A stretch of 64,000 bases of DNA from Erythrobacter sp. YT30 (lineage in GTDB: Bacteria > Pseudomonadota > Alphaproteobacteria > Sphingomonadales > Sphingomonadaceae): contig NZ_LMAF01000001.1 of NCBI RefSeq assembly GCF_001542875.1, positions 62,001-126,000 of the forward strand. The letters run 5' to 3'. A program made the translations under genes and the position numbers. Under the pieces are notes generated by a model, which saw nothing but the letters and a program-made list of their open reading frames with translations, was not told the DNA's origin and ran no database searches. This document shows, piece by piece, positions 1 to 64,000 of the stretch. Positions within the stretch are counted from its first letter, which is position 1. Each line of letters starts with the position of its first letter.

Positions 1-2
1 GC

Positions 3-677
3 AATGGGGTTCACATCATCGACCTATCGCAAACCGTTCCGCTTTTCGCGCGCGCGCTTGATTTCGTTGAGCAGACTGTGCGCGCTGGCGGCAAGGTTCT
101 GTTCGTTGGAACCAAGCGCCAGGCGCAGGAGCCCATCGCAGAAGCTGCTCGCGCATCGGGCCAGCACTTCGTCAACCACCGTTGGCTGGGCGGCATGCTC
201 ACCAACTGGAAGACGATCAGCCAGTCGATCAAGCGTCTCAAGACCCTCGAAGAGCAGCTTTCGGGCGACACCAGCGGCTTCACCAAAAAAGAAGTCCTCC
301 AGCTGACCCGTGAGCGTGACAAGCTTGAGCTATCGCTAGGCGGCATTCGCGATATGGGCGGCATTCCTGACGTGATGTTCGTGATTGATGCGAACAAGGA
401 AGACCTCGCCATTAAGGAAGCCGCTGTTCTCGGCATTCCGGTGATTGCCGTGCTCGATTCCAATGTCGACCCAAGCAACATCGCGTTTCCTGTTCCCGGC
501 AATGACGATGCGAGCCGTGCGGTTCGTCTCTATTGCCAGGCGATCGGTGATGCGGCCTCTGCCGGCAAAGGCGGAGCAGTGGCTGACAGCGGTGCCGATG
601 TCGGCGCCATGGCCGAGCCACCAGCAGAGCCAACAGCTGAAGAAGCTCCAGCAGAAGCGCCTGCCGAAAGCGCTTAA
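3..677 (+). CDS. rpsB: 30S ribosomal protein S2 (5' end outside window)
   Basis: Structural protein of the small ribosomal subunit. The reading frame is open from the window edge (first complete codon at 3), so the N-terminus is missing. Visible family blocks are [10 protein letters not shown] near the edge, [15 protein letters not shown], the [12 protein letters not shown] motif and [16 protein letters not shown]. The C-terminus carries an Ala/Glu/Pro-rich tail of about 25 residues, common in alphaproteobacterial S2. tsf follows 105 bases downstream, the usual rpsB-tsf pairing. Identity is certain; only the start is unseen. Confidence 0.97.
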
Positions 678-718
678 TCGGTTTTCCCGTCAAGCGGGTG
701 CCATAAATCTGAACTATT

Positions 719-758
719 GCGCCGGGCATCCCCAAAAAGCGGGGCGCCGGGTGCCCCC
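719..758 (+). promoter_or_regulatory. GC-rich direct repeat / hairpin in the rpsB-tsf spacer
   Basis: Two near-identical GC-rich copies (719-733 and 744-758, both starting GCGCCGGG) flank an A5 run. CCCC at 730-733 can pair with GGGG at 741-744, and GGGCA at 724-728 with TGCCC at 752-756. There is no T-run, so it is more likely an attenuator or processing site between rpsB and tsf than a full terminator. Function is inferred. Confidence 0.4.
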
Positions 759-782
759 TGATACACAATAAAGGAAATTCTC

Positions 783-1718
783 ATGGCTGATTTCTCTGTC
801 GCCGATGTGAAGAAACTGCGCGAACTTACCGGCGCAGGAATGATGGATGCGAAAAAAGCGCTGACCGAAGCAGGTGGTGATATTGATTCTGCCGTAGACG
901 CTCTGCGTGCCAAAGGTCTGGCGACTGCTCAGAAAAAGTCGAGCCGTACGGCTGCCGAAGGTCTTGTCGGCGTTGCAGTCCAAGGCACCAAAGGCGTGGC
1001 TGTTGAAGTCAACTCCGAAACCGACTTCGTTGCAAAGAATGACAAGTTTCAGGACTTCGTTCGCAAGACTACTCAAGTCGCTGCGACAATGGATGCTGAC
1101 GATGTCGATGCGCTCAAGGCTGCGGCATACCCTGATGGCGGCACTGTTGCTGACAAATTGACCGATAACGTTGCGACCATCGGCGAGAACCAGCAGGTCC
1201 GCCGTATGAAAACAGTCAGCGTAGAGCAGGGCGCAGTTGTCGCTTATATGCACAATGCCGTTTCTCCTGACGATCAGGACCTAGGCAAGATTGGCGTCCT
1301 TGTAGCGCTTGAAGGTGATGCGAACGCGGATGTGCTTGCCGCGCTTGGCCGGGACATTGCTCAGCATGCAGCGGCCATGTTCCCACTGGCTCTCAACGCA
1401 GACGGCCTTGATGCCGAAGTGATCGAGCGTGAGCGCGCGATTGCTCAGGAAAAGGCTGCCGAAAGCGGCAAGCCTGAGAACGTGCAGGAAAAAATGGTCG
1501 AAGGCGCGATCAAGAAGTACGCGAAAGAAAACGCGCTGCTTAGCCAGATCTTCGTCAAAGACGGCAAGGCCACTGTTGAAGAGTACGTTGCTCGCACCGC
1601 AAAAGAAGCGGGCGCTTCAATCAAGCTTGTAGACTATGTCCGCTATCAGTTGGGCGAAGGCATTGAAGTTGAAGAAAGCGACTTCGCAGCCGAGGTTGCC
1701 GCTGCTGTTGGTGGGTAA
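783..1718 (+). CDS. tsf: Elongation factor Ts
   Basis: Nucleotide-exchange factor that recycles EF-Tu-GDP to EF-Tu-GTP in the cytoplasm. The 311-residue length is normal. The N-terminal UBA-like domain (about residues 1-55, [19 protein letters not shown]) and the EF-Ts signature [11 protein letters not shown] near residue 80 are visible, followed by the two core subdomains. An AAAGGA ribosome-binding site precedes the ATG. Its partner rpsB is upstream. The usual next genes pyrH and frr are displaced by about 2.2 kb. Confidence 0.98.
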
Positions 1719-1775
1719 TCAAATTATCTGACCGCGCCCCATTTCTTAAGGGGCGGCTTGGTCCAAAAAATCTAA

Positions 1776-1811
1776 GGCCGTCGCAGCGATCGCGTTGCGG
1801 CGGCCTTTTTT
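1776..1811 (+). terminator. Rho-independent terminator after tsf
   Basis: GGCCGTCGCAGC (1776-1787) pairs with GTTGCGGCGGCC (1794-1805), with two G-T pairs, around a short loop, followed directly by T6. A second GC-rich inverted repeat (GCCCC/GGGGC, about 1735-1755) lies just upstream. It ends the rpsB-tsf transcription unit. Confidence 0.8.
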
Positions 1812-1870
1812 GTCTTCGGTGAGCGATCGCAAAGGGAGGCATTCCAGATAATTCCTACCGAAGGTGGACA

Positions 1871-1898
1871 GGGTGACAAAGGTGACACCGTGTCACCC
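1871..1898. repeat. GGGTGACA / TGTCACCC inverted-repeat cluster
   Basis: Two left arms, GGGTGACA (1871-1878) and GGTGACAC (1881-1888), can each pair perfectly over 8 bp with overlapping right arms, TGTCACCC (1891-1898) and GTGTCACC (1890-1897). Another GGGTGAC lies near 1964. It could be a protein operator, a short dispersed intergenic repeat or a small RNA hairpin. The sequence alone does not decide. Confidence 0.6.
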
Positions 1899-2003
1899 TA
1901 TGCCCTTATGCGCAAAGCTATGAAATAACATGATAAAGCTGCGTTTTGAGTTGGGTGACGGACAGGTGGGGGAGGCGCTTTTTGAGGTCTATGTGGCTTC
2001 GTT

Positions 2004-2029
2004 CCGCAAAAAGATCACCCTTTTTGCGG
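2004..2029. other. Perfect 10-bp stem-loop
   Basis: CCGCAAAAAG (2004-2013), loop ATCACC, CTTTTTGCGG (2020-2029). The stem is perfect but lacks a trailing T-run, so it is not a classical terminator. It sits about 110 bases upstream of the lipoprotein gene. Confidence 0.6.
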
Positions 2030-2138
2030 TCTGATTGAGGATGGACGATCAGAAAGAGCCACGCGCAGTATGAGTATCAGGCGCGGTGTAGGAAAATGCG
2101 ATCTTTGTGTACGTTGCGACCCATGCTAGCTTGCTGGG

Positions 2139-2966
2139 ATGGCGATGGTCTGCAGATCATTTTCGGTCGCATTGGCAACGATAGCCGTCCTGTCATCATG
2201 CACCGACAACGACGAACAACCAGTCGCGGATATGGTCGTTGCTTTGACGATTGACCAACCAGGCATCGCTTTTCCTAACGAGAGCGGATGCTGGGCAGAG
2301 AACGAAAGCCCTGGTTGTCCATTGATCATCACCCAGGAAGGCACTCTCATTCATAGAGGTGAACAGATTACAGCATCCGAAGTTGTCGCGATTGAAAGTG
2401 CTTGGGAGCAACTCGGTTATCCTGTGTTGGGCGTGACGGCACATCCTTTGGCCGAATACCAAATGGTGGCAAAACACCTGGCAGAATTTGATAAAGCTCT
2501 ACCAATCCCTGCCTCAGATGTGGAAGCTGGCTTGCCTCGCTTTGCTCTTGTCGAAATGGAGGAGCGTTATTCCAAGATTGGCGCAGAACGCGATCTCGCC
2601 GCATCTTATGAGCTTTTGGGCAGCGACGTAAATGGTGATGCGGTCCCTTACACCATTTCTATCTTTGTTGGGCATTCCAATACAACTAATGCCTGCGTCT
2701 TTATGCTCGGCGGTCTGTCGCTCTCTGCCGAGGAGCTGAGCGATCAGAGCTTTCGGGAGCTGGATGAACTAGTTCAACGAGCCGGAGCCGCAGCCTCTTC
2801 GCCAGATTTCGCTGATAGACTTGTTGCGAAGATCCAGTCTGATGCAGAGACCCCTTGGAAGTGCGTCGCTGGCGCAATGTTCCAAGTAAAAAGGAGCGGG
2901 TGGCCTTCAGTAAACTTGGAAGTATATCGCGACCGGTCTGCTACGAACGAGCACGCCAAGACCTAG
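2139..2966 (+). CDS. Putative lipoprotein of unknown function
   Basis: 275 residues. The N-terminus has a short basic segment, a hydrophobic stretch (SVALATIAVL) and a lipobox ending SSC at Cys 21, so a lipid-anchored envelope protein is likely. The mature part is acidic with no domain I recognise. It contains several Cys (ESGCWAENESPGC near residues 46-56, plus Cys in the C-terminal half) that could form disulfides. It begins ATG at 2139; a second ATG at 2145 would also keep the signal sequence. It lies alone between tsf and pyrH, and its 3' end overlaps the convergent phosphoesterase by 4 bases. Confidence 0.75.
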   Translation: MAMVCRSFSVALATIAVLSSCTDNDEQPVADMVVALTIDQPGIAFPNESGCWAENESPGCPLIITQEGTLIHRGEQITASEVVAIESAWEQLGYPVLGVTAHPLAEYQMVAKHLAEFDKALPIPASDVEAGLPRFALVEMEERYSKIGAERDLAASYELLGSDVNGDAVPYTISIFVGHSNTTNACVFMLGGLSLSAEELSDQSFRELDELVQRAGAAASSPDFADRLVAKIQSDAETPWKCVAGAMFQVKRSGWPSVNLEVYRDRSATNEHAKT

Positions 2967-3799
2967 TTGTCTCTGGCTCTACCCCGCACCTCAATCACCC
3001 ATATCTCAGGATGCGTAAACAGCCTTATCGGCAGCAGGCTCGTTCCCAATCCTGCGCTCGTTATCAGCGTTTTGCCGTTCTCCTCCACCACGCCGCAGGC
3101 ATATTTGTCGCCATAATCTGACATGGTCGCAGGTGCGCCGCCCCATGGGTAGGCGATTTGGCCGCAATGGGTGTGGCCTGCGAGGGATAGTTCTATGTTC
3201 ACCGGCAGGCTGGGAAAAACATCAGGGGTGTGAGTTAGCATAATGCGTGGGCCGGTGAGTGGCTGCATCGCCTCGGTGGTCGCATAGATATCGGCATAGC
3301 CGACGAAATCATCGTCCACGCCGCCGATCGCCAAAGGGCCGAACTGCATGGCTTCATTTTCGAGCACGGTGATTTGCGGATACCTTGCCAGCTCCGCTGA
3401 TAAGGCTGGCCAATCGTACCAGTGATCGTGATTGCCCGGTACAAAGACTACGCCATGCGGAGCATCCAGTTTTCCGAGGGGCGCGACGATCTCCTCAGCT
3501 TCGTAAATATGGGTCGCGACGCGTTTCTCGCTCACCAGATCGCCTCCAATCGCGATCAGATCTGCATCCAAAGCGTTCACCTGCGCCACGATCTCTTCGA
3601 CGCGCGACGGCGGCATGTCAGGACCTGCGACGTGGATGTCGGTTATAAAGGCGATGGTGAAGGGCCCGGCGCCTGCGGGCATTTTGTCGCTTTCGAGCAC
3701 AAAACGCTCAATCACAGGATCGCGCATCGTGTCGTACCAGACCTTGGCAGCTCCGATCACGGCGCACAGGATCAAGAACAAAGCTGCTTTTCGAATCAT
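2963..3799 (-). CDS. Membrane-anchored calcineurin-like metallophosphoesterase (YkuE-like)
   Basis: Predicted binuclear-metal phosphoesterase with one N-terminal membrane anchor (KAALFLILCAVIGAA), catalytic domain probably periplasmic. All five metal motifs are seen in order: DIH (TDIHVAGPD), GGDLV, GNHDHW, a TH motif (LTHTPDVF) and GHTHCGQ. This is the arrangement of the YkuE/UDP-diacylglucosamine-type family; the substrate is unknown. An upstream GTG at 3838 would add 13 residues, but the ATG at 3799 gives a clean signal anchor. It is convergent with the lipoprotein gene and divergent from pyrH. Confidence 0.85.
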   Translation of the reverse strand: MIRKAALFLILCAVIGAAKVWYDTMRDPVIERFVLESDKMPAGAGPFTIAFITDIHVAGPDMPPSRVEEIVAQVNALDADLIAIGGDLVSEKRVATHIYEAEEIVAPLGKLDAPHGVVFVPGNHDHWYDWPALSAELARYPQITVLENEAMQFGPLAIGGVDDDFVGYADIYATTEAMQPLTGPRIMLTHTPDVFPSLPVNIELSLAGHTHCGQIAYPWGGAPATMSDYGDKYACGVVEENGKTLITSAGLGTSLLPIRLFTHPEIWVIEVRGRARDN

Positions 3800-3947
3800 C
3801 GCCCGCGACCCTTGCCTCAGAACGACCCGATCTGACACAGCAAATGGAGCATCTGAGTGGACAGGCGCGCCATAGCCCTTGGCAGCGTCCCCTTGCGCAG
3901 ATAGAGGCTGGCCTCAGCGATTATCCTTCGAAGCGAGCGAAGCATTC

Positions 3948-4670
3948 ATGGCAATTCCTGAAATCAAGCGTGTTCTCCTTAAGCTTTCCGGTGAAGTCTT
4001 GATGGGGGAACAGGAATACGGGATCGATCCTGCCTATGTGACGCGGCTCGCCGAAGAAGTGAAAGCTGCGAAAGACAGCGGCATCGAGGTGTGCCTGGTT
4101 ATCGGCGGGGGCAATATCTTTCGCGGGATATCGGGTGCGGCGAAGGGGCTCGACCGCACCACGGGCGACTACATGGGTATGCTCGCAACGGTGATGAATG
4201 CTTTGGCGATGCAAAACGCGTTGGAGCAATTGGGTGTGCCAACCCGCGTACAATCGGCAATCCCAATGTCCTCCATTTGCGAACCTTACATTCGCCGCCG
4301 CGCAGAAAGGCATCTCGAAAAGGGACGGATCGTCATCTTTGCAGCCGGCACAGGCAATCCGTTCTTCACCACCGATACTGGTGCGGCTCTGCGTGCGGCG
4401 GAGATGAACTGCGATGCGCTGCTAAAAGGCACCAGTGTTGACGGCGTCTATGACAGCGATCCTAAGGGCAATCCCAATGCGACGCGATTTGAAACCATCG
4501 CGTATGACCACGTTCTTGCTCAAAATCTCAAAGTGATGGATGCGACGGCCGTAGCGCTTTGCCGAGAGAACGACATTCCGATAGTGGTCTTCTCGATCCG
4601 CGATAAAGGAAACGTCGCGAGAGTGCTCGCAGGCGAGGGCACCCAGACTATTGTTCAAAAGGAAGTGTGA
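3948..4670 (+). CDS. pyrH: UMP kinase
   Basis: Phosphorylates UMP to UDP for pyrimidine nucleotide synthesis; a hexameric cytoplasmic enzyme of the amino-acid-kinase fold. From ATG 3948 it is 240 residues, the family size. Seen are [12 protein letters not shown] at the N-terminus, the IGGGNIFRG nucleotide loop, [16 protein letters not shown], and [15 protein letters not shown]. The open frame extends 23 codons further up, but those residues do not match the family. It leads the pyrH-frr-uppS-cdsA-dxr-rseP-bamA-skp-fabZ run, with frr starting 6 bases after it. Confidence 0.97.
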
Positions 4671-4676
4671 AAGACA

Positions 4677-5234
4677 ATGCCGCAATACGACAAGTCAGAC
4701 ATTGAACGCCGCATGGCAGGCGCGGTCGAAGCGCTCAAAGGCGATCTTTCAGGTCTTCGCACAGGCCGAGCCAACACGAGCTTGCTCGATCCAGTGGTGG
4801 CCGAGGTTTACGGCGCGATGATGCCACTTGCACAAGTTGCTACCGTTTCCGCTCCTGAACCGCGGATGCTTAGCGTACAGGTGTGGGACAAGGCCAATGT
4901 GAGCGCGGTTGAGAAGGGCATTACGAAAGCCAATCTTGGTCTCAACCCGATGACCGATGGACAGACTATCCGTCTGCCGATGCCGGACCTTACCGAAGAA
5001 CGGCGCAAGGATCTTGCAAAACTCGCGGGCGAATACGGCGAAAAAGCCAAGATCGCGGCGCGCAATGTGCGGCGCGATGGCATGGAATCGCTGAAAGCCG
5101 ACGAAAAGGCGAAAGAAATCTCTGAGGACGAGCGCAAACGCCTCGAAGATGAGGTTCAGAAGATGACCGACAAAACCGTCGCCGATATCGATACAGCGGT
5201 TGAAAAGAAGGTTCAGGAAATCCTGACTCAGTAG
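4677..5234 (+). CDS. frr: Ribosome recycling factor
   Basis: Works with EF-G to split post-termination ribosomes. The 185-residue length is exactly typical. The signature [14 protein letters not shown] and the [12 protein letters not shown] segment of domain II are present, and the C-terminal helices of domain I are rich in Lys/Glu. The gene begins 6 bases after pyrH and is followed by uppS after 25 bases, so it is almost certainly co-transcribed. Confidence 0.98.
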
Positions 5235-5259
5235 GTCGGGATATGAGGGATATACCATA

Positions 5260-5988
5260 ATGGGCACCGCGCCCGCTAACCATGGTGAGCAGCCAAAGGC
5301 TGGCGCCCGGCACGTTGCAATCATCATGGATGGCAACGGTCGGTGGGCGAAGAAACGCGGACTGCCCAGAGCGATCGGCCATCAGCGCGGCGTTGAGGCT
5401 GTACGGCGATTGGTGCGCGCGCTTGAGCCGATGCAGCTAGAATGTCTGACGCTTTATGCGTTCTCTTCTGAAAACTGGAAGCGTTCAATCGATGAGGTCG
5501 ATAGCCTAATGAACCTGATGCGTCGGTTCATCAAATCGGACCTCGCTGAATTTGTCGCCAATGATGTGAAATTGAAGATTATCGGCGATTGGCAAGCGCT
5601 TGCTCCTGATATCGTAGAAATGCTCGAAGACGCGCTTTCGCAGACCGCTAATGGCAAGCAGACATTGGCAGTGGCGCTTAACTACGGATCTCAGCATGAG
5701 ATTGCTCGAGCTGCAGCAAAAGCCGGTGAAAAGGGGGAGATTTCGGCGGAAACCATCGCGGCGGAGCTCGATACGGCTGACCTGCCGCCACTCGATCTGC
5801 TGATCCGCACAAGCGGTGAGATACGCCTTTCGAACTTCCTTCTGTGGCAGGCGGCATATTCCGAAATGCTGTTCGTCGACACTCTTTGGCCGGACTTTAA
5901 GCCCGAACATCTCGCGCAAGCGCTCGATGATTTTGCCAAGCGTGAGCGGCGCTATGGTGGGCGCCTAGCGGAACCCACCAATGGCTGA
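5260..5988 (+). CDS. uppS: Undecaprenyl diphosphate synthase (cis-prenyltransferase)
   Basis: Builds the C55 polyprenyl diphosphate carrier for peptidoglycan and other envelope polymers from FPP and IPP. The catalytic block [14 protein letters not shown] includes the essential Asp at residue 24. [11 protein letters not shown] and the C-terminal [18 protein letters not shown] signature are also seen. 242 residues, normal. Its last 8 bases overlap the start of cdsA, indicating translational coupling. Confidence 0.97.
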
Positions 5989-6664
5989 TCTTGGAGTTCG
6001 GGTCGGTTCCGCGGTGGTGATGCTGGGAGTGGTGGCGGCCGCCCTTTGGCTGGGCGGCTGGTTCTGGATTGGATTTGTGGTTTTGCTCGCGGGACTTGTC
6101 CTTTGGGAGTGGAACAACCTGGTCAAAGGCTTCGGCGTCTCCGCGATTGCAGAGGTGCTGTGGTTGTTCGCCGGCGCGGCCTACGTATTTGCCGCTGCCA
6201 ACGCGATGGTCCAGGTGCGGCTGGATTACCCTGCAATATTTGTTGCAGCTGCTTTCATTGCTCCGATCATCGCAGTCGATGTCGGTGCCTATTTCGCTGG
6301 CCGAACCATTGGCGGCCCAAAAATCGCCCCATCGATCAGCCCATCCAAAACATGGGCCGGTCTGATGGGAGGAGCGGTGGCCGCGAGCGCGGTTGCTTTT
6401 GGAGTGACTGCCAATCTGAGCCGGATGACTACGTTGGAAAACGTGAGTGCACCTTCGTGGGTTCAGATCGTTGTTGCCGGAATTCTAATTGCGATTATCG
6501 CACAAGCGGGCGATTTCTTCGAAAGCTGGATGAAACGCCGGGCTGGCGTCAAGGATTCAAGCCACCTGATACCAGGACACGGCGGAGTGTTCGACAGGCT
6601 CGATGGCTTTCTTGCGGTCTTCTTTGTGCTGTTTGTGGTTGCGGTTGTGCCCAAACTGCTGTGA
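5981..6664 (+). CDS. cdsA: Phosphatidate cytidylyltransferase (CDP-diacylglycerol synthase)
   Basis: Integral membrane enzyme that makes CDP-diacylglycerol from phosphatidate and CTP, the precursor of all phospholipids. At 227 residues it is shorter than the roughly 280-residue E. coli enzyme, with about six membrane segments. The catalytic region is intact: [17 protein letters not shown] and the C-terminal [16 protein letters not shown] signature. It overlaps uppS by 8 bases and is followed by dxr. Confidence 0.95.
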
Positions 6665-6675
6665 ATGAGACGTCG

Positions 6676-7839
6676 ATGACCCGTTCGATTACAGTTTTGG
6701 GAGCTACAGGCTCCATCGGTGCGTCAACGCTTGATCTAGTGCGTCGCAATCCGGGCGAGTGGAAGGTTGAGGCGCTGACAGCCAATTGCAGCGCACAAGA
6801 GCTCGCCGGATTGGCTCGCGAATTCGGCGCCAAGATCGCCGTCGTCGGCGATGAAACATGCTTGGCCGATTTGAAAGACGCATTAGCGGGAAGCGGTATT
6901 GAGGCGGCTGGCGGCGCGCAGGCGCTGCGTGACGCAGCAGCGCGACCCGTGGATATGTGCGTTGCGGCAATTGTAGGCTGCGCAGGTCTTGCTCCGGTAA
7001 TGGCGGCGATTGAGCGGGGCGGTACGATCGCGCTTGCCAACAAGGAGGCGCTAGTCTCGGCGGGCGAAGTCATGACTGCTGCTGTCGCGAAACACGGCGC
7101 GACGCTCCTCCCTACGGATTCTGAACACAATGCGATCTTCCAATGCCTCGTGGGCAGCTCCTTGGAAGATGTCGCGCGCATAACGCTAACTGCGAGTGGC
7201 GGGCCATTGCGCACATGGTCACACGAGCAATTGGCGGCGGCAACACCTGCGGAGGCTGTTGCCCATCCCAACTGGTCGATGGGCGCAAAGATCAGTGTGG
7301 ATAGCGCGACCATGATGAATAAGGGCCTCGAGTATATTGAGGCGCATCACCTGTTCCCTGTTGGTCTCGACAGGCTAAAAATCGTGGTCCATCCGCAAAG
7401 CGTCATCCATTCGATGGTCGAATACAAGGATCGCTCAACGCTCGCTCAGCTTGGTCCATCGGATATGCGTGTGCCGATTGCTTCGTGCCTTGCATATCCG
7501 GCGAGGATGGAAACACCGCTGGAGCCGCTTAACCTCGCCGCTATCGGTGAACTCACGTTTCATGCACCTGATGAAGAACGTTTTCCCGCGACACGCATTG
7601 CGCGCGAGGCCATTCAGGCGGGCGGGGCGGCGCCAGCAACGCTCAATGCCGCAAACGAAGTTGCAGTGGCGGCGTTTCTGGACGGTCAGATTGCATTCAC
7701 ACGCATTACGGCATTGGCGGAAGAAGTGCTGAGCCGCTATAGCGAGCCAGCCCCCGCCAGCCTCGATGATGTACTGGCGCTGGATAAAGATGCCCGCGAA
7801 AATGCGGCACGCATTTTGGAGTCGCCTGTAAGTGCCTGA
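6676..7839 (+). CDS. dxr: 1-deoxy-D-xylulose 5-phosphate reductoisomerase
   Basis: Second step of the MEP isoprenoid pathway, converting DXP to MEP with NADPH. 387 residues from ATG 6676. Seen are the Rossmann loop LGATGSIGAST, ANKEALVSAGE, the metal motif TDSEHNAIFQ, TASGGPLRTW and HPNWSMGAKISVDSATMMNKGLE (in parts). The frame is open far upstream through cdsA in another phase, but that extension is not family sequence. Its product pathway feeds UppS two genes upstream. Confidence 0.96.
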   Translation: MTRSITVLGATGSIGASTLDLVRRNPGEWKVEALTANCSAQELAGLAREFGAKIAVVGDETCLADLKDALAGSGIEAAGGAQALRDAAARPVDMCVAAIVGCAGLAPVMAAIERGGTIALANKEALVSAGEVMTAAVAKHGATLLPTDSEHNAIFQCLVGSSLEDVARITLTASGGPLRTWSHEQLAAATPAEAVAHPNWSMGAKISVDSATMMNKGLEYIEAHHLFPVGLDRLKIVVHPQSVIHSMVEYKDRSTLAQLGPSDMRVPIASCLAYPARMETPLEPLNLAAIGELTFHAPDEERFPATRIAREAIQAGGAAPATLNAANEVAVAAFLDGQIAFTRITALAEEVLSRYSEPAPASLDDVLALDKDARENAARILESPVSA

Positions 7840-7847
7840 GAATTGTG

Positions 7848-8981
7848 ATGTTTGAGTCCGTACCCTTCTGGATGTACGCGGTGGGGTTCCTGCTTGTGCT
7901 GGGCCCGCTGGTGACCGTTCACGAGCTGGGCCATTACCTAGTTGGGCGCTTTTTTGGTGTCCATGCGGAAGCGTTTTCGGTTGGCTTCGGCAAAGAAATT
8001 ATCGGATTCAACGACAGGAGCGGCACTCGGTGGAAGCTGTCCGCATTGCCATTGGGCGGGTATGTTCAATTCAAAGGCGATATGAACCCTGCCAGCGTAC
8101 CCGATGGGCAGGTGGTTCATGAGCCGGGTAGTTTTCAATCTGCCGCGCTGTGGAAACGTGCGCTGATAGTTGCGGCTGGTCCTGTGACCAATCTTGTCGT
8201 TGCGGTTGCGATTTTTGCCGCGTTTTTTGCCATTCTGGGAAAGCCTGTGCCGGTAGACCCTGAAGGTTCAACGAAAGTCGGCGGCTTCAGCGAAACAAGC
8301 GCCGCGCAAGAGGCGGGCGTCGAAGTCGGCGATCAGATCATCGCTATCGATGGTGAGCCCGTCGCAAACTTCGGAGAGATACTGGATAAGGTCGCCATCT
8401 ATCTCGACCGTGACATCGCCGTTACAGTTTTGCGTGACGGTGAAGAGCGGACATTCGAATTCCGCACCAATCTGGTGGAAACGAAAGACAAATTCGGCAA
8501 CATCAACCGCATCGGGCAGATGGGCGTTTCACCCGCGGCCGGTGCATACAAATTTGAGCCCGTGGGCTTGGGCAGTTCGGTGGTTCTCGCCGGTGAGCAA
8601 ACATGGCGCGTATTCGATCTGATGGTGACCGGGATTAAACAGGTTGTGACAGGCGAACGCTCAATCAAGGAATTGGGCGGGCCTGTTAAGATCGCGAAGT
8701 ATTCGGGTGAGCAGCTGAGTTCGGGTCCACTTGCCTTTTTCAACTTTGCGGCGCTGATCTCGCTTAATTTGGCATTCATTAACTTCCTGCCAATCCCCGC
8801 GCTCGATGGCGGTCACCTTGCTTTTTACGCTGCCGAAGCGATCCGCCGCAAGCCGGTTGGTCCTCGAGCAACGGAATGGGCATATCGCACCGGCATCGCC
8901 TTGGTATTGGTGTTTATGGTTGTGGTTACATTCAATGATGTCACATCCCTGCCTCTGTTCGGGAACTTGCTGGACAGTTAG
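7848..8981 (+). CDS. rseP: RIP metalloprotease RseP (site-2 protease)
   Basis: Intramembrane zinc protease that cleaves anti-sigma factors and remnant signal peptides. The active site HELGH is at residues 25-29 in the first membrane segment. A PDZ domain follows in the periplasmic region (about 115-200), and the second metal motif NFLPIPALDGGHL precedes the last membrane helices. 377 residues from ATG 7848, with a GTG three bases earlier. There is one PDZ where E. coli RseP has two, common in alphaproteobacteria. It lies directly before bamA. Confidence 0.95.
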   Translation: MFESVPFWMYAVGFLLVLGPLVTVHELGHYLVGRFFGVHAEAFSVGFGKEIIGFNDRSGTRWKLSALPLGGYVQFKGDMNPASVPDGQVVHEPGSFQSAALWKRALIVAAGPVTNLVVAVAIFAAFFAILGKPVPVDPEGSTKVGGFSETSAAQEAGVEVGDQIIAIDGEPVANFGEILDKVAIYLDRDIAVTVLRDGEERTFEFRTNLVETKDKFGNINRIGQMGVSPAAGAYKFEPVGLGSSVVLAGEQTWRVFDLMVTGIKQVVTGERSIKELGGPVKIAKYSGEQLSSGPLAFFNFAALISLNLAFINFLPIPALDGGHLAFYAAEAIRRKPVGPRATEWAYRTGIALVLVFMVVVTFNDVTSLPLFGNLLDS

Positions 8982-9171
8982 TCGGGGAAAGGAAACGCGC
9001 CAAAGCGTGAACACCGGGTTGGCCGCTTGATTGCTGGGGGCGCTTCGGGCAATGGCGGCAAGCAACAGTGCAACAGGGATGGGCTGGGTGCATTTGTGCC
9101 AATGCCACAGAATTATCGCGTCTAAGGGCTGGGCGCGTAAAATGTTGGGTTAGACGGGAATACAGTTTTTG

Positions 9172-11883
9172 ATGAATCGATGCAGCGAGACAGGCCTAGC
9201 GTCTGCCACTGACAGCTTTGCGGCACCGCAGCGAACGTCGAATGCGGGCCGGATGATAATTGCGCTCACCTGCGGCTCTATGCTTGCAGGTGTGCCTTTT
9301 ACTGCGTCTGCACAGGACCAAGACGCTCAGGAAGCGCCAGTCCCCGCGACGACGCAGCAGAATGAACCTGCACCAGCGCCAGCACCCGCGCCTTCGACAA
9401 ACATCATCCGCACGATCAGCGTATCGGGTTCGGAGCGGCTCGAGCCGACGACAATCCTCAGCTATATCCGCTTGAGGGTAGGCGATGAATATACGTCTGC
9501 GGCCGCTGACCAAGCGTTGAAAGACCTTGGCGCGACGGAGCTATTTTCGCAGTTCAATATCCGCAATGATGGCGGCAACGTTGTCATCACGGTGACGGAA
9601 AACCCGGTGATCAACCGGATCGTGATTGAGGGCAACAAGCGGCTCGATAACGACAAGATACTTCCCGAAATCAAGCTGGCGCCGCGGCAAATCTTCACGC
9701 GTTCCAAAGTCCGTGCTGACGTTGCTCGCATCATTGAGCTTTATAAGAGGCAGGGACGCTTTGCTGCGACAGTTGAACCAAAAATGGTTCAGCTACCGCA
9801 GAACCGCGTCGATGTGGTTTTCGAGATCAGCGAAGGGCCAAAGTCCAAGGTTCGCCAGATCAACATCATCGGCAACGAAGAGTTCTCCGATGGAGAGCTG
9901 CGCGGTGAGATGGTCACGAAACAGGCTCGTTTCACGCGCTTCTTCAGCTCTAACACCAGCTATGACCCAGATCGCCTCGCGTTCGACCAGCAAAAGCTGC
10001 GGCAGTTCTATCTGACCGAAGGCTACGCCGATTTCCGTGTCGTCTCTGCCGTGGCGGAGCTTACTCCCGACCAGAAAGACTTCATCATCACCTACGTGGT
10101 GGAAGAAGGCGAGCGCTACAAGTTCGGCGAAGTCAAAGTAGACAGCCAGCTGCGCGACTTTGACAGCGATCGGATGACGCAGCAGCTCACCGTCAAGGGC
10201 GGCGACTGGTACAACGCTAAGTATGTAGAGGATACCGTTGAATCGCTGACGGAGGTTGCAGGGCGTTTTGGCTATGCGTTTGCCGACGTTCAGCCTCGCT
10301 TTAATCGTAACCCCGATGATCTGACGATGGATATCACCTTCATACTGCGTCAGGCACCGCGTGTTTACGTCGAGCGCGTTGATGTCAACGGCAATACCTT
10401 GACACAGGACAAGGTCGTCCGCCGCGAATTCCGTATCAGCGAAGGCGATGCTTTCAACTCTCTTGGCGTCCAAAGAACGACGGCTCGGATTAATTCGCTG
10501 GGCTATTTTCAGGAGAACTTCGAGGTCAATCAGGTACAAGGCAGCGCGCCTGACCGGATCATCCTCGAAGCCAACGTCGAAGAGCAGCCAACGGGCGAAT
10601 TGCAGTTTTCGGCTGGCTTCTCGTCGATTGAGCAGTTCATTCTCGCCGGCAGCATCCGCCAGCGCAACTTCCGCGGACGTGGTCAGACGATTGGTCTGAG
10701 CTTAAACTATTCGCAGTTCTCCCGATCGGCGCGGATCAGTTTCACCGAGCCGTATGTTTTCGATCGCAACATTCAGGCCGGCGTTGATATCTATCGGCAG
10801 GATTTCAACAGCTTCAACCGTTTTGGCAATGAGCGTAACAACACGTTTGAACAAGCCACCACCGGTTTTGCCGTGCGACTAGGCGTGCCTTTGACCGAAT
10901 TTATGTCGCTTGTTGGCAGTTACACGCTGAATTACGACGAAGTGAGCCTAGATGAACGCCTGTTCTTCACCGATCTTGATGGCGATGGCGTTCGCGGCAA
11001 CAGCCCAGACGACTTTTGCGATCCTTTAGCGGCTGGCCGTTTCCTTTGCGATGCCTTGGGAGATCGTCTGAGCTCGATCGTTGGCCTCAGCCTCAACTAC
11101 AACTCCTTGAACTCACGAATTCGCCCAACCCGTGGTCGCACGTTCTCGCTTACTTCTGAATTTGCGGGACTAGGCGGCGACGTTCGTTATGCGCGTTTCC
11201 GTGGTCGAGCGCAGCAATTCTGGAATGTCGCTAACTCCGGTTTCATCTTTTCGCTTTCGGCCGAAGGTGGAACCATCATTCCGCTGCGGGATCGTCCGGG
11301 CGAGGGTGTTGACGATATTCTGCTGACTGACCGTTTCTTCTTGGGTGAACCGCAATTCCGTGGCTTCGACATTCGTGGTGTTGGCCCGCGTATCTTGACC
11401 CAGCAATTACTCGTTGATGAGACCACTAACGAAATCATCGTGGTGACAGACCGCCAGCAAGTTCGGGATGATGCCATTGGTGGGCGCAATTTTTATCTTG
11501 CTCGTGCAGAGCTTGAAATCCCGCTGGGTACTGGCGCGCGTGAGCTTGGCCTCAGGCCATCAATCTGGGCTGACGTCGGTGCTCTATGGTCGGTCGAACA
11601 GCCGGTTCTTACCGTTGTTGAACCTGTGTTCCTCGACGGTGACAATCCTGGAGAAACGACTACAAATCCGTTTGCAGCTGATGGGTCCCTTAACACACTC
11701 GTCAGCAACGGTTTCCAAGAAGTATTCCTCGGAAACTCTCCCAGCCCGCGTATCACCGCCGGTATCGGCGTAAACTGGAATTCGCCTTTCGGGCCGTTCC
11801 GTATCGATTTCGCCCAGACCATTCGTAAGGTCGAGGGCGATGATGACAAAACCTTCACGTTCAACGTAGGAACTCAGTTCTAA
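9172..11883 (+). CDS. bamA: Outer membrane protein assembly factor BamA
   Basis: Omp85 core of the BAM machine that folds beta-barrels into the outer membrane. 903 residues: an unusually long N-terminal signal region ending in SAQDQ (about residue 45), a Pro/Ala-rich linker, five POTRA domains (about 75-490, beginning IIRTISVSGSERL), then a 16-strand barrel ending in the Phe of NVGTQF. A TTG lies directly upstream of the ATG, and an internal ATG at 9253 would give a more typical signal peptide. It overlaps skp by one base (TAATG). Confidence 0.96.
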   Translation: MNRCSETGLASATDSFAAPQRTSNAGRMIIALTCGSMLAGVPFTASAQDQDAQEAPVPATTQQNEPAPAPAPAPSTNIIRTISVSGSERLEPTTILSYIRLRVGDEYTSAAADQALKDLGATELFSQFNIRNDGGNVVITVTENPVINRIVIEGNKRLDNDKILPEIKLAPRQIFTRSKVRADVARIIELYKRQGRFAATVEPKMVQLPQNRVDVVFEISEGPKSKVRQINIIGNEEFSDGELRGEMVTKQARFTRFFSSNTSYDPDRLAFDQQKLRQFYLTEGYADFRVVSAVAELTPDQKDFIITYVVEEGERYKFGEVKVDSQLRDFDSDRMTQQLTVKGGDWYNAKYVEDTVESLTEVAGRFGYAFADVQPRFNRNPDDLTMDITFILRQAPRVYVERVDVNGNTLTQDKVVRREFRISEGDAFNSLGVQRTTARINSLGYFQENFEVNQVQGSAPDRIILEANVEEQPTGELQFSAGFSSIEQFILAGSIRQRNFRGRGQTIGLSLNYSQFSRSARISFTEPYVFDRNIQAGVDIYRQDFNSFNRFGNERNNTFEQATTGFAVRLGVPLTEFMSLVGSYTLNYDEVSLDERLFFTDLDGDGVRGNSPDDFCDPLAAGRFLCDALGDRLSSIVGLSLNYNSLNSRIRPTRGRTFSLTSEFAGLGGDVRYARFRGRAQQFWNVANSGFIFSLSAEGGTIIPLRDRPGEGVDDILLTDRFFLGEPQFRGFDIRGVGPRILTQQLLVDETTNEIIVVTDRQQVRDDAIGGRNFYLARAELEIPLGTGARELGLRPSIWADVGALWSVEQPVLTVVEPVFLDGDNPGETTTNPFAADGSLNTLVSNGFQEVFLGNSPSPRITAGIGVNWNSPFGPFRIDFAQTIRKVEGDDDKTFTFNVGTQF

Positions 11884-12575
11884 TGATTAAGCTTACCAAA
11901 ACGCTCGCCATTGCGGGCCTCGCACTTTCTGCCACTGTGGCTGCTCCGGCGATCGCTCAGGTTCAGGGCCGCGTCGGCACGGCCAGTATCTCCCGCGCAA
12001 TCCAAGGTACGACGGCGCTGCAAACCGCCTATAGCCAGGTCAACCAGACCTATAACGCCCAGATCCAAACTGCTCAGACAAAGCAGGGCGAGCTTTCCGA
12101 ATTGCTCAAGCCATTCGACACCGATGGCAATGGTGAAATCAACGAAACCGAAAGCGCTGCATTGCAGGCCGCTCCCAATTTCTCGCAAATTCAGACGCTT
12201 CAGCGCGAGATTGCCTCGATCAACGATCAGGTGACCGCAGCTCGCGTTTACGCGGTAGAGCAGGTTCTGGTACAATACCCTACCGCCCTCCAGGAAGTGG
12301 CAACGCAAAACCAGGTTCAGATGGTGGTTGATCCTGCCAGCCTTCAATATGCTGTCGAAGAAGCTGATATCACGCCGCTCGTTACGACCGCGCTCAACGC
12401 AAAAGTGCCGACAGTCGGTATCGTCCCGCCAAATGGCTGGCGTCCTGGTCCCAACACGTTGCAGGTTTTCCAGGAAATTCAGCGCCGTGCGCTTATCCAG
12501 CAGATCCGTGATCAGCAGGCGCAGCAACAGAACCAGCAGCAGAGCACGCAGCAGCAGGCTCCGGCAGGGCGGTAA
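11883..12575 (+). CDS. skp: OmpH/Skp-family periplasmic chaperone with an EF-hand motif
   Basis: Periplasmic chaperone expected to carry unfolded outer-membrane proteins to BamA. The Sec signal is cleaved after AIAQ (about residue 26). The OmpH-type start VGTASISRAI and long Gln-rich helical arms follow. At 230 residues it is longer than E. coli Skp. The extra length includes a perfect EF-hand loop pattern at residues 79-90 (Asp1, Asp3, Asn5, Gly6, Ile8, Glu12) and a Gln-rich tail. Start and bamA stop share one base, so the two are coupled. Calcium binding is inferred from the motif. Confidence 0.88.
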   Translation: MIKLTKTLAIAGLALSATVAAPAIAQVQGRVGTASISRAIQGTTALQTAYSQVNQTYNAQIQTAQTKQGELSELLKPFDTDGNGEINETESAALQAAPNFSQIQTLQREIASINDQVTAARVYAVEQVLVQYPTALQEVATQNQVQMVVDPASLQYAVEEADITPLVTTALNAKVPTVGIVPPNGWRPGPNTLQVFQEIQRRALIQQIRDQQAQQQNQQQSTQQQAPAGR

Positions 12576-12605
12576 CGCTCTGCAATCACGCAAAAGGGGC
12601 ATAGC

Positions 12606-13091
12606 ATGAGCGATACCGATCAAACCGGTGAGCAGAGCGCGATCGTGGACTATGATATTCATAAAGTCCTCAAAGCTCTGCCGCATCGCTATCCCCTCTT
12701 GCTGGTTGACCGAGTTCGCCGGATTGAGCTTGGAGAGCGAATTCATGCGGTGAAGGCCGTCAGCATGAATGAGGAGTTTTTTCAGGGTCATTTCCCTGGT
12801 GCTCCGATCATGCCGGGCGTTCTCCAGATCGAAGCGCTCGCTCAGGCCGCTGCAATCCTTGGTATCGAAACGCTGGAACTTGCTGGCACCGGAAAGCTCG
12901 TCATCTTTATGGGCATTGATGGCGCCAAATTTCGTGCGCCTGTCACCCCGGGTTGCTTGCTCGATCTCGAGGTTGAATTCCTCCAGAAGCGCCGGACGAT
13001 CTACAAGTTCAAAGGCAAGGCGAGTGTCGAGGGCAAGACCACTTGCGAGACCGAGTTTACCGCAATGATCGCCGATCCGCCTGGGGATTAG
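12606..13091 (+). CDS. fabZ: 3-hydroxyacyl-ACP dehydratase FabZ
   Basis: Dehydrates beta-hydroxyacyl-ACP in fatty-acid elongation; cytoplasmic hot-dog fold. 161 residues. Seen are [17 protein letters not shown] at the N-terminus, the catalytic His in [15 protein letters not shown] and the catalytic Glu in [21 protein letters not shown] segment precedes the ATG. In LPS-bearing bacteria lpxD and lpxA flank this gene, but both are absent here. Confidence 0.97.
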
Positions 13092-13185
13092 GCTTGCATT
13101 TGCGCTGCACCGCGTTATGTGCGCGCTTTCCCAATTCAACAGCGCATCCGGTCGGAACCGGTGAAAGCTACGAAGGACAAAGACG

Positions 13186-13410
13186 ATGAAAGCCGAAGGG
13201 CATCCCGATTATCACATGATCACGGTCAAAATGACCGATGGCACCGAATTTCAAACCCGCTCAACCTGGGGCAGCGAAGGCGATACGCTTTCGCTTGATA
13301 TTGACCCGACAAGCCACCCAGCTTGGACTGGCGGTCAGAAACAGATCCAGGAAGGTGGCCGCGTGGCAGCCTTTAACAAGCGTTTCGGTGGGCTTTCGCT
13401 CAAGAAGTAG
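13186..13410 (+). CDS. rpmE: 50S ribosomal protein L31
   Basis: Small subunit-bridging ribosomal protein of 74 residues. It has the alphaproteobacterial form: [28 protein letters not shown], then the HPAWTGG and FNKRFGG blocks. No Cys is present, so this is the zinc-free version. It lies 94 bases after fabZ and is followed by a clear terminator at 13441-13477. Confidence 0.95.
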
Positions 13411-13440
13411 GCTTAGCGAGCAACCAATCCACGAAAAACA

Positions 13441-13477
13441 GGCCGCGTTGGGTATACCCATCGCGGCCTTTGTTTTT
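13441..13477 (+). terminator. Rho-independent terminator after rpmE
   Basis: GGCCGCG (13441-13447) pairs with CGCGGCC (13462-13468); the interior TGGGTATACCCA is itself a palindrome, extending the stem. TTTGTTTTT follows. It ends the rpmE unit before the SMR gene. Confidence 0.85.
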
Positions 13478-13507
13478 CTGACTACTGCATTGCGCTAAGC
13501 ACGGTGC

Positions 13508-13834
13508 ATGAATGCGTGGATCTACCTTGCCATTGCCATCATTCTTGAGGTGACGGGCACCATATTTCTCAAGCTTTCGGACGGCTTTGAGAAATGGCAT
13601 TGGGGCATCGCTTCGATTGCCTCTTATTCGGCCTGCTTCTGGGCGCTCGCTCCTGCAATGAAAGTGCTGCCCGTTGGGGTGGTGTATGCGATCTGGTCTG
13701 GAGTGGGGATTGTCGCCATCAGCTTGATCGGTATTTTCGCGTTCGATGATAGGCTAAGCGCGCTTCAATACGTGTTCATTGCGATGATCTTGACCGGGGC
13801 CGTAGGGCTGAACCTGACCGTCCAGAACGGATGA
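13508..13834 (+). CDS. Small multidrug resistance (SMR) family transporter
   Basis: Four-helix inner-membrane proton antiporter of 108 residues, normal for EmrE/QacE. The essential proton- and substrate-binding Glu is at residue 14 (IILEVTGT). The GVVYAIWSGVGI block of helix 3 holds the conserved Tyr and Trp of the drug-export subgroup. The substrate is not known: quaternary cations, polyamines or guanidinium are possible in this family. It is a single gene after the rpmE terminator, convergent with the MOSC gene 9 bases downstream. Confidence 0.88.
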   Translation: MNAWIYLAIAIILEVTGTIFLKLSDGFEKWHWGIASIASYSACFWALAPAMKVLPVGVVYAIWSGVGIVAISLIGIFAFDDRLSALQYVFIAMILTGAVGLNLTVQNG

Positions 13835-13843
13835 ATCTGCAGC

Positions 13844-14413
13844 CTAAACCCGATCGAGCGGGATGTGCCGTCCGTCAGGCGGATCTATCGAAATTCGGTC
13901 ACCTGGACGAATGATCCCGCCCTTGAGTGCGACACTCATAATCCCCGCCTTGCGAATGATCCGCTCGCGCGTGTTGAAAGCGAGATGCTTCAAAAGGCCG
14001 GGTCTGAAATTATTGATCTGGCCGCACGGATTTCTGAGACCCGTCACGCTCAACACCACTTCGGGGCCAATGCGAAGCAAGGTATCGCGACCGAGTTCAA
14101 GCAGTTCAATGCCGCGCGTGGTGATGTTCTCGCCGAGGTCACCCGGACGAACCGTAAAACCTTTCTGGGCTAGTTCGCCAAACAGCTCGCTGTGGATCAA
14201 GTGAACTTGCCGCAAATTGGGGGCTTTCGGATTCGCCGTGACTCGGCTCAAATGCTGAACGGTTTCACCAGCATGTGCATCTCCGCGCACACCGAGCCCG
14301 GCCATGATGCGAATTTCGCGCGCTTTTGGTTTTGAGAATCGGTGCAGGCTGTCGCGACTAACAGCGACAACATTCCCGCTCAGCGCGGGCGCGCCTGATG
14401 CTTCTGTTGCCAT
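13844..14413 (-). CDS. MOSC domain-containing protein
   Basis: 189-residue protein of the MOSC (molybdenum cofactor sulfurase C-terminal) superfamily, YiiM-like. Seen are the GLGVRGDAHAGE loop, RQVHLIHSELF, and the conserved Cys in VTGLRNPCGQI, which carries sulfur in the family. MOSC proteins bind or transfer sulfur or Mo-cofactor ligands; the actual substrate here is unknown. An upstream TTG at 14437 would add 8 residues; ATG 14413 is preferred. No Mo-cofactor gene is adjacent. Confidence 0.85.
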   Translation of the reverse strand: MATEASGAPALSGNVVAVSRDSLHRFSKPKAREIRIMAGLGVRGDAHAGETVQHLSRVTANPKAPNLRQVHLIHSELFGELAQKGFTVRPGDLGENITTRGIELLELGRDTLLRIGPEVVLSVTGLRNPCGQINNFRPGLLKHLAFNTRERIIRKAGIMSVALKGGIIRPGDRISIDPPDGRHIPLDRV

Positions 14414-14541
14414 GGTTGATCCCACACCCAAGGACAATTGTTGACTGGAAGCTGCGCCTCTTGAGAACCGAATGCAAGTGTATTCGGTGCATCATACGCC
14501 ATGTGGCCTACAAGTGGGACGGCAGAAGCATCGACTTGGCC

Positions 14542-15174
14542 TCACGCCCAGGGGCGTTCGCGATACCATTTGGTGATGACGTATTTGAGGCCTTTGCGCA
14601 CCTTCATCCCGTGATGCAGCGTGTTTGGGTTGACGCTTCCGTCAGCTCTTTTGTTGTTCCAGCAAAGCAGCTTGTCAGCTTCAGGCTGAAAGGTTTTTGA
14701 TACCGCCTTGAACCGCGTAGCGCCGCCCGCTTCGACATCGTTTAGGTAAATCATGAATGTCCAGGTGCGATTGCCAGCTACTGAGCAGAATTTGTCAAAA
14801 TCGGTACCGCCCGGCGTGAAGTAATCAGTATGCGGTTTGAATTCTTGGCCCACATCATAGCGTTGGCCCTGCAATGGTTCGCCATACACCGGGTCAATGC
14901 CGTTCAAGGCGCTTAACAGGCTTTCCATTGCGGCAACTGCAGGCTCTGCTGCATCAAGATCGCAGGTTTCGCTGGTGCGGAAATAGTCATCGCCATTGTG
15001 GTCGGCGATTGTGGAGGGCCGACGGTCTTTCTCGATAAGCGCAATCAATTGCTCGCGCAGGCTCTGTGTCACGAAGTTTCGGATTTGATAAATTTCCGCC
15101 TTCGGGCTTGGGACGCGCTGCACGCCTGCCTGGTTGCTCAAATGATCGGCGACAGAATCGACAAACTCTCTCAT
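14542..15174 (-). CDS. 2-oxoglutarate/Fe(II) dioxygenase, prolyl 4-hydroxylase-like
   Basis: 210 residues with the double-stranded beta-helix of P4H-alpha-type enzymes. The iron triad is visible: His115 and Asp117 in FKPHTDYF and the distal His at 187 (LHHGM). The 2-oxoglutarate-binding Lys is at 197. The MIYLNDVEAGGATRF stretch is typical of bacterial prolyl hydroxylases. It may hydroxylate a protein or peptide proline; the target is unknown. A GTG sits one codon upstream of the ATG. No functional partner is adjacent. Confidence 0.85.
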   Translation of the reverse strand: MREFVDSVADHLSNQAGVQRVPSPKAEIYQIRNFVTQSLREQLIALIEKDRRPSTIADHNGDDYFRTSETCDLDAAEPAVAAMESLLSALNGIDPVYGEPLQGQRYDVGQEFKPHTDYFTPGGTDFDKFCSVAGNRTWTFMIYLNDVEAGGATRFKAVSKTFQPEADKLLCWNNKRADGSVNPNTLHHGMKVRKGLKYVITKWYRERPWA

Positions 15175-15417
15175 CACGGCATCTCTATAAGTGCTTTTGC
15201 GCGAAACAAGGGCGGCGCGACGGACCGCCGGTGATCGGCCTGCGAAATAATCTTGCGCTCAGACGATTTCCACGCAGTTTTCACTTTCCTTGAAAAGCGC
15301 TTTGTGCAACAGGCTCGCTCCCTGTCCTGCCGTACTTGACCCACGGTTCGCGACGCGTAACAGGCACGCATAGTGCACGCTTGGCATTCCAGGGTTTAGC
15401 CTCGTTGCAGGGCATGT

Positions 15418-15495
15418 GGCGATCGTAGCTCAGTTGGTTAGAGCGCCGGTTTGTGGTACCGGAGGTCGGGGGTTCGAGACCCCTCGATCGCCCCA
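15418..15495 (+). tRNA. tRNA-His (GTG)
   Basis: Complete cloverleaf with anticodon GTG. The acceptor stem GCGATCG/CGATCGC is preceded by the encoded G at position -1 opposite C73, the histidine identity element, and CCA is encoded. The D arm TAGCTCAGTTGGTTAGAGC and the T loop TTCGAGA are standard. Confidence 0.97.
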
Positions 15496-15574
15496 TTTTC
15501 CTGATTTTGAGAGTGCGAAAACACCTTCGTCTGCCATGCGCTGAATATGTGCGCTGGAACAAGGATGTATGCGA

Positions 15575-16642
15575 ATGACCGCTTTCTGGACCGAGCCTGA
15601 TTTTGACGATCACGAAATGGTGCACTTTGTGCGCGATGCAAAGGCGGGTCTCACAGCGATTATTGCGGTGCATTCCTCGCATCTTGGCCCCGGTGCCGGT
15701 GGCACGCGGTTCTGGCACTATCCCAATCCGAAAGACGGCTTGCGCGATGCTTTGCGCCTGTCGCGCGGGATGAGCTACAAAAACGCAATGGCTGGGTTGC
15801 CGATGGGCGGTGGCAAAGCTGTGATCCTCGCGGACGAAGCGCGCACCAAGACGCCTGAATTGCTCGCCGCATTCGGTGATGCTGTCGAGGCGCTTGGCGG
15901 CCGTTATGTGACCGCAGAAGATGTCGGGATTTCCGAGGCTGACATGGTTGCTGTGGCGAAACGCACGCAGCACGTTTCTGGCTTGCCGGTAGAGGGCGAA
16001 GGGGCTGCTGGCGGCGATCCCGGTCCTTTTACCGCGCATGGAATTTATCTCGGTATCAAGGCAGCCGTTCGTCACAAGCTTGGCAAGGACAGTGTGGCGG
16101 GCGTTCATGTCGCAGTTCAAGGCACGGGCAGTGTCGGCGGCGGTGTCGCGCGATTGCTGGCTGCTGACGGAGCGAAGCTGACACTGTCCGACATTCGCGA
16201 AGAAAGCGCTAATGCACTCGCCAAGGAGCTTGGTGCGGAAACCGTTGCGTCCGAAGCTGTCTTGTCGACGCCTTGCGATGTGCTGAGCCCGAACGCGTTG
16301 GGCGCGATCTTCGATGATGACACTATTCCCGCTTTGCAGGCGGAGATCGTCGCGGGCGGTGCGAACAACCAATTGGCGCGAGCAGGACACGGCGCGAAGA
16401 TGTTTGAACGCGGCATCCTTTATGCACCTGATTATGTGATCAATGCTGGAGGAATTGTTTCGGTTGCATCTGAGTATCTAGCACGGCGCGACGGCACTGT
16501 TTGCGGACGGTCAGACGTGCTCGATCGGATCGGCCATATCCCTACCCGGCTTGAAGAAATCTGGCAGGAAAGCGATGCGTCGAAAACCTCACCCGACGTG
16601 GTGGCAGACCGGATGGCGCAAGCGTTGATTGGGCGCGGTTAA
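15575..16642 (+). CDS. Glu/Leu/Phe/Val-family amino-acid dehydrogenase (leucine dehydrogenase-like)
   Basis: NAD-dependent oxidative deamination of a branched-chain or related amino acid. 355 residues, matching leucine dehydrogenase. The N-terminal domain shows LGPGAGGTRF and the catalytic Lys in GLPMGGGKAV. The Rossmann domain has VQGTGSVGGGVARLL, and NQLARAGHG lies near the C-terminus. ATG 15575 is 9 bases after AAGGA; ATG 15569 is possible but too close to it. Specificity between Leu, Val and Phe cannot be read from sequence alone. Confidence 0.9.
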   Translation: MTAFWTEPDFDDHEMVHFVRDAKAGLTAIIAVHSSHLGPGAGGTRFWHYPNPKDGLRDALRLSRGMSYKNAMAGLPMGGGKAVILADEARTKTPELLAAFGDAVEALGGRYVTAEDVGISEADMVAVAKRTQHVSGLPVEGEGAAGGDPGPFTAHGIYLGIKAAVRHKLGKDSVAGVHVAVQGTGSVGGGVARLLAADGAKLTLSDIREESANALAKELGAETVASEAVLSTPCDVLSPNALGAIFDDDTIPALQAEIVAGGANNQLARAGHGAKMFERGILYAPDYVINAGGIVSVASEYLARRDGTVCGRSDVLDRIGHIPTRLEEIWQESDASKTSPDVVADRMAQALIGRG

Positions 16643-16753
16643 GCAATGCCGGGCTGTCTTGGCCCGTTTGCACGGCCTTTTGCGTCTTTTGCGCGTTGCA
16701 GCCTCTTGGCTCAGTCGGGCACAGACACTATGCCAAAGCGTTAAAGAGCCGAC

Positions 16754-17512
16754 ATGCACATTTACGCGAACCCTAAGCGCTTTCTGACGCTTGCCAAGTG
16801 GCTGATGCCGCTCACACTATGGAGCGGATTGGCACTGGCTGGCGGTGCGGTGTTCTGGGGGCTAATTATGGCCCCTGCCGAGGCATTGCAGGGCGAAAGC
16901 GTACGAATTCTGTTTATCCATGTGCCCTCTGCATGGTTGGCCATGGGCGGCTGGGCCGGCATTGCGATTTCAAGCGCTATGTTGCTTATCTGGAAGCATC
17001 CTTTGGCGGCGATTGCCGCGCGCGCAATTGCAGCGCCTGGACTGGTGTTCTGCGCGATTTGCCTTGCCACAGGCTCCATCTGGGGGCGGCCAACATGGGG
17101 CACCTGGTGGGAATGGGATGGCAGACTTACAAGCATGCTAGTGCTGTTGTTCTTGTACGCAGGCTATATCGCTTTGTCGCAAGCGACCGCGCGATCAGGC
17201 GGCTCTGACAAGATCGCGGCTATCTTTGGGCTCATTGGAGCAATCAACATCCCCATCATCAATCGCAGCGTCGTTTGGTGGAACTCGCTCCATCAACCGC
17301 CCAGTATTACCGCTGGCAAAAGTGCGATGACGGCTGAGTATTTTATTCCTCTGCTTGTCGCCGTAATCGGTTTCTCGCTCCTGTTTAGCGCTGTTGTCCT
17401 CATGCGGATGCGCACTCTGATTGCAGAGCAACAGGTAGAGGCCCGTCTGCGCCGCCGCGCGCTGGACGATGAACCTGCGGTTCAGCCGAGCAGCCGTATG
17501 GAGACGGCGTGA
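16754..17512 (+). CDS. ccmC: Heme exporter protein CcmC
   Basis: Inner-membrane heme-handling protein that loads heme onto CcmE for cytochrome c maturation. 252 residues, six membrane segments. The tryptophan-rich WD motif is seen in GTWWEWDGRL, with the flanking periplasmic His residues of the family (IHVPSAW; NSLHQP). First gene of the ccmCDEFGHI operon; its stop overlaps the ccmD start by one base. ccmA and ccmB are not in this window. Confidence 0.96.
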   Translation: MHIYANPKRFLTLAKWLMPLTLWSGLALAGGAVFWGLIMAPAEALQGESVRILFIHVPSAWLAMGGWAGIAISSAMLLIWKHPLAAIAARAIAAPGLVFCAICLATGSIWGRPTWGTWWEWDGRLTSMLVLLFLYAGYIALSQATARSGGSDKIAAIFGLIGAINIPIINRSVVWWNSLHQPPSITAGKSAMTAEYFIPLLVAVIGFSLLFSAVVLMRMRTLIAEQQVEARLRRRALDDEPAVQPSSRMETA

Positions 17513-17652
17513 TGCGCGAAAGTCTGGATCATTGGCCCTATGTGATCGGCGCTTATGGCGTCGGCGTTGGCGCGATTGTGATGCTGATTGTATTCAGCTG
17601 GCTCGCCATGAAGCGCGCGGAAAAACGCCGCGATGAGGTGAAACGGCGATGA
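17512..17652 (+). CDS. ccmD: Heme exporter protein CcmD
   Basis: 46-residue single-span protein that stabilises the CcmC-CcmE heme complex. It starts MRESLDHWPYVIGAYG, has one membrane helix (GAIVMLIVFSWLAM) and ends in a basic cytoplasmic tail, exactly the CcmD plan. It overlaps ccmC by 1 base and ccmE by 4 (ATGA). It is easily missed because of its size; position, topology and the Tyr-containing N-terminus make the call firm. Confidence 0.9.
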   Translation: MRESLDHWPYVIGAYGVGVGAIVMLIVFSWLAMKRAEKRRDEVKRR

Positions 17653-18131
17653 GCCAGACTAATGCGCCGATGAAAGCCAAACACCAGAGGATGGTGCTTG
17701 TCGTTTTGGCCGTACTCGCAATTGTTGGGGCAGGGTTTCTTGCCGCATGGGCTTTGCCCAACCAAGCCAATTTCTTTTACCTGCCCGAGCAAATGGTTGA
17801 AGACCCTCCCGAAGTGGGCCGCGCTGTGCGCCTTGGCGGGATGGTCGCACCCGAAACGCTAACGCAACTTGACGACGGCGTAACCGTGGAATTCAAAGTG
17901 TCCGGCAACACGGCCGATTTGGTTCAGGTGCGCTACACCGGCATCCTGCCTGATCTCTTTGTTGAAGGATCAGGCGTCGTTGCGGAAGGGTCCTTGTCAG
18001 AAGATGGCGTGTTCGTCGCAACCAACCTTTTGGCCAAGCACGATGAAAACTACGTGCCGCGAGAGCTCGAAGGGCTTGAGCAGCATCAGGCAGCCGATGT
18101 AGTCGCTGACACTACCGTTGGCCTCGATTAG
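17649..18131 (+). CDS. ccmE: Cytochrome c-type biogenesis heme chaperone CcmE
   Basis: Periplasmic heme chaperone anchored by one N-terminal helix (residues 15-35). 160 residues with an OB-fold core. The covalent heme-binding His is residue 131 and the axial-ligand Tyr is 135 in LAKHDENYVP, the H-x3-Y form of classical System I. It receives heme from CcmC/D and delivers it to CcmF. Its start overlaps ccmD by 4 bases. Confidence 0.96.
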   Translation: MSQTNAPMKAKHQRMVLVVLAVLAIVGAGFLAAWALPNQANFFYLPEQMVEDPPEVGRAVRLGGMVAPETLTQLDDGVTVEFKVSGNTADLVQVRYTGILPDLFVEGSGVVAEGSLSEDGVFVATNLLAKHDENYVPRELEGLEQHQAADVVADTTVGLD

Positions 18132-18149
18132 GTCGGGCGGGCTTAAGCG

Positions 18150-20162
18150 ATGATACCTGAGATTGGCCTTGCCGCCCTGTGGCTTGCCGCAGCGCTTTCG
18201 GTGCTGCAACTGGTTGCAGGGGCGCTTAGTGTGAAAGAAGCGCCAGCCGGGGGAGCATCGCCCTTTGCATTCTACGCTCGGCCTGCGGCTGTTGTGCAGG
18301 CATTGCTAGCGACTGTGGCTTTTGCTGCTCTGCTGTACGCGTTCGCGGTGACCGATCTTTCAGTCAAACTGGTCGCCACCAATTCGCATTCGGCAAAGCC
18401 GCTCCTTTACAAACTGACTGGAACATGGGGCAATCACGAGGGATCGATGCTTTTGTGGGTGGCGGTTTTGGCGCTGTCTGGAGGTTTGCTTGCCGGGCTG
18501 GAGCGGCGTCTGCCAGAGCGGACCATGCAGGCAGCACTTGCGGTGCAAGGCTTTGTTGCGCTTGGGTTTTACGCTTTCCTTATCGCATCCTCCAATCCCT
18601 TTGAACGCTTGCCTATCCCTGCAGCCGAAGGGATTGGCCTTAACCCGCTCTTGCAGGACATCGGTCTCGCCCTGCATCCGCCGACACTCTACGTCGGATA
18701 TGTCGGACTATCGGTGGCGTTCAGCTTAGCGATGGGCGCGCTCATCACTCGGCAGGTGACGCCGGAATTCGCGAGGGTCATGCGGCCATGGGTGCTGGGA
18801 GCTTGGGTGTTCCTTACGCTCGGCATTACGGCAGGGAGTTACTGGGCATATTACGAACTTGGCTGGGGCGGCTGGTGGTTCTGGGACCCGGTTGAAAATT
18901 CATCGCTGATGCCATGGCTTGCAGCAACAGCGCTGATGCATTCGGTGAGTGTTCTCGCCGCCCGCGATGCCCTTCGCACGTGGACGATCATGCTGGGCGT
19001 ACTTGCGTTTTCGATGTCGATGCTGGGGACATTCCTTGTGCGTTCAGGCGTGCTCACCAGCGTCCATGCATTTGCAGTGGATCCGGAACGCGGAACTTTT
19101 ATCCTCGTACTGCTGCTCATCTATATTGGTGGGGCGCTGGGCATTTTTGCCATGCGAGCAAGCGCGGTTGCCGAGGGAAAAACCTTTGCGTTCACCAGCC
19201 GCGAAGGTGCTCTTGTGTTCAACAATGTGATGCTGACGGCGATCCTTGCGATTGTGCTGCTGGGCACGCTTTACCCGCTTCTGACCGAAGCATTTGATGT
19301 GAGGGTGTCGGTCGGCCCACCGTACTTCAACCCCGCCTCTGCCATGTTTGCGATCCCGATGTTCCTTGTGATGGCGGTAGGGCCCCTTTTGCGCTGGAAG
19401 CAGGATACAGCAGGGCGGATCAATCGCGAGCTTGCTGCTCTTGTGGCTATCCTCGTTGTGGCGGCCGTCCTGATCGCATTGCTCGCGGAGATCAGCGTGC
19501 TTGCGCTTCTCGGCCTTGCCCTTGCAGCAGTCTTGGCAATCGCAGCCCTTCTGCCTTTGCGCGGACGCAAGTTGGCGCGCGTGCCCACTGCCACATGGGG
19601 CATGGTTTGCGCGCATTTTGGCGTGGCAGTGGCCCTGTTCGGGATGGCATCGGAAAGCGCATTTACCGAAGAGAAGCTCGCTGCTGTAAGCGCGGGCGAA
19701 ACAACGCAAGTTGGCGATTGGAATGTGACGCTGAGCAGTGTCGATGCAGTTGCAGGACCAAACTGGACTGCGATGGAAGCCCGGCTTTCCGTGGCGCGGG
19801 GGGAGGGGGCGCCAACTGTTCTCAACCCACAATCGCGCAATTTCTGGTCACCCGTGCAGGCCACGAGCGAAAGCGCGCTCCTCACCCAATGGGATGGCCA
19901 ACTTTATGCGACAATCGGGCAGAGTGTTGGCGTCGATGATGACGGCAATGAACGCTGGCAGCTGCGCATCTGGTGGAAACCGTTCGTGACGTTCATCTGG
20001 TATGGCGGATTGCTTGTCGGATTTGGCGGGTTGCTGGCCATGGTTGGCCGCATTCGCGATGATCTGCGCCGGAGGAAAGGCGTCCAGCGCCGTGAGGAAG
20101 AACAAGCCGACATAGAAGAATTGAATGCTGGTCCGCGGACTTTGCCGGAGCCTGCGGAATGA
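18150..20162 (+). CDS. ccmF: Cytochrome c heme lyase subunit CcmF
   Basis: Large inner-membrane protein (670 residues, about 14 helices) that attaches heme to apocytochrome c with CcmH/CcmI. Seen are KLTGTWGNHEGSMLLW and the WD motif GGWWFWDPVENSS, which binds heme from CcmE; the TLGITAGSYWAYYELGWGG block is family-typical. A long Ala/Leu-rich segment lies before the periplasmic C-terminal domain. Stop and ccmG start overlap by 4 bases. Confidence 0.96.
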   Translation: MIPEIGLAALWLAAALSVLQLVAGALSVKEAPAGGASPFAFYARPAAVVQALLATVAFAALLYAFAVTDLSVKLVATNSHSAKPLLYKLTGTWGNHEGSMLLWVAVLALSGGLLAGLERRLPERTMQAALAVQGFVALGFYAFLIASSNPFERLPIPAAEGIGLNPLLQDIGLALHPPTLYVGYVGLSVAFSLAMGALITRQVTPEFARVMRPWVLGAWVFLTLGITAGSYWAYYELGWGGWWFWDPVENSSLMPWLAATALMHSVSVLAARDALRTWTIMLGVLAFSMSMLGTFLVRSGVLTSVHAFAVDPERGTFILVLLLIYIGGALGIFAMRASAVAEGKTFAFTSREGALVFNNVMLTAILAIVLLGTLYPLLTEAFDVRVSVGPPYFNPASAMFAIPMFLVMAVGPLLRWKQDTAGRINRELAALVAILVVAAVLIALLAEISVLALLGLALAAVLAIAALLPLRGRKLARVPTATWGMVCAHFGVAVALFGMASESAFTEEKLAAVSAGETTQVGDWNVTLSSVDAVAGPNWTAMEARLSVARGEGAPTVLNPQSRNFWSPVQATSESALLTQWDGQLYATIGQSVGVDDDGNERWQLRIWWKPFVTFIWYGGLLVGFGGLLAMVGRIRDDLRRRKGVQRREEEQADIEELNAGPRTLPEPAE

Positions 20163-20686
20163 ACCGTCTTGTTTATCTTATCCCGCTGGGTGTGTTTGCC
20201 TTCATCGCCGGTCTGGGCGGCTACATGCTCACGCAGACCAAGGATGAGGCCATCCCATCACAGATGGTTGAAAAGCCCCTTCCACAATTCGATCTACCTC
20301 CGGCAACAGACGGGATTAAGGGCGTTTCGAGGACAGACCTGATCGGAGGCGAACCCAAATTGCTCAATCTATGGGCCAGCTGGTGCCCGCCCTGCATTGC
20401 CGAGGCTCCGCATCTTGATACTCTGAAAGAGGCAGGGGTACCGATTTACGGCATCGCCATGCGCGATACTTCTGAAGATGTTGCAGCTTTCCTCGCCAAT
20501 CATGGAAATCCATATGTGGCGATCGGCCATGATGAGATTTCGGCAATCCAATTTGAGCTGGGATCATCGGGTTTGCCCGAGACCTTCGTGATCGATGGTG
20601 ATGGCGTGATCCGATATCAGCATATTGGTGACATTCGCGAAGAGCACGTGCCGATGCTTCTCGAATTGTTGGAGCAAGCCAAGTGA
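20159..20686 (+). CDS. ccmG: Thiol:disulfide interchange protein CcmG/DsbE
   Basis: Membrane-tethered periplasmic thioredoxin that keeps the CXXCH cysteines of apocytochrome c reduced. The N-terminal anchor covers residues 4-24. The active site WCPPC has Cys76 and Cys79, and the cis-Pro region reads SSGLPETFVID. 175 residues, normal. It overlaps ccmF and ccmH by 4 bases each, consistent with tight coupling. Confidence 0.96.
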   Translation: MNRLVYLIPLGVFAFIAGLGGYMLTQTKDEAIPSQMVEKPLPQFDLPPATDGIKGVSRTDLIGGEPKLLNLWASWCPPCIAEAPHLDTLKEAGVPIYGIAMRDTSEDVAAFLANHGNPYVAIGHDEISAIQFELGSSGLPETFVIDGDGVIRYQHIGDIREEHVPMLLELLEQAK

Positions 20687-21111
20687 TGCGCGCGCTGCTC
20701 TTTGCTCTATTTGCATTGATGGCGGCTCCTCTCGCTGCGCAGGATAAAGCGCCGCCCGCGCCCTATGCCAATGTGCAACTGGAGGATGCTGCGCTTGAGG
20801 CGCAAGCGACCGATTTGATGGAGACACTGCGCTGTCTCACCTGCCAATCGCAATCCATCGCTGACAGTGACGCGCCGATTGCAGGCGATATGCGGCATCA
20901 AGTCCGGGTACGGTTGAAAGCCGGACAATCGCCTGATGAGGTCCGCGATTGGCTGGTGGATCGCTATGGTGATTACGTCACCTATACTCCGCAAGTTAGC
21001 AGCACGACGTGGCCGCTTTTCGCTGTGCCTGCTCTCGTCATCGTGCTGGTTTTGCTTGTCCTTTGGCGGCGTCTCAGGGGACGTAAAGTGCAAGAGGGTG
21101 GCGGGCAATGA
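20683..21111 (+). CDS. ccmH: Cytochrome c-type biogenesis protein CcmH
   Basis: Thiol-reductive subunit of the heme ligation complex. 142 residues: signal peptide ending PLAAQ, then the CXXC motif LRCLTC (Cys51, Cys54) followed by CQSQSIADSDAPIAGDMR-type sequence (in parts), the DYVTYTP segment and one C-terminal membrane helix. It is the short alphaproteobacterial form; the TPR part is the separate ccmI gene downstream, which overlaps by 4 bases. Confidence 0.95.
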   Translation: MMRALLFALFALMAAPLAAQDKAPPAPYANVQLEDAALEAQATDLMETLRCLTCQSQSIADSDAPIAGDMRHQVRVRLKAGQSPDEVRDWLVDRYGDYVTYTPQVSSTTWPLFAVPALVIVLVLLVLWRRLRGRKVQEGGGQ

Positions 21112-21758
21112 TCGGTTGGTTCGCCGTGCTGGCCCTAGCAATTGCGACCTTTGCGGTTGCAATCTTTGTGCTCAAGCTGCCCAGACAAAGCTGGACGCTG
21201 TTTGGCGCGGTGCTTTCGATCGGCTTGGCTGGCTATGCGTGGCAGGGCGTACCCGAACAGGCATCCAGTCCCAAGCAGGCGCAAGTAGACACAACGGGCT
21301 CGGGCGAGGCCATGATCGAAGCGCGCAAGCAATTGTTTGACTCCGCGCAATTAAAGCCTGCCTATCTCATCACATCAGATGCTTTTGCGAGGCAGGGCCA
21401 GTTCGATAACGCTGCAAACCTGCTGCGCATTGGATTGCGAGACAATCCCAATCACCTTGAAGGCTGGTTGGCGCTCGCAATGGCATTGACGGGTCATGCG
21501 GATGGCGTGGTGACGCCGCCTGCTCTGTATGCCTATGGGCGTGCGCGCGAGATTGATCCTGCCAATCCCGGCGCAGATTTCTTTCTTGGCATTGCCTATA
21601 TGCAGACGGGGCAAATTCGGAATGCACGCGGTGTTTGGGGGGAATTGCTTTTGCGATCGCCCGAAGATGCTCCATGGAGGCCCGAACTGGAACAGCGTGT
21701 AGAGGCGCTTGATCAAATGATCGCCAATGCTCCCATGCTGCAACAGCGTGGACAATAG
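21108..21758 (+). CDS. ccmI: CcmI/CycH-type TPR protein, cytochrome c maturation
   Basis: Apocytochrome c chaperone of the System I ligase. 216 residues: two N-terminal membrane helices (about 2-22 and 30-47), then tetratricopeptide repeats, recognisable around DAFARQGQFDNAANLLRIGL and FLGIAYMQTGQIRNARGVW. It is much shorter than the roughly 400-residue CycH of rhizobia, with a single reduced TPR block. Last gene of the operon by its overlap with ccmH. Assignment rests on both position and architecture. Confidence 0.88.
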   Translation: MIGWFAVLALAIATFAVAIFVLKLPRQSWTLFGAVLSIGLAGYAWQGVPEQASSPKQAQVDTTGSGEAMIEARKQLFDSAQLKPAYLITSDAFARQGQFDNAANLLRIGLRDNPNHLEGWLALAMALTGHADGVVTPPALYAYGRAREIDPANPGADFFLGIAYMQTGQIRNARGVWGELLLRSPEDAPWRPELEQRVEALDQMIANAPMLQQRGQ

Positions 21759-21847
21759 GCGCGACGCTGTGTTGCGAGTGGTAATATCCAGTGCTAGGGG
21801 CGCGGCCCTTCGGGAAACAGAGCCCGCACACGGGAGTTTCGCATAAG

Positions 21848-23773
21848 ATGAGCGAGACAGCAGCACCAGCACACCAGCCTCCCACCGGAGGCAAAGGGCA
21901 CAGCGCGTCGAAGGGCGCGCTGGCTATTGGTGCGATCGGCATCGTTTTTGGCGATATCGGGACGAGCCCGCTTTACGCTTTCCGTGAGACATTTGCCGGC
22001 ACTGCGAACATCGCGATTGACCGCATGCACGTGCTGGGCGTCGTTAGTCTGATCTTTTGGTCGATGCTGCTTGTGGTGGCGATCCAATATGTGACCATTC
22101 TCATGCGCGCCGATAACAAGGGGCAGGGCGGAAGCCTTGCCCTGGTGGCGCTGCTGTCTCGGCATATGGGAAAATCGAAATACGGCTGGTTGGTCGTGCT
22201 GCTGGGCGTCTTCGCGACGTCGCTTTTCTATGGCGATAGCATGATTACGCCTGCCATCTCGGTTTTGTCAGCGGTTGAGGGACTAACCGTAGTCGATCCC
22301 GGCTTTGAACGCTTCGTTATACCGATTGCCTTGGGCCTTCTCGTGTTCCTGTTCCTATTGCAGAGGCGCGGAACGGCGAAAGTGGGCGCGCTCTTTGCGC
22401 CAGTGATGATCGTCTATTTCACCGTCATCGCAGGGCTTGGCGGTTGGCAGATCTTGCAGAACCCTGACATTTTGTGGGCGCTCAATCCCTATTATGCCTT
22501 CATGTTCTTCGTAACAGATGGCGTCGTGGCGTTTCTGGCGCTGGGTGCGGTGGTGCTCGCAGTTACAGGCAGTGAAGCGCTCTATTCCGATATGGGGCAT
22601 TTTGGGCGCGGACCGATGCGGCTTTCTTGGTTTGGCTTTGTCATGCCCTGTCTGCTTTTGAACTATTTCGGGCAGGGCGCGATGATTGCTGGGCTTCCTG
22701 CTGAGGAAGCGGCCGTAGTTGTACAGAACCCGTTCTTCCTGCTTGCTAGCGAGGAATGGCGATTGCCGCTCGTTTTCCTCGCGACCGTTGCAACCTTTAT
22801 CGCAAGTCAGGCAGTGATTTCGGGTGCGTTCTCGATCACGCACCAGGCGGTGCAGATGGGCTTCATGCCGCGTCTCAACATCCTCCACACATCGGAGACT
22901 GAAGGCGGGCAGATCTACATCCCCTTCGTCAATTGGGCACTGATGGTGGCGGTGATCATTCTGGTGCTCACATTCCAGAATTCATCGAACCTTGCGAGCG
23001 CCTACGGCATCGCGGTGACGGGCGCCGTGACCATTGATACGCTGTTGATGGCAGTGCTGCTGGTGACGGTGTGGAAATGGAAGTGGTGGTACGCTGCGCC
23101 GGTCGTACTCTTATTCCTGATCGTTGATGGCGCGTACTTTGCTGCCAACCTTACGAAGGTTCCACAAGGCGGCTGGTTCCCGCTGGTTGTTGGCCTTATC
23201 GCGTTTACGCTTTTGACAACCTGGGCACGCGGGCGAAAGCTGATGCGGGCCAATATGTCGGAGCACGCGCTTCCGATCGAGATCTTCGCCAAGTCCGCAA
23301 AGAATTCGGCATTGAGAGTTCCAGGAACCGCGATCTTCATGGCGAGCCAGAGTTCGGGCGTTCCGTCCGCGCTGCTCCACAACATCAAGCACAACAAAGT
23401 ACTGCATGAGCGGGTCGTGATCCTAACGGTCAACATTCAGGACGTGCCCTATGTCGATCCTGACAAGCGTTGCGAATACACCGATATGGGCGATGGGTTT
23501 TACCGAGCAGTGCTGCATTACGGCTTCATGGAGGAAACTGACGTGCCCAAGGGGCTTGAAGGGATGGGCGTCTATTGCGGCGGCCATTTTGACATGATGC
23601 ACACCAGCTTCTTCCTCTCACGCCAGACGCTTCTCGCATCGGACAAGCCGGGAATGCCGATCTGGCGAGAAAAGATTTTCGCATGGATGCTGCGCAATGC
23701 GGCAAGCGCAATGGACTTCTTCAAACTGCCGACGAACCGAGTCGTTGAATTGGGCAGTCAAGTCGAAATCTGA
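21848..23773 (+). CDS. kup: Low-affinity potassium transporter Kup
   Basis: KUP/HAK/KT family proton-coupled K+ uptake protein, inner membrane, about 12 helices plus a cytoplasmic C-terminal domain. The hallmark [17 protein letters not shown] is in the first helix region, with [18 protein letters not shown] and [13 protein letters not shown] following. 641 residues from ATG 21848, whose MSETAAPAH start resembles family members; the frame opens earlier at 21791. It lies 89 bases after ccmI. Confidence 0.96.
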
Positions 23774-23776
23774 GCT

Positions 23777-23790
23777 AAGACTCGAGTCTT
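23777..23790. other. 14-bp perfect palindrome after kup
   Basis: AAGACTCGAGTCTT begins 3 bases after the kup stop and is followed by T-rich sequence (TTCACAG). It may contribute to kup 3'-end formation. It also holds two overlapping GANTC sites, the CcrM methylation target of alphaproteobacteria. Function uncertain. Confidence 0.4.
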
Positions 23791-24043
23791 TCACAGATTT
23801 ATTCGCCGATAATTTGGGAACTGCGTCCAAAATGACGGGTTTCTACTATCCGTTAAAACCCTAACCCGTGTTTACTCTATTCGGAAAGTTTCTCCACTTT
23901 GGAGTTAACCTTTCGCACGGAGCCGTCCCGATGTGGTCTTATCCTCACGAGGCGTTTCCGGATGAAAGATGTAGCGTGATACAGAATTCAACAAGGGCAG
24001 AATTACGAGCTAGGCAATTGGTCAAACTTAAAGGGGAATAATT
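23791..24043 (+). promoter_or_regulatory. Structured leader and possible EcfG promoter before the 65-residue gene
   Basis: About 250 bases without a gene. GGAAC (23817-23821) followed by 16 bases and GGTT (23838-23841) is one mismatch from the EcfG consensus GGAAC-N16/17-CGTT. Downstream, a nested hairpin forms from GAAAG (23884-23888) with CTTTC (23910-23914) and CTCCA (23892-23896) with TGGAG (23900-23904). AAAGGGGAAT lies just before the ATG at 24044. Promoter assignment is tentative. Confidence 0.35.
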
Positions 24044-24241
24044 ATGGCAGCGCGCCGCATTTACAGCTCCGGTCACAGAGATAACCGTTTTGGGCATTAC
24101 GGATATCTGGATTTCGGCACCAGCCGGGTCGTCGACAATCAGGAAGAGGTCCTGCAGGCCGTCCGTACAGAACGGGCCCGCCGCGATCTCTACATGAATT
24201 GCGAATTGGCAGGCAGCGCGTGGGAGTACCACGCAGCCTGA
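24044..24241 (+). CDS. Small protein of unknown function (65 aa)
   Basis: I do not recognise this family. It has a good ribosome-binding site (AAAGGGG, 9 bases before ATG) and follows a structured leader. The N-terminal third is basic and aromatic (Arg, His, Tyr, Gly: YSSGHRDNRFGHYGYLD). The rest is a probable amphipathic helix rich in Glu/Arg (QEEVLQAVRTERARRDLY) with one Cys. No signal peptide or membrane segment. Longer antisense frames exist but lack start signals. A terminator-like hairpin follows at 24296-24321. Confidence 0.6.
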   Translation: MAARRIYSSGHRDNRFGHYGYLDFGTSRVVDNQEEVLQAVRTERARRDLYMNCELAGSAWEYHAA

Positions 24242-24295
24242 TATAGTGAGGGGGGCTCCCAGCGTGGGTGCCTGACGGACAGCAAACCAATTGCC

Positions 24296-24321
24296 GCCCG
24301 GTGCTCAAGCGAGCATCGGGC
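24296..24321. terminator. Stem-loop between convergent small gene and yciB
   Basis: GCCCGGTGCTC (24296-24306), loop AAGC, GAGCATCGGGC (24311-24321): an 11-bp stem with one G-T pair. It has no long T-run but sits between two converging 3' ends, so it could end transcription from both sides. Confidence 0.6.
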
Positions 24322-24330
24322 GTACTTGAT

Positions 24331-24993
24331 TTAGGAGGGGCTTTTCTCGTCTTTCGCTGAGTTTTCCCCCTCATCATCGCCGATATCGAGGCCATGCTTC
24401 AGCAGCATGGGAATCTGCGTGAACGTGAAAAGGAAGGTGAGGGGAAGAAACACCCACAGCTTAGCCCACAGCCAGCTTTCAAATGTGAGGTACGCTCGGA
24501 GAACTTCGTTCAAGCCTGCGAGGAATAGGAAAAAGACACCCCAATTGCGCGAAAGCTTGAGCCAGCCCGCGCTTGTTAGTCCTTCGAAAGCAGCCTCAAG
24601 CAATATCTTGAGAAGCGCGCGGCCTGCAAAAAAGCCAGCAAGAAGAGCGACGCCGAAGACGGTGTATATGATCGTCGGCTTCAGCTGCACGAACACCGGA
24701 TCGCCAAAGAAGATTGTTAGCGCACCAAATCCGACGATGAGCGCAGTTGAAAACCACAGCATCGGCGAGACTTTACCGAGCAGCGCGCGGCTGCTGAACA
24801 GAGCGATGACGGCGGCAATCATAAAGGCTCCGGTGCCGTAAATGATAGCTGTGAGTTCGCCTGCCGGGTTCGGATCTTCGGGTGCATTCCAACGATAGAC
24901 GGCGAGGAACACCAGCAGCGGGCCATAATCGATCGCAACATTTAGCCAGCCTGATGCGGGCTTCTTCGTCTGGGTATTCTCAGCTTCGGCCAC
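24331..24993 (-). CDS. yciB: Inner membrane septation protein A-like (YciB/IspZ)
   Basis: Integral membrane protein, 220 residues, about five or six helices. The DYGPLLVFLAVYRW start, LKPTIIYTVFG and the SRNWGVFFLFLAGLNEVLR and LWVFLPLTFLFTFTQIPML blocks are diagnostic of YciB. The family has been linked to septation and envelope integrity; its biochemical role is unresolved. It starts at a GTG that shares one base with the ftsY stop (TAGTG), so it is translationally coupled to ftsY. Confidence 0.93.
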   Translation of the reverse strand: MAEAENTQTKKPASGWLNVAIDYGPLLVFLAVYRWNAPEDPNPAGELTAIIYGTGAFMIAAVIALFSSRALLGKVSPMLWFSTALIVGFGALTIFFGDPVFVQLKPTIIYTVFGVALLAGFFAGRALLKILLEAAFEGLTSAGWLKLSRNWGVFFLFLAGLNEVLRAYLTFESWLWAKLWVFLPLTFLFTFTQIPMLLKHGLDIGDDEGENSAKDEKSPS

Positions 24994-25922
24994 TACGCCA
25001 CTCCTGCAATCACGCGCGCGACCAGATCGGGATCGAAGGGGCGCAGGTCTTCCATCTTTTCGCCAACGCCAATCGCGTGGATCGGAAGGCCATATTGCTC
25101 TGCCGCGGCGACCAAGACGCCTCCGCGCGCTGTCCCATCGAGTTTGGTCATGATCAGGCCTGTAACACCGGCGACTTCTTTGAACACATCGATCTGTGAC
25201 AGCGCGTTCTGCCCATTGGTTGCGTCGAGTACTAATACAACGTCATGCGGTGCAGCTTCATTGAGGCGGCCGAGGACGCGGCGGATTTTCGCCAGTTCGT
25301 CCATCAACTCGGCTTTATTCTGCAAACGACCAGCCGTGTCTACGATCAGCGCGTCGATGCCTGTATCAGTCGCCTGCTTTACAGCGTCGAATACGATCGA
25401 AGCCGGATCACCGCCTTCTGGTCCTTTGACGATATCTACGCCTGCGCGCTCTGCCCATGTCGCAAGTTGGCCAATGGCGGCAGCGCGGAAGGTGTCACCT
25501 GCTGCGAGGAGCACGCCATAATCATCCTCCATGAAGAGGTGAGCCAGCTTGGCGATGGTGGTTGTTTTGCCCGACCCGTTGACGCCAATCACGAGGATCA
25601 CTTGCGGGCGCGGGAATGCCGTCACTTCGAGCGGCTTTGCCACCGGGCGCAGGATTTCTGCGATTTCCTCGGCCACCGCCTCTTTCAGTTCTCGCTCGGT
25701 AATGCTGCTGCCAAACCGCTTTTCGGCCAGCTTGGCGCGGATACGGCCTGCCGCTGAGGGTCCAAGATCGGATATGATCAGCGCGTCTTCGATATCGTCG
25801 AGTTCAGCGTCGGAGAGCTTGCCTCCCCCGGCAAGACCTGAAAGGTTTTCGCCGAGGCGCTCGGACGTTTTGCGGAAGCCACCAAGAACGCGGTCGCTCC
25901 AGCCAGATGGCGCATCGCTCAT
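24993..25922 (-). CDS. ftsY: Signal recognition particle receptor FtsY
   Basis: SRP receptor GTPase that docks ribosome-nascent chain complexes at the membrane. 309 residues with a short N-terminal region and the NG domain. Seen are the P-loop GVNGSGKTTTIAKLA, ARAGDTFRAAA-type G2 (AAGDTFRAAAIGQL), VDTAGRLQNK and TKLDGTARGG. The acidic A domain of E. coli FtsY is missing, as in most alphaproteobacteria. Start overlaps the mtaB stop by 4 bases (ATGA). Confidence 0.97.
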   Translation of the reverse strand: MSDAPSGWSDRVLGGFRKTSERLGENLSGLAGGGKLSDAELDDIEDALIISDLGPSAAGRIRAKLAEKRFGSSITERELKEAVAEEIAEILRPVAKPLEVTAFPRPQVILVIGVNGSGKTTTIAKLAHLFMEDDYGVLLAAGDTFRAAAIGQLATWAERAGVDIVKGPEGGDPASIVFDAVKQATDTGIDALIVDTAGRLQNKAELMDELAKIRRVLGRLNEAAPHDVVLVLDATNGQNALSQIDVFKEVAGVTGLIMTKLDGTARGGVLVAAAEQYGLPIHAIGVGEKMEDLRPFDPDLVARVIAGVA

Positions 25923-27115
25923 CGCAGCAGACCTTCGTCGATGCGGGTCGGGGTGACACTCACGATGGAGCCTGCTGACGTGTTTTCCGGAAGAGCAATC
26001 CTTGCATAGTCAGGCGCATAGCCTGTGCCATCGCGTTCTGCGAGGACGCTTTGTGCTTTGCCCACATGGGCATCGAGCCATTCCCTGCGGATTTCTGACA
26101 CTTCGTTGCGCAAGTCTGCTGCGCGGGCCTTGATAAGGGCGCGATCCAATTGTGGCATCCGGGCGGCGGGAGTGCCGGGGCGGGGGGAGAACGGGAAGAT
26201 GTGGCCGTGGACAATTTCCAGTTCGCGGATGATCGAGAGGTTTTCGGCGTGATGCTGCGCGCTTTCCGTAGGGAAGCCTGCCATCAGGTCTGCCCCCACA
26301 GCGATATCCGGACGGCGTGCTTTGAGCCGTTCCACCAGCGCAACAGCATCGCCTCTCAGATGACGGCGCTTCATACGTTTGAGAATGAGGTCCGCGCCGT
26401 GCTGAAGCGAAAGGTGAATATGCGGCATGATCCGCTGGTCCGATGCGATCAGGTTTTCGAGCAGGGGGTCGACTTCGATGCCATCCATCGAGGATAGGCG
26501 GAGACGTTTTAGTTCACCAAAGGCATTCAGTATGGTGTGAACGAGATCGCCTAGTCTGGGCGTGTTGGAAATATCGTGTCCCCAACTGGTAAGATCGACA
26601 CCCGTCAGCACAATTTCCTTAGCGCCCAATTCGAGATGCTGTTCTACCTCCGCCAACACTTCGTTGACTGCCAAAGATCGACTGACCCCGCGCCCCTGGG
26701 GAATGACGCAGAACGTGCAGGCGTGATCGCAGCCGTTTTGCACCGCGATAAAGGCGCGGGTTTTTGTTGGAGCTAGCGGCGCTTTCTCAGAGGGGATATT
26801 GAAACTGCGCGGGTCCAGCTTTGCCGCGTTTGGGATAAGGCCATCGACCTCTTCCATGGAGGCCAATGCCTCGCGCTCGATATCGGCCGCGCAGCCTGTC
26901 ACGATCAACCGCGCATGGGGGCGTTCGCGGCGCGCTTTGCGGATGGCCTGACGCGTTTGGCGGACAGCTTCGGATGTCACCGCACACGAATTGACGACAA
27001 CCACATCGCTCTCATTTGCAAGCATGGCGCGCATGCGTTCAGCTTCCGCGATGTTCAAACGGCAGCCGAGATTGATGACTTCCGATTTGCGCGTCGGCTT
27101 GGAGGGCGCGTTCAT
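25919..27115 (-). CDS. mtaB: tRNA (ct6A37/t6A37) methylthiotransferase MtaB
   Basis: Radical-SAM enzyme that adds a methylthio group to N6-threonylcarbamoyladenosine 37 of tRNA. 398 residues. Three N-terminal UPF0004 Cys (INLGCRLN, VNSCAVT, VTGCAA) bind the auxiliary Fe-S cluster, and CDHACTFC is the radical-SAM CX3CX2C. MtaB is favoured over MiaB or RimO because of the GCRLN start and DGLIPN segment. The ATG at 27115 makes a 4-base overlap with the dapF stop; the frame opens 5 codons earlier. Confidence 0.92.
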   Translation of the reverse strand: MNAPSKPTRKSEVINLGCRLNIAEAERMRAMLANESDVVVVNSCAVTSEAVRQTRQAIRKARRERPHARLIVTGCAADIEREALASMEEVDGLIPNAAKLDPRSFNIPSEKAPLAPTKTRAFIAVQNGCDHACTFCVIPQGRGVSRSLAVNEVLAEVEQHLELGAKEIVLTGVDLTSWGHDISNTPRLGDLVHTILNAFGELKRLRLSSMDGIEVDPLLENLIASDQRIMPHIHLSLQHGADLILKRMKRRHLRGDAVALVERLKARRPDIAVGADLMAGFPTESAQHHAENLSIIRELEIVHGHIFPFSPRPGTPAARMPQLDRALIKARAADLRNEVSEIRREWLDAHVGKAQSVLAERDGTGYAPDYARIALPENTSAGSIVSVTPTRIDEGLLR

Positions 27116-27933
27116 GCAAAATCCCCCCATTCGAACTCACCGCGGAATGCCTCGGCTGCTGGCCCTGTCATGGTGATGGAGCCGCCTTGCTGCCACTTAA
27201 TCACCAGATCGCCGCCGGGAAGGGTCACTGTCACTGGGCTCTGCACCAGTCCTTTGCGGATCGCCGCAACTCCCGTCGCACACGCTCCCGTTCCGCAAGC
27301 GCGGGTAAGTCCTGCCCCGCGTTCCCACACATGCAGCCTGAGGTGACTTTCGCCAGCCACGCTCGCTACATTCACATTCACGCGCTCAGGGAAAACTGGA
27401 TCATTTTCGATCATCGGGCCGATCGCAGCCAGATCGACCGCGTTCGCGTCATCGACAAAGAACACGGCGTGCGGATTGCCCACATTTACCGCCATGGGTG
27501 CCTCAAGCGTGTCTTTGCCCTCACTCCAGCCCACGGGCATGGCAGAGGCATCCATCGCGTATCCAAGCGGGATTTCGTCCCAATCAAATCGCGGTGATCC
27601 CATGTCTACGCTCGCGCCGCTATTCGCAGGTGACAAGGCGATTATCCCGCCGTCTGTTTCGACCCGCGCTGGGTCCCCGTGAAGCAAGGCGACCGCGCGG
27701 GCGGCATTGCCGCAAGCCTCCACTTCACCGCCATCCGAATTGAATATGCGCATCCGGAAATCAGCGCGCTCGCTTTTTTCCAGCAGGATCAGTTGATCAC
27801 AGCCAACACCTGTGCGTCGGTCAGCCAGCGCGCGGGCGGCTTTCGCAGTCATGGCAGGCCAATCATCCTTGCGCCTGTCCAGCACAACGAAATCATTGCC
27901 CAGCCCGTGCATCTTGATGAAGGGAACGCGCAT
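27112..27933 (-). CDS. dapF: Diaminopimelate epimerase
   Basis: Converts LL- to meso-diaminopimelate for lysine and peptidoglycan synthesis. 273 residues. Both catalytic Cys are visible: Cys74 in GGEVEACGNAAR and Cys213 in TRACGTGACA. The KMHGLGNDFVVLD start is typical. ATG 27933 is preferred over the in-frame ATG 5 codons up. First gene of a four-gene overlapping chain dapF-mtaB-ftsY-yciB. Confidence 0.97.
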   Translation of the reverse strand: MRVPFIKMHGLGNDFVVLDRRKDDWPAMTAKAARALADRRTGVGCDQLILLEKSERADFRMRIFNSDGGEVEACGNAARAVALLHGDPARVETDGGIIALSPANSGASVDMGSPRFDWDEIPLGYAMDASAMPVGWSEGKDTLEAPMAVNVGNPHAVFFVDDANAVDLAAIGPMIENDPVFPERVNVNVASVAGESHLRLHVWERGAGLTRACGTGACATGVAAIRKGLVQSPVTVTLPGGDLVIKWQQGGSITMTGPAAEAFRGEFEWGDFA

Positions 27934-28009
27934 AGTTTCGGTGCGCATTTATGCACCGCGATGGCCCGCGTCCAGTGCTGCGATTTTGGGGCGATGGCGT
28001 TGAAGCGGA

Positions 28010-29695
28010 TCAGTTGGTGACGGTGCGGCGCCAATCGGTCTGGTGATCGGCAAAATCCTCGCGCTCGTTCGCCAGCGCGTCGGCTCGTGTGCGCTTCTTT
28101 TCCGATGCCTGGGCCAGCAGACGACCTTTTGCCATCAGGCGCTTGCGCACGTCCTCGCTGCATTCGGGCCGTCCATAGAGATAGCCTTGGCCTTTGAACC
28201 CGCCTTTGCCTTTAAGCGCATCAGCGGTGGCTTGCGTTTCAATGCCCTCCGCCGTCAAAGGCATGCCCAGGCCATTGCCCAACGCGATGATGGCATCGAC
28301 AACCGTGGTGCTGCTGGATTTATCGGCAAGGTCGCGGATGAAGGATTGATCGATCTTCAGGCGATCGAATGGCAGCGTCTGCAATTGTTCAAGACTTGCA
28401 TAGCCGGTGCCGAAATCATCAAGGCTGACGCGAATGCCCTGGTTGCGGAGGCTGGTGATCATTGAACGCACGAGAGAGATATTGTCGTGCAGACAGCTTT
28501 CGGTGATCTCAATTTCAAGGCGGCTCGCGGGAAAATCGCATTCAATCAGCGTTTTCAAAAGCTTCTGCGCAAACCAGGGATCGCGCATCTGCATGGGCGA
28601 AATGTTGACCGAGATAGAGAGTGATGGATCCCATTCGCGCGCATCGGCAAAAGCCTTGCGCATGACGATATCGGACAGGTCGTTGATGAGGCCGATTTCT
28701 TCAGCGATCGGAATGAATAGTTCGGGGCTTACAAGGCCCAAATCGGGCGATTGCCAACGCGCCAGCACTTCAAACCCGACCAATTCACCCGTTTCCAGAT
28801 CAACCTGCTGTTCGTAGAATGGCAGGAATTCATCGCGCTCAATGCCATCGCGAATGCCGATTTCAAGCTGGTTGCGGAACCGCAGCTCGTTTTCCATCGA
28901 AGGCTCAAACCAGCAGAAGCGGTTTTTTCCCTCTTTCTTGGCGTGATACATCGCGATGTCTGCATGATGCATCAGCGATCCGGTGTCGCGCTCGTCAGGG
29001 CTTGTGGCTCTGTCCGTAAACTCGCTAGCGACACCAATGGAAATGGTTGCGTGCAGGGTCAGCTTTGAGAGCTTGAATGGGGTGGCAACGGTTTCAAACA
29101 GGCGGATAACGAGGTCATCAACCCGTTCCTGCTGCGCTTTGTCAACAGGAATCACAAATGCAAACTCATCGCCGCCCAACCTTGCAAGCGGCGTATCAAC
29201 CGGAAGCAGGGCGCGCAGACGTTCTGCCATTCTCTCAAGCAATTGATCGCCGACAGTGTGGCCGTGCATGTCATTGATCTGCTTGAAGTTGTCGACGTCA
29301 ATCATGGCATAGGCAATGCCTTCGCCGCGTTCGTTGGCTGCTGTTCTCGTCTCTTCAGTGGCGCTCGCCATACTGCGGCGGTTGAGGCAGCCTGTCAGCG
29401 GATCGATTTCGGATAACTGCCGCGCAAGTTCTTCGGCGATTTCACGTTCGCGGATTTCAAGGGTGAGCTGCGTGTATCGGCGCCAGCCAAAGATGATGAG
29501 AGCGATGTTAAGAAGCAAAGCATTGACGAGCATCACATCGGGCCCGTCGCCGCTTGCTAGAACGACTTTGACGACACTCGGCAAAACCGATCCGCCAGTG
29601 CCGATGAAAAGAATTATCGCTGCTGTCGCAATCCCCAGCGTTACGACATCGCGATGCGCGCTGTTGATCCGATCAGGTTCTTGTTTAGTCGCCAC
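28010..29695 (-). CDS. Membrane GGDEF-EAL protein (cyclic di-GMP turnover)
   Basis: Bifunctional-type c-di-GMP protein of about 560 residues: two N-terminal helices (about 18-46 and 56-73), GGDEF domain (about 95-265) with an intact GGDEF at 175-179, and EAL domain (about 285-535) whose first motif reads EVLARW. The other EAL catalytic blocks SVNISP, EITESC, DDFGTGY and LKIDQSF are intact, so phosphodiesterase activity is likely; cyclase activity is possible. No PAS or other sensor is seen. Start is GTG 29695 or TTG 29698. It lies 76 bases upstream of dapF. Confidence 0.92.
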   Translation of the reverse strand: MATKQEPDRINSAHRDVVTLGIATAAIILFIGTGGSVLPSVVKVVLASGDGPDVMLVNALLLNIALIIFGWRRYTQLTLEIREREIAEELARQLSEIDPLTGCLNRRSMASATEETRTAANERGEGIAYAMIDVDNFKQINDMHGHTVGDQLLERMAERLRALLPVDTPLARLGGDEFAFVIPVDKAQQERVDDLVIRLFETVATPFKLSKLTLHATISIGVASEFTDRATSPDERDTGSLMHHADIAMYHAKKEGKNRFCWFEPSMENELRFRNQLEIGIRDGIERDEFLPFYEQQVDLETGELVGFEVLARWQSPDLGLVSPELFIPIAEEIGLINDLSDIVMRKAFADAREWDPSLSISVNISPMQMRDPWFAQKLLKTLIECDFPASRLEIEITESCLHDNISLVRSMITSLRNQGIRVSLDDFGTGYASLEQLQTLPFDRLKIDQSFIRDLADKSSSTTVVDAIIALGNGLGMPLTAEGIETQATADALKGKGGFKGQGYLYGRPECSEDVRKRLMAKGRLLAQASEKKRTRADALANEREDFADHQTDWRRTVTN

Positions 29696-29903
29696 CAATT
29701 GCTCTCATGCACGTTTTTACGGTGCATTCCCCGTGAAATTGCCTTTCGCAACTGAGGGGACGTACGCAGAGCGCATAAAGATTGGGTTAACTTCGAATTT
29801 GCCGTAACATCAGTTTACTTTTGGGTTTTCGCCTCCTTCCGTGCGTAATAGGCGAGAGCGCTCACACCCCCTTGCCGATTTGGAAATCAACAGGAGACGC
29901 TTC

Positions 29904-30326
29904 GTGGCCAAAGACCGCCCCAATTACTGGCTAATGAAATCAGAGCCGTTTAAATATAGCTGGGATGATCTGGTTGAAGAAAAAGAGGGCACCTGGGACG
30001 GGGTGCGCAATCATCTGGCGAAGAACAATTTGCAGGCCATGAAAGTGGGGGATGAGGCTTTTTTCTACCACTCGCGCGAGGGCCTGGAGATTGTCGGTAT
30101 TGCAGAGATAACCGTCGATGGCATTTCCGATCCGACCGATGAAACGGGCAAATGGGCGGCCGTGAAGATCAAGCCAAAACGCAAGTTCGATAATCCGGTG
30201 ACGCTCAAGCAGATCAAGGCGGAACCCAAGCTTGCCGATTGTGAATTGGTCCGCCTTTCAAGGTTGTCTGTTGCCAGCATTAAACCTGACGAATGGGACC
30301 TGATCTGCAAGATGTCCGAAAGCTGA
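29904..30326 (+). CDS. EVE domain-containing protein
   Basis: 140-residue single-domain EVE (PUA/YTH-fold) protein of the YcbM/thymocyte nuclear protein 1 type. Diagnostic blocks are NYWLMKSEPFKYSWDDL, TWDGVRNHLAKNNL, MKVGDEAFFYHS and WAAVKIKP. The family binds modified bases in nucleic acids. GTG 29904 is chosen because CAGGAGA lies 7 bases upstream and the family sequence begins right there; the longer open frame from 29841 is unlikely. It is a lone gene, with no restriction or defence gene beside it. Confidence 0.9.
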   Translation: MAKDRPNYWLMKSEPFKYSWDDLVEEKEGTWDGVRNHLAKNNLQAMKVGDEAFFYHSREGLEIVGIAEITVDGISDPTDETGKWAAVKIKPKRKFDNPVTLKQIKAEPKLADCELVRLSRLSVASIKPDEWDLICKMSES

Positions 30327-30396
30327 CACGTCGTTGGAACGATGAGGGTCGCCAATCCATTGATGAACCAACACACATTCATCAGCGGAGACGACC

Positions 30397-31146
30397 ATGA
30401 ACAGGTTCGAAAACAAGCGTATACTCATCACCGGCGGAACAAGCGGCATGGGCCTTGCTGCGGCTAAGCAGATCGTCGCAGAAGGCGGCGAGGTTGCTGT
30501 CACCGGCACCACGCAAGATCACCTTGATGAAGCTGGCCGTTCGCTGCCTTCAGGCTCGCTTGTGCTGCGCAATGACGCCGCTGATCCCGACGCTGCCAAA
30601 GAGTTGGGCGACAAGGTGAAAGAGCAGATGGGCTCCATTGATGGGCTTTGGCTTAATGCGGGTTACGGCAAGTTTGGGCCCAACGATGCGATGGACGCTG
30701 ATTTCTTCGATCACATGAACAACGTCAATGTGCGCGGCCCTGTTTTGCAGATGGCCGAATTGATGGATGCGGTGTCTGACGGGGGATCGGTCGTCGTTAC
30801 CTCTTCCGTCTCGCCGTATCTCGGACAGGCTGAGGGCGCGGTTTATGCCGGCACGAAAGGCGCAGTAACCGCGATGACGCGCAGCTGGGCGAACGCTCTG
30901 GCCCCTCGCAAAGTGCGCGTCAATTCGATCGCTCCAGGTCCGGTTGACACCAACTTCATGAACGGCATGGGACTGTCCGAAGAGGAAAAGGAACAGTTCC
31001 TTGAGCAGATTGAGCAGGCCGTCCCGCTTGGCCGTCTGGCTGAGGCTGATGAAGTGGCGCAAGTTGCGCTGTTCTTGCTCTCCGATCACAGTTCTTATGT
31101 GACGGGATCGGAATACATGGTCGATGGCGGAATGACGATGCGCTGA
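30397..31146 (+). CDS. Short-chain dehydrogenase/reductase
   Basis: Classical SDR of 249 residues. NAD(P)-binding TGGTSGMG at residues 12-19, catalytic Ser in VVTSSVSP and the YxxxK pair in VYAGTKGAV near residue 150; the C-terminus YVTGSEYMVDGGM is standard. The substrate is unknown. GGAG precedes the ATG. It converges on the TPP enzyme; the two stop codons lie inside an 18-base palindromic stretch (31140-31157). Confidence 0.9.
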   Translation: MNRFENKRILITGGTSGMGLAAAKQIVAEGGEVAVTGTTQDHLDEAGRSLPSGSLVLRNDAADPDAAKELGDKVKEQMGSIDGLWLNAGYGKFGPNDAMDADFFDHMNNVNVRGPVLQMAELMDAVSDGGSVVVTSSVSPYLGQAEGAVYAGTKGAVTAMTRSWANALAPRKVRVNSIAPGPVDTNFMNGMGLSEEEKEQFLEQIEQAVPLGRLAEADEVAQVALFLLSDHSSYVTGSEYMVDGGMTMR

Positions 31147-31150
31147 TCAA

Positions 31151-32848
31151 TCAGCGCGCTCTCAACCCGCTCACCGTCGCACCGCTCGCAGCGAGCTGTT
31201 CGACATCGATTTTCATGTGAATCAGTCGGAGCCCTTTTTTGTCCTTCGCCTGTGCCAGCGCGCTTTCAAATTCGGCTGTCGTCGTGGCTGTCGCCTCCCA
31301 TGCACCATAGGCCGCGCCTAAGGCGGCAAAATCCGGATTTGAAAGCTGCGTGGCAGAAACACGCTTTGGATAGTCGCGCTCCTGATGCATGCGGATTGTG
31401 CCGTAGGCGCCGTTGTCGACCACAAGCACCATCATGTTCGCATCATACTGCGCAGCCGTGGCAAGTTCCTGCCCGTTCATCATGAAATCGCCGTCTCCTG
31501 CGACGGCGACCACGGTTCGCTCCGGATAGCGTAGCGCAGCAGCAACGGCAGCTGGCACGCCATATCCCATTGCGCCTGATGTGGGGGCAAGCTGGGTGGG
31601 ATGGCCCTGATACCGCCAATAACGGTGCCACCAGCCAGCAAAATTGCCCGCTCCGTTACAGATTATCGTGTCTTGAGGCAGCGCCTTGCGCATGGCGGTA
31701 ACACAGGCAGCCATGTCGAGAGCTGGCGGGTTATCAGCGGGTTTGTGCGTTGCCCAATCGAGCCATTCGCGGTGCGCTTCTTCTCCCGCATCGAAGGGGA
31801 TGATTCCAGCATCTTCCCAGAGGCTTGCAGCCTCAGCAAATTCATCCATGCAGCAAGCCATCGCAAGATCGGCAGGATAGACGCTGCCGAGCTCGTTCGG
31901 GTCTGGGTGAACATGGATCAGCTTTTGATCGCGCGTTCCGGGTAAGGGCACTGTGTAGCCATCGGTGGTTGCTTCCCCGAGACGCGCGCCGACCGCGAGG
32001 ATCAAATCGGCCTCTTTCACTCGCTTCACGAGCTTGGGATTGGGGCCATATCCCAGATTTCCTGCATAGACCGGCGAAGATGGCGCAATGGCGTCTTGAC
32101 GTCGGAATGCTGTTGCGACGGGCAGTCCGATTTTTTCTGCAAAGCTTTCAAAGTGATCGCGTGCCTTCACATTCCAGCCAGCACCGCCGATGATCGCGAC
32201 TGGGCTCGCCGCATCGGAAAGCATCGCAAACATTGCCTGCATCGCATCAGGGCAAACGGCTTGGGTAGGACGATTGACGGCTGGGCGAGGGGAGACATCG
32301 GCGGAAACGGTATCGCACAGCATATCTTCGGGAAGCGCCAGGACGACAGGGCCGGGCCTCCCCGATATGGCGGCCGAAAAGGCGCGCGCTACGTATTCGG
32401 GGATGCGCGCGGGATCATCGATACGCGCTGACCATTTCGAAATGGGGGCGAAAAAGGCAGTAAAATCAATCTCCTGAAACCCTTCGCGATCTCTCATATC
32501 GCGGGCCACATCACCCACGAACAGTATCATGGGTTGCGAATCCTGGTGTGCCACATGGACGCCAATGCTCGCGTTGGTTGCGCCTGGGCCGCGGGTTACG
32601 AAAGCAACACCGGGTCGCAGCGTTTCAGCAGCGCTCAACGCTCCGTCCGCGCATGCCATAAATGCGGCTCCGCCTTCCTGCCGCACGGTAATCGTCTCGA
32701 TCCCATCCGCATCGTGCAGCGCATCGAGCACGGCAAGAAAGCTCTCCCCCGGCACCGTAAAAACGCGATCAGTGCCCTGTTCAGCGAGGCACTCGACGAG
32801 CAATTGCCCTGCGGTTTTTGCAGCTGTTTGCGTGGTGTTGCCGGTCAT
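31151..32848 (-). CDS. Thiamine pyrophosphate-dependent enzyme, acetolactate synthase-like
   Basis: 565-residue three-domain ThDP enzyme. The N-terminal PYR domain has the activating Glu35 in VPGESFLAVLDAL, and the C-terminal PP domain has the Mg-ThDP motif AGDGDFMMNGQE with downstream DNGAYGTIRMHQ. It is related to IlvB, IlvG and sulfoacetaldehyde/benzoylformate enzymes, but no small regulatory subunit gene (ilvH/ilvN) is adjacent. A catabolic or unknown 2-oxoacid substrate is more likely than branched-chain synthesis. GGGAGAG precedes the ATG. Confidence 0.85.
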   Translation of the reverse strand: MTGNTTQTAAKTAGQLLVECLAEQGTDRVFTVPGESFLAVLDALHDADGIETITVRQEGGAAFMACADGALSAAETLRPGVAFVTRGPGATNASIGVHVAHQDSQPMILFVGDVARDMRDREGFQEIDFTAFFAPISKWSARIDDPARIPEYVARAFSAAISGRPGPVVLALPEDMLCDTVSADVSPRPAVNRPTQAVCPDAMQAMFAMLSDAASPVAIIGGAGWNVKARDHFESFAEKIGLPVATAFRRQDAIAPSSPVYAGNLGYGPNPKLVKRVKEADLILAVGARLGEATTDGYTVPLPGTRDQKLIHVHPDPNELGSVYPADLAMACCMDEFAEAASLWEDAGIIPFDAGEEAHREWLDWATHKPADNPPALDMAACVTAMRKALPQDTIICNGAGNFAGWWHRYWRYQGHPTQLAPTSGAMGYGVPAAVAAALRYPERTVVAVAGDGDFMMNGQELATAAQYDANMMVLVVDNGAYGTIRMHQERDYPKRVSATQLSNPDFAALGAAYGAWEATATTTAEFESALAQAKDKKGLRLIHMKIDVEQLAASGATVSGLRAR

Positions 32849-32970
32849 TGAGGCTGCTCTCCCTTTGGTCGCAGCGCTCTATCGCGCACAGCATGGTCAA
32901 TCAACGCGGTTAAGATAGGTTGGGAACTGTCCCGCCGTGCAACATGGGGAAAACCTGCTCTGGCAAACCG

Positions 32971-32986
32971 TTAAGAAAGTCTTAAC
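32971..32986 (+). promoter_or_regulatory. CtrA-type binding site (TTAA-N7-TTAAC)
   Basis: TTAA (32971-32974), seven bases, then TTAAC (32982-32986) matches the full alphaproteobacterial CtrA box. It is also the core of a perfect inverted repeat (32969-32987). It lies just before the small gene at 32996 and 122 bases upstream of the divergent TPP enzyme. It is the only full match I noticed in an intergenic region of the window. Confidence 0.6.
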
Positions 32987-32995
32987 GTCGACCTC

Positions 32996-33286
32996 ATGAC
33001 TTATGCCAGCCTTACGCAAGTGAGGATCCGTCCCCAACGTGATCCTGAGGGTAGTCAGACCCCTTTCCCCCCCACCAACACGCGCTTTTCTGATGGACGC
33101 CGTTCGCTTGTTCTGACTGATGACGGCGCCAACCATCCCTATCGCGCAAGCCTTCCCCCGCACGTGCGAGAGGATTTGCACGATATACCGGCAGAAAGCC
33201 TGTGGCGTCTGACAAAGGATGACGTGCGAGGAGCAGTGACGACTTATGTCGCCGCTACCGCAGCCATCTTTGCTTTCATTATCTGA
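32996..33286 (+). CDS. Small hypothetical protein with C-terminal membrane segment
   Basis: 96 residues, not recognised. The N-terminal part is polar and Pro/Arg-rich, followed by RRSLVLTDDGANHPYRASLP, and it ends in a likely membrane helix (VTTYVAATAAIFAFII). It ends one base before the convergent MFS stop. A CtrA box lies 9 bases before the ATG, so transcription would start at or after that ATG; a downstream GTG near 33020 may be the true start. Moderate confidence that it is a gene. Confidence 0.5.
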   Translation: MTYASLTQVRIRPQRDPEGSQTPFPPTNTRFSDGRRSLVLTDDGANHPYRASLPPHVREDLHDIPAESLWRLTKDDVRGAVTTYVAATAAIFAFII

Positions 33287-34690
33287 TCATTCAGCAGCTT
33301 GCGGGGTGAGCGCTTTCGCGTCCTTCTCTGCCTTGTAAAGCAGGTATCCCAGCCACGCTGACACAACCGTCATTGCGGCAGCGAACAGCAATTGTTCGAC
33401 AACAGGAATGCCCAGTGTCGTCAGCCCAATAGCAAAGATCGATCCGATCACCATCGACAGCGAATTAACAATGTTGTTGGCGGCAATCGTCCGCGATGCC
33501 GCGTCATGTTCGCACCGCGTTGTCAGGAACGCGTAGAGTGGCACCACGAAGAAGCCGCCCGCAGTCGAAATGCCTAGCAGCATGAGTGAGAGCGGGATTG
33601 CGAGCGGCTCCAAGATCCAAATCTCGACTGGCAACAATTCACCCGCTGCGTTGGGTGTCCAGGCCTTCGCCACGAGATAAAAGCCAAGCACAAACGCGCC
33701 CATCACGACGACGGAGAAGGGCGAAAATCGCGCAGACACCTCGCCTTTCAACAGCGCGTTGATACCAACCGAACCAATCGCAATACCGACTGAAAAGATC
33801 ACCAGAAACAGGCTGGCGACTTCCTTGCTCGCGAGCAGCTGGTTCTTGGCGAGCGGCGGAAACTGGATGAAAAGCACTGCACCAATCGTCCAGAAAAAGC
33901 TGATGGCGACGATAGAAAGCCAAATCTCACGATTGTGCATGGTGTCGCGGATCAGGCGCCAGCTCATGACGGCCTGATCGGCCACGGCAACAGGAGCGTA
34001 ACCAAGCCAGCGCAGCAAGGGGCTTTTCACTTGCTCCGAATAGGGTTCCAGGAGCGGATAGTGCATTTCGTAATCGCTCTGCGGAGGAGCATCGGGCACG
34101 AACCGCGACACAAGATAGCCAATAAATGAGGTGATGACGACGAGCACCATCGCGACCTCTACCGATATGAAGCCGGCAAGTATTGTCCCTGTCAGGATGG
34201 CGATATAAGTGCCCGCTTCAATCAATCCGGTGCCTGGTAGCACTTCGTCTTTCTCAAGATGCTGCGGGAGGATCGCGTATTTAATCGGTCCCAGGAAAGT
34301 CGATTGCGCAGCGGCCAAGAACACCACGAACAGCAAAAGCGGGATGGCGAATGTATGTACCGCGATCCCCTGCCAGGCGAGAAATAGGCCAAATGCCCCG
34401 AGGCTGGCCCACCCAATCTCGCAAATCTTCACCGTGCGAATTATCGCTGCTTTATCCCGCGTATCGGCCAATTGCCCGGCAAGCGCTGAAAGAATGACGA
34501 ACGGCACGATAAAGATAACCGAGGCAAGTCCGCTGAAGAGCGCCTCTTGTTTCTCGTCATTGTAGACAGAGTAAACGACAAACAGGACCAATGCCGTCTT
34601 GAACAAATTATCGTTAAACGCATTGAAAAATTGCGTGACCATGAGCGGCAAAAAGCGCTTTTTGCGCAAGAGGTTCGTCGATGTCGTCAT
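33287..34690 (-). CDS. MFS transporter, LplT-like
   Basis: 467 residues, 12 predicted helices. QFFNAFNDNLFKTALVLFV at the N-terminus and STFLGPIKYAILPQHL near residue 135 resemble the lysophospholipid flippase LplT and the transporter half of Aas fusions. In that family it returns lysophosphatidylethanolamine to the cytoplasmic leaflet for re-acylation. No acyltransferase domain or gene is present here, so the substrate is inferred. It is convergent with the small gene ending at 33286. Confidence 0.85.
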   Translation of the reverse strand: MTTSTNLLRKKRFLPLMVTQFFNAFNDNLFKTALVLFVVYSVYNDEKQEALFSGLASVIFIVPFVILSALAGQLADTRDKAAIIRTVKICEIGWASLGAFGLFLAWQGIAVHTFAIPLLLFVVFLAAAQSTFLGPIKYAILPQHLEKDEVLPGTGLIEAGTYIAILTGTILAGFISVEVAMVLVVITSFIGYLVSRFVPDAPPQSDYEMHYPLLEPYSEQVKSPLLRWLGYAPVAVADQAVMSWRLIRDTMHNREIWLSIVAISFFWTIGAVLFIQFPPLAKNQLLASKEVASLFLVIFSVGIAIGSVGINALLKGEVSARFSPFSVVVMGAFVLGFYLVAKAWTPNAAGELLPVEIWILEPLAIPLSLMLLGISTAGGFFVVPLYAFLTTRCEHDAASRTIAANNIVNSLSMVIGSIFAIGLTTLGIPVVEQLLFAAAMTVVSAWLGYLLYKAEKDAKALTPQAAE

Positions 34691-34851
34691 GCGTTAATGC
34701 GTAAGTGCGCCGATGCGCGTATTCCCCTTAGGCCGCCTGACATAGCGATGAACACTGAGGGCACAAGGTTTGTGGGATGATTGGGTCTGTGAATTGCCAT
34801 TCGCTTAAGGTTTGGGTTCTAGGCCCAAGCGGCTAAGGGAATCTGAAGATC

Positions 34852-35460
34852 ATGCTGACCTTGCCCAACATCCTTACGCTATCGCGTATTTTGGCAGTGC
34901 CGCTGCTGGGCTTTTTCCTGTGGTGGCCGGAATGGAAGCTCGGCTTTCTTATTGGCTTTCTGCTCTATGGTTTGATTGCCATCACCGATTTTTTCGACGG
35001 CTATCTCGCACGCGCGCAAGGGACCGTTTCGAAACTGGGCCAGTTTCTCGATCCGATTGCGGACAAGATCATGGTCGCGTCCGTCATTCTTATCCTCACA
35101 GCGCAAGGATATCTGCGCGGCCCTTATGTGGGCGATATGCATGTGATTGCTGGCGCTATCATTCTGATCCGCGAGATTGCTGTGTCGGGATTGCGCGAAT
35201 TTCTGGGCGGGATTCAGATATCGGTGCCGGTTTCGAAACTCGCCAAATGGAAGACGACTTTCCAGCTGATAAGCCTTGCAGCGCTAATCCTGGGCGGTGC
35301 AATCCATGGCCAGCCGTGCCAGTCTCTTGCGGAGGATTGCGGCACGGTTGCGGACAACTGGATCCATGTTCTGGGCCTCACGACTCTGTGGGCAGCAGCC
35401 GTTTTGACGTGCATTACGGGGTGGGATTACCTGCGCGTCGGCCTCAAACATATGGAATGA
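34852..35460 (+). CDS. pgsA: CDP-diacylglycerol-glycerol-3-phosphate 3-phosphatidyltransferase
   Basis: Membrane enzyme committing CDP-diacylglycerol (product of CdsA at 6 kb) to phosphatidylglycerol. 202 residues. The CDP-alcohol phosphotransferase motif D-x2-DG-x2-AR-x8-G-x3-D-x3-D is seen in DFFDGYLAR...GQFLDPIADK. The N-terminus NILTLSRILAVPLL is typical of PgsA, and a Cys-containing loop near the C-terminus (GQPCQSLAEDCG) is an insertion. A single transcription unit by spacing. Confidence 0.94.
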   Translation: MLTLPNILTLSRILAVPLLGFFLWWPEWKLGFLIGFLLYGLIAITDFFDGYLARAQGTVSKLGQFLDPIADKIMVASVILILTAQGYLRGPYVGDMHVIAGAIILIREIAVSGLREFLGGIQISVPVSKLAKWKTTFQLISLAALILGGAIHGQPCQSLAEDCGTVADNWIHVLGLTTLWAAAVLTCITGWDYLRVGLKHME

Positions 35461-35741
35461 ATCGACAGTTATTAACGGTTCATCGCAAGCTGCACTCTTG
35501 CCGTCTTCGAGTCCATTGTTCCTGAAAGCATCATTCATTTACGCGCAATGTCTCGGCGGCATTTCGTCGGCTGTGAGCAGGAATCGCGGTTAGGCACCGC
35601 ATCTAACAGCTCACTGACACACGAGGACAAACCAACAGGGATTCACACGGAGGATGACGCTTTTCCCTAGGGGGCGGATCGCAGACTACCCAGAGGGAAG
35701 ACCCCAAAATCATCGCCGTGACAGGTTAAAGGAGTAATACA
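35461..35741. other. 281-base region upstream of the OmpA-family gene
   Basis: No gene is seen. The region presumably carries the promoter and a long 5' leader of a strongly translated outer-membrane protein; TTCCCT (about 35663) can pair with AGGGAA (about 35694). TAAAGGAG stands directly before the ATG at 35742. Confidence 0.5.
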
Positions 35742-36644
35742 ATGACCATCACTTCAAAAAGCGCAGCAAAGCTTGCCGTCATCGGCTTGCTTGCAGGCAC
35801 TGCATCAATTGGTGCGGTGGCGCAGGAGTACACTACTGATGAAGGCGAAGTGCTGACCACTGTGGTCGGAACGCCGCCAGCTGATCTTGAAGGCCTTGCT
35901 GAAGGTCCAGAGGTCGAAGGCATCATTTCGGCGCGCAACGGCAATGACTTCCAGGTCACCACCGAAAGCGGCCAGAACATGACTATTTCGCTGAGCGAAG
36001 GTACCAGCATCCGTGCATCGGGCGGTTTCCTTGGTCTTAATCGCGATCAATTGGGTGCAGATCAGCTGCTCAATGGCCTTCCGGTGAAAGTGGACACTGT
36101 GCAGTGGGCCAATTCGCTTGTTGCTTCGAAGATTGCGTTGAAAGGCAAAGATCTGAAAACAGCTCAGATGATCCGCAACGGCACCGATCAGCGTTTCGGC
36201 ATGAACGAAGCTGAGATCGCTGCCAACGCTGCAGCAACCGAAGCTCTAAAAGGCCGCGTTGCTGACATCGACAAGTACAACATTCGTGGCACCACGAACG
36301 TGTACTTCGACACTGGCCGTTACAACCTTTCAGGTCAGGCACGCGCCGAGCTTTGCCAAGCGGCATCGCAAGCGGAAGCCATGGACAATGCACTGCTTCT
36401 GGTGGTTGGCTACACCGATTCAACCGGCAGCTATGAAATCAACCAGGAGCTTTCTGAAAAGCGCGCTGGCCGCGTTGTGAACTTCCTCCAGCAGGAATGC
36501 GGCTGGCAGCCATGGCGTATGCTTACGCCAACCGGCATGGCAGCATCTGATCCAGCTGCTGACAACACCACGCCGGAGGGCAAAGCACAGAACCGCCGCG
36601 TTGCTGTGAATATCCTCGTCAGCAAGAGTGTTGACGGCATCTAA
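35742..36644 (+). CDS. OmpA-family peptidoglycan-binding protein
   Basis: 300 residues with a strong ribosome-binding site (AAAGGAG). Signal peptide cleaved after AVAQ (about residue 28). The middle (about 60-135, EGIISARNGNDFQVTTESG) resembles a DUF5666-like beta domain rather than a beta-barrel. The C-terminal OmpA domain (about 180-295) has NVYFDTGRYNLS, VVGYTDSTGSYEINQELSEKRA and the Asn/Arg motif QNRRVAVNI. Two Cys in that domain may form a disulfide. It likely tethers to the cell wall from the periplasm. Confidence 0.88.
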   Translation: MTITSKSAAKLAVIGLLAGTASIGAVAQEYTTDEGEVLTTVVGTPPADLEGLAEGPEVEGIISARNGNDFQVTTESGQNMTISLSEGTSIRASGGFLGLNRDQLGADQLLNGLPVKVDTVQWANSLVASKIALKGKDLKTAQMIRNGTDQRFGMNEAEIAANAAATEALKGRVADIDKYNIRGTTNVYFDTGRYNLSGQARAELCQAASQAEAMDNALLLVVGYTDSTGSYEINQELSEKRAGRVVNFLQQECGWQPWRMLTPTGMAASDPAADNTTPEGKAQNRRVAVNILVSKSVDGI

Positions 36645-36666
36645 GTCTCACTTGGACTGAACCACG

Positions 36667-36704
36667 AGCGGGGTGGGGCAACAAAATCGCTGTCTCACCC
36701 CGCT
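36667..36704. terminator. Stem-loop between ompA-family gene and convergent BASS gene
   Basis: AGCGGGGTG (36667-36675) pairs with CACCCCGCT (36696-36704). The right arm overlaps the stop codon of the minus-strand transporter. No clear T-run; probably a two-way transcription stop. Confidence 0.55.
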
Positions 36705-37612
36705 TGCATTGGGGCTTCCGCCCTTTGCCTGGCTCCACGTCGCCCCAACGCGATAAGGCCTGTGGCGAGCAACAATTGCAGCGATCCGTACAAGAGCAGC
36801 GCAAACAGCACCGTGTCACCGATTGGATCTGATGCGGCAGCGGCAGCCGGAAACAGCGACGCTTTCAGCATTACGCCAAGATTGATGTTGCGCACTGTCA
36901 CTTCGATCGTAATCGCGCTCTGATCGGGCGACGAGAGGCGCGCCGCCTTTGTCGCGACCCAGCCAGCTAGCATCAAAACTACGACCAGCCCGGCGGTTAT
37001 CGCAACATTTGTCGCACCAAATGCTGCGAAATCGAGCCTGCCGGAGGACGCTGATCCAACGACGATCAGGACTATCCCGAAGAGCGAAGCACGCACGCAC
37101 CATTTCGAAAATGCTTCAGCAATCGAAGGCATCAATTTGAGGATGACCATCCCGATCGCGAGCGGCAGCAACAGCGCCAACGCAATCTCCGTCATGATCC
37201 GCATGCGCGGCATTACGAAATCGGCCGGCATGTATTCCGTGATCAGCAGTTCGAGGATCAGCGGCGTCGTGAACAGACATGCAAGCGTTGTGAGCGCGGT
37301 GATGGTTATCGACAACGCGACATTGCCGCGCGCAAAAAAGGTAAAGATGTTGCTGACGGTCCCGCCGGGTATCGCTGCAATCAGCGCGAGCCCAACGGCA
37401 ATTCCTGCGGTAAGCCCAAATGCGGCAATAAAGCCGCCTGCGACCAGTGGCACGAGCACCAATTGAATGACCGTACCAATGCTTACCGCTTTGGGCTCAA
37501 TCAAGACTTCGCGAAAATCGCGAAGGGTAAGCGTGGCGCCCATGCCGAGCATTGCGGTAAACAGCTGGAATACTGCCACCCAGTATTCATATTCGAGATA
37601 AAGCTCGCCCAT
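36695..37612 (-). CDS. Bile acid:sodium symporter (BASS) family transporter
   Basis: 305 residues, about nine or ten helices. The LFTAMLGMGATLTLRDF start and AAIPGGTVSNIFTFFARGN block (Na+-site region) are BASS-family features. Bacterial members import organic anions or precursors such as pantoate or pyruvate with sodium; the substrate here is unknown. GGGGGTC precedes the ATG. Monocistronic by spacing and orientation. Confidence 0.87.
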   Translation of the reverse strand: MGELYLEYEYWVAVFQLFTAMLGMGATLTLRDFREVLIEPKAVSIGTVIQLVLVPLVAGGFIAAFGLTAGIAVGLALIAAIPGGTVSNIFTFFARGNVALSITITALTTLACLFTTPLILELLITEYMPADFVMPRMRIMTEIALALLLPLAIGMVILKLMPSIAEAFSKWCVRASLFGIVLIVVGSASSGRLDFAAFGATNVAITAGLVVVLMLAGWVATKAARLSSPDQSAITIEVTVRNINLGVMLKASLFPAAAAASDPIGDTVLFALLLYGSLQLLLATGLIALGRRGARQRAEAPMQAG

Positions 37613-37712
37613 AAGACCCCCGGCCGCGAAGAGCGCGAGCTATGCCCTAACACCGCCAGCTCGATCAAGCGTAGCGGCTTTTTTCCATTTCAGAGGGTTT
37701 TGGCGCGCCCAA

Positions 37713-38210
37713 TCATGGCTGGACGGTCTGAGGCTCCATCTCTTTCCACATGGCTGGATCATCGGAATCCGATGCGGCGTTGTATGTCGCCTTGTTTGTT
37801 GTGGAGAGGCTTTTTTCGACGTCTTTGTCGTATCCCTTAACGACAGCAGCGGCAGTCTGTTCGTTGAACGAGTTTCGCGGTGAGCTCGTCGACACGATAT
37901 TGCCCAAGTATTCGAAAATGCGGGTCATCGCGCCCTTTTCCGTGGGCTTGGAAATCCGAACTTTCTTTCCCGGTTCCACCACAACAAACTTGCCATCCCG
38001 GACCAATACGGCGCGCGCTGTCTTGCTGGTGGAGATGACATCACCAGCCTTCAAAACTGTTCCCTTGGCGCCGTAGAGCGGCTTGTCTGCACGAGTGACG
38101 GTAACTTGCCCATCGGCGTCCGAGATCGTCCAGCTTCCATCGCTTGCCCAAGCTGCACTGCTAGCAAAGAGCGCCGCTGTCACACCGATTAGTTTCGTTA
38201 TCTTCATCAT
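37713..38210 (-). CDS. FecR-domain-like secreted protein
   Basis: 165 residues. The Sec signal ends AWAS (about residue 23). The core reads GQVTVTR, GDVISTSKTARAVLVRDGKFVVVEPG, a FecR-type beta-sandwich motif. It lacks the cytoplasmic anti-sigma region and membrane span of true FecR, and no FecI-type sigma factor or TonB receptor gene adjoins it. It is therefore likely a free periplasmic protein of unknown role. The C-terminal 50 residues are low in order (Ser/Asp/Pro-rich). Confidence 0.75.
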   Translation of the reverse strand: MMKITKLIGVTAALFASSAAWASDGSWTISDADGQVTVTRADKPLYGAKGTVLKAGDVISTSKTARAVLVRDGKFVVVEPGKKVRISKPTEKGAMTRIFEYLGNIVSTSSPRNSFNEQTAAAVVKGYDKDVEKSLSTTNKATYNAASDSDDPAMWKEMEPQTVQP

Positions 38211-38296
38211 GATTTCAGTCCGAAGTTACCCGTGGATTGCGGTTAACCTAGGGAAAATCATTTGGATTTGAGTTGAAGCGCACGGTTTACAAAGCC

Positions 38297-39019
38297 TTAC
38301 GCGGATGATGCACGCTTACGCTCTTTGCCTCGTAATTCTATCAATTTGATAACGATGTAAGCCACACACCAATAGGCAATAAGCAGTTCTGCAATCTCAG
38401 TTGTCCAGCGGATTGGCTGGATCGGCTTGAACGGGTTCTCGAAAATTTCCGCATACACCTTAAGCAAAGCCATTAGGAGGATGAGCAATACAATCGGGAG
38501 TAGGGCCTTGGGTGATTTAACAGCAGACCAGAGATTGTCAGAGAGCAGCCAGACCCTCGGTAGACTCAAGGTCAGTGCCGCAATGCAAAAGACCATGTAA
38601 AACCGTCCTGCCTTGCCGTGCATTCCTTCGAGATTGTGCAGGGTCATCTCGTTCTGCCGATTGCCACCTTCGATGAATCCCGGAATATCATATCCAAGGA
38701 TCGGTTGGCCCCATTGCACCTCTTCCATGGCGACCAAAAACGCCGTGGCAGCAAAGCCTATGAACAGAATTGCGATAAAGCTGTCTTTCCGATCCCTCCA
38801 ATGCCGGAAGGCGAGAATTGCAGCCGCCACGGATGCGGCAAGGAAGCAGCCAACTGTTGCCATTTCCGTGAAGGTGTATTCTCGGCGGTCCAGAAAACCG
38901 CTCACGGCGAAGTCGTATGTTGCAGGATTGAAAGCGAGTGCGAACCAAGTCGCCGATGCCAGCAGCGGAAGCCAAATCAGCAATAGTGCGGAGAAAGACT
39001 TCCGGTCTAGAATGCTCAC
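38297..39019 (-). CDS. Uncharacterised multi-pass membrane protein
   Basis: 240 residues with about six or seven membrane helices. The loop MEEVQWGQPILGYD followed by NEMTLHNLEG matches a recurrent motif of uncharacterised bacterial membrane proteins; conserved Glu, Trp, Gln and His suggest a catalytic or binding site, but no function is known to me. It starts at GTG 39019 with GAGG immediately upstream; no better ATG exists before residue 50. It stands alone between the FecR-like gene and oxyR. Confidence 0.72.
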   Translation of the reverse strand: MSILDRKSFSALLLIWLPLLASATWFALAFNPATYDFAVSGFLDRREYTFTEMATVGCFLAASVAAAILAFRHWRDRKDSFIAILFIGFAATAFLVAMEEVQWGQPILGYDIPGFIEGGNRQNEMTLHNLEGMHGKAGRFYMVFCIAALTLSLPRVWLLSDNLWSAVKSPKALLPIVLLILLMALLKVYAEIFENPFKPIQPIRWTTEIAELLIAYWCVAYIVIKLIELRGKERKRASSA

Positions 39020-39152
39020 CTCAATTCAGGAGGGATCCTGATAGCCTGAGTGATTGTTTTTACTGATATTTTTACAGGGGCTAGGCCGATTGTCATAAAA
39101 ACGCAACAAACGCCAAGGCTTCTCGTCCCTCTTCAAGGGCGAGTGGTCGCAA

Positions 39153-40049
39153 TCAACCCGCGCGCAATTCCTCGGCGAGCAGCTTGAAATCCGCTTCGCG
39201 CGGGGAGTTCTTGCGCCAAACCAACACAATCTCTCGCTTGGCGGTGTCGCTTTTCACGGGCCGCGCGACGACATCAGTGCCCGCAAGAATGCCAGCCTCG
39301 ATCGCCATTTCAGGGAGCATGGTGAGCCCCAGATCATGATCGACCATCTGCACCAGCGTGTGGAGGCTCGTCCCGATCATGGCCGCACTCGCGCGCAATT
39401 CGGATCGGTTGCACGCAGCCAGGGCATGATCGCGCAGGCAGTGTCCGTCTTCGAGAAGGAGCAATCGACCCTGATCGATCATGTCAGGAGGCACTTGCGC
39501 TGGTGGATCGCGCGGATCATCCTTTGGGAAGGCGACAAACAGACGATCATCGCTGATATGCTCAATCGCCGCATCGCCTGTGTCGAAGGGAAGGGCGAGG
39601 AGCACGCAATCGACGCGCCCATGGGTGAGCGATTCCATTGCATCCTGGCTGGTTTCCTCGCGCAGCATCAGCTTCAGATCAGGTCGTTCCTTGCCAAGGC
39701 GCGGCAGGAAGCGCGGGAGCATAAAAGGCGCGATGGTGGGGATAACGCTCATGCGCAGTTGACCAGACAGCGGCTTTCCCGAAGCCTGCACGAGATCGGA
39801 TAGTTCTTCTGCCTCGCGCAGCAACCGGCCAGCCTTTGCAACAACTTGTTCGCCCAACGACGTAAACCGCACAACACGCCGGGATCGTTCGACCAGTGTC
39901 ACGCCAAGAAGCGACTCTAATTCGCGAAGCCCTGCCGAAAGTGTCGATTGCGAAACAAAGCAAGCATCAGCAGCGCGGCCAAAGTGGCCATGCTCGTGCA
40001 GCGCGACGAGATATTGAAGCTGTTTGATTGTGGGGAGGTAGGTCGACAC
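39153..40049 (-). CDS. oxyR: Hydrogen peroxide-sensing LysR-type regulator OxyR
   Basis: 298-residue LysR regulator: N-terminal winged HTH (about 8-67), C-terminal sensor domain. The redox pair is conserved with exact OxyR spacing: Cys204 and Cys213 in GHCLRDHALAAC. Activates peroxide defence genes when oxidised. No katG, ahpC or dps is adjacent; instead it starts (GTG) inside the rnd stop codon (TAGTG), so it is co-translated with RNase D. Confidence 0.93.
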   Translation of the reverse strand: MSTYLPTIKQLQYLVALHEHGHFGRAADACFVSQSTLSAGLRELESLLGVTLVERSRRVVRFTSLGEQVVAKAGRLLREAEELSDLVQASGKPLSGQLRMSVIPTIAPFMLPRFLPRLGKERPDLKLMLREETSQDAMESLTHGRVDCVLLALPFDTGDAAIEHISDDRLFVAFPKDDPRDPPAQVPPDMIDQGRLLLLEDGHCLRDHALAACNRSELRASAAMIGTSLHTLVQMVDHDLGLTMLPEMAIEAGILAGTDVVARPVKSDTAKREIVLVWRKNSPREADFKLLAEELRAG

Positions 40050-41251
40050 TACTCCGCTGCCAGCGCTTCTTCCATGCTTGCTTGCATGTCATCGATGTGT
40101 GTCATGGCGAGTTTCCCGCCTTGGACGGCAAAGGCCAGCTTACCTTCGACCAGTTCCAATGCGTCTTTGCCGAACACGTCATAACGCCAGCCTTCGAGCA
40201 CTTTTAGATCCCGCACTCCGGCGGCGAGCGCTTCCATTTCGTCAGCGCGGGTGAGTAGGCGAGCTGCGACATCAATTTCGCGCGCGCGGATTTTCAGGAG
40301 AAGTTTGAGCAAATCCGCAACTAAAGCACCTTCTTTGCCTAAAGGAGCGCCGCGTTTCATCTTTTCTGGCATTTCGGATTTGGGGAGCGGCTCGGCCTCG
40401 GCGATTTCCTTCATCAACCTTTTGCCGATGTCATTGTCTTTCCAGGCCGAAGAGAGCCCGCGCACTTTTGCGAGATCAGCCTGCCTCTTGGGAGGATGCG
40501 CTGCGATATCGGCCAGTGTCTCATCGCGCATGATGCGGCCGCGCGGAATATTCTTGTGCTGCGCTTCGCCTTCGCGCCATGCCGCAAGCGCTTTCAATCG
40601 GCCCAGAACCTGAGGATTGCGACCCGGAGACCGGATACGTTTCCACGAGGTTTCCGGATTGATCAAATAATTGGACGGATCAGCGAGCTTTTCCATTTCC
40701 GCATTCAACCAGTTGCCGCGCCCTGTTTTGATCAGCTTTTTGAGAATCTTGGGAAATATCTTCGACAGATGCGTCACATCGCCAATCGCGTATTCGATCT
40801 GCCGATCGGTTAATGGGCGGCGGCTCCAATCGGTGAAACGCGCGCCCTTGTCGATCTGGATATTGAGCCAGGTTTCGACCAGATTCGCATAGCCGATCTG
40901 TTCTGACTGGCTAATCGCCATCATCGCGATTTGTGTGTCGAATACCGGGTGCGGGGTCTTGCCCGTCAGATTGACTATGATTTCAACGTCCTGTCCGCCT
41001 GCATGGAAGACTTTCAAGACGTCCTCATTCTCGCACATCAGATCGAGCAAGGGCGTCATGTCGAGCCCTTCGGCAAGCGGATCGATAGCGGCGGCTTCTT
41101 CGGTGTTGGCGATCTGCACCAGGCACAGTTCCGGCCAATAGGTGTTCTCGCGCATGAATTCGGTGTCAACCGCAACGAATTCAGACTGGGCGAGACGCTC
41201 GCACAAGGCAGTCAATTCGTCGGTCGTCGTTATCAGATCATGTATTTTCAT
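40049..41251 (-). CDS. rnd: Ribonuclease D
   Basis: 3'-5' exoribonuclease in tRNA 3'-end maturation. 400 residues from ATG 41251. DEDD nuclease motifs are seen: FVAVDTEFMRE, VFHAGGQDVEI and EYAIGDVTHL. One or two HRDC domains fill the C-terminal half. The frame is open 56 codons further up, but family sequence starts at MKIHDLI. It is the first gene of an rnd-oxyR pair. Confidence 0.94.
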   Translation of the reverse strand: MKIHDLITTTDELTALCERLAQSEFVAVDTEFMRENTYWPELCLVQIANTEEAAAIDPLAEGLDMTPLLDLMCENEDVLKVFHAGGQDVEIIVNLTGKTPHPVFDTQIAMMAISQSEQIGYANLVETWLNIQIDKGARFTDWSRRPLTDRQIEYAIGDVTHLSKIFPKILKKLIKTGRGNWLNAEMEKLADPSNYLINPETSWKRIRSPGRNPQVLGRLKALAAWREGEAQHKNIPRGRIMRDETLADIAAHPPKRQADLAKVRGLSSAWKDNDIGKRLMKEIAEAEPLPKSEMPEKMKRGAPLGKEGALVADLLKLLLKIRAREIDVAARLLTRADEMEALAAGVRDLKVLEGWRYDVFGKDALELVEGKLAFAVQGGKLAMTHIDDMQASMEEALAAE

Positions 41252-41444
41252 ATCGTCTTCTTGGCTTGGAGCGGAGTGCCGCTCGCGGAGCTCTTGCTCC
41301 ATGTAAGTGTCAGGTGGCTTGACAAAGCCCCCCGGTTCCCCTGTTAGCGCGCCCCATGTTAGAGGCGCAAATACGCGCCTTAACGGTCGTGGCAATTCAA
41401 GCTGCGCCCTTTGCTCCATACCCGCGAACAGGACAAGAGTTTAG

Positions 41445-43247
41445 ATGCACGCCTATCGTACCCACACCTGCGCACAGCTTTCTTCAGAAAATGTGGGCGA
41501 AACCGTCCGTTTGTCTGGCTGGATGCACAGAAAACGCGATCATGGCGGGGTCTTGTTTGTCGATTTGCGGGATCACTACGGGATTACACAAATTGTTGCG
41601 GACGAAGATTCGCCCGCGCTGCCCGTGTTTGAGAGCCTGCGCGCCGAATCGGTGGTTACGATCGATGGCGAAGTGAAAGCGCGCACGCCCGAAACGGTGA
41701 ATGCAAACCTCTCAACCGGTGAGATCGAAGTGTTCGCTCGCTCAATCACCGTTCAAAGCGCCGCTGAAGAGCTGCCAATGCCGGTGTTTGAAGAACCGGA
41801 CTATCCCGAAGAAATCCGGTTGAAGTATCGCTACCTCGATCTGCGCCGCGAAACCATGCACCGCAACATCGTGCTGCGCAGCCAGGTAATCTCCTCGATC
41901 CGCAATCGGATGGTGGAACAGGGCTTTACCGAGTTTCAAACCCCGATCCTCACTGCCTCTTCACCGGAGGGCGCGCGCGACTTCCTCGTGCCCTCACGTA
42001 TGCAGCAGGGCAAATTCTACGCGCTTCCGCAAGCACCGCAGATGTTCAAACAGCTTTTGATGGTGTCGGGTTTTGATAGGTATTTCCAGATCGCACCATG
42101 CTTCCGCGATGAGGACTTACGCGCTGATCGCAGCCTCGAATTTTACCAGCTCGATTTTGAAATGAGCTTTGTGACACAGGAAGATGTATTCCAAGCGCTT
42201 GAACCCGTGCTGGGCGGCTTGTTTGCCGAATTCGCGAACGGCAAAAGCGTGACGCCTGTGGGTGAGTTTCCCCGCATCCCTTACAAGGAGGCGATGCTTA
42301 AATACGGCACTGACAAGCCTGATCTGCGCAATCCGCTGATCATTTCGGATGTTACAAGCCACTTCGAAAAATCCGGCTTTGGCCTATTTGAAAAGATTGT
42401 TGGCGGTGGCGGCGTCGTGCGCGTGGTGCCTGCGCCCAACACGAACGAGAAGAGCCGTAAATTCTTCGATGACATGAACAATTGGGCGCGGGGCGAAGGC
42501 TTTGCTGGTCTTGGCTATGTCACACGCAAGGGCGGCGAATTTGGTGGCCCGATTGCGAAAAATCACGGGCCTGACCGCATGGAAGAGCTTTATAATGAGC
42601 TTGGCCTTGGCCCGGACGATGGTTTGTTCTTTGCAGCCGGCAAGGAGACCGACGCTGCGAAGCTGGCCGGTGCTGCGCGCACACAAGTTGCTGAACAATT
42701 GGACTTGATCGAGCCTGATTGCTTCAAGTTCTGCTGGATCGTCGATTTCCCGATGTTCGAGTATGACGAGGACACCAAACGGGTCGATTTCAGCCACAAC
42801 CCCTTCTCAATGCCGCAGGGCGAGATGGAAGCGCTGGAGTCGATGGACCCGCTCGAAATCAAGGCGTGGCAATATGATATCGTGTGTAACGGATATGAGC
42901 TTTCGTCAGGCGCAATCCGGAATCACCGCCCGGACATCATGTACAAGGCATTTGAGATCGCCGGCTATTCAAAAGAAGACGTTGATGCGAACTTCTCTGG
43001 CATGATCGAAGCGTTCAAACTGGGCGCGCCGCCCCATGGCGGTTCGGCACCGGGTATTGATCGTATTGTGATGCTGCTTGCAGGGGAAGAAGCGATCCGT
43101 GAAGTCATCGCTTTTCCGATGAACCAGAAGGGCGAAGACCTGATGATGGGTGCACCTTCGCGGGCGGAACCAGCGCAATTGCGTGAGCTTTCCATTCGCG
43201 TCGTTGAGCCACCTAAGAAGCCGGGCACCGAAGCACCGAAGGCATGA
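41445..43247 (+). CDS. aspS: Aspartyl-tRNA synthetase
   Basis: Class II synthetase of 600 residues. It has the N-terminal OB-fold anticodon domain ([34 protein letters not shown] in parts), motif 2 in [16 protein letters not shown], the bacterial GAD insertion in the middle, and motif 3 in [14 protein letters not shown]. Bacterial-type length. Whether it is discriminating or also charges tRNA-Asn cannot be settled here, since no gatCAB or asnS is in view. Confidence 0.97.
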
Positions 43248-43259
43248 TCGCATGAAAAA

Positions 43260-43286
43260 GGGCGCTCGCCTCAAAAGGGAGCGCCC
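43260..43286 (+). terminator. Stem-loop after aspS
   Basis: GGGCGCTC (43260-43267) pairs with GAGCGCCC (43279-43286), 13 bases after the aspS stop. It has no T-run but is placed as a 3'-end element between converging aspS and the DUF2383 gene. Confidence 0.6.
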
Positions 43287-43434
43287 AAGTCTTCAGGGAA
43301 TGTCGTTATTGTTTTGAATTTCGAGCGGAGCGTGGCTCGACCGGCCAGCTACCTTGAGCTTTGCGCGGCAAGCCCGCTCGACGCCCTTTCGCAAGTCCCC
43401 ACCTGCGAATGTAATGATCAATCTACGCTACAAA

Positions 43435-43872
43435 TTACGCGTACTGCTTTTCCAGCATGTCGGTGAAACGTTCACCTTCGCGTACTTCCTCGTATGCCTG
43501 CTCAATTACCATCTTGATGGATTGGTCCATCTCGGCATCATCCTTCAGCACATCACGGAACTGTTCTGCGAGATAATCTTCGCCCTCTTCGACGCGTTCA
43601 ATCGCGGCTTCGTTGCTGTCCGAAAATGCATCGGCGATACTAAAGAAGGTCTGGTGGGCGGTGCCTGACACGCTTGCGCTGTCAATTCTATCTTCGCCGC
43701 GTCCTGCGAGCGCGTTATTCAGCTTGGTCAGCGTTTCTTCGCGCGAGTTCAAACGGCGTTCAAATGCACTCTTGAGTGCTGGGCTTTCCGCCTTGTCGAT
43801 TGCTTTGCGATAGCCTTCGACTGAATCAAATGTTGTTTGGGTAAGTTTCTTCAGAGTATTAATATTGTTCAT
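43435..43872 (-). CDS. PA2169/DUF2383-family four-helix-bundle stress protein
   Basis: 145-residue, strongly charged, all-helical protein. The MNNINTLKKLTQTTFDSVEGYRKA start and the EREETLTKLNNAL-type helices fit the ferritin-like PA2169 family. The biochemical role is unknown; members are often general-stress genes. CAAGGAG precedes the ATG. A full EcfG-type promoter lies 65 bases upstream (43937-43962), supporting general stress control. Confidence 0.88.
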   Translation of the reverse strand: MNNINTLKKLTQTTFDSVEGYRKAIDKAESPALKSAFERRLNSREETLTKLNNALAGRGEDRIDSASVSGTAHQTFFSIADAFSDSNEAAIERVEEGEDYLAEQFRDVLKDDAEMDQSIKMVIEQAYEEVREGERFTDMLEKQYA

Positions 43873-43936
43873 GGTTCTCCTTGATCGAGTTTTCGTTTAC
43901 TGCGTGGCACCGAATGCGCCGCGCTTTCAATAACTT

Positions 43937-43962
43937 AACGGGCGAACTTGCCATTTTGTTCC
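43937..43962 (-). promoter_or_regulatory. EcfG-type general stress promoter of the DUF2383 gene
   Basis: On the minus strand GGAAC (43962-43958), 17 bases, then CGTT (43940-43937). This is the consensus GGAAC-N16/17-CGTT recognised by alphaproteobacterial EcfG. It is correctly placed and oriented, 65 bases before the start codon at 43872. An EcfG-like sigma factor is encoded at 62.9 kb. Confidence 0.7.
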
Positions 43963-44076
43963 GAGTGTTCGCTAACCCGTTCATGAGCTGAGATAAGTCG
44001 AGAAAGGGGCCGGTTCATCCTTTCCTAATGTGGCTGCTGCAAGGCAGTGGATAGGATTAAATAGGGAAGGGCGAAC

Positions 44077-45093
44077 ATGGCCATCATCTGCAAAACATCG
44101 GCTTCCTTCGTGGCTCTGGCGGCAACTTTATATGCCGGAACTGCGCATGCAGAAACGCTGCGAGTGGGCGCTCATCTGCCGGCCACGACCGATGCTGGCC
44201 TTAACATCGAGACAATCGCGGTTGATGAACTGCGCGGCGCGAAGGGAAGCCAGCTGGCGTTCGAACTGAAAGAAACGCTGGGACAAACGCGTGTCGAGGG
44301 CGAACCCTGGTTCGAGATCGTCCCTATGAACACCAGCGCTGTGAACGCTGTCATCCAGGGAAGCGCATCGTTTCAGGGGTCGGTCGTCGAACTGCAACCC
44401 AAAGAAGTGCGCGAGTGCGAAGAGAAAAACGATGATGATCAATGCGTCCGGTATCGCACAGACATTTATGAATGCACTCGCACTGAAGTATCGCTCTATC
44501 CCGATATCGAGGTGATCGGAGAGGATGGGTACGTCATCCACGCGGTGCGCGATGAGTTGAGGCGAGCAATTGATAGTTGCGCGGATGCCGGCGCTTCTCC
44601 TTCAGTGAATGCAATGGGTGACGAGTTGATCGGCAATTTCGTCTGGCAAGTGCGCACCGCTCTTGCCCCGCGGTATTTGCAGCGCGATTACCGCATACTT
44701 GAGCGGCGTAAGGGACTTCGCAAAGAGGATCGCAAAGCGTTTAAGGCAGCTGTGAAACTGACCAAGACCGATGAAAACGATGCGTGCGATGCCTTCAAAG
44801 AGCTGGAGGCGAACAATCCCGCTCAGGTCTCCGTTCTATTCAATATCGCCATGTGTCAGGAGCGTGAGGGCGACTACTCCGCATCGCTCGCGACGCTCGA
44901 TCGGGCGCTCGCTGTTGAGCCCAAAAAGCTTATGGCTCTGGAATCGGTCGATCGCGTTCGGGCTTGGATGAAGGCGGAACGTCAATTGCGTGAGCGAGAG
45001 GCGAATATGCTTGCGCGCTATTCAGAACCTGCGCCCAATCTTGCTGAGGATGGCGCTCAGCCTTCAGACCCTGCCTCTGCAGAAGGAAATTAA
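44077..45093 (+). CDS. Secreted protein with TPR-like C-terminal region, unknown function
   Basis: 338 residues. Signal peptide ends AHAE (about residue 26). The N-terminal 130 residues end in a Cys-rich acidic loop (RECEEKNDDDQC then IYEC), with two more Cys further on. Residues about 215-290 look like tetratricopeptide helices (SVLFNIAMCQEREGDYSASLATLDRAL). The N-terminal fold vaguely recalls CsgG/LPP20-type envelope proteins, but I cannot assign it. GGAAGGG precedes the ATG. It is followed after 66 bases by another envelope gene. Confidence 0.75.
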   Translation: MAIICKTSASFVALAATLYAGTAHAETLRVGAHLPATTDAGLNIETIAVDELRGAKGSQLAFELKETLGQTRVEGEPWFEIVPMNTSAVNAVIQGSASFQGSVVELQPKEVRECEEKNDDDQCVRYRTDIYECTRTEVSLYPDIEVIGEDGYVIHAVRDELRRAIDSCADAGASPSVNAMGDELIGNFVWQVRTALAPRYLQRDYRILERRKGLRKEDRKAFKAAVKLTKTDENDACDAFKELEANNPAQVSVLFNIAMCQEREGDYSASLATLDRALAVEPKKLMALESVDRVRAWMKAERQLREREANMLARYSEPAPNLAEDGAQPSDPASAEGN

Positions 45094-45159
45094 GGCGGAA
45101 AGGCGTCTTCGAGACATGTGATTTGTAACGGATTGGTGATAGGCTACTAATCTCAAGAT

Positions 45160-45939
45160 ATGACGCATGATCGACGCTCGGCGCTTTCACTGGGGCTTAC
45201 CTGCCTTGCCGCGATACCTTTTGCGGGTTGCGGTATTGGCGAGCCAATCGATCCGGGCACCACGCGCGTTTATGTCATGGGCGTCATCCATGGGCGTCAC
45301 CGAGAAAGCGATAGCTACTCGCTCGACGCGCTTCGCTCAGCTGTGCGGAAGGCTGCGCCAGACGTTGTTTTGTCAGAAATCCCGCCTGACCGGATTGATA
45401 AGGCAACCACCAGCTTTCGCGAAACCGGCGAAGTTGACGAGCCGCGTACCGAAGTGTTTCCAGAATACACCGATGTCGTCTTCCCTTTGAGCGAAAAGAT
45501 GGACTTTCGTATCGTTGGCACTGCAGGATGGACGCGCGAGATAGCGGATAATCGGCGGGAAGCGCTCAATGCGATTGAAGATGATCCCGCTCGCGCGGAT
45601 CAATGGGCAGCGCACCAAGAGGCTTTGCGTGAGTACAGCCGTAGAGTGGCGGGACGAGGGGATGATCCGCTCTTCATCCACACGGAGGAATTCGACCGGC
45701 TCGTCGAAGCATCGCGCACACCCTATCAGCAGTATTTTGACGATGATCTGGGCCCCGGTGGCTGGACTGCGATTAACGCTGCGCACACCGATCTTATCAA
45801 CAGCGCGCTCGATTCCATCAGCGGGCAAGGTCTTACCGCACTCATCATGTTCGGAACTGCGCATAAGTATATGATTTTGAACAGTCTTGAAGGGCGACGC
45901 GATATCAAACTTCTCGACACCCGAGACCTCTTCATGTGA
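45160..45939 (+). CDS. TraB/Tiki-superfamily-like lipoprotein
   Basis: 259 residues. N-terminal lipobox FAGC (Cys 24) after a hydrophobic segment predicts lipid anchoring. VYVMGVIHGRH, then DVVLSEIPPD and the C-terminal MFGTAHKYMI resemble the GxxH, ExP and GxxH elements of the TraB/Tiki/EreA-like fold, whose members include metalloproteases and esterases. Activity is unproven. It may share a transcript with the secreted TPR-like gene upstream. Confidence 0.65.
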   Translation: MTHDRRSALSLGLTCLAAIPFAGCGIGEPIDPGTTRVYVMGVIHGRHRESDSYSLDALRSAVRKAAPDVVLSEIPPDRIDKATTSFRETGEVDEPRTEVFPEYTDVVFPLSEKMDFRIVGTAGWTREIADNRREALNAIEDDPARADQWAAHQEALREYSRRVAGRGDDPLFIHTEEFDRLVEASRTPYQQYFDDDLGPGGWTAINAAHTDLINSALDSISGQGLTALIMFGTAHKYMILNSLEGRRDIKLLDTRDLFM

Positions 45940-46047
45940 GGTGCTGCAATTCGCGTTTCGCAAGGTTGCATCTTGACTTGCGCTTAACGAAACCGACCTT
46001 TAGGGCACAACAAAGATTTCAAAACCCCAAATTCAAGAGGGATACAC

Positions 46048-46284
46048 ATGAGCGATACTGCCGACCGCGTGCAGAAAATTGTTGTCGAACACCTTGGTGT
46101 TGAAGGCGACAAAGTTACCCAGGAAGCCAGCTTTATCGATGATTTGGGCGCAGATAGCCTCGACATCGTTGAACTGGTGATGGCATTTGAAGAAGAGTTC
46201 GGCGTTGAAATCCCCGATGATGCGGCTGAGAAGATCTCAACCGTGGGCGATGCGACCAAGTTTATCGAAGAGCATAAGGGCTGA
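46048..46284 (+). CDS. acpP: Acyl carrier protein
   Basis: 78-residue acidic carrier of growing acyl chains. The phosphopantetheine Ser is residue 37 in [20 protein letters not shown] precedes the ATG. Followed by fabF with a strong hairpin (46327-46360) in between, so acpP may be expressed above fabF. It lies about 33 kb from fabZ. Confidence 0.98.
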
Positions 46285-46326
46285 TTGAGTCCCGACCGCG
46301 CCGCTGTATTGGCGGGCGACCTATCG

Positions 46327-46360
46327 ACAGGCCCGAACCCTGATATGGGTGCGGGCCTGT
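46327..46360 (+). terminator. 14-bp hairpin between acpP and fabF (attenuator)
   Basis: ACAGGCCCGAACCC (46327-46340) pairs with GGGTGCGGGCCTGT (46347-46360) with one mismatch and a six-base loop. Only a weak T-rich tail (AGTATTTC) follows, suggesting partial termination or mRNA stabilisation of acpP. Confidence 0.65.
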
Positions 46361-46411
46361 AGTATTTCGGCCAAGATGATTTTGGGCCAATCGGAACTGG
46401 GAGAGTAGTGC

Positions 46412-47671
46412 ATGCGCCGTGTGGTGGTAACCGGGCTTGGTCTTGTCACGCCTTTGGGCGGTGACGTGGAAACCTCATGGAAGAACCTCATTGCGGGCGA
46501 AAGCGGTGCGGGGCCGATTACGCGGTTTGAACCCGAAGGGCAGAAGTGCACCATCGCTTGCGAGGTGAAGGGCAAGGATCACCCTTGGGGCTTTGACGCA
46601 GACAAGCGCGTGGACGGTAAGATTCAGCGGCAAGTCGATCCGTTTATTGTCTACGGTATCGATGCAGCCGGTCAGGCTTTGGAAGATGCAGGTCTCACCG
46701 ATCTTAGTGACGATCAAAAAGAGCGCGTGGGTTGTTCCATTGGCGCTGGCATTGGCGGCCTTCCGGGGATCGAGTTGGAGAGTGTAAACCTCCATGAGCG
46801 CGGACCTGGTCGGGTATCTCCTCACTTCGTCCACGGGCGCCTCATCAACCTCGTCACGGGGCAAGTGCAGATCAAATACGGCTTTATGGGGCCGAACCAT
46901 GCGGTTGTGACTGCATGCTCAACGGGCGCGCACTCAATCGGAGATGCTGCGCGCATGATTGCGATGGATGATGCAGATATAATGGTTGCTGGAGGGGCCG
47001 AGAGCACCATCAATCCGCTGGGCATTGCTGGCTTTGCTCAGGCACGCGCGCTCAACACCAGCTTCAACGATCGCCCGACAGAGGCGAGCCGGCCCTACGA
47101 CAAGGACCGTGAAGGATTTGTGATGGGGGAGGGCGCAGGCATCGTAATCCTTGAAGAATACGAGCATGCCAAGGCGCGTGGTGCGAATATCTATGCCGAG
47201 GTTACCGGATACGGTCTTTCAGGCGATGCTTACCACGTCACAGCGCCTCATCCCGAAGGCAAGGGCGCAGAGCTCGCTATGAAGATGGCGCTCAAAAAAG
47301 CGGGATTGGGCCCCGGCGATATCGACTATGTGAACGCCCACGGCACATCGACCATGGCCGATACGATTGAACTCGCCGCTGTCAAACGCGTTCTGGGTGC
47401 TGATCTGAGCGGCGCATCGATGAGTTCAACCAAGTCGGCCATCGGCCACTTGCTGGGCGGCGCAGGAGCAGTTGAGGCGGTGTTCTGCATCCTTGCGATG
47501 CGCGATGGCGTGGTGCCACCAACGCTCAATCTTCACAATCCGGACGAGGGTACAGAAGGGATCGATCTGGTGCCATTAAAGGCCAAGAAACGCGAAGTGC
47601 GTGCTGTGCTCAACAACAGTTTCGGCTTTGGCGGGACCAATGCTTCTCTGATTATGCAGAAGGTGGACTAA
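46412..47671 (+). CDS. fabF: Beta-ketoacyl-ACP synthase II
   Basis: Elongating condensing enzyme of type II fatty-acid synthesis, 419 residues. Catalytic Cys169 in VVTACSTGAHS, first His in VNAHGTST, second in KSAIGHLLGGAGA, and the GFGGTNASL C-terminus. GGGAGAG precedes the ATG. It is followed 4 bases later by mltG, the common acpP-fabF-mltG order. Confidence 0.98.
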   Translation: MRRVVVTGLGLVTPLGGDVETSWKNLIAGESGAGPITRFEPEGQKCTIACEVKGKDHPWGFDADKRVDGKIQRQVDPFIVYGIDAAGQALEDAGLTDLSDDQKERVGCSIGAGIGGLPGIELESVNLHERGPGRVSPHFVHGRLINLVTGQVQIKYGFMGPNHAVVTACSTGAHSIGDAARMIAMDDADIMVAGGAESTINPLGIAGFAQARALNTSFNDRPTEASRPYDKDREGFVMGEGAGIVILEEYEHAKARGANIYAEVTGYGLSGDAYHVTAPHPEGKGAELAMKMALKKAGLGPGDIDYVNAHGTSTMADTIELAAVKRVLGADLSGASMSSTKSAIGHLLGGAGAVEAVFCILAMRDGVVPPTLNLHNPDEGTEGIDLVPLKAKKREVRAVLNNSFGFGGTNASLIMQKVD

Positions 47672-47675
47672 GTCG

Positions 47676-48644
47676 ATGAAACGTCTCGGTCTGATCGCCG
47701 GGATTGCGCTTGTGGTTATGGTCGCAGGCGCGCTCTACATGGGCAGCTTGTATCTGGGCGCGGCAACCATCAAGCAGGAGACGTCATTCATCATTCCCGA
47801 CGGCGCATCTGTCACTTCGGTAGCGCGCGATCTGGAGGAGCAGGGACACATTGCTTCCGCCGATGGCTTCATCATGAACGCGCGCCTGTTTGGATCATCA
47901 GAGCCTATCAAGGCAGGCGAATTTGAGCTGAAACCTGAAATGAGCCAGGGCGATATCCTCGCCCTGTTTCAATCAGGTGATGTCGTACGGCGATTTGTGA
48001 CGATCCCCGAGGGCATGCCGTCTATTCTGGTTGCTGAACGACTGATGGCGGAGGAATTTCTCACTGGAGAAGTGGACGTCCCACTCGAAGGGTCGGTGCT
48101 ACCAGACACTTATTCCTATGTCCGCGGCCAATCGCGCGCTTCGCTGGTTGAGCAGATGCAGGCGGCTATGGATGAATACCTTGCAGAGGCTTGGGCCAAT
48201 CGCAAACCCGATATCGCTGTTGATACGCTCAAAGAGGCTTTGATCCTCGCCTCTATCGTCGAGAAAGAAACGGGCAAACCGTCAGAGCGACGCATGATCG
48301 CAGGACTTTATTCAAACCGACTGAAAACAGGCATGATGCTGCAGGCTGACCCCACAATCATCTATCCCATCACGCAGGGCAAACCGTTAGGCCGCCGCAT
48401 CCGCCAATCCGAAATCGCGTCGGTCAATGGATACAACACCTATACGCGGACAGGGCTGCCCGAAGGACCGATCACCAATCCGGGGCGTGAAAGCATTGCC
48501 GCAGTGCTCAATCCTGAGGCGACAGATGCGCTGTTCATGGTAGCCGATGGGACGGGCGGACACGAATTCAACACCACTATCTCAGGCCATCAAGAAGCGG
48601 TTGAGCGTTGGTATCAGCTGCGCAGAGAACGCGGCGAGATGTAG
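47676..48644 (+). CDS. mltG: Endolytic murein transglycosylase MltG
   Basis: Inner-membrane YceG-family enzyme that cuts nascent glycan strands and sets their length. 322 residues: one N-terminal helix (about 5-28), a LysM-like subdomain, then the catalytic domain with the Glu in ILASIVEKETG, LQADPTIIYP and YNTYTRTGLPEGPITNPG. Only 4 bases separate it from fabF, so it shares the transcript. Confidence 0.96.
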   Translation: MKRLGLIAGIALVVMVAGALYMGSLYLGAATIKQETSFIIPDGASVTSVARDLEEQGHIASADGFIMNARLFGSSEPIKAGEFELKPEMSQGDILALFQSGDVVRRFVTIPEGMPSILVAERLMAEEFLTGEVDVPLEGSVLPDTYSYVRGQSRASLVEQMQAAMDEYLAEAWANRKPDIAVDTLKEALILASIVEKETGKPSERRMIAGLYSNRLKTGMMLQADPTIIYPITQGKPLGRRIRQSEIASVNGYNTYTRTGLPEGPITNPGRESIAAVLNPEATDALFMVADGTGGHEFNTTISGHQEAVERWYQLRRERGEM

Positions 48645-48656
48645 GTCCGCTACCCT

Positions 48657-49187
48657 GTGGCTCGCCCATTTATCCTAACAGCTGCCTTACCGCCCGAAGT
48701 ACAGGGCTGGGCAGACGGGCTGCGCCGCGCGCACTACCCGCCAGAGCGCAACCACCTCCTTGCGCATGTGACGATGTTCCACTCTTTCGCACCATCGCTG
48801 CTGGATGAACTCAAGACTTTTTTGCCGCGCATCACTGCCGAATTCGCGCCGCCCGTTGGGCAAGTGAGCGGCATCATGGACCTTGGCACAGGCACCGCCA
48901 TCGCCTTGTCCGCTGAACCATTACTCGCTCTTCGCGAAATGATTGCGGAACATTTCCACGGCAGTCTAACAGATCAGGACCTATACGAGCCTCGCCCACA
49001 TATCACTATCCAGAACAAGGTCACAAAACGCGAAGCGCGCGAACTGCAGCGAGCTCTCGCGCTGGAGATTGAGCTGAAACAAGACGCGGGACCCTTTGTC
49101 TTCCCGTCCCTTGAATTGCACCTTTACAAGGACGGCCCATGGGAGCTGGTAAAGCGGCAGGTCTTCAGAGGAAAAGAGCAATTGTAG
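48657..49187 (+). CDS. 2'-5' RNA ligase / cyclic phosphodiesterase-like protein
   Basis: 176-residue 2H phosphoesterase-superfamily protein. Two HxT-type motifs are present: HVTMFHSF near residue 37 and PHITIQNK near residue 120, spaced as in LigT-like enzymes. The natural substrate is unknown; the family opens cyclic 2',3'-phosphates or forms 2'-5' linkages. Starts at GTG 48657, 12 bases after mltG. It precedes tRNA-Met. Confidence 0.82.
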   Translation: MARPFILTAALPPEVQGWADGLRRAHYPPERNHLLAHVTMFHSFAPSLLDELKTFLPRITAEFAPPVGQVSGIMDLGTGTAIALSAEPLLALREMIAEHFHGSLTDQDLYEPRPHITIQNKVTKREARELQRALALEIELKQDAGPFVFPSLELHLYKDGPWELVKRQVFRGKEQL

Positions 49188-49312
49188 TGACATTCTTCGA
49201 GGGTCGCGCACAAATGGTTGACCCCGGATAATGGCCGCCCTATGTGCGCTGCTCGCCTGCGGCTAAGCCCGCGGCAATTGCTCCTGTCAGCCCTTTGAAA
49301 TGGCAGGTATGG

Positions 49313-49389
49313 GGCGGAGTAGCTCAGGTGGTTAGAGCAGCGGAATCATAATCCGCGTGTCGGGGGTTCAAGTCCCTCCTCCGCTACCA
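49313..49389 (+). tRNA. tRNA-Met (CAT), elongator type
   Basis: 77-nt cloverleaf with encoded CCA, anticodon CAT in loop ATCATAA, anticodon stem GCGGA/TCCGC, T loop TTCAAGT. The stem lacks the three consecutive G-C pairs of the initiator, and the body resembles alphaproteobacterial elongator tRNA-Met rather than lysidine-type tRNA-Ile. The first acceptor pair is G1-T72, a wobble instead of G-C. Confidence 0.92.
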
Positions 49390-49468
49390 ATCTCATTGGT
49401 TGAATAGCCTGCTGGTTAAATGATGTAAGTCCAAACTGCATCCTTGCCTTGGGCTAATGAAGTGATCT

Positions 49469-50983
49469 TCACGCTGTCCAGGCCGTCTTGAATGCTGCTT
49501 GCACCAGCGCGGCCTGTGATGGATCGGGGTATGAATGCGCTAGCCTAGCAAGCTGCAATTCGAGATCATCATTCCCGTCAATCTGTCGCAAACGGCGTGC
49601 CGAGTTGCGCATCAGATCATTGTCTTGCTGCAATGCACCTAACACCATCAAGGAAATCCAGCTGTAAGGATAGCGAGGATTCAGGCTCGCCGCCTCTTCA
49701 AGATGCTTTTGTGCTCCGTCCAGATCGCCGAGCATGAAGCGCGCAATACCGCGATTGAGCTCTGGAAAGTATTTCCATGGAAAGAGAGGGGCAACGCGGG
49801 AATGATCATCCAGCGCCTGCTCGGCCTCTGCAGGCAAGCCTTGGTGCAGGTAGTGCCGTGCTAAGTAGAGGTGCGCGATTGGATGCCAGGGCGCAAGCTC
49901 GACTGCCTTTTTCGCCAACGACATGCCTTCGGCTGGACGTGTGATCATAAGCAATGCTTGGGAAATCCAGGCGAGCACATTTGCGTCTTCAGGAGCAAGC
50001 GCAAGCGCAATGTCGCAGTGTTTCCGTGCCTCTTCGGCCTCTTCTTCGCGTTGCGCTCCGCCAAGCTCGTAATGTGCAGCCAATGCATTGGCGAGCGCGG
50101 CATGGGCGGCAGCATACCTCGGCTCCATGGATACTGCCGCACGCGCCTCTTCAATGGCCCTAGCAAGGCTGGCCAAGTCAATCTGCTGATAGGCGGCGTT
50201 GGCACGCACGACCGCCTGCCAGGCCGATTGGGCTTTATCGAGTGCGAGCGAACTCTCGGTCACTTCGCGGATTACAATGGTGCTGAACCGCGAAGCCAAG
50301 TCGACAACAAGTTCATGAGCCGGAATGCCGGTCGATAACAGCGGCCGGGCAGGGCAATAGATGACGTCCGACCATAAGATCCTTCCAGATGCAATTTCAG
50401 TCATCGAACAATGCACCCGAAGCTGATCCTCAATCTCACGCAATTCCAGACCGACGAGGAATTCAGGCGACTGATCGGAGTTTGGCGCGAGTACGATCAA
50501 CTCGCGATTGAGCGATAATGCCGCGGACACGTCGGAAGAAAGAAGCAAAGAAAGTGTCTTGCCCTTTTCAGATTGGCCGATGAAACTGGGAAGGGAAAGG
50601 CTCACAACCGGTTTTGCAGGACCATCTGTCGGACTGCGGCTTACAGAGCCATCGGGTATGTCCTGTCCCTGGGAGACCAAGCGATAGCCAATTTTGGGGA
50701 TCGTCTCGATTTCAAAGCCACCAAGCTGGGCTGCAAGTCTTCGCAATCGGCCGATGCACCTTTGGATCGCATCATCACCGACAATGACACCGCCCCAGCA
50801 TTCCTCAATCAAGGTATCCCGGTCGACAGCATCACCGGTATGTCGGGCCAGCAAGACGAATACCTGCATGACGCGGGGTTCTAGCGCGACCGTCTGATCG
50901 CCTTTTTCAACATTCAACAGCCGTGGCTGAACCCGCAGTTCTGCGAGCGAAAACGAGTCTGTCTTTGCAAGCTCAATGGTCAT
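49469..50983 (-). CDS. CadC-like winged-helix regulator with TPR domain
   Basis: 504 residues. N-terminal OmpR/PhoB-type winged HTH (about 10-105; VALEPRVMQVFVLLARH, IQRCIGRLRRL, IETIPKIGYRLV). The middle region (about 130-245) resembles the TolB-like sensor of CadC-type regulators. TPR helices fill about 260-480. No membrane helix is evident, so it is probably cytoplasmic. It is divergent from the fatty-acid hydroxylase gene with 98 bases between starts, suggesting it may regulate that gene and/or itself. Confidence 0.82.
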   Translation of the reverse strand: MTIELAKTDSFSLAELRVQPRLLNVEKGDQTVALEPRVMQVFVLLARHTGDAVDRDTLIEECWGGVIVGDDAIQRCIGRLRRLAAQLGGFEIETIPKIGYRLVSQGQDIPDGSVSRSPTDGPAKPVVSLSLPSFIGQSEKGKTLSLLLSSDVSAALSLNRELIVLAPNSDQSPEFLVGLELREIEDQLRVHCSMTEIASGRILWSDVIYCPARPLLSTGIPAHELVVDLASRFSTIVIREVTESSLALDKAQSAWQAVVRANAAYQQIDLASLARAIEEARAAVSMEPRYAAAHAALANALAAHYELGGAQREEEAEEARKHCDIALALAPEDANVLAWISQALLMITRPAEGMSLAKKAVELAPWHPIAHLYLARHYLHQGLPAEAEQALDDHSRVAPLFPWKYFPELNRGIARFMLGDLDGAQKHLEEAASLNPRYPYSWISLMVLGALQQDNDLMRNSARRLRQIDGNDDLELQLARLAHSYPDPSQAALVQAAFKTAWTA

Positions 50984-51081
50984 CGGACCTTCATCGGAAA
51001 ATCATCGGTTCCAGAACCTATCGATCCCTCGGGTTGCGGGCAACAAAGGGCGAGACACCCCCCTTATCGAAGGATCAATCA

Positions 51082-51840
51082 ATGCTTGTTTTCATTGCCT
51101 GCCTTATCGGCATGTTTGCCATATTCGCCATTCTTGATCGCGTGGCACCGGCACGTCCGCAGCCAGATCAAAAGCTCTGGAAGGTCAGAGGATTGATCGG
51201 TTTTGCCCTCTACTACGCGATTGCATTCACTGCGCCTATTCTGTGGGACGGCCTGCTAGCGGAGCATACACTTCTTGATGCATCACAGTTCCCGCTGTGG
51301 GCCCAGATTGGTGGCGGATATGTTCTTTTTAACTTCGGAATGTACCTGTGGCACCGCTCAATGCACGAATCCGATCTGCTGTGGCGTTATGTCCATCAGA
51401 CACATCATTCCGCAGAGCGTGTCGACATCTGGGGAGCATACTGGTTCCACCCGATCGACATGGCTGGCTGGGCGCTTTTGGGCAGCCTCGTTTTTGTCGG
51501 CGTCTTCGGAATTTCGGTTGAAGCGGGCATTGCGATCAATCTGATCGGAAGCTTCATGGCTATGTTCACCCACGCAAACATCTCAACACCGCGCTGGCTG
51601 GGCTATTTTATCTCGCGGCCAGAGATGCACGCAGTCCATCACGAGCGCGACGTCCATCGTTATAACTACGCTGATCTTCCGTGGTTCGACATGCTATTCG
51701 GGACCTATCGCAATCCGACGAAGGCCCCACAAAAGGCTGGTATTGTCGATGGCGGTGCAGACCGTGTGGTTGATCTGCTGCTTGGTCGAAGGATTGACAC
51801 CCCGCCGGCAAAACGTGAAAAAGTCGCTTCGCACGATTAA
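51082..51840 (+). CDS. Sterol desaturase / fatty acid hydroxylase superfamily protein
   Basis: 252-residue integral membrane di-iron oxygenase. The eight-His signature is present: HRSMH (LWHRSMHES), HQTHH and HAVHHERDVH, with another His in AYWFHPIDM. Family members hydroxylate or desaturate lipids, carotenoids or sterol-like molecules; the substrate is unknown. ATG 51082 with GAAGGA 7 bases upstream is chosen over a longer open frame overlapping the divergent regulator. Confidence 0.88.
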   Translation: MLVFIACLIGMFAIFAILDRVAPARPQPDQKLWKVRGLIGFALYYAIAFTAPILWDGLLAEHTLLDASQFPLWAQIGGGYVLFNFGMYLWHRSMHESDLLWRYVHQTHHSAERVDIWGAYWFHPIDMAGWALLGSLVFVGVFGISVEAGIAINLIGSFMAMFTHANISTPRWLGYFISRPEMHAVHHERDVHRYNYADLPWFDMLFGTYRNPTKAPQKAGIVDGGADRVVDLLLGRRIDTPPAKREKVASHD

Positions 51841-51856
51841 TCAATAGTCGTGTCCG

Positions 51857-51931
51857 ATCGCTCGTTTTGAGCGATGCCGGGAATTCGAAAGGGACAGCAC
51901 TAAGTGGCGGCGGGGTGGTTTAGTCCACCCC
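51857..51931. terminator. Two hairpins between convergent hydroxylase and amidohydrolase genes
   Basis: ATCGCTC (51857-51863)/GAGCGAT (51869-51875) with loop GTTTT, and GGGGTGG (51912-51918)/CCACCCC (51925-51931) with loop TTTAGT. They sit between two converging 3' ends and probably stop transcription from each side. Confidence 0.55.
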
Positions 51932-51940
51932 ATTGCATTC

Positions 51941-54900
51941 TCAGTTCGAGTGGCTGTCTCCATCGCCGTCGCCGTGATTGTGGCCGCCTCCAGAGTGCGT
52001 CGCTTGCTCTGAGCCGCCGGCACTGCCGCCTTGACCAGCTTCCCACCAATAGGCGCGCCTGCCGCCATCGCCTGTCGCGACTTCGGCCATGGTCTTTGCG
52101 TCATACATGCGACCGCCCAGCATTACGCTTTCGATCTTGTCGCTGTCGCGCACGTTTGCGGTGGGGTCAGCGGTGAGCACCAACAGATCGGCGAGCTTGC
52201 CAACTTCCAGGCTGCCAACATCCTTTTCCATGCCTAGCGATTGTGCGGGATAGATGGTTGCGGTCTTGAGCGCTTCGACCGCGCTGAAACCGCCGCGAGC
52301 AAAGCTCCAGATTTCCCAGTGTGCTCCAATGCCAGGCTGTTGGCCATGCGCGCCGATCGAGACTTTGATGCCGCGATCAGAGATTTTCTTCGCCTCGCGC
52401 GCCGCGTTGTCATCAACGAACGCCCATTCAGGTGCCTTTGTGCGCCGCGCAGTGCTGGCGAGCAGGGCCTTGGGCGGCGTATGGATCATGAGGGGATGAT
52501 CGTAAACGTCGGTTGCTTGCCGCCAATAGGGATCACCCGCCAGCCCGCCGTAAGTCACGGCCAAAGTGGGCGTATAATTAGTGTTGGACTGGCCAAAGAA
52601 TTGCAGCACATCTTCGTAAAAAACATCACCTGGAACGTTGTGCTCCATCGTCGAATTCCCATCGGCGATCAGATTCATATCCATTCCGAACAGTGAGCCA
52701 CCTTCCGCGACCACAAGCATATTCTCTTCGGCCGAAGCGCGAGCGACCATCTGACGTTGTTCGCGGCGGGGTTGGTTGTAGTTCTTGATCGAGATACCGC
52801 CCTGCGCTTTGATTCGGCGAACATGCGCTAGGGCATCTTCATAGCTGTCGATCCGCGCATAAACGCTGGGTGCTTTGGCGCCGTAAACGATTTCACCGGT
52901 CGAGAAGATGCGAGGTGCGAGAAGTGTGCCCGCCTGTTGTCGCTCTGCGGAAGCGAAGATCAGGCTCGCATCGCTCGAGGGGTTGTGCGTGGTTGTTGTG
53001 CCCAAGGCCAGGTCCTGGACGAGGCTCCAGTTCTGCTGCGGGATCAGCTCATCAGTGCCATGCGGACCGTGATGGTGCGCATCGACAAAACCGGGCATCA
53101 CGATTTTGCCACTGGCATCAATCGTGGTTGCACCTTGAGGGATCGCGATTTGATCCGCAGCGCCGATGGCAGCGATCCGATCGCCTTCAATGACGATCAC
53201 GCCGTTTTCAATGACGCCTGCATCTTCCTTATCGAGACCAGCCGCCATGGTAAGCACTTTCGCGCCTGTGATGACGACTGTGCCCGTGGGTGCGGCTTTA
53301 TTAACCGTCACCGCCATCGAAATTGCGCTGTCAGGCGTTTCGTAGCCGCCTTCATCGTCGTCATTCTTAGGGGCGGAACGGAAGAAGTCGCTCACTTGCG
53401 CCTGCTTGAGATCAGGACCGAGAGACCAGAACAATGTCTCTCCGCCGCGTGCCCAGCCCATGAAATCGCCACCGCCATCAGAGACTTTAGTGATCGGCAC
53501 CGGCCCTTTGTCTTCATTAACGTCTACCGGTTTGCCACCCGGAATAACGGGCATGGCGAACACTTCGTAGTTTTGTCGAAAGGCAATCGTCTTGCCATCA
53601 GGCGCAATGCGGAAGTCGTTCACCAGACTGCCGGTTGCATGGGTTCGACGCTTCTCACCGTCCAGATCGGCTGACATTAGCGCCAACTTATCGCCGGACT
53701 GATCGATCATGAATATGCGATCGTTGGCCGCGCCGAATTGCGGCGTAGAGCCTGAGCGGGTCACCAATACTGGATCACCGCCATTGGCGGGCTGGAGGTA
53801 GATGCCGGGGTTTTCGGACTGTTCGGGAGCCGTCAGATAACCGCCGGTGCGCTTTTCATAAGCGATCATGCGGCCATCGGGCGACCAGGCGAGATTGGCG
53901 TAATGGCCGGGTAGTTTCGATACCACCCGCGCATTGCGCCCATTGGCATTGGCAACCATGACCTGGCCCAATCCGTCATCTGTCCACCGAACAAATGCGA
54001 GCTTTGATCCATCACGGCTGAATGCGGGATAGGCCTCAATTGCGTCGCTGCTATCCCCTGTCATCGGCCGCGCACCATCGCGTCCGCGTGCAGATTTGAT
54101 GTTTAGTTTGCCCAGTGTTTCAAACACAACTCGAGTGCCATCGGGCGATAGCGTACCGAACTTTGCCATCTTCGTGGCAAAGCGTTCAGGGGAGACTTCA
54201 ATCGCTGGGTGCGGCGCATCGGCAATGCCGCGTGTGTCGTTGATGCTGAAAGGGATGACAGCATGGTTTGACCCATCGCGATCCACCCTATTCAATTTCC
54301 CGCCTGCCCAGAAAACAATGCTACGGCTGTCAGGCGTCCAATCCATGTTTGGATAGACACCGGTGACGGCCCAGGTTTCCTGTACGTCGAGATCGAGCGC
54401 ATCATAGATCATCCGCTCGCGACCGCTGGCGATGTCTTTGGTCCAGAGCTGGGAAGTATCCTTGTCGCGTCGGACGAACGCGATTTCAGTTCCATCGGGC
54501 GAGGGGGCAGGGCGGACTGCACCACCATAGCCATCGACCGCAGTGGTCACTTCGCCGGTCTCTAGATCGTGTTTCTCAATCGCGAAGATGCCAGAATTGG
54601 AATCCTGTGCGTAAATGAAAGTGTTTCCGCCGGTTGTGTTGCGAGTGTAATAAATAGCTTTGCCATCAGGTGCGAAGATCGGCTCGCCCAGCTCTTTTTG
54701 GAGAGCCTCATCGCGGCGCTCCACCACTTGCACTCCGCCGCCGCCAGAAACATGGTACATCCAGATCTCGCCAGTGCCGAGCGAACGCTGAGTCGTGAAG
54801 TGTTTCTTGGCAGCAATGAAACGACCATCGGGCGACCAAGTTGGTTGATTGAGCAGGCGGAAGCTTTCTTCGGTAAGTTGGCGTTTGTCTGAACCGTCTG

Positions 54901-55285
54901 CATTCATGATCCAGATGTTGTCACCGCCGCCGCGATCGGATGTGAAGGCAATACGCGAGCCGTCGGGCGAAAAGCGAGGGTGCACTTCCCACGCCATGCC
55001 CTCGGAAATTCGGCGAGCGCTGCCACCAGTGATTGGAAGTGTGTAGATGTCGCCCAACATTGTGAACACGACGGTCTGGCCATCGGGGGAGACATCGACA
55101 TCCATCCAAGTGCCTTCATCGGTTTGGATGGGGACTTGCTTGATCGTCGCGCCTTTAGGTGCTTCGACATCCCATTCCTCAGTGTCCTCACCATCCTGAT
55201 CATTTGCAAGGGCAACGCCGGCGCTCGCCAGAAATGAACCCGTTAGCAAAGCCGCCACAAAGCGGCGCGTGGTGAAGTGACGCAT
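51941..55285 (-). CDS. Secreted TolB-like beta-propeller / amidohydrolase fusion
   Basis: 1114 residues. Signal peptide ends VALAN (about residue 28). The first ~640 residues form PD40/WD40-like propeller repeats (many SPDG and SRDG turns such as FSPDGSRIAF and WSPDGRFIA). The last ~430 are a metal-dependent amidohydrolase with VMPGFVDAHHHGPHG, MEHNV, IGAHGQQPG and VGKLADLLVL. The tail is His/Gly/Asp-rich (THSGGGHNHGDGDG), a likely metal sink. Probably a periplasmic or exported hydrolase of a cyclic amide or peptide; substrate unknown. Confidence 0.88.
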   Translation of the reverse strand: MRHFTTRRFVAALLTGSFLASAGVALANDQDGEDTEEWDVEAPKGATIKQVPIQTDEGTWMDVDVSPDGQTVVFTMLGDIYTLPITGGSARRISEGMAWEVHPRFSPDGSRIAFTSDRGGGDNIWIMNADGSDKRQLTEESFRLLNQPTWSPDGRFIAAKKHFTTQRSLGTGEIWMYHVSGGGGVQVVERRDEALQKELGEPIFAPDGKAIYYTRNTTGGNTFIYAQDSNSGIFAIEKHDLETGEVTTAVDGYGGAVRPAPSPDGTEIAFVRRDKDTSQLWTKDIASGRERMIYDALDLDVQETWAVTGVYPNMDWTPDSRSIVFWAGGKLNRVDRDGSNHAVIPFSINDTRGIADAPHPAIEVSPERFATKMAKFGTLSPDGTRVVFETLGKLNIKSARGRDGARPMTGDSSDAIEAYPAFSRDGSKLAFVRWTDDGLGQVMVANANGRNARVVSKLPGHYANLAWSPDGRMIAYEKRTGGYLTAPEQSENPGIYLQPANGGDPVLVTRSGSTPQFGAANDRIFMIDQSGDKLALMSADLDGEKRRTHATGSLVNDFRIAPDGKTIAFRQNYEVFAMPVIPGGKPVDVNEDKGPVPITKVSDGGGDFMGWARGGETLFWSLGPDLKQAQVSDFFRSAPKNDDDEGGYETPDSAISMAVTVNKAAPTGTVVITGAKVLTMAAGLDKEDAGVIENGVIVIEGDRIAAIGAADQIAIPQGATTIDASGKIVMPGFVDAHHHGPHGTDELIPQQNWSLVQDLALGTTTTHNPSSDASLIFASAERQQAGTLLAPRIFSTGEIVYGAKAPSVYARIDSYEDALAHVRRIKAQGGISIKNYNQPRREQRQMVARASAEENMLVVAEGGSLFGMDMNLIADGNSTMEHNVPGDVFYEDVLQFFGQSNTNYTPTLAVTYGGLAGDPYWRQATDVYDHPLMIHTPPKALLASTARRTKAPEWAFVDDNAAREAKKISDRGIKVSIGAHGQQPGIGAHWEIWSFARGGFSAVEALKTATIYPAQSLGMEKDVGSLEVGKLADLLVLTADPTANVRDSDKIESVMLGGRMYDAKTMAEVATGDGGRRAYWWEAGQGGSAGGSEQATHSGGGHNHGDGDGDSHSN

Positions 55286-55425
55286 GTAAGTATCTCCCGT
55301 GTCGGACCCCGAGCCATGCTTCTAGAATTGGCAATGAGAATTGTCACGAGGCGCGTCTGGTAAATTGGCGAGCTTGCGCAAGAGTTTAGCCGCGTAGGTG
55401 GCAGGCACTGGACAAAGGCTAAAGC

Positions 55426-57303
55426 TCAACCAGTAAGTTGTGTCGCAGAGCTTTCGAAGAGGTTCGCAGTTCTGCTTGGGGCAGGCCCCATTAAGCTCGT
55501 TGGCCAGCCTCGTTTTGCCCAGACGCGCGTAAGCCCCAGGCGTTCTGCAAACGCTCCGAAATCCTTGTGCGCCCGAACGCTTTCGGATTCGAGTGTCGGC
55601 TCCCAGATGCGCGCGATACAATAGCCGACATAGGGGTTTGGCTTGTCGAGAATGTTCTGCATGTAAGATGCCGCATCGCCAAGAAAGAGAAAGCCGATCA
55701 CAGAAGCTGCTGTGGGCTGCGCTTTGGGATTGTTCAGTCTGCTTTTGAGAGCCGCGCTCACTATCAGCTTCGCCACTGGCGCTTTCTTGAGATACGCCCG
55801 GTATACGAGGCGGCGGACCACGGGCCAGCGAAGTTCGGCCTGCTCGATCGGGGCGAGGCCATCAAAGTTGGCTTCCATGAATTCGATCGCCGCATCAGCA
55901 GCGCCGCGTTCGGCCATGCGATGCGAAACACCAAAGGCGGCTGCACCAAAACCTAGCTCAAACGAGCGACGAAACGCGGCCTCTGCTTCTTCAAACTCGC
56001 CAATCGTCAGCAGCAGGCCGCCATAGGTCGTATGCCAGATCCCGCACAAAGGATCTTTCTCCAGAATGCGCTCCCAATACGGGCGAGCCTGATCGTGAAG
56101 TCCCACCGACATCAGACCGAGCCCAAAGCCAGCCATTGTTTCTACATTGTTGGGATCGAGCGTGACGGCTTCTTCAAAAATCTCGAGCGCATCATCAAGC
56201 TTCCCACGATGTGCGGCTCTCATGGCTTTTACAAGCAACGCCATGCTGCATTGCGGGTTTAGTGCGAGGGCATGATTGAGCGCTGCATCGCTGTAATCAA
56301 AATGCTTCTTCCATTCCGGCGTGCGGGAGAACTCTGGCAGGATGAAATGCGCCAAGGCGAGCCATGCATGCGCATCTGCAAACTCCGGATCGATGATTAC
56401 GGCCTGTTCCAGGAGATCGATCCCGCTTGGAATCGTTGTCTGTCCATTTAGCCGATGAACGAGTTTGCGGCCTTGCAGAAAGAGCGCGTATGCCTCGGGC
56501 GAGCGAGTAAGCTTGGCAATTGGAAGCGGCGTCGTTTCGACGCCCAGTATTCCTGCCAATTGATGCGAAATGGATTTCGCAATGAGATCCTGAAATTCGA
56601 AAATATCAGAAATCACACCATCGTATGTTTCCGACCAAAGCTGTTCGCCATTGCTTGATCGCACCAGCTTTGCAGTAATCCGCACGTCGCTCTCAGACTT
56701 GCGAAGCGAGCCTTCGAGAAGGTAGCCAACATTCAAAAGCGCGCCGATTTGCTGAGCTGTCTTAGTGCTGGTGTCGACCGCGAAAGATGACGTTCTGCCA
56801 ATCACGGTTACATTGGGCATGTGGGTAAGAGCGTTGAGAATTTCCTCCGCCATACCGTCGGCAAAATGCCCCTGATCGCTGTGCGGGCTGAGGTCGGCAA
56901 ATGGCAACACTGCAATGGACCGCGCGAGCTTCGATGCTGACATCTCTGGAACGGCAAGGGTCTGCGTTGGCTTTAGCCGGTACCCCCGTTTGGGAATGGT
57001 CTCGATGCAAGAGGCGTCATCAAAATTGCCCAAGGCCTTTCGCAGCAGAGAAATAGCGCGCGTCAGGCTGTCATCGGCAGCTTCGTCGTCATTCCAGATT
57101 TCATCAAGTAGAGTAATGCGCTCAACAACTTCGCCTTCGCGCCTTTGGAGGCCGACCAGAACCGCCATCACTTTGGGTTCGAGTGAAACACTGTCATCGC
57201 CGCATGCAATGGCGTTCAAAGCCGGGGTCACACGGCACTGTCCCACCGAAAATGCTTCCACGATTGCCCCCCTGACAGCAGCAGTTTCCGCAACGTCAAT
57301 CAT
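55426..57303 (-). CDS. CadC-like winged-helix regulator with TolB-like and TPR domains
   Basis: About 625 residues from ATG 57303; a TTG 5 codons up is also open. N-terminal OmpR-type winged HTH (about 15-110; VSLEPKVMAVLVGLQ, IETIPKRGYRL), a TolB-like domain starting RSIAVLPFADLSP near 128, then TPR repeats to about 500. No membrane helix is obvious. It is divergent from the small secreted-protein gene at 57417 with about 110 bases between, so that gene is a candidate target. Same architecture as the regulator at 49.5 kb but only distantly alike. Confidence 0.82.
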   Translation of the reverse strand: MIDVAETAAVRGAIVEAFSVGQCRVTPALNAIACGDDSVSLEPKVMAVLVGLQRREGEVVERITLLDEIWNDDEAADDSLTRAISLLRKALGNFDDASCIETIPKRGYRLKPTQTLAVPEMSASKLARSIAVLPFADLSPHSDQGHFADGMAEEILNALTHMPNVTVIGRTSSFAVDTSTKTAQQIGALLNVGYLLEGSLRKSESDVRITAKLVRSSNGEQLWSETYDGVISDIFEFQDLIAKSISHQLAGILGVETTPLPIAKLTRSPEAYALFLQGRKLVHRLNGQTTIPSGIDLLEQAVIIDPEFADAHAWLALAHFILPEFSRTPEWKKHFDYSDAALNHALALNPQCSMALLVKAMRAAHRGKLDDALEIFEEAVTLDPNNVETMAGFGLGLMSVGLHDQARPYWERILEKDPLCGIWHTTYGGLLLTIGEFEEAEAAFRRSFELGFGAAAFGVSHRMAERGAADAAIEFMEANFDGLAPIEQAELRWPVVRRLVYRAYLKKAPVAKLIVSAALKSRLNNPKAQPTAASVIGFLFLGDAASYMQNILDKPNPYVGYCIARIWEPTLESESVRAHKDFGAFAERLGLTRVWAKRGWPTSLMGPAPSRTANLFESSATQLTG

Positions 57304-57416
57304 ACGGAAATCCGCCAATTCTTCAATCCCCTCACATTTCCCTCACCTTTCCCACAGGACGAGGTTAGCGGCTTGATGGCAGGGCGGCGTTCTGGATTGT
57401 ACAGAGGGGAAATATC

Positions 57417-57881
57417 ATGAAGAAATTCAATAAAATGCTTGCTGCTGCCGTGGTGGCTGTAACGCTACCTATGGCCGCGCCAGCTGCCGCTCAGATGGAA
57501 ATCTATGAAAATTGGGAGCCGGCCGAAGAGGTGACTGAACTGACTTTCGTGAAAGTCGATCAGGGGCAGGAAGAAACCTATGTTGAAGGTCTCAAATCCA
57601 CCTGGGTTGCCGCGAACAAGATCCAGCAAGAGCAGGGCGTCATTTCCAGCTTCGGCATCTACATGGTTCCGTACAAGGAAGAATATAATATGGTGCTGAG
57701 GGTGAGCTTTCCGAGCGGGGAAATGCTGCAGCCGAACAAGGAACGCTACATGAATTTCTTGGAGGCATTCGGCAAAGCCAATATCGACCAAGGCAACAAA
57801 ACGGTTCTCGAACTCTATAACAAGATCCGCAAAATTCAGAGCGTAGCGCTGCTTCGCGAAGTGAAGCTCATCGAAGACTGA
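57417..57881 (+). CDS. Small secreted protein of unknown function
   Basis: 154 residues with AGAGGGGAAAT before ATG. Clean signal peptide ending PAAAQ (about residue 25). The mature part is acidic, without Cys, and reads like an alpha/beta ferredoxin-like monooxygenase (ABM/dabb) fold: LTFVKVDQGQEETYVEGL, then GIYMVPYKEEYNMVLRV. I cannot name a family. It is divergent from the CadC-like regulator and followed by a terminator. Confidence 0.78.
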   Translation: MKKFNKMLAAAVVAVTLPMAAPAAAQMEIYENWEPAEEVTELTFVKVDQGQEETYVEGLKSTWVAANKIQQEQGVISSFGIYMVPYKEEYNMVLRVSFPSGEMLQPNKERYMNFLEAFGKANIDQGNKTVLELYNKIRKIQSVALLREVKLIED

Positions 57882-57924
57882 AGAACCCTTCGGCTCGTGC
57901 CGAGCGCAAGAGCGCCGGTCTTAC

Positions 57925-57976
57925 GGCCCCGGCAGGCTGTGTTGCGACCCTTTATCTGCTGGGGCCGTTCCTTTTA
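57925..57976 (+). terminator. Stem-loop after the small secreted-protein gene
   Basis: GGCCCCGGCAG (57925-57935) pairs with CTGCTGGGGCC (57956-57966), one G-T pair, followed by GTTCCTTTTA. Lies between converging 3' ends of the secreted-protein and Crp/Fnr genes. Confidence 0.65.
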
Positions 57977-57985
57977 CGAAGCGAA

Positions 57986-58759
57986 CTAGTCCCAGCCCTC
58001 GTTCAAATTGAGCGGGCCATCGCCGTAGAGATAGCTTGGATCGAAGTCGGCGTATTCGCGCAGTGCGTCCCAGTTATCGGTGTAGAGTGTCCCGCGGCGG
58101 ATCTCTGCAAGTTCCAATTCTCTGATCTTGCTCACCGCTCGATTGGCATGGATCGGGCTAACTCCGCACATATCGGCGATGTCTTGCTGCGTGAACGGTG
58201 TGCGAAGGGCCCGCTCGCTCGCGCGATTTGTCAGCTCCAGGCGCGTTTGGAGCTCGCAATAGATATGCGCAATTCGCCGGGGCGCATCGAGCCGTTCAAG
58301 CATTTGTATCCATTTGCGGTGGATCGATGCATCAAGCAGCGTTGCAAACCATAAGGCACGCGCGATTTTCGGTCTTTCCTGCATCACGCCTTCAAGTGTG
58401 GCGTGGCGCACGATCCCTATCTTCACATCATCAACCGCCACGACTGAATGATCGAGCCGTTTCAGTGCGAATCCGTGCAGATCGACGAAGTCACCCGGCA
58501 GATGCACGCCGACGATGTACCGGCGATCGCTTGTTTCGATCGTACGAAACATAAAGCCTGAGATGAGAATGCTGCTTACATCAGTCCGCTGACCGCGCTC
58601 GACAAGGGTTTCACGCGCGGGAAGAGAGAGGGTGCCGTCGATCAGGCTCTCCACGTATTGCAGATCATCGTGCTCAAGATGCTTGCGCAGCCTGCCCGCC
58701 AAGAAATTGGCGGTCTGCGGAAACGCAATTTCACTTGAGGCTTCTGGTGGTGTCAACAT
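57986..58759 (-). CDS. Crp/Fnr-family transcriptional regulator (paralogue 1)
   Basis: 257 residues. N-terminal cyclic-nucleotide-binding-type beta-roll with VHLPGDFVDLHGFALKRLDHS, a dimerisation helix, and a Crp-type HTH (TPFTQQDIADMCGVSPIHANRAVSKIREL, in parts). It lacks the Cys cluster of FNR and the canonical cAMP-binding Arg-Ser/Thr, so the effector is unknown; it belongs with FixK-like alphaproteobacterial regulators. C-terminal tail FDPSYLYGDGPLNLNEG is shared with the next gene. Confidence 0.88.
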   Translation of the reverse strand: MLTPPEASSEIAFPQTANFLAGRLRKHLEHDDLQYVESLIDGTLSLPARETLVERGQRTDVSSILISGFMFRTIETSDRRYIVGVHLPGDFVDLHGFALKRLDHSVVAVDDVKIGIVRHATLEGVMQERPKIARALWFATLLDASIHRKWIQMLERLDAPRRIAHIYCELQTRLELTNRASERALRTPFTQQDIADMCGVSPIHANRAVSKIRELELAEIRRGTLYTDNWDALREYADFDPSYLYGDGPLNLNEGWD

Positions 58760-58846
58760 ACGCGCTGGACATAGAGCCCGTTTTCCAACGCAGTCTATTG
58801 ACAGATGTTAGCTTCGCGTCGTTTTTTTTGAGCAACTTAATCTAGG

Positions 58847-59620
58847 TTAAGCATAGCCCTCACGAAGGTGGATCGCGCCTTCGCCGTAGAGATAGTCGGC
58901 CTGGAAACATCCAAATTCCTCGAGCTGCCTCTTGTCACGAATGGTGACACGTCCGCGCTCGAATTGCGCGATGTCCTTCTCACGCAATTCCTTGAGAGCG
59001 CGATTGACGTGAATGGATGTAGCACCGCACATATCGGCCAAATCCGACTGGGTTAGAGGGGTTTCGAACCCCGTCTCATCACCCAATTCGACCATTCGGA
59101 GCCTGCACCAGATTTCGGAAAAGATGTGCGCTAGCCGCCGTGCAGTCGTGAGCTGTTCAAGCTTCATCACCCATTCGCGGTGCATTGCCGCATCAAGCAG
59201 TGTCGAAAACCATAGTAGGCGCGCGAGGTGAGGGTGATCTGCCATGATCTCGCGCAGCTTTTTATGCGGCACGTATCCAACTTTCACCTCTCCAATCGTA
59301 TCGATGTTGTGGTCGAGACGCTTGAGCGCAAAGCAATGCAAATCGACAAAGTCTCCGGGCACGTGAAAGCTGACACCGTACCTGTTTTCTTCGCCATCAA
59401 TGGTACGCAGCACGAACCCTTCAATCAGCATTGTCGAGTGATCGTAGACTTTGCCATGTTCAAGAATGCGCTTGGGCTTGTCCAAAACGGCCACTTCGTA
59501 GATCGCATCCTCCAAGATGCGTTTTTCAACCTCGGACATATCGTGGCGCAATCGGCCTGCAAGGAAGCGGCCAGTGTTTGGGAAACGTGCGAGTTCATGT
59601 GTGATTGTGCCCGGCAACAA
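58847..59620 (-). CDS. Crp/Fnr-family transcriptional regulator (paralogue 2)
   Basis: 257 residues, same length and layout as the neighbour at 57986-58759: beta-roll with FHVPGDFVDLHCFALKRLDHN, HTH with TPLTQSDLADMCGATSIHVNR, and tail FQADYLYGEGAIHLREG. No FNR-type Fe-S Cys cluster. It starts at TTG 59620, supported by a strong GGGAGAGGGG site 3-4 bases upstream and by alignment with the first residues of the paralogue. A tandem duplication is inferred. Confidence 0.87.
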   Translation of the reverse strand: MLPGTITHELARFPNTGRFLAGRLRHDMSEVEKRILEDAIYEVAVLDKPKRILEHGKVYDHSTMLIEGFVLRTIDGEENRYGVSFHVPGDFVDLHCFALKRLDHNIDTIGEVKVGYVPHKKLREIMADHPHLARLLWFSTLLDAAMHREWVMKLEQLTTARRLAHIFSEIWCRLRMVELGDETGFETPLTQSDLADMCGATSIHVNRALKELREKDIAQFERGRVTIRDKRQLEEFGCFQADYLYGEGAIHLREGYA

Positions 59621-59709
59621 CGTCCCCTCTCCCTCAGATTCGATGGACCGCGTAGCAGGTTGTGGCCCGCGGCGCGATATCTTGAACCAATGTTAGTTTT
59701 GGGAAGAGA

Positions 59710-60555
59710 TTACCGCTGAGAGCGCAGACGCCTGATGGTGTCTTTAAGCTCATTCTTGACCTGTGCCCAAGCGAGCAGTGCGAAAAGAGCGGTGCCGCCG
59801 ATGACATTGCCGAGCAGCGTTGGCAGGATATTGTCTAGACCCATTGCCATGAGGCTGTGATCGCCGCGCCATGCCAATAGGAAAATTTCGCAAGATCCCA
59901 CCACAACGTGCGTGAAATCGCCCACAGCAATTACGTAAGTCATCAGGAAAACAAGCCATAGAAAGTTGTTCCCAGAGCTTGGTCGCATCCACACGAGCGC
60001 GGCGATCAGCAGCCCCGATGGCATTCCTCTCGCGAGCGACTCCGCGAACGAGAGGCTTTCGACTTTCTTGCTGATCGCAATCATAGCCTCCAGCGTTTCG
60101 GGTGTGACAATCGGCGTCGACATGAACAGCCACGCCATAATGGCTGTGCCGATGAAGTTTGCGACGAGGCTTATTCCCCAAACCCGGCCCATGTTCAGGA
60201 AATTGGACGAGGAGGGTGCCGCGATGGCTGGCAGAACCGGCGTGATCGTATTCTCGGTGAACAGTTGCAGTCGGCAAAAGATCACGAGGATGAAACCGAT
60301 CGTGTAGCCCAGGCTTTCAATTGCGTGGCCCAGCGGCATGTCGCCGACATCGGCGTGCAACACCGCTTTTGCGACAAACGAAAAGCTGACGAGAATTCCC
60401 GCAGCAACAGCTGACCAAAACAGAGAGAGCGTTGGACGGCTCATCTCTTCAATCCCCTCCCGCGCAATCTCAATGTAGATTTCGGGGGAGGTGGGTTGTT
60501 CTACTTTTTCGAGCTCGTCCTCTGAGGAGGGGCCGATCAGATCGTCATTCTCCAT
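59710..60555 (-). CDS. Formate/nitrite transporter family channel (YfdC-like)
   Basis: 281 residues with an acidic N-terminal extension of about 35 residues and six core helices. The LQLFTENTITPVLP motif and the GDFTHVVVGSCEIFLL segment resemble the YfdC branch of the FNT family rather than FocA. The ion transported by this branch is uncertain. The two Crp/Fnr genes lie downstream on the same strand. Confidence 0.87.
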   Translation of the reverse strand: MENDDLIGPSSEDELEKVEQPTSPEIYIEIAREGIEEMSRPTLSLFWSAVAAGILVSFSFVAKAVLHADVGDMPLGHAIESLGYTIGFILVIFCRLQLFTENTITPVLPAIAAPSSSNFLNMGRVWGISLVANFIGTAIMAWLFMSTPIVTPETLEAMIAISKKVESLSFAESLARGMPSGLLIAALVWMRPSSGNNFLWLVFLMTYVIAVGDFTHVVVGSCEIFLLAWRGDHSLMAMGLDNILPTLLGNVIGGTALFALLAWAQVKNELKDTIRRLRSQR

Positions 60556-60778
60556 GCGGCGTCGCTTTGCTCATACTTGCTTCTCTAATTCGAATCTCAT
60601 GAGGCGGAGGGTATCGCGGCATTGCCGCGTGAAGCCCCACATTCTCCCCATCCAAACTGTCTTGCAGATACGGTTTTGTCCGGTCGCGGTTCCTGGGCAG
60701 GGGCAGATGCGGACGCTGAGAAGTGCTCGAAGGACGCGCAAATTTGAACCAACAAGCAGCCCCGCGTGTTGAGTGTGT
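60556..60778. other. Divergent promoter region, FNT gene / DUF202 gene
   Basis: 223 bases without a gene. On the minus strand GGAAC (60693-60689), 16 bases, CGTA is one base off the EcfG consensus and about 115 bases before the FNT start. I see no other clear signal. Confidence 0.35.
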
Positions 60779-61156
60779 ATGTCCAGTGCAGGAGATTCAG
60801 GAAACACAGAGAGCGAAACAAGAACCGATCTCGCTGAGGACAGAACCATCCTTGCCAATGAGCGCACGTTTGCTGGCTGGATGCGGACTGGCCTTGCAAC
60901 GGTGGGTATCGGTCTCGCTTTCAATGCTGTTTTCACGAAAATTGACCCAGCTTGGATCGCGCGCTCAATCGCGTCGCTTTTTGTCTTTGTGGGGATCATG
61001 ATCTTCTACATCGCGCAGCGAAAATCTTGTCAGGTCATCCAGAGGATGGATTCGCACGAGATCAAACCAATCGAGACGCTCAATATGCGATTGATTGCGG
61101 GCCTGATGTCGCTCGCATCTGCGCTTCTCTTGATGGCGATCTGGTTCCTGATGTGA
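60779..61156 (+). CDS. DUF202 (YidH-type) membrane protein
   Basis: 125 residues. The DUF202 signature RTILANERTFAGWMRTGLA precedes the first of three predicted helices (GIGLAFNAVF, SLFVFVGIMIFYIA, LMSLASALLLMAIWF). The function of the family is not established. ATG 60779 is preferred to the GTG two codons earlier. It is divergent from the FNT gene and converges on the MscS gene. Confidence 0.88.
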   Translation: MSSAGDSGNTESETRTDLAEDRTILANERTFAGWMRTGLATVGIGLAFNAVFTKIDPAWIARSIASLFVFVGIMIFYIAQRKSCQVIQRMDSHEIKPIETLNMRLIAGLMSLASALLLMAIWFLM

Positions 61157-61347
61157 TTGCAGGCCAATCGCCAGTCCAACTTTCAAAAACAAATGGACGG
61201 GAAAACCCTCCCAATGAATGACACCAATGAAAGCGGATTACAGCCAGATCGATTGTTTCGCATCAATGTGCGCCCGGCGGCGGCAACCACTTTTTGGTAA
61301 ATTACGTAGGACAAAGCCGACTTACTAAAGGCTTGGTAAAGCTCTGC

Positions 61348-62751
61348 TCATTCAATTGGGCGCGAACCGTCGAGCAAGTCGTCTTCGCCGCCTTGCGATC
61401 TCTCCTTTTCAACGGTCTGAGTGATGTACTCATCCGGGCTTACATCTGTCGCGATATCTCCATCGGTTGGCGCAGGACCCGCGGTTTTGCCTTCGTCTTT
61501 CACCGATGGTTTCTGCGCCTTCGAAACAGGCACTCCGCTCTGGTCAAACCGCAAACGATAGATCGGTTCGGGCAAGGTGAAGCCATCAGCTTCCAGCGCA
61601 TCTTTGGCGGCTCTGATGGCAAGGCTCCGGGCCTTCAAAAAGTCAGCTTCGGTCTGATCAATCCAGCCATGGAAGCGGATAATGATGCTGGAATCGCCGA
61701 CTTCCTCAATCGCTGCGAAAGGTGGTCGGTCCTCAAGGAGGAAGGGAAGCTCCTTCAGCGCTGCAACGCCCGTTTCCATACCGCTTGCAGGGTCATCTTC
61801 CGCGTCGACGCCTAGCGTAAAGTCAAACCTGCGCTCTGGATTGCGGGTGTAGTTGAGAATGACACCCTTAAACACGTCGGCATTGGGGATGCGTAGATGA
61901 TTGCCCTCCATCGTCATCAGGATTGTTGCGCGTGAGGTAAGCCGAATTACGACGCCTTCATGATCGCCGATGAGCACGTGATCGTTTGATCGAAATGGCT
62001 GGCGAAGGCTCAGCATGATTGATGCGACATAATTTTCGAGTGTGTCGCGCACTGCAAAACCGATAGCGATACCAATGACGCCTGCACCGCCCAGTATGGT
62101 ACCCATAAGTGTGTTTGCGCCAAGCAGATTTAAGGCGACAACCAACCCGGCGATAAATGCGATCACTCTGACCGCCTGCGACACCAGTTCGGCAAGGAAA
62201 ACATTGGGCAGAATTGTCCGCCACAGCGAACTCCAGCGGGCGAGGAGGTGGCCAATCAGCGCGATGAAAAAGAAAACGCCAAACGCGACACCCAAAAGAG
62301 GCAAGCCGGCTATGGCGGCATCGACAGTGTCGGACAGTCCTTCGACAGCGGGTGAAATGTTACTTTCAATGTCCCTCAACCGTTCGATGGAATCGCGCAC
62401 TAGGATGACGCCGTCTACACGCTCGGCAAGGGCGATCGCGTCTTCTGCTGCCTGGCTGTTGGCGACTTCGCCGCTTAATGTGACGACACCCGATTGCGCC
62501 TTTACCGAGACACCTTCTAGGCCTTCGATCTCGTCATAGATCGCGCGCAGGCGCTGCGTAATCAATTCGTCGAGTTGATCGCGTTCTTCCGCAATCGTCT
62601 CTTCGCTGCCGATCTCTGGAACTGTGATTTCGATCGGATCAGATTGAGCCTCGTCGGCGCTCGTTTCGTCCTGTGCGAATAATCCGTTCCCCATCATAAG
62701 CGCAGCTAGGCTGGCGAGTAAGGCTTTCATTCCCAGAGATATTCTCGTCAC
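61348..62751 (-). CDS. Mechanosensitive channel MscS family with N-terminal BON domain
   Basis: 467 residues. Signal-like N-terminus ending LFAQ, a periplasmic BON domain (about 55-125; VSVKAQSGVVTLSGEVANSQ), three or four helices, and the MscS core with the pore helix region GGAGVIGIAIGFAVRDTLENY and the beta domain (MEGNHLRIPNADVFKGVI). BON domains bind membranes or phospholipid. It probably releases osmolytes upon hypo-osmotic shock. GTG 62751 has AGGA upstream; ATG 62730 is an alternative that gives a better signal peptide. Confidence 0.92.
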   Translation of the reverse strand: MTRISLGMKALLASLAALMMGNGLFAQDETSADEAQSDPIEITVPEIGSEETIAEERDQLDELITQRLRAIYDEIEGLEGVSVKAQSGVVTLSGEVANSQAAEDAIALAERVDGVILVRDSIERLRDIESNISPAVEGLSDTVDAAIAGLPLLGVAFGVFFFIALIGHLLARWSSLWRTILPNVFLAELVSQAVRVIAFIAGLVVALNLLGANTLMGTILGGAGVIGIAIGFAVRDTLENYVASIMLSLRQPFRSNDHVLIGDHEGVVIRLTSRATILMTMEGNHLRIPNADVFKGVILNYTRNPERRFDFTLGVDAEDDPASGMETGVAALKELPFLLEDRPPFAAIEEVGDSSIIIRFHGWIDQTEADFLKARSLAIRAAKDALEADGFTLPEPIYRLRFDQSGVPVSKAQKPSVKDEGKTAGPAPTDGDIATDVSPDEYITQTVEKERSQGGEDDLLDGSRPIE

Positions 62752-62858
62752 TGATCCTGTCCTAACGTCTTAATGACTTTTCCGCACGTAAGGTCATGCG
62801 CGGCTATAGCGACGCCAAATTCTTTCAAATAGAGCCCAAACTGCGCAGCATTAATTTG

Positions 62859-62883
62859 GGAACCTGCATAAAATGCAGCCATT
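62859..62883 (+). promoter_or_regulatory. Near-consensus EcfG promoter of the sigma factor gene
   Basis: GGAAC (62859-62863), 16 bases, CATT (62880-62883): one mismatch from GGAAC-N16-CGTT. It is correctly oriented, 45 bases before the ATG. Suggests autoregulation, or control by the principal EcfG. Confidence 0.45.
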
Positions 62884-62928
62884 CCATAATGGCATTCCGC
62901 AAAAACACATAACGGCCCGGAGGCCTTG

Positions 62929-63699
62929 ATGCAGACCAAACCTGTAACCTCGCAAGCTGCCAGTTCTAACGCTGTGCCTGCGACTATCTCTCAATTCTCT
63001 GAAGTATCGTCGATCGCGAAAAAAGGTCCGGAAGCCGGACCTAAAAATCCGTGGCCAGCCGACAAAGCTAAGCGCAGAAAGTCTGTTTCAGCCCGTTCTT
63101 TCAAGAAGCAAATGGTGGAATCGCAAGACGCGCTTCGGCGGTTTGCTTTCAGACTTTGCGCCCGTGAAGATATGGCCGAAGATCTTGTCCAGGAAACGCT
63201 TATGAAAGCCTGGGCTGCTCGCCATCAGTTCAAGCCGGGAAGCAAGTTCTTGAGCTGGGCATTTACAATTCTGCGTAACACCTGGCTAAATCAATTGCGG
63301 CGTGGAAAAAAGTTCGTTGCTGATTTTGACGAGAATGTTGCTGAGCAAATTCTGTCCGCACCAGCTCAACAAACTGCCCCGTTTGAGCTTGCGGATTTGC
63401 AACGCGCGATGTCGGAGCTTCCAACCGATCAACTCGAAGCGTTGATGTTGGTAGGGCCGGGCGATCACACCTACGACCAAGCCGGCGAAATCCTTGGCTG
63501 TGCAGCTGGAACCGTGAAAAGCCGTGCGTCACGCGCCCGGGCGACGCTCAATGGTATTCTCGAAACCGGAAGGCTGAAAATGCAGTTGGAAGATACTGCT
63601 GACGCCGTCGATATTGCTGACACATTTGTTGCTGCCATCGCTCAGATTGAGAGTGGAGGTACAATTGGGGATGTAATAAATCTGAAGCGTTCGGCTTAA
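62929..63699 (+). CDS. EcfG-like ECF sigma factor
   Basis: 256 residues from ATG 62929 (GGAGG 5 bases upstream; a TTG precedes it). After a Lys/Ala/Pro-rich extension of about 57 residues come region 2 (DMAEDLVQETLMKAWAARHQF, ILRNTWLNQLRRGKK) and region 4 (LPTDQLEALMLVGPGDHTYDQAGEILGCAAGTVKSR, in parts). Sequence and spacing resemble EcfG/ECF15 general stress sigma factors. The usual partners phyR and nepR are not adjacent, so this may be a second EcfG paralogue. A perfect terminator follows. Confidence 0.87.
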   Translation: MQTKPVTSQAASSNAVPATISQFSEVSSIAKKGPEAGPKNPWPADKAKRRKSVSARSFKKQMVESQDALRRFAFRLCAREDMAEDLVQETLMKAWAARHQFKPGSKFLSWAFTILRNTWLNQLRRGKKFVADFDENVAEQILSAPAQQTAPFELADLQRAMSELPTDQLEALMLVGPGDHTYDQAGEILGCAAGTVKSRASRARATLNGILETGRLKMQLEDTADAVDIADTFVAAIAQIESGGTIGDVINLKRSA

Positions 63700-63722
63700 A
63701 TTCTCTCAGTTCTCCACGAACC

Positions 63723-63760
63723 AAAACGCCCCGCTCTTCATCGGGAGAGCGGGGCGTTTT
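63723..63760. terminator. Bidirectional rho-independent terminator
   Basis: AAAACGCCCCGCTCT (63723-63737) pairs perfectly over 15 bp with AGAGCGGGGCGTTTT (63746-63760). The A-run and T-run flanks make it work in both directions, between the sigma factor gene and the convergent PLDc_N gene. Confidence 0.92.
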
Positions 63761-63807
63761 GTCGTTTGGTCATCAATCAAAGATCGATTGTCTGCCAGGG
63801 TACCGAG

Positions 63808-63996
63808 TTATGCGGTGACTGCGCTTCCGCCGCGGGGGCCAAAGACCAACCACAGCACTACACCGATGACGGGCAGCGCGAAAATCACAATCGACCAGAT
63901 GAGCTTTGCAGCGATTGACGAACCTGATGTCCAGACGTTGAACAATGCCCAGATGTTGAGAGCAAGAACGAGTAATCCAATAATTCCATATTCCAT
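63808..63996 (-). CDS. PLDc_N domain small membrane protein
   Basis: 62 residues with two hydrophobic helices (IIGLLVLALNIWALFNVW and LIWSIVIFALPVIGVVLWLVF) and the C-terminal LWLVFGPRG, matching the PLDc_N domain (phospholipase D N-terminal membrane hairpin) without any catalytic part. Stand-alone copies are frequent and of unknown role. Its promoter lies beyond the window edge. Confidence 0.85.
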   Translation of the reverse strand: MEYGIIGLLVLALNIWALFNVWTSGSSIAAKLIWSIVIFALPVIGVVLWLVFGPRGGSAVTA

Positions 63997-64000
63997 GATG

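Follow-up and report, generated by a model that had tools for sequence, protein, structure and literature searches.

A Skp/OmpH chaperone with an EF-hand-like loop at its predicted arm tip, encoded by a gene repeatedly exchanged at the bamA-skp-fabZ locus

The skp gene and its locus

The window, a 64,000-nucleotide stretch of the Erythrobacter sp. YT30 genome (contig NZ_LMAF01000001.1, positions 62,001 to 126,000), carries a skp/ompH gene at 11883-12575 on the + strand, the strand of all features given below. The open reading frame encodes 230 residues, and its limits, start codon and translation match those of an earlier note on this DNA. Directly 5′ lies bamA (9169-11883, from the ORF list and the sequence), whose stop codon overlaps the skp start codon (TAATG), while fabZ (12606-13091, from the ORF list and identity profiles of locus pairs) forms the 3′ flank. 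Among 117 loci compared, a bamA match lies beside skp in 116 and a fabZ match in 115. A search of the source genome for Skp returned one match at E ≤ 0.001.

The identification of the product as Skp/OmpH, also made in the earlier note, is upheld by fold matches and by Pfam OmpH (PF03938), which scores the protein at 40.7 bits against a cut-off of 32.4 and matches 39 of 39 members of set A1 at E ≤ 1, the window protein included. The AlphaFold model (mean pLDDT 88.9) combines a beta core with a long two-helix arm. Foldseek retrieved the OmpH-like protein 4kqt of Caulobacter at E 3.5e-4, and VIA comparisons gave Z 11.4 for 4kqt (rmsd 8.2 over 155), Z 10.0 for E. coli Skp 1sg2_C (rmsd 6.5 over 141) and Z 9.5 for SkpA of the type 9 secretion translocon (8gl8_G), the first unrelated row standing at Z 6.0. 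By the tool's own note, Z values below about 13 are frequent for helical proteins, so it is mainly the Pfam match that carries the fold assignment. The large rmsd to known Skp structures would fit bending arms.

The N-terminus resembles a signal peptide by inspection, with a basic start, a hydrophobic core and an Ala-rich end; we place this segment at residues 1-26 (11883-11960), with the cleavage site taken from sequence inspection and a pLDDT below 50 across most of residues 1-20. The protein thus shares Pfam family, fold, signal-like start and a gene position after bamA with E. coli Skp (1sg2/1u2m) and 4kqt, from which it differs in a Gln-rich C-terminal tail, seen in the translation, and in an EF-hand-like loop at the arm tip.

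An EF-hand-like loop at the predicted arm tip

Residues 79-90 (12117-12152), with the sequence DTDGNGEINETE, are assigned as an EF-hand loop on the basis of the translation, conservation and the AlphaFold model. The earlier note had read EF-hand ligands at positions 1, 3, 5, 6, 8 and 12 of this segment, and the translation agrees: acidic or polar residues stand at positions 1, 3 and 5, a hydrophobic residue at 8 and an acidic residue at 12. Given the composition of four window proteins, a pattern of this kind would be expected by chance somewhere in 219 sites with a probability of 0.84% in relaxed form and 0.019% in strict form. A chance origin is ruled out by conservation of the loop among Skp proteins of this type (hereafter EF type or EF-Skp), and this conservation is a stronger argument for a real EF-hand loop than the pattern probability.

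The loop departs from the classical motif. Classical EF-hands carry a hydrophobic residue at position 13, where the window protein has Ser91 and where L, I or V occurs in 12 of 41 EF-clade proteins, with Trp in two more. EF-hands are also usually paired, whereas the translation holds one loop per chain. The loop consensus is that of calmodulin-type EF-hands, and phmmer aligns residues ~67-90 to the loops of calmodulin, with E 2.6e-4 for the whole sequence and weak scores for single stretches, but the two-loop lobe of calmodulin is absent. All Pfam EF-hand models score the window protein below their cut-offs (best EF-hand_8, E 0.045, 13.9 bits against 28; EF-hand_1, 11.5 bits against 25.4); we therefore term the site EF-hand-like and do not file the protein as a Pfam EF-hand protein. 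Within set A1, 24 of the 39 proteins have an EF-hand_5 hit at E ≤ 1, the best at 3.5e-4.

In the model, a single chain without metal, the arm descends through helices 44-56 and 58-78 (residues 44-78, 12012-12116), the second being the entering helix of the EF-hand. Loop 79-87 follows, and then the exiting (F) helix, residues 88-96 (12144-12170), which begins at loop position 10; the arm ascends through helices 100-130 and 132-142 (residues 100-142, 12180-12308; all boundaries AlphaFold/DSSP). Confidence is high here, with pLDDT 93-96 across residues 71-100, and the structure prediction that the earlier note had proposed as a check accordingly places helices on both sides of the loop. The loop does belong to the helical arm, as that note stated, but it lies at the tip, between helices 58-78 and 88-96 and ahead of 100-130, and not merely somewhere inside the arm. 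The model of an ordinary-type Skp shows a plain turn at the tip (helix 60-88, turn 89-94, helix 95-119).

The EF-Skp arm tip is acidic, whereas elsewhere in the family and class the Skp tip is near neutral: the mean net charge of residues 70-104 is -3.6 in 41 EF rows, compared with +0.3 for this region in 69 ordinary rows of the family and +0.8 in 23 outgroup rows. The net-negative tip also differs from that of E. coli Skp, whose arm tips carry many positive charges (PMC9820271).

Conservation and distribution of the EF type

In a tree of 133 rows built with residues 66-104 left out, EF-type proteins form a single clade of 41 members with support 99. Within this clade, the loop ligands are strongly kept, with E12 in 41/41, D1 in 40/41, D or N at position 3 in 41/41 and at position 5 in 41/41, and L, V or I at position 8 in 40/41; G6 is found in 32/41 and lost in 9/41. 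Positions 4 and 9-11 vary. Over the six loop positions the mean entropy is 0.67 bits against 1.77 for the remaining arm, and random draws of six arm columns gave a value that low in 45 of 100000 cases. The exiting helix is variable except for A93 (38/41), with gaps at residues 94-96 in 12/41. Some members have damaged loops, with Asn at position 1 (L028), Thr at 8 (L083) or Ser at 6 (L146); for L028 and L083, the EF label rests on the alignment. These 41-row counts exclude 76 named loci, which were used in the 104-row trees described below and not for frequencies, as one of the two patterns used to retrieve them includes the loop.

The earlier note had named absence of the loop from close orthologues as evidence that would count against it; the loop, as read, is present in all 11 genomes of the source's own genus in the family search. 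Conservation, the other computational check proposed there, holds among orthologues of the EF type, near and far alike, but 39 of 110 sampled family loci fit the loop regex and 71 do not, so a general sphingomonad trait is ruled out. In the source's family, at least 93 of 397 genomes encode EF-type Skp: a manual count gave 92 that score at least 195 bits, of which the 39 previously unread were then read, and one further genome (L302) scores 169 bits. The regex fits 91 of these 93. Outside the family, it is absent from the 25 best-scoring loci (L191-L215) of a class search that matched 155 of 385 genomes; other families of the same order (99 genomes) gave weak matches only, the best at E 6.7e-10. 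A scan of genome contigs with the single window protein as query found no relative. Divergence within the EF type is wide, the window protein sharing 28% identity with L246, an EF-type Skp of the same genus.

Origin and exchange of the EF type

The EF type has a single origin, and skp has been repeatedly exchanged at the bamA-skp-fabZ locus, which both Skp types occupy. For the flank comparison, 117 loci were reduced to 112 with all three genes and a BamA longer than 800 aa (with L186 individually excluded) and to 104 after removal of identical Skp ends. L184, on a long branch, was excluded from the congruence test, and the short L196 and L198 from the larger tree. On Skp trees without residues 66-104, the EF type requires one change with support 99, both in 104 and in 133 rows. 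EF-Skp also occupies one side of a branch in trees of the C-terminal body alone or of the arm without the loop, so independent gains of the loop are not needed.

On the BamA+FabZ tree, in contrast, EF presence requires 11 changes, and on an AspRS tree 10, 8 of them imposed by branches with good support; the count of 11 holds with L146 taken as EF and becomes 12 with it taken as non-EF. Ordinary rows were picked deliberately from genera with both types, so these counts are specific to the sample and are not a rate. A single EF clade is rejected on BamA+FabZ (p-AU 4.7e-9, 34 rows) and on AspRS (p-AU 7.1e-10, 30 rows). In these two sets, which are enriched for mixed genera, the EF label is no more clustered than when shuffled (152 and 375 of 500 shuffles as low), while on the 104-row BamA+FabZ tree it is still clustered (1 of 500 as low). 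Nine mixed pairs of EF and ordinary loci share 69-84% identity in BamA and 78-92% in FabZ but 26-37% in Skp, and identity profiles show similarity dropping near the skp gene ends and recovering in fabZ. From these comparisons, EF-Skp looks like an allele exchanged horizontally between species. A tie between this allele and the BamA DxDxDG motif was also considered; the motif occurs in 72/88 EF rows and 10/16 ordinary rows, which gives no clear link.

Discussion

We consider it probable that this gene encodes a form of Skp in which each arm ends in a predicted Ca2+-loaded EF-hand acting as a staple, and that the allele has spread by recombination. There would be one EF-hand per arm tip and three per expected trimer, with the constitutive, structural nature of the site being the likeliest interpretation. 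The loop may bind Ca2+, its affinity being modest as in EF-hands that lack a partner; Ca2+ rather than Mg2+ is suggested by position 12, which is Glu in every clade member and never Asp. In Ca2+-rich water, and behind an outer membrane open to small ions, such a site would be loaded almost always. At the tip of the Gln-rich arm, the ion could hold the helix-loop-helix turn in place and offset the arm's negative charge, allowing three tips to meet around a barrel-forming client. Between species, the allele would travel by recombination via its conserved neighbours, bamA and fabZ. Ordinary, loop-less Skp serves close relatives, which indicates that calcium is unnecessary for chaperoning as such; close species live with either type, so the site is better viewed as a variant of arm behaviour than as a requirement of Skp function. 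Two bacterial envelope proteins with a single EF-hand-like site thought to be structural, Slt35 and AlgQ, resemble EF-Skp in bearing one unpaired, extracytoplasmic Ca2+ loop (Ca2+ being predicted in EF-Skp), but in EF-Skp that loop makes up the end of a chaperone's coiled-coil arm, and a trimer is expected to bear three.

Regulatory roles for the ion appear less convincing. A calcium-controlled chaperone, whose three EF-hands would shut the cavity with Ca2+ and open it on Ca2+ loss near the membrane, and whose allele would repeatedly take the place of ordinary skp as it spread through Erythrobacteraceae and relatives, is rather unlikely. We also doubt that the EF-hand loads and empties with periplasmic Ca2+, opening and closing the cavity to time client capture or hand-over to BAM, as unpaired EF-hands tend to be weak, non-cooperative binders and seawater holds Ca2+ at a constant, millimolar level. 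Such a switch would have the same anatomy as the staple, namely a helix-flanked tip loop with conserved ligands, and it would sit well with what two studies report for E. coli Skp: clients enter at the arms' open ends (PMC3458824), and the arms are flexible and stiffen upon client binding (PMC7577714).

The tip could instead be a dockerin-like, protein-binding knob that contacts BAM, a protease or the surface of the outer membrane, Ca2+ serving only to maintain its shape. Its modelled position at the arm tip and the conservation of the loop ligands and A93 amid a variable tip are consistent with this, and SkpA in 8gl8, part of a secretion complex according to the entry title, shows that Skp can belong to a larger machine. 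This reading nonetheless seems improbable, since the exiting helix varies apart from A93 and differs in length, and since the allele moves without bamA and fabZ, which speaks against a tightly co-evolved partner next door.

Two further proposals fare worse. A metal-free, Asp/Asn-rich acidic turn kept for solubility or charge would explain the missed Pfam cut-offs, the atypical position 13 and the loss of G6 in a minority, but is very unlikely given that conservation sits on ligand positions 1, 3, 5 and 12, the last with the Glu that is the usual bidentate EF-hand ligand, and that the modelled helix boundaries fit an EF-hand. As an account of the patchy distribution, an old tandem skp pair, of which each lineage kept one copy without transfer, agrees with both types occupying the same locus, yet is equally hard to sustain: two Skp ORFs occur in 0/117 loci (each up to 7.7 kb) and two full-length strong matches in 0/16 genomes (4/16 have a second, weak or partial match), and the flank tree is rejected by Skp of the EF type (p-AU 0.002, 88 rows; also in 15/15 overlapping random subsets of 15 EF rows) but not by one set of 15 ordinary rows (p-AU 0.10), whereas sorting alone would leave both types congruent.

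One question of long standing about Skp, a model ATP-independent chaperone, is how it binds and lets go of clients with no source of energy. A naturally occurring form whose client entrance bears a predicted metal site offers a handle on it, as the ion might set the arms, and the presence of ordinary and EF alleles in similar neighbourhoods of related species amounts to a swap experiment made by nature. That a single gene of a conserved operon has been replaced time and again suggests that arm type is under shifting selection; the fact that the incoming gene encodes EF-Skp hints that calcium may matter in outer-membrane building. No description of an EF-hand in Skp/OmpH was found in the literature searched, most subscription papers being outside its reach; the word calcium is absent from the main texts of PMC7577714, PMC9820271 and PMC3458824, and the words OmpH, Skp and chaperone from PMC10574481.

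Carriers of the EF type include Aurantiacibacter rhizosphaerae, Blastomonas marina and Qipengyuania aestuarii, names that suggest several habitats.

Predicted structure of the Skp arm tip

The skp/ompH gene (11883-12575, + strand) is of the EF type, with an EF-hand-like loop at the arm tip. Its 230-residue product begins with a signal-like segment and ends in a Gln-rich tail. The gene lies between bamA, whose stop overlaps the skp start, and fabZ downstream; the closest BamA+FabZ rows are from Erythrobacter rubeus (85% identity) and E. ani, which points to an Erythrobacter-like sphingomonad as the source. The product scores 40.7 bits against Pfam OmpH, above the cut-off of 32.4, and searching its own genome with it returned only itself. 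Its closest matches among solved structures are Caulobacter OmpH (4kqt), E. coli Skp (1sg2, 1u2m) and SkpA (8gl8). A sequence profile search ranked 4kqt first (E 8.5e-7), followed by EF-hand proteins aligned on the loop at residues 79-90, DTDGNGEINETE.

In the AlphaFold model (39 input sequences; mean pLDDT 88.9, and 93-96 across residues 71-100), a helix extends to residue 78 and is followed by the loop, a helix at 88-96 and the ascending arm from residue 100. The exiting helix begins at residue 88, loop position 10, where it also begins in classical EF-hands. In an ordinary-type family protein predicted likewise (29 sequences, mean pLDDT 88.3), a single helix reaches residue 88, and a turn spanning 89-94 leads into the following helix, which starts at 95. 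These boundaries indicate that the predicted EF-hand substitutes for the plain turn of the arm tip. The EF-hand loop proposed in the earlier note is thus retained, flanked by helices in the model; its placement within the helical arm also holds, but is narrowed to the tip. A hydrophobic residue is usually absent at position 13, and the EF-hand is unpaired. The arms of EF-type Skp are Gln-rich, with a mean of 17.8 Gln per about 75 residues outside the loop (in this protein, residues 44-78 and 91-130), and the C-terminus is a Gln/Pro-rich tail ending mostly in -GR.

Conservation and distribution of the EF type

By chance, 0.0084 (relaxed) or 0.0002 (strict) such patterns would be expected per protein of this length. 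Conservation was assessed in 41 proteins labelled EF by a loop regex or, for loci L028 and L083, by alignment. Circularity is avoided, since exactly these 41 form one clade (support 99) in a tree that leaves out residues 66-104. Glu occupies position 12 and Asp/Asn positions 3 and 5 in all 41, Asp position 1 and Leu/Val/Ile position 8 in 40 each, and Gly position 6 in 32, while positions 4 and 9-11 are variable. Pfam EF-hand does not call the window protein by itself; EF-hand_5 matches 24 of 39 members of its EF-type set at E <= 1 (best 3.5e-4). The EF type gathers acidic charge at the arm tip, with a mean net charge over residues 70-104 of -3.6 in 41 EF rows, against +0.3 in 69 ordinary and +0.8 in 23 outgroup rows. 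In contrast, positive charge abounds at the tips of E. coli Skp, which make no mutual contact (PMC9820271).

An EF-type profile search of 397 family genomes, counted by hand at >= 195 bits, found 92. The loci of all 92 were examined, the last 39 all fitting the regex, and the loop is also present in one genome at 169 bits (G155, locus L302). The EF type therefore occurs in at least 93 of 397 genomes, lower-scoring ones having been examined only in part, and the regex fits 91 of the 93. Both types were found within each of ten genera (g3, g7, g9, g15, g38, g44, g66, g79, g89, g91), and the loop is absent from 25 loci outside the family, the best-scoring ones of the class search. Conservation across sphingomonad OmpH proteins, raised in the earlier note, is accordingly found for the ligands within the EF type, but not for the family as a whole.

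Probable exchange of skp between bamA and fabZ

Nine mixed pairs, each of one EF and one ordinary locus from the same genus, are 69-84% identical in BamA, 78-92% in FabZ and 26-37% in Skp at the protein level (84, 92 and 29% in G278/G089), compared with Skp identities of 70-92% at BamA 80-96% in three same-type pairs. However, L246, an EF-type locus from the genus of the window protein, is only 28% identical to that protein, with BamA at 74%. In five mixed pairs with breaks near the gene ends (L224/L226, L237/L238, L240/L239, L248/L247, L254/L253), the DNA matches at 62-90% over the final 120 bases of bamA and at 30-65% across skp, with identity recovering around the fabZ start; two same-type pairs have no such trough. 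These profiles point to skp having been replaced, between its neighbours bamA and fabZ, in related species. No second Skp ORF was found in 117 loci, and none of 16 genomes held two full-length strong matches, four having a weak or partial second one. Some family genomes carry 3-4 OmpH-domain matches (G057, G212, G225; loci L066, L077, L078), and L036, L066, L077, L078 and L104 form a distant paralogue group, separate in the tree.

Without residues 66-104, a single branch (support 99, 104 rows) separates EF from ordinary types in the Skp tree; the C-terminal body alone gives the same split. When 23 class outgroup rows are included (133 rows), the EF type forms a single 41-member clade within the family. 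AspRS, about 29 kb from the locus in the window, served as a further marker, not fully unlinked because the distance is similar in many of the genomes. The EF label requires 11 changes on the BamA+FabZ tree and 10 on the AspRS tree (30 genomes), 8 of the latter forced by well-supported branches; these counts are not rates, since ordinary rows were picked deliberately from mixed genera. A single EF clade is rejected on both (p-AU 4.7e-9, 34 rows; 7.1e-10, 30 genomes), and in these sets, enriched for mixed genera, the label's clustering does not exceed that of shuffled labels. The AspRS of G158 (L332) and G008 (L334) groups away from their own genera, which suggests that AspRS has also been transferred in places.

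In one set of 15 ordinary rows, Skp does not reject the flank tree (p-AU 0.10, log-likelihood 13.6 lower), whereas 88 EF rows reject it (p-AU 0.002), as do all 15 overlapping subsets of 15 rows drawn at random from the EF type (log-likelihood 46 to 437 lower). Read most simply, this difference reflects an ordinary type passed on mostly by descent and a mobile EF type. Exchange of a single chaperone gene in a conserved operon merits its own study.

Possible roles of calcium

The literature searched, which took in few subscription papers and some sources in part, yielded no account of Skp with an EF-hand. Each E. coli Skp arm is a two-helix coiled coil, flexible when free and stiffer once a client is bound (PMC7577714), and clients come in through the arms' open ends (PMC3458824). 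Calcium bound at the EF-type tip would fix it and offset its negative charge; without calcium, the acidic tips should repel one another. Glu at position 12 favours Ca2+ over Mg2+ in EF-hands, and because this position is always Glu here, the loop would be expected to prefer Ca2+. Since periplasmic Ca2+ tracks that of the medium, the predicted site would be filled most of the time in seawater, so that a structural staple is more probable than a Ca2+ sensor.

In BamA (9169-11883), the stretch FFTDLDGDGVRGNSPDDFCDP contains a calcium-loop-like DxDxDG motif immediately before a Cys, and probably lies in an extracellular loop. Calcium sites may be present in both BamA and the adjoining Skp. The Cys is shared by all 104 aligned BamA rows, the motif by 82.
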